This document shows, one piece after another, positions 1 to 22,752 of a DNA stretch of 22,752 nucleotides (its first letter is position 1; each line of letters starts with the position of its first letter). The stretch covers positions 96,527 to 119,278 of the forward strand of contig KQ964465.1 in NCBI GenBank assembly GCA_001566745.1, in the 5' to 3' direction. Origin of the DNA: Conidiobolus coronatus NRRL 28638 (Eukaryota > Entomophthoromycota > Entomophthoromycetes > Entomophthorales > Conidiobolaceae). The notes under the pieces were generated by a model. The model saw only the letters and a program-made list of their open reading frames with translations. It did not search any database and was not told the origin of the DNA. Both the position numbers and the translations under genes were made by a program.

Positions 1-41
1 AAATTTTCTACAAATAATATAGTTTTAAAATGGTTGTAAAT

Positions 42-47
42 TTTATT
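42..47 (-). terminator. candidate poly(A) signal of the DUG2 gene
   Basis: An AATAAA hexamer lies on the minus strand 34-39 bases past the DUG2 stop codon. Its placement is suitable, but such hexamers are frequent in DNA this AT-rich. Confidence 0.35.
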
Positions 48-80
48 ATTATTTTTGAGAGTTTTAATTAGTCAAAATTA

Positions 81-3000
81 TTAAATATCTTCAATGTCAC
101 TAATCTTGAACTGATTTAAACTATCGCCATCGCTTTCACTCTCGATATTCAAAAGTGAATTGTTAAGTACTACTAAACTAGTCTTTCTACTTCCATTTCC
201 TTGTTCGCTAGAGCTTTGTGGTTCAAATACTTTATCTCTATCTAATTCCCCTGAACTTTGTTGAGAATTTTTTTTGGCTGATAATTGAATGAAGAAGTTT
301 CTTATAATACTTTTACCAGCTTGTAAATTACGAAGTCTGATCCTTTCATTCTTTAAATGAGCTTGATCAGTTGATTGTCCCATTGGGAAATGAATGGCAG
401 GACAGTTGAAGAAATCTTCTAACCAAGGTACGGTAGGGATAGATCCACCCTCTCGAATTAACAGCGGTGATTTACCCCATTCCTATAGAAATAGAGATTA
501 ATATTAGCTATAAAATAATTTATAAATTTAGCTTACTTTAGTTATACAATCAGTTAGCAAGTCATAATATTCATTATCAGGATTTGCTATCCACCAATTC
601 GCTGTTTGGTGAATTTCAACATTAACCTTGTTATCGCTCTTTAACTCGTCAAATAATGAAGTTACATGATTAATAAATTGTTGAGTTATATCTTCTAATT
701 TTTGATCTGGTACAATTCTCATACTAATATCAGCTTTACAGAATGAACTGATTACTGATGAGTGATCAGAAGGGCCACTGGATACTATTCTATGTAAGGT
801 AAGTGTTGGGAATCGCCATTGTGATTGTAGCTTGGATTTTATGGCTTCGGATTGTTTAGAGCTAGTTAATTGGGTTAATGTTTATAATCAATTGGCTATA
901 TTAGTTGAAGCTTACTTAATAACGCTAGCTAAATTATTATAATAACTATCTTCTCTGTCTGATACAGGTCTAACATTATCATAAAATCCTAATAATCATA
1001 AATAAATATAAAAGTTAAATTAAATAAACCAAATTAATTACCTGGGATATTAACTTTATGATCTTCTGTAACTAATTTAGAAATTACTCTAGTTAAATCT
1101 ATCAAAGGTTCACCAATAACACCTCCATAAAATCCAGAATGAGCATCCGGTCTAGTATTTGATACTTGAATAGATGCGCTAATTTTACCCCTTAAGCCAT
1201 ATGTAACACATGGTATATCCTCTCCAATCCAATATGAGTTACTATTGACTTTAATTAATATTTATATTAATCGATTTAAATTAAATTACCTTAATAAAAT
1301 TACATCGGGCTTTCCAATCCAATTTTTATGCTTTCTAACAGCTTCATAAAATCCAATAGAACCTGATTCTTCCTCCCCTTCAATTACTAAAGTAATATCA
1401 ACATCCAAGTCCTTAGCTTGATAAAGTTCTGCTATAGCAAATATTGTAGCTAAAATAGGACCCTTATTATCGGTTACACCTCTTCCGTATAAGTAACCAT
1501 TGGCTCCTGTTACCTTGAAGGGGTTGTAATTCCATTGAGATTCATCTACTGGGATAACATCATAATGACCGTAAAATAGGACATGAGGAGTTTTTGATTC
1601 CAAGTTTGATTTACTAGCGTCTGAAGATGTGTTCAATTTACTAGATTGACTAGAAGTTTTAGGAGTATTATAAGCTGAGCTAAACCCAGGTTTTTTCTTA
1701 TTAGCTTTAAATTTAGCTAAAACTAGAGGGTTTCTAGACTCTGCACCATGAACTAATTTAGATTCAGCCCCAAGTGTTAAAAATAAATTTTTTAAAAATC
1801 TCGCTCCTCTCATACAATCTTGTTGAAATTTGGGGTTGCCAGAAATTGTTGGAATAGAAACAAATTTGTTTAATAGCTTAATAAATCCATCTAAACCACC
1901 AATTATTAATACATATTAAATAAAAATAGATAATTTTGTTACTGTTATTATTTTGTCCTATACAATCTATATCTTCACTAGCTATATAACTCAAAGATAT
2001 AGAATTTGGTCTAGTTGGTTGAACCCACCATAGCTGGAAAAATAAGTTAGTAAAACATTTATATAAATTAACTTTTGTTTACTTTTAACATATGATCAGA
2101 TCCACCTGATAATAGTAAACCTTGATCATTAACAGCTAACGCTAAAATCATACCATCGTGAGCTAATTTATTTTCAATCACGTCTAAATTAGCATTCCAT
2201 CTCTATTGCAAAAAGTTAATTTAAATTAATAATTTGCTATTATTTTATATTTACTTTAATAGCACCATCAGCACTAGCAGAAAATAACTCATCTCTATAC
2301 AAGCATAAACTCAATACATCATCCTATAGATCATAAATAAAAAATAAAACAAATATTTAGTTAATTTACCTTATGACCTATTAAAGTTCTAAATTTACTA
2401 AAAGTATCCAAATCAAATACTAATATATTTCCTCCTTGACTACCACAAATTAAATAATCTTCTCGAATTACAAGGGAGTAAATATTGTTGATTTTTTCAT
2501 TTTGTAAGGTTGAGAAGTGCATTAAATGTTTGGTTTGTGGACAAATTTTCCATATCTATCAAATTAGCTATTAGTATTGTTTAATGTTATATTGGAATTT
2601 TGGATTACTTTAATATCACCATCTCCAGATCCTAATTAATTAAATTAAATATTAATTACTGTCTTCTTAATATAGAGTAATAGATTTACCTGAAAATAAA
2701 TATTCATTTTCTGGATCCTCCGGAATGCTACCAATAGTCAATGAATAAATATACCCATAATGACAATGTGGATAAATCCATTCAGCTGGAATAACGAATT
2801 CCGGTATAACTTTAGAATTTTCAGGATCAACTTTATCCAATTGCATATTCTTTTCTAATTGAATTTCACCTCCTTTAATTTTATCCTTTAATTTAGACTT
2901 TGTACTCCCTTTGATATTGCATTGATTAAAGAAGTAATCAGCTACATCAAAGCCTTCAGATTCGTTGGTTTGCCCCTTTAACCTTGGATTAGGTACTAAT

Positions 3001-3717
3001 TTCTTTTTTATGTGAGGACTTTGAATTTGTAAATATTCTTCTAAGTTAAATTTCTAATATTTAAATTAATAAGTTAAATAGAGATAACCACATGGTATTG
3101 ATTACTTGAATACTAGTATTTTGACAACCAATATAAATAGTGTTATCTACGGGACTACTAACAATGGATAATATATCTCCTACATTGGTTCTAGTATGAA
3201 TTATATAAAGTGGCTGTAAGCTTCTTGTACACCAAACCTAAAACAGCGTTATAGTCTTGAATACTTATTTAAATAAGTTAAAGTTTAAACTTACTCTAAC
3301 TGTATCATCGCCTAAAATTAAAAGATTAGTAAATTTATATCGATAATGTTTAAATTTAACTTACTAGACCCAGAGTACAACTTTTGTCCATCTTTAGACA
3401 AAGTCAAGCATAAAACAGCACTAGTATGTCCCAATAAAGTTCCTAATTTTAATAAAGTTTTATTATCCCAAACCTAAACAATTTATTAATATCAATAAAA
3501 ATTAGTTTTGCGGGGAACTTACTTGAATAGCACCAGATTGACAACCAACAAAAATTCTATCATTTACTGTTGAACAACTTAATATAGAGTCTTTATCGTG
3601 GTAAAGAGTTTGGAATATATTAAGGGCGTCAGGGTTGTTGAATTGAATTGATTCAGAGCTTGAATTTAATAAGTCTAGAGTACTGTCATCTATATTTATA
3701 TTATTATCATTAGACAT
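81..3717 (-). CDS. DUG2: Dug2-like WD40 / M20 peptidase fusion (glutathione degradation)
   Basis: In yeast, Dug2 pairs with Dug3 to cleave the gamma-glutamyl bond of glutathione in the cytosol. Exons on the minus strand: 3717-3523, 3473-3365, 3311-3295, 3237-3106, 3053-2690, 2631-2609, 2555-2370, 2323-2255, 2202-2083, 2033-1943, 1890-1290, 1241-1042, 988-916, 861-537 and 482-81. All splice phases join, giving 968 aa (yeast Dug2 is about 880). Residues ~35-410 are WD40 repeats (SGAIQVWDN, SGSGDGDIKIWK, SADGAIKRW). Residues ~440-968 are an M20 metallopeptidase with GHYD (H544, D546), GRGVTDNKG (D576), EGEEESGS (Glu cluster 606-610), LSNSYWIGEDIPCVTYGLRG and the late metal His in DQAHLKNER (H877), so the visible metal and catalytic residues are all present. 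A Ser/Lys-rich insert (~500-536) precedes GHYD, and the C-terminal tail is low-complexity. The start is the first Met after the TATA-like site and leads directly into the WD domain. The peptidase part might be called a carboxypeptidase or carnosinase if seen alone; the WD40 fusion is what points to Dug2. Confidence 0.95.
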
Positions 3718-4604
3718 TGTTTTTATTATATTAAGTAAAGAAGAAAAAAGTTTAATTACGCATTTAATCAGTATATATAATTGATAGTGTATTTATACTA
3801 TAATAAATAAAATCTCAATATTAATTAAAGTCACTAGCTTTATTTTTTTGTGCTTTGTTTTTAATTAGTAATATTTAAGAATAATTTCGTGATCACTTGA
3901 TTTAAACCCTTTTTATACTCCAAAAAATTATTTGGACTTAAATTGTACATTATATCATTTTAATATTGGACGATTTAATAGGCCAATATATGTGAAAATT
4001 CTATATTTACTTTTTGTGATTAAATTTTGCTAATGTTCTTGCAGTTGTATATAGATTACAGTCTATAAAAAACCTTCTATTTAACAAGCATCTAGACTAC
4101 AAGCCTTTATCGTCAATAAACCATATTAGGAGAGTTTGAAAAATCTAAAAACTCATGGCTGATTTGAAGACGATTAAAGTGTAACCTCCTTGTGTATAGT
4201 TTCCAAAATAGAACTAAGTGGTCCCATTCTACCAAATTCGTGCTTTATAAGAATTATTATTAATTAGGTAACTTCAACCAGCTAATTAAAGAAAGTATTT
4301 TATTAGCGCAAAACAAATCTGATAAATTAATTGATTAGATATAGATTAATTTATTAAATTTATTAGGAATATTATGTTTTTAAATCAACTACATGGTCTT
4401 TGTTTTGATAACAACACACAATTTCACATTGCAGCTTAAGTTATATAAAAAGATTTCTATTTATAATTTGAAAATGTGAAATAAAAAGTAAAAACAAGAG
4501 CAACAATTACAAAATTCGATTAACGCAAAATGCAGCATATATGATTTATATATATTAATCCTATAACATGGAAAGAGTACAGTGATTCCCCTTTACTCTT
4601 TAGA
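3718..4604. other. intergenic: DUG2 promoter and VID28 3' flank, with a coding-like relic
   Basis: Both flanking genes read on the minus strand, so this 887-base stretch holds the DUG2 promoter (nearest 3718) and the VID28 3' end (nearest 4604). Most of it is AT-rich. A GC-elevated patch at 4174-4260 reads on the minus strand as KHEFGRMGPLSSILETIHKE and ends in TAA at 4174. A second short patch near 4372-4440 reads KLQCEIVCCYQNKDHVVDLK. They are separated by stops and join by no clear GT-AG pair. I do not recognise them; they may be gene remnants or chance. Confidence 0.4.
3771..3779 (-). promoter_or_regulatory. TATA-like element upstream of DUG2
   Basis: TATATATAC on the minus strand lies about 55-62 bases before the DUG2 start codon, within a leader that has no competing ATG in frame. 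The spacing suits a fungal TATA element, but AT-rich background weakens the call. Confidence 0.35.
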
Positions 4605-7183
4605 TTACAAGGAGGGGTCTGGGATCAGATCCATATCAAAGTTAGAAGTTGGCGACCGTTCTTCAGAATCCTCCCTAGTTACATACCGCCGAATTACTCG
4701 GTTTTCCTCAACATAGTTATCTTTACTCGATTCATAACGACTTTCAGATTGAAAATGCTGAAGTGCTGTTCTAGCACGGTCCTTGACATCTAGATTATCA
4801 TCATTAACGAGTCTTTTTAACGTGTCTTCAAATCCAAGCGCTCTTAAATCTTTGATTCTAATGAAACAACCTAGTTAATAGAATTAATACTGTAAATAAA
4901 CTTATTTTTTTATAAAAACTTACTTGTTTGGTTATCTTCTATCCATGTAAGATTAATAATACACCAAGCAGTAGCAACTCTAACTTGAGGGTGAGGATAG
5001 TTCATTAAATTGTGTATCTTATTTAAAAGTTCAGGTGATGCCATAATTAAGGATTTATGCTTGGTATTTCCAGTAGCAATATTTACAATTACATAGAGAG
5101 CCTGAATTATAGACTCTGTATGTGGAGTTTGCAGCTGTTGGAAAATAAGTTGCAGAAGCTCGCCTTCGCCAATTCCTTTAAATACTAAATCAATATCAGC
5201 CTCTTTTCCGCAACTTAAATTTCTTAAAAATGCAAGTGCCTGTTCTTGAATTCTAGGATTTGGATCTACAAGCAACCCCATGATCTTCTGCCATCCCAAT
5301 TGCTCCATTACCATAGATTTAATATGTGAATCTGCTTGGAAAAGAAGGTTTTTTAGTCCAAATACGGCATTATATCTCAATTCGGCGTTCTCTGAGTCAA
5401 TTAAACCAACCATACTAGTGATACCTCCACTTTCAAGGACTACTTTTTTAATTGGAGAAAAATCAAGAACTAAATTACAAAGAGTGGCTGAAGCAGAGAT
5501 TCTAACTTGGTCATCTGAGTCTTCGAGAAGTTTGAATAGTGGTGGAGTGACTCCAACTTCGACCAAACTTGTACGAAGAGTTTTTACAGATCTTGAAAGA
5601 CTTTTAGTACACTCACAAGCAGCAGCTCTAACACCAACTCTATAATGGGACATAGAACTTACAATGAAGGGAAGGGCTTTAGCTTCAATGACTTGCTTCC
5701 TACAGTCTTCACTTTGAGAGCAAATAGATGCAATCGCTAGCAAGCAGTTTTCTATAAGAGTATCTTGTAAAGATTCTTCGGGTGACATATCGCGCTCATC
5801 GCTCATGGTTGAAGCTGGGGTTTGTGAAATAATTTCTGATAGTTTCTTAATAGCGTCAGAGTCACAAGCAGCTTTTTGCATTATTTGTGATTTGTTAACA
5901 AGCCCAGCTATATAATTAATAAGATAAAAAACTCAAGGCTGCAATAAAGATAAAGTACCTAAAATTAATGGTGCTTGAATTTGAGGTGAACCTGTTGATT
6001 CTAAAAGTTTAACTAGTGTTGATAACACTACAGGTAATACGTTAAGATTTGCATCCATAATGGCGTTGACTTGGTTAAGATTTGTAATGCTTAATAAATA
6101 TTAGTGGTGATTCAAAATATAACCAATTAACTTTTTACCAATTGCAAGATAATAGCTGCATATTAACATTGGGAGATTTTACTAGCTCTGCCATATATTC
6201 AATTATTGGCTGGTTATCGTAGTCTAGTAAATATATAAGCATTTTTTGTCGATTTTGAGTTGGATTATTTCTTACTGAAATTTAAAATTGCATGACCTGC
6301 ACTCTCATTACCTAAGCACAAGGCAGATAAAGTTTCTAAAGCAGCTTCTTGAGCCTAAAAATAAAAAATATTGGTAGTTGATTAGCATAAATACTTTAAA
6401 AAAGTACCTTTTCAATGCCAGAGGTTAATAAGCCCATAATATCTGGTAAAACTCCAAAGTCTATGAGCTTATTCTGACGCTGTTGAGTATCTGCACATTT
6501 TCCAAGAATAAGTGCTGCCAATTGAGCCAAATTAATATTAGAAAGGTGGTCAGGATTAGTTTGTAAGTTAATATCGGGCGGTGCTAATAAGTAGAGCAAA
6601 CTATTTAAATGATTTTCCTAAATAATTAAAAAATAAGATATATTTTATAAAATAATTGAATTTCGCTACTTTGAAAATTTCGCCTCTTGGAGATTCTGGA
6701 CAAGAGAAGATAGATTTGAGAGCTCTTGCAGAAGCTTCAACTAAGGGATAAGGTAACATTTTCAAATTAATGCATTCTAACAAAATGCTAGTAGCCCCTG
6801 AATTTAGTAACTGACTAACAATATCTTTAGAACCTATTAAAATATTAAAATTAGTATAAAAAGATAAAACTATAGCTATACTAATTACCATATGCTAAAC
6901 TCCCTAAAACAACAGCTGTTTGAACTTGAATAGTAGGGTTAGAAGTATTAGAAGGTTTTAGAGTTAACAAAATTCTAGTTTAATAAAGGATTAGCTTTTA
7001 ATAAAATAAAAATAAATTAAAATACCTCTCAATAACGTTTAAGTTAGTATAAATAGCTTTGTTTGTTGGATTACCAATAATTTGGTTTTTTATAAGTCTT
7101 AAGGCTTTTAACTGGTCCTCGGGATTTTGACTCTCCAAGAGGTTTAAGTGGTAATTAGCTAACTCAATAGCTGAAGAAGGCAT
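4605..7183 (-). CDS. VID28: Vid28/Gid5 (ARMC8) armadillo-repeat subunit of the GID/CTLH ubiquitin ligase
   Basis: Vid28/Gid5 is the armadillo scaffold that links substrate receptors to the GID E3 ligase, known in yeast for degrading gluconeogenic enzymes. Exons on the minus strand: 7183-7026, 6974-6889, 6833-6670, 6617-6408, 6354-6312, 6274-6139, 6089-5959, 5907-4924 and 4870-4605, which join in frame to 725 aa (human ARMC8 is about 673). The N-terminus (IKNQIIGNPTNKA, then IQVQTAVVLGSLAYG) matches ARMC8 (MKNAVIGNNKQKA, ECAVVLGSLAMG). The large exon carries ARM repeats such as VRAAACECTKSLSRSVKTLR and SASATLCNLVLDFSPIKKVV, close to ARMC8 VRCLHSLSRSVQQLR and SSMLCNLLLEFSPSKEPI. The C-terminal DRARTALQHF matches the end of ARMC8 and is followed by a polar tail of about 45 residues. 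Exons 5/6 have an equally consistent alternative: 6354-6276 joined to 6223-6139, giving 720 aa. The start Met at 7183 is the first in frame, and the family resemblance begins about 30 residues later. Confidence 0.93.
6224..6311 (-). other. overlapping candidate introns in VID28
   Basis: Two GT-AG introns fit here, and they share base 6275. Intron A is 6311-6275 (37 bases, GTAATG...TTTCAG). Intron B is 6275-6224 (52 bases, GTAAGA...TTACTAG). Its donor G is the acceptor G of A, so the two cannot both be removed as separate units. Each choice keeps the same downstream frame, as does a single 88-base intron 6311-6224. Confidence 0.6.
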
Positions 7184-7302
7184 CTTATTATTAGTAATAT
7201 TTAAGCTTATAGTTTTTAATAAAGTACAATTATAAAAGTTTTATATTATTAGTGGTAATTATTATTTTTATAATAAAAGTTTGCAAGTAAAATAATAATA
7301 AA

Positions 7303-7318
7303 AGGGGAGAAAGAAAGT
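7303..7318 (-). promoter_or_regulatory. pyrimidine tract with STRE-like core before VID28
   Basis: On the minus strand this reads as a CT-rich run containing CCCCT (plus strand AGGGG at 7303-7307), about 120-135 bases before the VID28 start. Pyrimidine-rich runs are common in fungal core promoters, and CCCCT is the core bound by Msn2/4-type factors. Functional use is inference. Confidence 0.3.
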
Positions 7319-7522
7319 TAAACGATAAATTGGATCGAATAGTGATTATTATGTCATTAGAGAGAATGAAGTCAGAAAAATATAATAATGAAAATTAGAC
7401 TTAAGGGAAGTGAACTAATAATCAGTTACTAAATGAGGAAGCTTAATCTTAATCAGCTACTATTCCCCACACTAGCTTTAGTTTTACATTAATCAAATTA
7501 GAATAACTAACACAATTGCAAA

Positions 7523-7878
7523 TTAAACGGTATAGGTTTTTACGGCATATCCTGTGCCACCTAGATAACCTAATTCAATAAAACCGCTTAAATCCTAGCC
7601 CTATTAATTTTTAACTCATTAAACATATTGTTTTTTCTCATTAAACTCTCCAGTATAAGAAGCAATAGAGATTTTAAGACTTTTTAATAATCTGTGAATA
7701 CTGCTAATTCTGTAATAAATATTTTTAGTAAAATTATCCGTGATTTCAGCATCAAAAGTCGATCTTGGCTAATATTTTATAGCCCTTGTCTTCTTTAAAA
7801 CCTTTTATTAGAAGTATTGGTATTATATATAGTTTTTGTAGCTTAAACAGCTACCTTTTGATAAACATATAAAAACAT
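7523..7878 (-). other. coding-like island, possible small spliced gene or relic
   Basis: Not recognised. On the minus strand, 50 stop-free codons follow a TATTAG acceptor-like site and run from 7768 to the stop ending at 7619 (segments FDAEITDNFTKNIYYRISSI and SIASYTGEFNEKKQY). After a 30-base GT...AG stretch (7624-7595) dense in stops, the same frame reopens as DLSGFIELGYLGGTGYAVKT and stops at 7523. A possible first exon, 7878-7855 (MFLYVYQK), would join through an 86-base GT-AG intron to give 79 aa. Thirty bases would be shorter than any other intron here, and frames this long also arise by chance, so this could be a decayed fragment or nothing. Confidence 0.25.
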
Positions 7879-9907
7879 ACTATTTTAAATTGTCTATATA
7901 CAGAAAACATATGTATAATATAGCCATACTGTTGTGTCAAATTTTTATCTATCTAAATATAATTCATTTCCTAAATAATAACCATCGATCAGTTTAACTG
8001 TAAACAGAGTCTATTTGATAATATATAGCTTTAGTCGATGATCTAATATTAGAATTTTATCAAATATAACGTATCAGAATTTAAAGTTTAATCATATACA
8101 ATATCAATATCAAACTAATAAACCAAAAAAAGTACCACTTAATAGTACTTATTTAATCGGAGTTTTGGGACATTTTATTGTGGGAAATTAGAGTTATGTG
8201 TGCTAGATTAAATCATTAAGCAAAATGGGATAATTACTTTTATTACATTTGAGATTACCTTAATACTAAAGCTAACCATTTGTGATCTTATGTAAAAATC
8301 GTAGATTAATTCTCTTTTGTTATAGTAATTAATTTCAAGCCTCCATATAATATTTCTTAATGTTAAATATAAGTTCGAAAAGAGCTTCTGGGTTATTCGA
8401 GTTAAAAATTGATTTTTATTCAATTTAATATTATTTTTTGTGCGAATATAAAGGTAATTAAAAGATATAATACTATAAAAGCTCTAATATTTTTTAATTG
8501 ATTTCTTAAACTTGCTCGATAACCGCACTTGATTAATATGTATAACTTTGAAACATAAAGTTTAAAATTATCATCTAAACTTACCTGTATAAATTAAAAT
8601 TAAACACATAGCAGTATACAGTTTTAGAATTATATCATATGCAAAATGAATATAAAATGAATATATCTTTAGTAATTTAGCATCAAAATCTCATAGAACA
8701 CAAAATACAGCTCGAAATCATGCAAAATGAATAAGTATTGCCATAATCATTGTTTATAATGCATATTTAATATTACATTAATTAATAGAAACAGGCTTTA
8801 AAACCCTGATTATCCATAATGATCTGTAATTGTAAACAAAGATTCACACTAGTTTAATATTATTTGTCATTATTATTAAATTTTTATTAATTTTCAAGAT
8901 CAAACAAGTAATATTAAATAAATGTTAAAAACAAGTTAAAAATATGAAAAAACTTGAAGAGTAACAAAATATATTTAAGTAGCAATTGTGCACAATGATT
9001 TATATGTTCACTAGTGTAAGTAAGTTAAAAACAAGTTAAAAGAATGTTTAATTCGTCAATAACTTTAATATAATAACACGACTGATATTATCTATTGTCA
9101 TAATGTAAAATAAAAGAATATATATTATAAAGTTATTAAATTCTAAAAAAATTGCATACTACACAACATAACAATATAAGCTATTTTTATTTGCCGTAGA
9201 AAAGTATAAAATGTAATATAAGTAGAGCCATTATAATACTGAATATGTAATAATACGTTTACAAAAATTATTTTATATACCTTAATATAAAATTCAAGTT
9301 ATAATTGAAGCCAATATTAGATAGTTAAGATTTATACAAATTGAAGCTGTGTATTTATGATAAACACAGTCTATAATGGTTTCTATTGTTAGTAGAATAT
9401 TGATGATTACTTTATATAAGTGATTTTTATATATTTGTCCTTGCTTTAGCATCAATTATATTAAAAAAATCCAGTAAAATATGAGTAGGTGCTTTTAAGT
9501 TTATTTTTGTAATAATTAAAATTGAAGATTAAAGACTTATACGCTAGCGTATATCATACACAAAGCTAACATTAAATTTATGAAATGATATCTGAAATAA
9601 TTTTTCTTAAAAAACATAATAATACATGCTTTTCCACTAAATATAATATACAAAATATAGTTAATATATTGTTGTTTACTTCTACTAGTTGATATATTAT
9701 ATATTTTTAGGTACTGCATTAACTTTGTAGATTTAAAATTAAAGAAAATTTATAAAAATGCAAATAAAAGCGAGTAATTTTACATTTTGGATAGCTTTTC
9801 ATATTGTATCAAAACTATTGACACTAGGATACCAAACTATCCTCAATATAATAAACCTTGACCAATTCACTACTATTTCTAAGCAATTATTAACTTGAGT
9901 TACCATA

Positions 9908-10340
9908 TTAGATAATTAGTGAAGCACTGAACAAGTCAAGTAAAACAACGGCCTGATAACCTGAAATCTTCAAGAAGTAGCCAAGTAATGAAGATACTAG
10001 AGCTGTCGCAACTTGTAGTAAACACCAACAAGACCCCAACTTACTATCTTAACGCCCCTATTGCAAACTAATCGGCCCGTTAAAACATCATCAACGTAAA
10101 CTGATCTGCTCATAATAAGCTGGATATATAAACCTACAGCTTAACAAGCCTAGACAACATGAAATCCAAGTCTAGAACTTGAGTACAATAGCTAATAAAA
10201 CAAACTATTAATCCATTTTAGAATTTTATTAATGAACTTACCGCTACAAGCTCTAACAAAAATCCTCTGTAAGCTTCAGTCACCGGACAAATTACAATAT
10301 TTATGGATATTATAACTAAATAGATTTCTATTCTACACTT
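9908..10340 (-). pseudogene. probable decayed membrane-protein gene fragment
   Basis: This patch is about 32-47% G+C against roughly 20% around it, close to the level of exons. On the minus strand an open stretch ends VICPVTEAYRGFLLELVA at a GTAAGT donor (10241). A 37-base GT...TAG gap (10241-10205) then leads to FVLLAIVLKF, a stop, TWISCCLGLLSCRFIYPAYY, several stops, and finally 43 open codons with hydrophobic runs (LVSSLLGYFLKISGYQAVVL). Five stops fall in about 98 codons, so it cannot be an intact gene. The hydrophobic runs suggest a former multi-pass membrane protein, but I cannot name the family. The number of stops alone is no better than chance; the case rests on GC content and hydrophobic periodicity. 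Confidence 0.3.
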
Positions 10341-10943
10341 TCATTAAAAGCAGTATCGAATAAGTAAAATAGGATATTTAGATCTAATATACAATTGTTA
10401 TAATTTAATATAGACTTTATATTAGAGTATTAAATGATTGTTTTTATAATTTAAAGCACGTGTTACAAGATGAAGTATAATTATAGACAGATTTTTTTAA
10501 TATTTGAATTTGATTAAAGTTTTATGAGAAGGCTTTTATATCTTATCATAATCGTTATCTTATCAATATCAAAGAGTTATCCATAATTTATTCATTATGT
10601 GAAAATTTAAAAATATTAAAATTAAGAGTAGAGATAAATTTTATTTATTTGAGCTATAGATAAATATATATACAGGCTTAGATTCATGTATATTTATTTA
10701 TATAGAAAGTTTGCATAATGTACTTGGATTTATATGTTATGCTATTCACCTTTAATATTAATTAAACTCTTTCAATTATTGAATTTAGGAACAAATGTTG
10801 GGATAATCCCATAATAATGCTCCATCATTAATTAATATAAATAGCTATTCTACCGCCATTAATTTTTTAAAGATATATTAACATATACTCTGTATTTATT
10901 TAAAAACTTTAACTTGTTAACTATAATAGAAAAGAATAAAAGT

Positions 10944-11761
10944 ATGACTAGTAACTCAGATAATATCCAATCTCCACCCCCTGCTTGCCCTATGCACGAA
11001 GCTAACAAGCCTAAAGAACCTACACCACCTCCAAGCTGCCCAATGCACAATAAAGATAACAAAGAAGCTCCTAAGCTATTCAATCTCGATAACAACATCC
11101 CCTTCCTCCCTAATGAACCTGTCAGTGACCAAAAGACTGAACTTTCCTTAGACAGAGATATTAGTAGCATTCCAAAGGCCAATTCCGAATCTAATTGGGA
11201 GTACCCAAGTCCCCAGCAATTCTATAACGCCTTAAAGAGAAAGGGCTGGGAAACCCCTGAAGATAAGATCGACGTTATGGTTGATATCCACAACTTTTTA
11301 AATGAAGGCGCTTGGGAAGAAGTTATGAAGTGGGAGAGACTCCACAAATGGTAAGCTTGATTATATATAAATATAACCATTATTAATCAACTCTGTAGTG
11401 ATTGTGATGATCCCAAATTACTCAGATTCAGAGGAAGACCTCAAGAACTCAGTCCCAAAGCCTGGTGGTCTCACAAAATATTAGGGTAATATATATACTA
11501 TATGTAATAAAAATAAGACTTATCGTTTTTTATAGAGCCCCTAGACCTTTTGATCGTCACGACTGGACAGTAGACCGCTGTGGAAAAGAAGTTCGCTATA
11601 TTATCGACTATTACGGTGGCCCCGATGAAGATGGTAGCCCCACTTTCAACTTAGACGTACGCCCAGCCATCGATACTTTTGAAAGTGCCAAGGATCGTTT
11701 TACAGTTGGTATGCAAAGCTTCTTCAGTAGATTCACAGGAGAAAAGAAGGATCAAAACTAA
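10944..11761 (+). CDS. CYC3: holocytochrome c-type synthase (cytochrome c heme lyase)
   Basis: This mitochondrial intermembrane-space enzyme attaches heme covalently to the CXXCH motif of apocytochrome c. Exons 10944-11350, 11399-11485 and 11536-11761 join to 239 aa, a usual family length. The N-terminal region has two CPM heme-regulatory motifs (C15, C32). Then come [60 protein letters not shown], the hallmark [18 protein letters not shown] (H173 is the expected heme-ligating His) and [20 protein letters not shown]. The frame is also open from an ATG at 10914 (10 extra residues); I prefer 10944 because family members carry only a short leader before the first CPM. The YPSPQQ and FLNEG features resemble yeast Cyc3 more than Cyt2, but a single enzyme serving both cytochromes c and c1 is possible. 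It is followed by 963 bases before the kinesin gene on the same strand. Confidence 0.95.
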
Positions 11762-12724
11762 TTAACAGCAAAAATATCATTTTTTATACCAAAGGACTTT
11801 TGATAGACGCTATTTTTATATAAATACAATTTAAACTTTTATAAAACTTCAAATTAAGATTAAAAATTTGATTTTTTTTAATTATTTGAATTATTTTATT
11901 AATAATATTTGCTTAAGCTTAATATGCCTTCTATAATTATTTAATCAAAACACATGCTTTTAACAGCTTATATACTTAGACGGAAATTATAGGGTAAATT
12001 TAAAATAAATTGGAAAATGCAATAACCAAGATAAATTTGACATTTATCAAATCTATGTTACCTCAATTTATATTAATTTAAGTCTATTATATTATAATCC
12101 TTGAAATAAAGAGTTTTTTAATGTATTATTTACCTCATAATAAGAAATACTTTAGCCAATAGTACAAAAAAAATCAATAATCCATTAAAAGTATGAATTG
12201 CAAGTTGTTAGGTTTAAACAAATAAAGCTGAAGCGTGAAGTGGTTGATTCTATTTATTACCATCAACAAATCAAACCAATTGATTAACTAAAATTGCTCC
12301 CCTCTCATTACACAATTCGCATAAATTAATTGCGACTATTGGTATAATCCATGAATATATTATATGCAAAACTTATCTACACTATATAAAGTAATTTAAG
12401 AGTCGAAATTACCCTGAATTTAACGAAGTATATAAACCTGTTTTAGTTCTAATCTCCCTCTCTTATTACTAACTCCTTTGTTATTAACCAAAAAAAAACT
12501 TAAATTTTAAGTTTACTACACTTTTCACTTATATTCTCTACTTCATTTTTGATCATAAATTAATCTCTTTTTCGCTTCTCTTTTTGTTTTTTATTTTATT
12601 ATAACAAACAATAATTAATTAATTAATATAAAAATATAAAATAATATTAACTTTATAAAAAATAAATTTTGAATAATAATTGATATTCAGTCTGATTAAA
12701 ATATAATATTTAACTAATTGAATT
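11762..12724. other. intergenic: heme lyase 3' flank and kinesin promoter
   Basis: AT-rich spacer between two plus-strand genes. The right half contains TATATAAA at 12383-12390, a CCCCT core at 12299-12303 and a pyrimidine-rich belt from about 12440 to 12600. No supported gene was seen on either strand. Confidence 0.5.
12383..12600 (+). promoter_or_regulatory. kinesin promoter: TATA box and pyrimidine-rich belt
   Basis: TATATAAA at 12383-12390 is followed by CT-rich segments (TCTCCCTCTC near 12453; TCTTTTTCGCTTCTC near 12574), ending about 125 bases before the kinesin ATG. This order, TATA then a pyrimidine tract then the start region, is typical of fungal promoters. The transcription start itself cannot be placed from sequence. 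Confidence 0.45.
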
Positions 12725-15700
12725 ATGTCTGAAGAGTCTACAAGTGTTAGGTAAGTGCATAATCTATCAACAGCTAAAAGCTTATATTCATTAATTATTT
12801 AGGGTAGCTTTAAGGGTTCGTCCTATAACAGCTAAGGAGAAATTAGAGCACTGTTCTGATTGTATTACTTATGTACCAGGAACTACCCAAATGGTACTTG
12901 GGTCAGATAAAGCTTTCACCTTTGACTATATTTTCGATGATAATATTCACCAGGAGGATGTTTATAAAAACTGTGTTGCAAGCTTAATGGACCAGTTTTT
13001 GATGGGGTAAAATAATTTTTAAATGCATCAGATGAATATAATATTAACTCTTTTATTTAGTTTTAATGCTACAGTATTCGCCTATGGGTAAATATTATTT
13101 GATTTTTAATTATTATATTAGTTACTAATTATGTTAATCTATTAATTTTAATCTAATTTAGTCAAGTAAGTTGAAGCATATAATTTTGATATTTAGTTTA
13201 AATTGAATACTAATTTGTAAATTATAATAGACTGGAAGTGGTAAAACTTATAGTATGGGTACTAGTATGGACCAGTCTAAAGACCCTAACCAACAAGGTA
13301 ATTTGACTAATCTTAAATAGTTAGCAGTTTAGCTAAAACTTATTAGGTATCGTCCCAAGAGCCATAAATCACCTATTCGAAGAAATCTCTATAAGAAAGT
13401 CAAAATCAAAGTATTATCAGTCTGAGGTGTCCGTTTCATTTTTAGAACTTTATAATGAAGATTTACTCGACTTATTAAATCCGCAGCCCAGGAATAATAA
13501 CTCAAAAAATAAGGATAGCTTAGGACCTCAAATTAGAGAAGATCCACAAGGCGGTATTTATTGGACCGGGGTCAAAGAAATCGCCGCCTCAAATCCTGAT
13601 GAGCTTATGAATTATATGTATCAAGGTTTAATTTGTAGAAGTACTGCTAGTACTGATATGAATTTGGTTTCATCGAGATCGCATGCTATCTTTTCCGTTA
13701 CTTTAAAGCAACAGTTAGAAGCTAGTTGGCTTGAGAATGGAGTTATAGAAGAATCTAGCTCTGATGATCCAGATGCCCCACCTCCAGCACTTCAAAATAT
13801 TGTTTCAAAGTTCCATTTCGTAGATTTAGCAGGTAGTGAAAGGCTAAAGAAGACAAACGCTGTTGGGGGTAGAGCCAAAGAAGGTATATCCATTAACGCT
13901 GGGCTACTAGCCTTAGGAAACGTAATCAGTGCTCTTGGAGATGCTGCATTAAAAGGATCCCATGTACCATACAGAAATTCCAAATTAACCAGACTTTTGC
14001 AAGATTCTCTTGGTGGAAATAGCAAAACACTTATGCTTGCTTGTATCTCACCCTCAGATACAAATTTCTTAGAAACTCTTAGTACTCTAAAATATGCTAA
14101 TCGCGCTAGAAACATCAAAAATAGAGTTCAAGTTAATGTTGGTGAAGGTGATCCAAAGGAAGAAATTCAAAGATTGAGAGCTGAACTTGCAAGAGTTAAG
14201 CTACAGCTAGTTAATATGAATCCTCCTAAAGCTCCCACTCCAGATAGTCACCAAGTTTCTTACCAACTCAAGCAAAAGGATCAGTTAATCAAGCAGCTTC
14301 AGAGTAAAATCAGAGCTATGTCTTCAAATGAATTAGATGCAACCTCTTCAAATGGAAGCGGTATTGATATGGTATCTCAATTAGAACAAAGCGAAGTTAA
14401 ATGCTCTGACTTGAAGGCTAAATTGGATCAAGGGTTGGAAATTATTAATGATTCAGTATTTAAGCTGAATAGAATTAAAGATCACCTAAAGGCTTTGGAT
14501 ATTGATCCTAGCCACCCTGAAGCACAATCATTAGAGAATGATGTAGACACTTTGTCTACATCTTTACTCAACACTGTTGAATTATTCAACAATACACTAA
14601 ATACTCACCAAGAACCTCTATCACCTGACGATACAGATGCTTCATCACCATCGATTTCTATAACCCCTGTAGATTCTATCAAATTATCTAAAACCATCTC
14701 AGATCCCGTATCCCAAACAAAAAATCCAAGATCAATCGCTTGGTCTGCTTTACCTGCATCAATGACATCACCAACCAGCAAGACATCTGGAAAAGAACCA
14801 AGTCAAAGCAAGCAAATCAGAGACCTTACTCTTGCTCTTAAGAAGGCACTTGCTGAGCGTGATGCAGCAGTTAAAAAAGCTGAAAACGCTTCTCATACGC
14901 TCCGCACAAAGGCCAGTTCTCCCGCTCTCAACGGATCAGTACCTAGAAAATCATCGGTTACACCACCAAATGTACCACCTGCAGGTATGGCTAAATTGAA
15001 AAAAGAATTGGAAATGGCACAGCGTCAAATTCAACAGCAAAAGCAAGAGATCATGGGCTTGAAAAAGGAAAATACCAGACAGTTAAGAACTCCTAGTAGA
15101 AATACGGTAATTATACCTTTTAGATCCATAGTATCTTTTATTAATTTATTTTTATAGTCGAGACCAGTTTCTAGAAACAAGAACTTATCTGAATTCCCAG
15201 ATTACAACAGCCAGCAATCTCCAAATGGATTACGAGCAAGTTTCAAGAAGCGTCAAGTTGAAGATGAAATTAATTACTTCTTGATGGGAAGAAAGACTAG
15301 AATTACTTTACATGAGTTAATCACAAAATTAGAACCTCAAATGGAAGAGTTGGAGGAACTACTCTCAGAAAGAGACCGTATTCAAACTTTAGTTGATCAG
15401 CACAGAGAGACACGATTAAATAATATGAACGATGGTATGGAATCTTTCATGCAAGTAGAGACTGAAGTTGAATTGGAAAGTTTGATTGAGCAGCTTAGGT
15501 TTGTAGATGATCAATTAGAACTTTTAGAAGCTGAAGTCAGTTACACTGAAGCTAAAATCAGAGCTTTAGAACGCAAAGCTGAAACTGCACTTAGACCAGA
15601 GTCTAGCTCTCAAACTGATGACTTATACGGTGAAAACCACTACAAATATGCATTAAAGTTACTTTCCGAGTTAGATGATACTGAAACTCAAGGTATGCTC

Positions 15701-16069
15701 GAACTTTTACTCAAAGACGTTGTAACACTTCAAATGGATACTTGGACTTATGAAATGACTATAAAAGGCTTAGACCAACAAAACAAGGAACTACAAAATA
15801 CTCTTGGAGTTCTAAAACAAGCAGCTGCTACAATGGCTATGGATTATGAAAACCGAATCCTAGCCCTTGAAACTGGAGTTGACGTTGCTGAATTAACTCA
15901 ACTCGCTCAAGAAGAATATATCCCAACCCCTGAAGAATTAAATAATGAATTGGGAGGTGAGAATGAAAATAACATGAATAATGAGGTTAATTTAGAAGAT
16001 TTTGTAGATAATTTCCAAAGCTTTCACCTATCAAAAAATGAATTAATAGTTGAAAACGATCAATTTTAA
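12725..16069 (+). CDS. kinesin-4 family motor protein (KIF4-like)
   Basis: An N-terminal plus-end-directed microtubule motor; kinesin-4 proteins control microtubule growth and spindle or cargo organisation. Exons 12725-12750, 12803-13006, 13061-13087, 13162-13165, 13231-13297, 13347-15106 and 15158-16069 give 999 aa. The motor domain spans residues ~8-373: RVALRVRPI, SDKAFTFDYIF, NATVFAYG, P-loop GQTGSGKT (86-93), switch I SSRSHAIF (218-225), switch II DLAGSER (269-275), KLTRLLQDSLGGNSKTLM and LKYANRARNIKNRVQVN. KVSYLEIYNE/DLAGSERQKKTKAEGDR-type signatures place it nearest KIF4. Coiled-coil segments follow at ~375-440, ~595-690 and ~735-930, with a Ser/Thr/Pro-rich linker near 530-590. About 15 extra residues sit between switch I and II. 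The C-terminal Cys-rich domain of animal KIF4 is absent, and the protein ends in an acidic Asn/Glu-rich tail. The 26-base first exon supplies MSEESTSV; the kinesin core begins right after the first splice. Confidence 0.95.
13162..13165 (+). other. 4-base microexon (TCAA) in the kinesin P-loop
   Basis: The upstream exon ends at 13087 with GG (phase 2) and the downstream exon starts at 13231 with ACTGGAAGTGGT. Only T+CAA, flanked by TTTAG and GTAAGT, restores Gly-Gln-Thr-Gly-Ser-Gly-Lys-Thr and the reading frame. Skipping it shifts the frame inside the nucleotide-binding loop. Confidence 0.8.
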
Positions 16070-16100
16070 AATATATAATTTTATAGTTAAATAGTAATAT

Positions 16101-16106
16101 AATAAA
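16101..16106 (+). terminator. candidate poly(A) signal of the kinesin gene
   Basis: AATAAA begins 32 bases after the kinesin stop codon and is followed by a T-run. The spacing is suitable; AT-rich context makes it uncertain. Confidence 0.35.
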
Positions 16107-18240
16107 ACTTTTTTTATAATTATCATATAATTTATTATTAACTCTTGTATTGATTTTTCTAATTTTCGAATACACTATTACAAAAATAATAATAATTTCA
16201 TTTTGAATACTTTTGTTTATTTTAGAATAATAACAAATATAATAACTAAAAGCGCAAATTTGTAATTAATTTGATTTTTTACTACCTTTGAAATAAAATA
16301 AACAAGAAATATTCTATAACTGAGCTGAATATTATCCAGTGATGCAAATTATATATTAAATTATAAGTTTATATGCACAATTTTAGTTAAACTGATACAA
16401 ATTTATACTGAATAGGATTCAAAAAAGTTAAATTTTGCTAAAGATGTGTTTTTATTCCAACTTTGTCAAAAGAGAATACTTAACATATCAAATTATATTT
16501 AGTTTATAAATATGATTAATAACAATGCTTATTAAATAAACTTAAATCTATAAGGATGTAAAATAATATAAGATTAGATATTAAAGTTTTGCAAAGAAAA
16601 TAATGACTAAATGTCGTTGAAAATAAGATTGCTATAATGCAGGTGATTTGTTATATATAAATAATAGTTAAAAAAGCTATAGTTTTAACCAGTATATAGT
16701 TTTAGATTAGTTTTAGATCAATATTAGATTAATGCGATATATTTATATATCGTGATATCATAAAATAAAATAACATCTATCTAATATAATCTTTTCCATT
16801 TTATAAAGTATATAATTTATATAAATAATTAAAAACCTTAGTTAATAACATTAAATTTTAATTTAACAATTATATAAAATATTAAAATATCTAAATTAGT
16901 TTGTTTTGCTTAAATATAAATAAAATATATTTAATGAGTTAATAGATTAAATATTCTTCAGTTGGATAAAATTATTAATAGTTCTTAAATTAAATTAATT
17001 CTTATTTCAAATCTTGCTTAAATACTTTCAAGTCTGATTAATATATATTTATAACATAAAAATATTAGAAAAAGCAGCTTTAATATTTCGCTACATTATG
17101 AAATTCTTTTTCCATAACTAGGAATTGCCTAAATCGGGCATATATAAACAATCTACATATAAGAATTTTTTATTATATATACGTGGTTAGAACTTCTGCT
17201 TTATTTAATAATTAATAATTATAATTTATAATTAATATGGAAACCCTTAATATAAAGTATGAAATAATTTTTGTTACAAACTAGGATAAATTGGCGGATA
17301 TGGGTTGAGTTAAATTAATAGTAAAGGAGTAATAAAGTGGAAAGAAGGGATAGATAACAATATTTAATAATTTATATGAGTTTATTATACGCTAAATTAT
17401 TGAATATTAAACAGTCAGAGAGTAGGGATAGAATTCAATGGATTTAAATACGCTGATACTTCAATATATCGCCTTATAATTGACTGATATTCTTATGATA
17501 AGAAATTTTTACCTGTTACAATAGTAATTTTATATTCATATGATGCCTCACAAAATTTAATTAATCCTTATTTAATTTAAAATTATGAGAATAAAGTAGA
17601 GTTTAGAATAAGGCTGATTTAATTATAAACTTTGAATAAAATATGATTATTATTTAAATTATACATTGATTCGTTAATTTCTTGTTATATTATAATAATT
17701 AATATATTCATAATCCTTAAAATGTAGATATGACATAACTCAAGTAATTATATCATTCTACATTTAAATGAAGAATTCTCTACGCTTATATAGCATGCAA
17801 ATGGAATTTAGTATATCACTGGACAAAACCTTTTTCAGCGTGACTTTAATCATATAATAACTTTATTAACCATCCACGTGACTCAAAACATTTAGTATTT
17901 GGATAGCCTTTCCTTTAGCTAATGTTTTGGATTAAGGTTAAATTCAATGCTGAGTAACCAAAGGCTTATGCTAACTGGATAAAGTTTAGTTAACAGTTTA
18001 AAGTTAATGAGTAAATATTAACTCAATTTTATTTGAAATTAAAAGGGGGAGAGAAAGCTATGACATAGAGACTAAGCTGCACTATATTCTAGCATACACA
18101 AATGAATAAGGAGAGACCCAAAAAATTAAAGTGAATCTAGAGGTTAAACATTGCTATAATTCACCGAATTGATAGCATTTATTAAATGCTGCAAAATTCT
18201 CAGTTTTATTGCTTTATAATGCATAGATTAATTGTTAATT

Positions 18241-18303
18241 ATTCTCTCTCTTTCTCTAACTCTATTCTCTCGCTCTTTTTCTCTTTTTTTATCCACTCTC
18301 CTC
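18241..18303 (+). promoter_or_regulatory. orphan pyrimidine tract
   Basis: About 56 of 63 bases are C or T (repeated CTCTCTCTTTCTCT-type units). It resembles the pyrimidine belt before the kinesin gene but faces no recognisable open frame: the ATG at 18308 opens only 15 codons. It may be the promoter of a non-coding or lost transcript running toward the zinc-finger gene, or a simple-sequence tract. Confidence 0.3.
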
Positions 18304-18590
18304 ATTAATGAAACAGTTCAATTGTCACAAAATACTAGTTAGCTATCGATTCTAGTAGCATAAAGGGATTCGAGTAGCAATTAATTAATCAGGTTCCGGC
18401 ATTAATTCGATAACTCCCTTTAATGATGTCGGGAATTAGATTGAATGATATACTTTTTTAAAGGGATGAATATTCTTTTTGCTCAACTTATCAGAGCTTT
18501 AGAGTTCAGTTTATCTTTAAATTTTTTATTTTAATGTGATCAATTTTTAGTATCCAGTCAATATGACTAAATTCAGATTTTAATTCATTT

Positions 18591-18714
18591 TGGAAGGAGA
18601 GACGTGAGATGGTACTATTCATCTTCTATTGTTATACTTTTAGCTGGAAGGATTAATAAATATACAGGTGTCATAATATACGGAGGTTGTGTTAGTTTTT
18701 TGACTTTGGAAGGA
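18591..18714 (-). repeat. three TCCTTCCA copies in the 3' flank of the zinc-finger gene
   Basis: TGGAAGGA on the plus strand occurs at 18591-18598, 18645-18652 and 18707-18714; in the mRNA sense each is UCCUUCCA. The third copy directly follows the stop codon. The spacings are 54 and 62 bases. They may be 3'UTR protein-binding sites; the binding factor is unknown. Confidence 0.4.
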
Positions 18715-19263
18715 TTACTTTTGCCTAGTGTGAATGCGAGTATGTTGATTTAAGTTGTCACTGCGACTGAAACGCTTTCTACAGTGAGGGAAAGGGCACT
18801 CATAAGGCTTTTCATTGCTATGAAGAGTTCTCAAGTGTCTTTTTAAATGCTCAGCACGCCTGAATTTGCGGTCACACTCAGGAAGAGGGCAAGGATATGG
18901 GCGGTGGTCAGTAACTACGTTGCTGGGAACAATAGGGGGAGTGGGAAGAAATTCAGTTGGTGATATGCCAGTAAGATCAGAGGGCATATCTCCTGTAATA
19001 TAAGGGAAATACTCGCTTGCAAGGTCGTCAGGAAATAGATAAGATGACATATATGGAGTAGGAGGAGATAATAAAGGAAAGTGACCATGAACTGGTGATG
19101 AAGAGAGACACTCAGAAGGACTAGAACAGTTTTGTCCTTGTGTGGACATAGTGAGAGTATAAGTTGGAGATGGAGTAGATACATCCATGCTAGTGTTTTC
19201 AAGGGTAGGAGATAATTCCATAGGGAATTGTTCAATCCAAGAGAAAGAGCCATAAGATTCCAT
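18715..19263 (-). CDS. Msn2/4-type two-finger C2H2 transcription factor
   Basis: An uninterrupted 182-aa gene. Two C-terminal C2H2 fingers: finger 1 with C125, C130, H143, H148 (C-x4-C-x12-H-x4-H) and finger 2 with C156, C161, H174, H178. The recognition helices RAEHLKR and RSDNLNQ have the same base-contact residues (R/H/R and R/N/Q) as yeast Msn2/Msn4, which bind the stress element AGGGG. The HSNEKPYEC linker is also Msn2-like, so nuclear STRE-type binding is a fair inference. Residues 1-120 are Ser/Thr/Pro-rich with nine S/T-P sites (S18, T30, S32, S49, S56, S66, T69, S101, T108), suggesting control by proline-directed kinases. An acidic-hydrophobic patch ([20 protein letters not shown]) could be an activation region. 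It is far shorter than Msn2 (about 700 aa). The first Met lies 144 bases after a TATA box. Other fungal two-finger factors with the same helices cannot be excluded. Confidence 0.85.
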
Positions 19264-19406
19264 GTTGACTATAATTTTTAGGTAGAAGGCTGAAGTTTTA
19301 GTGAAATTGATCGATCAAAGGATAGTTAGTCGATTAAAACAGTGACCAAAAACTTGGGGTAATTTTAGAGCTTATTTGTAAAGCTAATGATTAGGTTAAA
19401 CAGTTG

Positions 19407-19414
19407 TTTATATA
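19407..19414 (-). promoter_or_regulatory. TATA box of the zinc-finger gene
   Basis: TATATAAA on the minus strand, 144-151 bases before the start codon. It is a consensus match identical to the one before the kinesin gene. Confidence 0.45.
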
Positions 19415-20419
19415 GCATTCTTGAATTGCTCAATTGGGCATCCACAAATCATCTTTCTTAACTATTCCAGTTATTAGAACCAATTTTAAACACCTCAGTC
19501 TTCCCAATCATCGTAGTGATCTAAGATCCCAATACTCTCAATTCAGCAGGTAATCCCCTTAAACAAAATTTATTGAAACATGAAATTAAAACAATATAAC
19601 CATAAATGCTCAAAAGTATATTACGTCCTAATATATTACTGATAACTAGCTTATTATTTCTCTATTTGTTAGTTTTTAATATTTCAACATATAAATTTAT
19701 ATGGATGGATATTGGATTAATAGCAATTAAATAATACTTGTTCTTAATACATACGTCTTAATTGCTACTAATTAAATAGTAGTAATTGCACACTGATCTT
19801 CAACTTGAAGTAATTGATTAGATATTATTAAAGCCACCCGTTAAAAACTAAAGAAATCTAGCATATAAATGCTCCATACATTATTCTATTGTGGTTTTGA
19901 TTAGTAAATAAGTCGTAAATTTTAATAAAAATTTGAGCTAGTTGGAAACGACAAGAATGGAATTTATATTAAAAACAAGTATAATAGACAAACATAAGCA
20001 GCAAGTTCAAGTAATTCTAATATACGCTAAATGAAACTATTTAACTAAACAAAGTAAAAGGAGACACTGGTGACAAAAGGAGTACTAGAAGGGGTGAATT
20101 CATTAATTCTCAATTCTTTCCAACAAATTTGGGCAAGAGTAATAGTGACAATTATAGTTGTCGAGCGTTAATTAATTTTTAAGGGATAAATTCTGAGAGT
20201 TATCCATTCAATTTAAACAGAAGTTGATTAATGGGCATGATTATAATAAATTTGTTGTTCTTCACTTTAACCCAGTTGAATAATTGAGTGTTTAAGATGA
20301 CGTATGTGGAATATGCATCTTGTATCGTTACTTTTGAATATCATATATATTGATTTAATTCTCTTACATAATGATTATGAATGAGAGCATATTAATTAAT
20401 ATAAATGTATAAATGTATA

Positions 20420-20772
20420 TTAATGGCAAATATTAACAATAACAATATTACAATGCGAGAGTCGATTAATAAAAACAATCCAACGGCGTATGTCATCGTA
20501 AATGCGTAGGGCATTGAGCAAAGCCATCCCCTTTAGCACAATTAATAGGAGTGACTCCCAGCCAATAAATTAAGTTTAGTATAGTAGAGCTCCATTGAAG
20601 TAAACTAGTAAACTCAATTTAACCTTAAATTCTCCCATATATCTTATTTCTAAAATTAAAATCCTCCCTCTTCTGAAATCTATAAAAAAATCCCCTTTAA
20701 TCGCTTACTGCTCAAAAGCTCAACTCTTCTATCTCTAATAGATAACAGGATTACTGCATAATCCGCCTTAAA
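20420..20772 (-). pseudogene. decayed coding-like island of unknown family
   Basis: Parts of this patch reach about 40% G+C. After an AATAG acceptor-like site (20773), the minus strand reads FKADYAVILLSIRDRRVELL and continues to a stop at 20680, just past a 7-T run. One frame over, 37 open codons (including RILILEIRYMGEFKVKLSLL), two close stops (TAA at about 20570 and 20564) and 49 open codons (GMALLNALRIYDDIRRWIVF) follow, ending at 20420. About 93 codons with only two stops is unusual at this composition. The frameshift at the T-run plus the stops suggest a relic. A further 41-codon open stretch on the same strand (20167-20045) could belong to it. I do not recognise the family. Confidence 0.3.
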
Positions 20773-22752
20773 CTATTGGATGAATTTAATAATCAAAGCC
20801 CTTAATTTATTTGTAATTAAATGTTGGATACTTGCAATCATCCAATTTTTTCCTCATGTTTGATCATTAGTAAAAATTTATTTCAACTATAACTAATCTA
20901 AATTTATCGCAGTAATGAATTAAATTTGACCATTTGATATAAACTAGATAGCATTGAGATTGAGTCACACTTTGACATGAAATTGCTCACATAAGTTTGC
21001 TTATCAGTGGTAGTCACAATGATTAATATAAGAGTACATAATGTTAGTAAACAAAGCACAAGCGTTTTGGGTCAATTCTAATCAACTATGTTCAAGTCCC
21101 CCAATTTGAATACAATTCACCTGAATTTAATTAATTTCAAATAAATATATAATAAAACATGGTTACATCATTCAAACATTTAACCTGCAGCTGACAAAAA
21201 ATCATCCAACATTTTTCTAATTATTTTTAATGTTTGAGGTTATTATAAATAGAAACAAATATTATATCTATAACAATAACAAATAGCTATCAAATAGATT
21301 AAAGTATAATTAACTCAATCTGTATAGAGTAGAATTTAACAATATATCTGAGAATGGTTTAGAATCAAAGAGTTCTCCTAAAATTGCGTGTTTTATTTAA
21401 TCCTCATTAAATCACTAACAAAACTTTCTTATCAATTCGGTTATACCTCAATTTAATATTAAAAAAGCTAGTCACTCACAGTCTACGGATAAATTAATTT
21501 TGAAAAATAATAATTCTAGATTAATTCTACTATTTTTCAGCTAATAATAGTAAAAATAAATAGTGTTAGCCAATTGCTGGTATTTGATTAGATTTACCGA
21601 ATTTATAACAATATTAAATTGTATTAGAACGAATTGTTTATTTGCATTTTTAATCGAAACTTGGCCTATTAATTAAATATGAAAAAGTCTCACCAGTTTT
21701 TATTTTTGCGAAATATTAGTTCAAAAACTCTCAAAGATTTGTTGAATAACTGCCGCAAATGTTATTGTAAATATCATATAATTATTTATAACCAAGCTTT
21801 TAATAATGCTAGACTAATAAAAATTATTTAATAAGCTTATATATAAGTATATATAAGTATATATAGCCATTTCTTCATAAGAATTTATAAAATAACCAAA
21901 TGACGTATCTATTTTATATCACACTAAAAATTAGCGTATTAATAGTATACCCTTAAAAATTAATTGGATCATGTTAGCTTAGCATCAAGAATAATTAGTG
22001 TATTACATATACACACTTAGTATAAAAATTATAAGCTATATTGATAGCATGGCAACTAAATAATTCATTAACTAACTAATAAATAGTATAGTTTGAATCA
22101 ATTAGCATATTTTTTACTGTTTTGTTCTAGTTCGAAAATCTAATTATTTTCTATCAAATATTTATCAAAATTTTATTTCTATATTTGGTATTTGGAGATG
22201 ACTAAATAAAGTAATTATTTAGTTTAATAAAACCCCAACAGCTGTTTCATATATTACATAGAATACAAAGCTAGAACAAAGTATTCCGATCAGCATCTAA
22301 ACTTAAATGCTAGAAAATTTTATGCAAAAATTATGGCAAATAATAATAGTAAATTATTTACATGTTGTTTCTCAATCATTAATTTTGAAATTTTATTACT
22401 TTATAGGCTATAATCAGGTATATTAATACTTCTTGGTAAATAAAAATAGAAAACTCTGTTTATTAGCTTTTATTATAATAAAAATATAACCAGTTTTGCA
22501 AATTCTTCATCCTGGTTTTTTATCAAATTATTAGCAATATAATAACTGCAGATATGTTATCCTAAAGCTCTTTATATAAATGTTAGAATAGTATATATAA
22601 TAAATTATTATTTAGTTAATCTGCGCTATATTTTTATAGACAGCTTTTTAATTTAATATATTTTAGCTCGTTTTGACTATCAATAATAACTCAAATCAGT
22701 AAATCTAATTTGATTCTTCTAAAAAAATTTTATATTTAAAATTTTAAGTAAT

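Follow-up and report, generated by a model that had tools for sequence, protein, structure and literature searches.

A very probable four-base coding exon in the P-loop of a kinesin-4-like gene of Conidiobolus coronatus

The kinesin-4-like gene and its surroundings

The stretch of DNA analysed here (the window; 22,752 nucleotides of contig KQ964465.1 of Conidiobolus coronatus NRRL 28638) carries a kinesin-4-like gene, together with genes for a protein with WD40-like and M20-peptidase-like parts (which we take to resemble fungal Dug2), an Armadillo/HEAT-repeat protein, a cytochrome c/c1 heme lyase and a C2H2 zinc-finger protein (Table 1); Rfam gave no match within the window. The assembly containing the window amounts to 17.5 Mb in 186 contigs. 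Self-trained gene finding was dropped, as it grossly over-predicted and placed false genes opposite real ones.

Table 1. Modelled features of the window (position 1 is its first base)
Feature	Coordinates	Strand	Remarks
Gene with WD40-like and M20-peptidase-like parts	81-3717	-	15 exons; 14 introns of 46-58 bases
Armadillo/HEAT-repeat gene	about 4609-7183	-	8 modelled introns of 49-55 bases; stop end approximate
Cytochrome c/c1 heme lyase gene	10944-11761		two introns
Kinesin-4-like gene	12725-16069	+	7 coding exons, stop included; 999 aa
Kinesin exon 1	12725-12750	+
Kinesin exon 2	12803-13006	+
Kinesin exon 3	13061-13087	+	27 bases, between two phase-2 introns; codes for (G)FNATVFAYG, ahead of the P-loop
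Upstream flanking intron	13088-13161	+	74 bases; GTAAAT...TTTAG
Kinesin exon 4 (very probable)	13162-13165	+	TCAA, 4 bases: third base of the Gly codon and Gln (CAA) of GQTGSGKT; from join enumeration, shuffles and decoder
Downstream flanking intron	13166-13230	+	65 bases; GTAAGT...AATAG
Kinesin exon 5	13231-13297	+	67 bases; starts ACT GGA AGT GGT AAA ACT (TGSGKT, remaining P-loop)
Kinesin exon 6	13347-15106	+
Kinesin exon 7	15158-16069	+	includes stop
C2H2 zinc-finger gene	18715-19263	-	182 aa; one open frame

The seven-exon join of the kinesin gene yields an open frame that contains the P-loop GQTGSGKT, and the first 373 residues of the model (microexon included) matched the Pfam kinesin motor PF00225 with 344.8 bits over profile positions 1-327 of 327, i.e. 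a full-length motor domain. The top solved chains were the kinesin-like 7x4n, followed by KIF4 and KIF7, and in the two alignments shown (7x4n and KIF4 3zfc) the stretch AYGQTGSGKT is identical. Judged by similarity ranking, kinesin-4 proteins (KIF4/KIF7/KIF21) are the likely nearest relatives. Among the best 120 of 7985 matches, the named fungal proteins include KIF21A/B-like ones and ‘kinesin family member 4/21/27’; the best named relatives come from the Entomophthorales, namely from Neoconidiobolus thromboides, Massospora cicadina and Entomophthora muscae, which share 38-41% identity with the query and are followed mostly by Mucoromycota, and a partial protein from JGI sequence (P0001) is 98% identical to the window kinesin.

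Outside the P-loop region, the 28 other introns modelled in four genes of the window are GT-AG introns of 46-58 bases (mean 51.8, SD 2.7), of which 24 start with GTAA and 26 end with TAG. The two introns that flank TCAA exceed all of these in length, as the first-pass annotation had observed, whereas the range of 37-58 bases that it gave for the other 28 was too wide. In the downstream flanking intron, a TACTAAT located approximately 18 bases before the end is, by resemblance, a likely branch site.

Four bases between the P-loop exons

The exon at 13061-13087 ends in ...TAT GG (phase 2) and the one at 13231 opens with the complete codon ACT (phase 0), so that four bases of the form N-CA-R are missing between them. 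It had been claimed that the gap is filled by TCAA at 13162-13165, which sits between TTTAG and GTAAGT, and the coordinates given for these bases and for both exon ends proved to be right. We enumerated the one- and two-intron joins within 13061-13297 (AG acceptors; GT or GC donors lying 5 bases or more inside the interval; introns of at least 25 bases), and found that FAYGQTGSGKT is restored by only one canonical join, via TCAA; single-intron joins and other tiny exons that would restore the P-loop were sought in the same enumeration and none was found. Within this interval, the claim that TCAA is the sole supplier of the missing Gln and of the third base of the Gly codon is thus upheld. Three further joins keep GSGKT open at the cost of 4-8 residues each, their donors being GC or GT within the coding exon.

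Both flanks of the four bases bear canonical splice sites. To assess how often such an arrangement arises by chance, we subjected the interior of 133 bases to dinucleotide shuffling 20,000 times (slashes mark exon boundaries). The pattern AG/NCAR/GT with both introns of at least 37 bases appeared in 17 of the 20,000 shuffles, YAG/NCAR/GTA in 6, [CT]AG/NCAR/GTRNGT in 1 and the full consensus TTTAG/NCAR/GTAAGT in none; in the window (both strands considered) this full motif occurs a single time, at 13162-13165. Being internal in the model, the four-base exon falls within the microexon class (internal exons of at most 27 bases, as defined in PMC8378409). The preceding exon 13061-13087, at only 27 bases, is by itself a microexon, so that the gene model holds two microexons in tandem.

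A decoder that makes no protein comparison (a codon and splice-site model trained on three other hand-checked genes of the window, with background base counts that include the kinesin region) selected exactly the TCAA exon, in agreement with the protein motif. The margin was 7.55 nats over the best path without the exon under a hand-set length prior, and 12.09 nats over the best exon-less path with flat length. When 196,004 bases of this genome were decoded, the prediction comprised 37 genes and 145 internal exons, of which five are 12 bases or shorter, and 175 introns (median 51 bases, quartiles 49 and 55), 20 of which measure at least 65 bases and are probably in part decoder errors. The predicted exons of 2, 2 and 8 bases look false (one flank or both are poor or too long in each), and since the decoder produces such exons its choice alone is insufficient, which lowered our confidence slightly.

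The two remaining short exons of the decoder measure 12 bases each. One is located in the C23 sequence analysed, where a kinesin-like region has decayed through stops and frameshifts (L015, G000:C23:146000-155000, minus strand) and has beside it fragments that, by reading, we take to resemble isoleucyl-tRNA synthetase and integrase; a P-loop was searched for in this decayed copy and none was found. The other (L021, G000:C47:20001-30000, positions 4390-4401, minus strand) is flanked by predicted introns measuring 48 and 50 bases and could be genuine. A 30-base exon pattern had no match among the genome contigs searched, and the matches of a 14-base pattern in viral contigs (at least 120 stretches, at least 80 loci) were taken as chance.

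Annotated relatives and rival explanations

In three other kinesin loci of the genome GQTGSGKT is contiguous in the DNA, and there is consequently no intron at that site there. In view of these loci, the first-pass description of the window kinesin as an essential motor would be no more than a supposition. The protein searches provided 125 relatives (two lists, each the best 120 of 7985), and gaps were counted in the 123 that start before approximately residue 70 of the window kinesin (P0001 and P0004 were left out). Among the matches listed, seven of the 123 (two from Funneliformis and one each from Gigaspora, Endogone, Rhizophagus, Helicostylum and Ambispora) lack exactly nine residues, those corresponding to the 27-base exon 13061-13087, and in two more the gap begins exactly past AYG (Massospora P0003, without QTGSGKTYS; Entrophospora P0100, without QTGS), so that in nine of 123 a gap coincides precisely with the two junctions. 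Elsewhere in the motor, gaps of at least three residues occur in one or two proteins each (outside the length-variable 154-167 and 237-259), and one such gap of P0047 extends up to the first Gly junction. As these gaps are found in gene models or true isoforms of distant fungi, we infer that introns at both Gly codons are old; the exon of 27 bases and the phase-2 intron that follows AYG would both be of long standing.

If the four-base exon is ignored, the same donor of the window gene allows three false in-frame joins (AYG/GKTYS, AYG/MGTS and AYG/MDQSK), the first two of which are the gaps of P0100 and P0003, respectively. The gap of P0003, together with the late start of the Entomophthora muscae model P0004 (right past the P-loop, at MGTS), would fit a four-base exon common to these fungi, as far as annotated proteins can indicate. 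Nevertheless, P0003 has another doubtful stretch near the first intron, and its gap could therefore reflect a common error of annotation or assembly; P0035, from the same Entrophospora species as P0100 and identical to it over the stretch shown, is yet intact, which makes P0100 weak support for the exon, and the gap of P0100 may come simply from an acceptor lying 12 bases further downstream. The P-loop of Neoconidiobolus thromboides is intact and neutral with respect to its introns, and the C-terminal region of P0002, used as a query, returned nothing except itself.

The first-pass annotation had further stated that skipping the exon destroys the frame, and the direct 13087-13231 join indeed reads AYGLEVV... 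and runs into a stop 28 codons past AYG; retention of the upstream intron leads to an immediate stop and that of the downstream one to a stop after three codons (QVS). These early stops would be in line with a regulated switch, in which the inclusion of a real four-base exon would be set by stage or condition, and its skipping would cause a frameshift, decay and a motor turned off. The unusual length of the flanking introns points in the same direction, as does a fungal precedent in the 20-nt exon of Trichoderma Xlr2 (PMC11121469). However, the skipping of constitutive microexons is just as harmful, and the splice sites are not weak (donors GTAAAT and GTAAGT, acceptors TTTAG and AATAG) but ordinary, their likeness to the other introns of the window (GTAA, TAG) being what constitutive splicing would predict. 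We regard a switch as very unlikely; it has no support beyond the null outcome of every mis-splice examined.

Less probable again is an assembly or sequencing error, by which a single 143-base intron would precede a true downstream exon NCARACTGG that lost four bases, the presence of TCAA being coincidental. The sequence rests on one assembly, and relatives appear to have Gln and Thr in one exon (presumably the ancestral form), both of which are compatible with such an error; yet it would require the loss of four bases in addition to a chance perfect microexon (see the shuffles above) and an intron far outside the 46-58 bases of the 28 others, in a gene the remainder of which is open. Least probable of all, to the point of being barely credible, is a decaying kinesin copy in which the P-loop Gln and the frame were lost: the decayed stretch on C23 offers a parallel for it within the genome, but the 999-aa frame is otherwise open, its introns are canonical, and the JGI-derived P0001 retains near-identity to it. 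Taken together, we consider it very probable that 13162-13165 is a real, constitutively included four-base coding exon of the kinesin-4-like gene (a judgement that covers the origin and mechanism proposed below), and its inclusion is, on the evidence of the DNA, probably constitutive.

Proposed origin and known microexons

We propose that the four-base exon arose in two steps: an ancestral P-loop exon would have started with NCARACN beside an ancient phase-2 intron, and a later intron gain at CAA/ACT would have cut off its first four bases. Each of the short AT-rich introns would be recognised by intron definition, the mode proposed for the pairing of short introns (PMC8624252). A microexon is considered to lack the room for simultaneous complexes on both flanking introns (PMC8831610), and in worm microexons the need for PRP-40 was lost once a flanking intron was shortened (PMC8378409). 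With four bases being too few for the splicing complexes of both introns together, the two introns would be removed stepwise, one after the other. As inaccurate splicing gives null messages, we argue that the structure would be a burden, retained because the motif is under selection, and not a demonstrated switch. A wider version, which we consider unlikely, holds that the 27-base and 4-base tandem is conserved in Entomophthorales kinesin-4 genes, that it came from an intron gain four bases off an ancient intron, and that its difficult splicing sets the amount of active motor; if its conservation were true, some annotated Entomophthorales kinesin-4 models would be without a P-loop purely through annotation.

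Exons this small are rare and mostly escape gene-finding programs, but as a type of gene structure they are known already. One of the closest published cases is fungal: the 1-nt exon of Fusarium CYP621A, with RNA-read support and 20 orthologues (PMC12940212), is likewise a tiny exon in a conserved motif that was exposed by incompatible exon phases, gene models are likewise wrong at its site, and the combined intron stretch measures 139 bases in F. graminearum (median intron 56) against 143 here. It differs in being a single base of a P450 gene, as compared with four bases of a kinesin gene, and its authors suggest a base loss followed by cryptic-exon rescue, whereas an intron gain beside an old intron is proposed here. 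The 1-nt exons of plant APC11 and VPS55 (PMC4674806, PMC8831610) are also frame-breaking and absent from annotations, and the VPS55 donor GTRAGT is of the type found downstream of TCAA; unlike the TCAA exon, they are RNA-verified and conserved across wide distances. In Trichoderma Xlr2 (PMC11121469) the fungal microexon also has a length that is not a multiple of three and was missed by annotation, but it is five times longer and its glucose dependence was demonstrated. In the P450 genes of Phanerochaete chrysosporium (PMC1184071), small exons likewise occur and introns are frequent, measuring 45-55 bases, although the exons belong to a P450 family and the shortest one reported measures 6 bases. 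In the open-licence literature, judged by titles and the beginnings of abstracts, we found no report of a P-loop microexon or of this kinesin exon.

To the short list of ultra-small fungal exons, the present case would add one of four bases that lies in a motor protein's catalytic loop and comes from an early-diverging fungal lineage, and it provides a concrete model for their birth, namely intron gain a few bases off an old intron. It may also be a reason why some annotated kinesins of related fungi seem to be without part of the ATP-binding region, and we consider that in fungi with short introns gene models need to be checked for gaps of this P-loop type before a loss of function is claimed.
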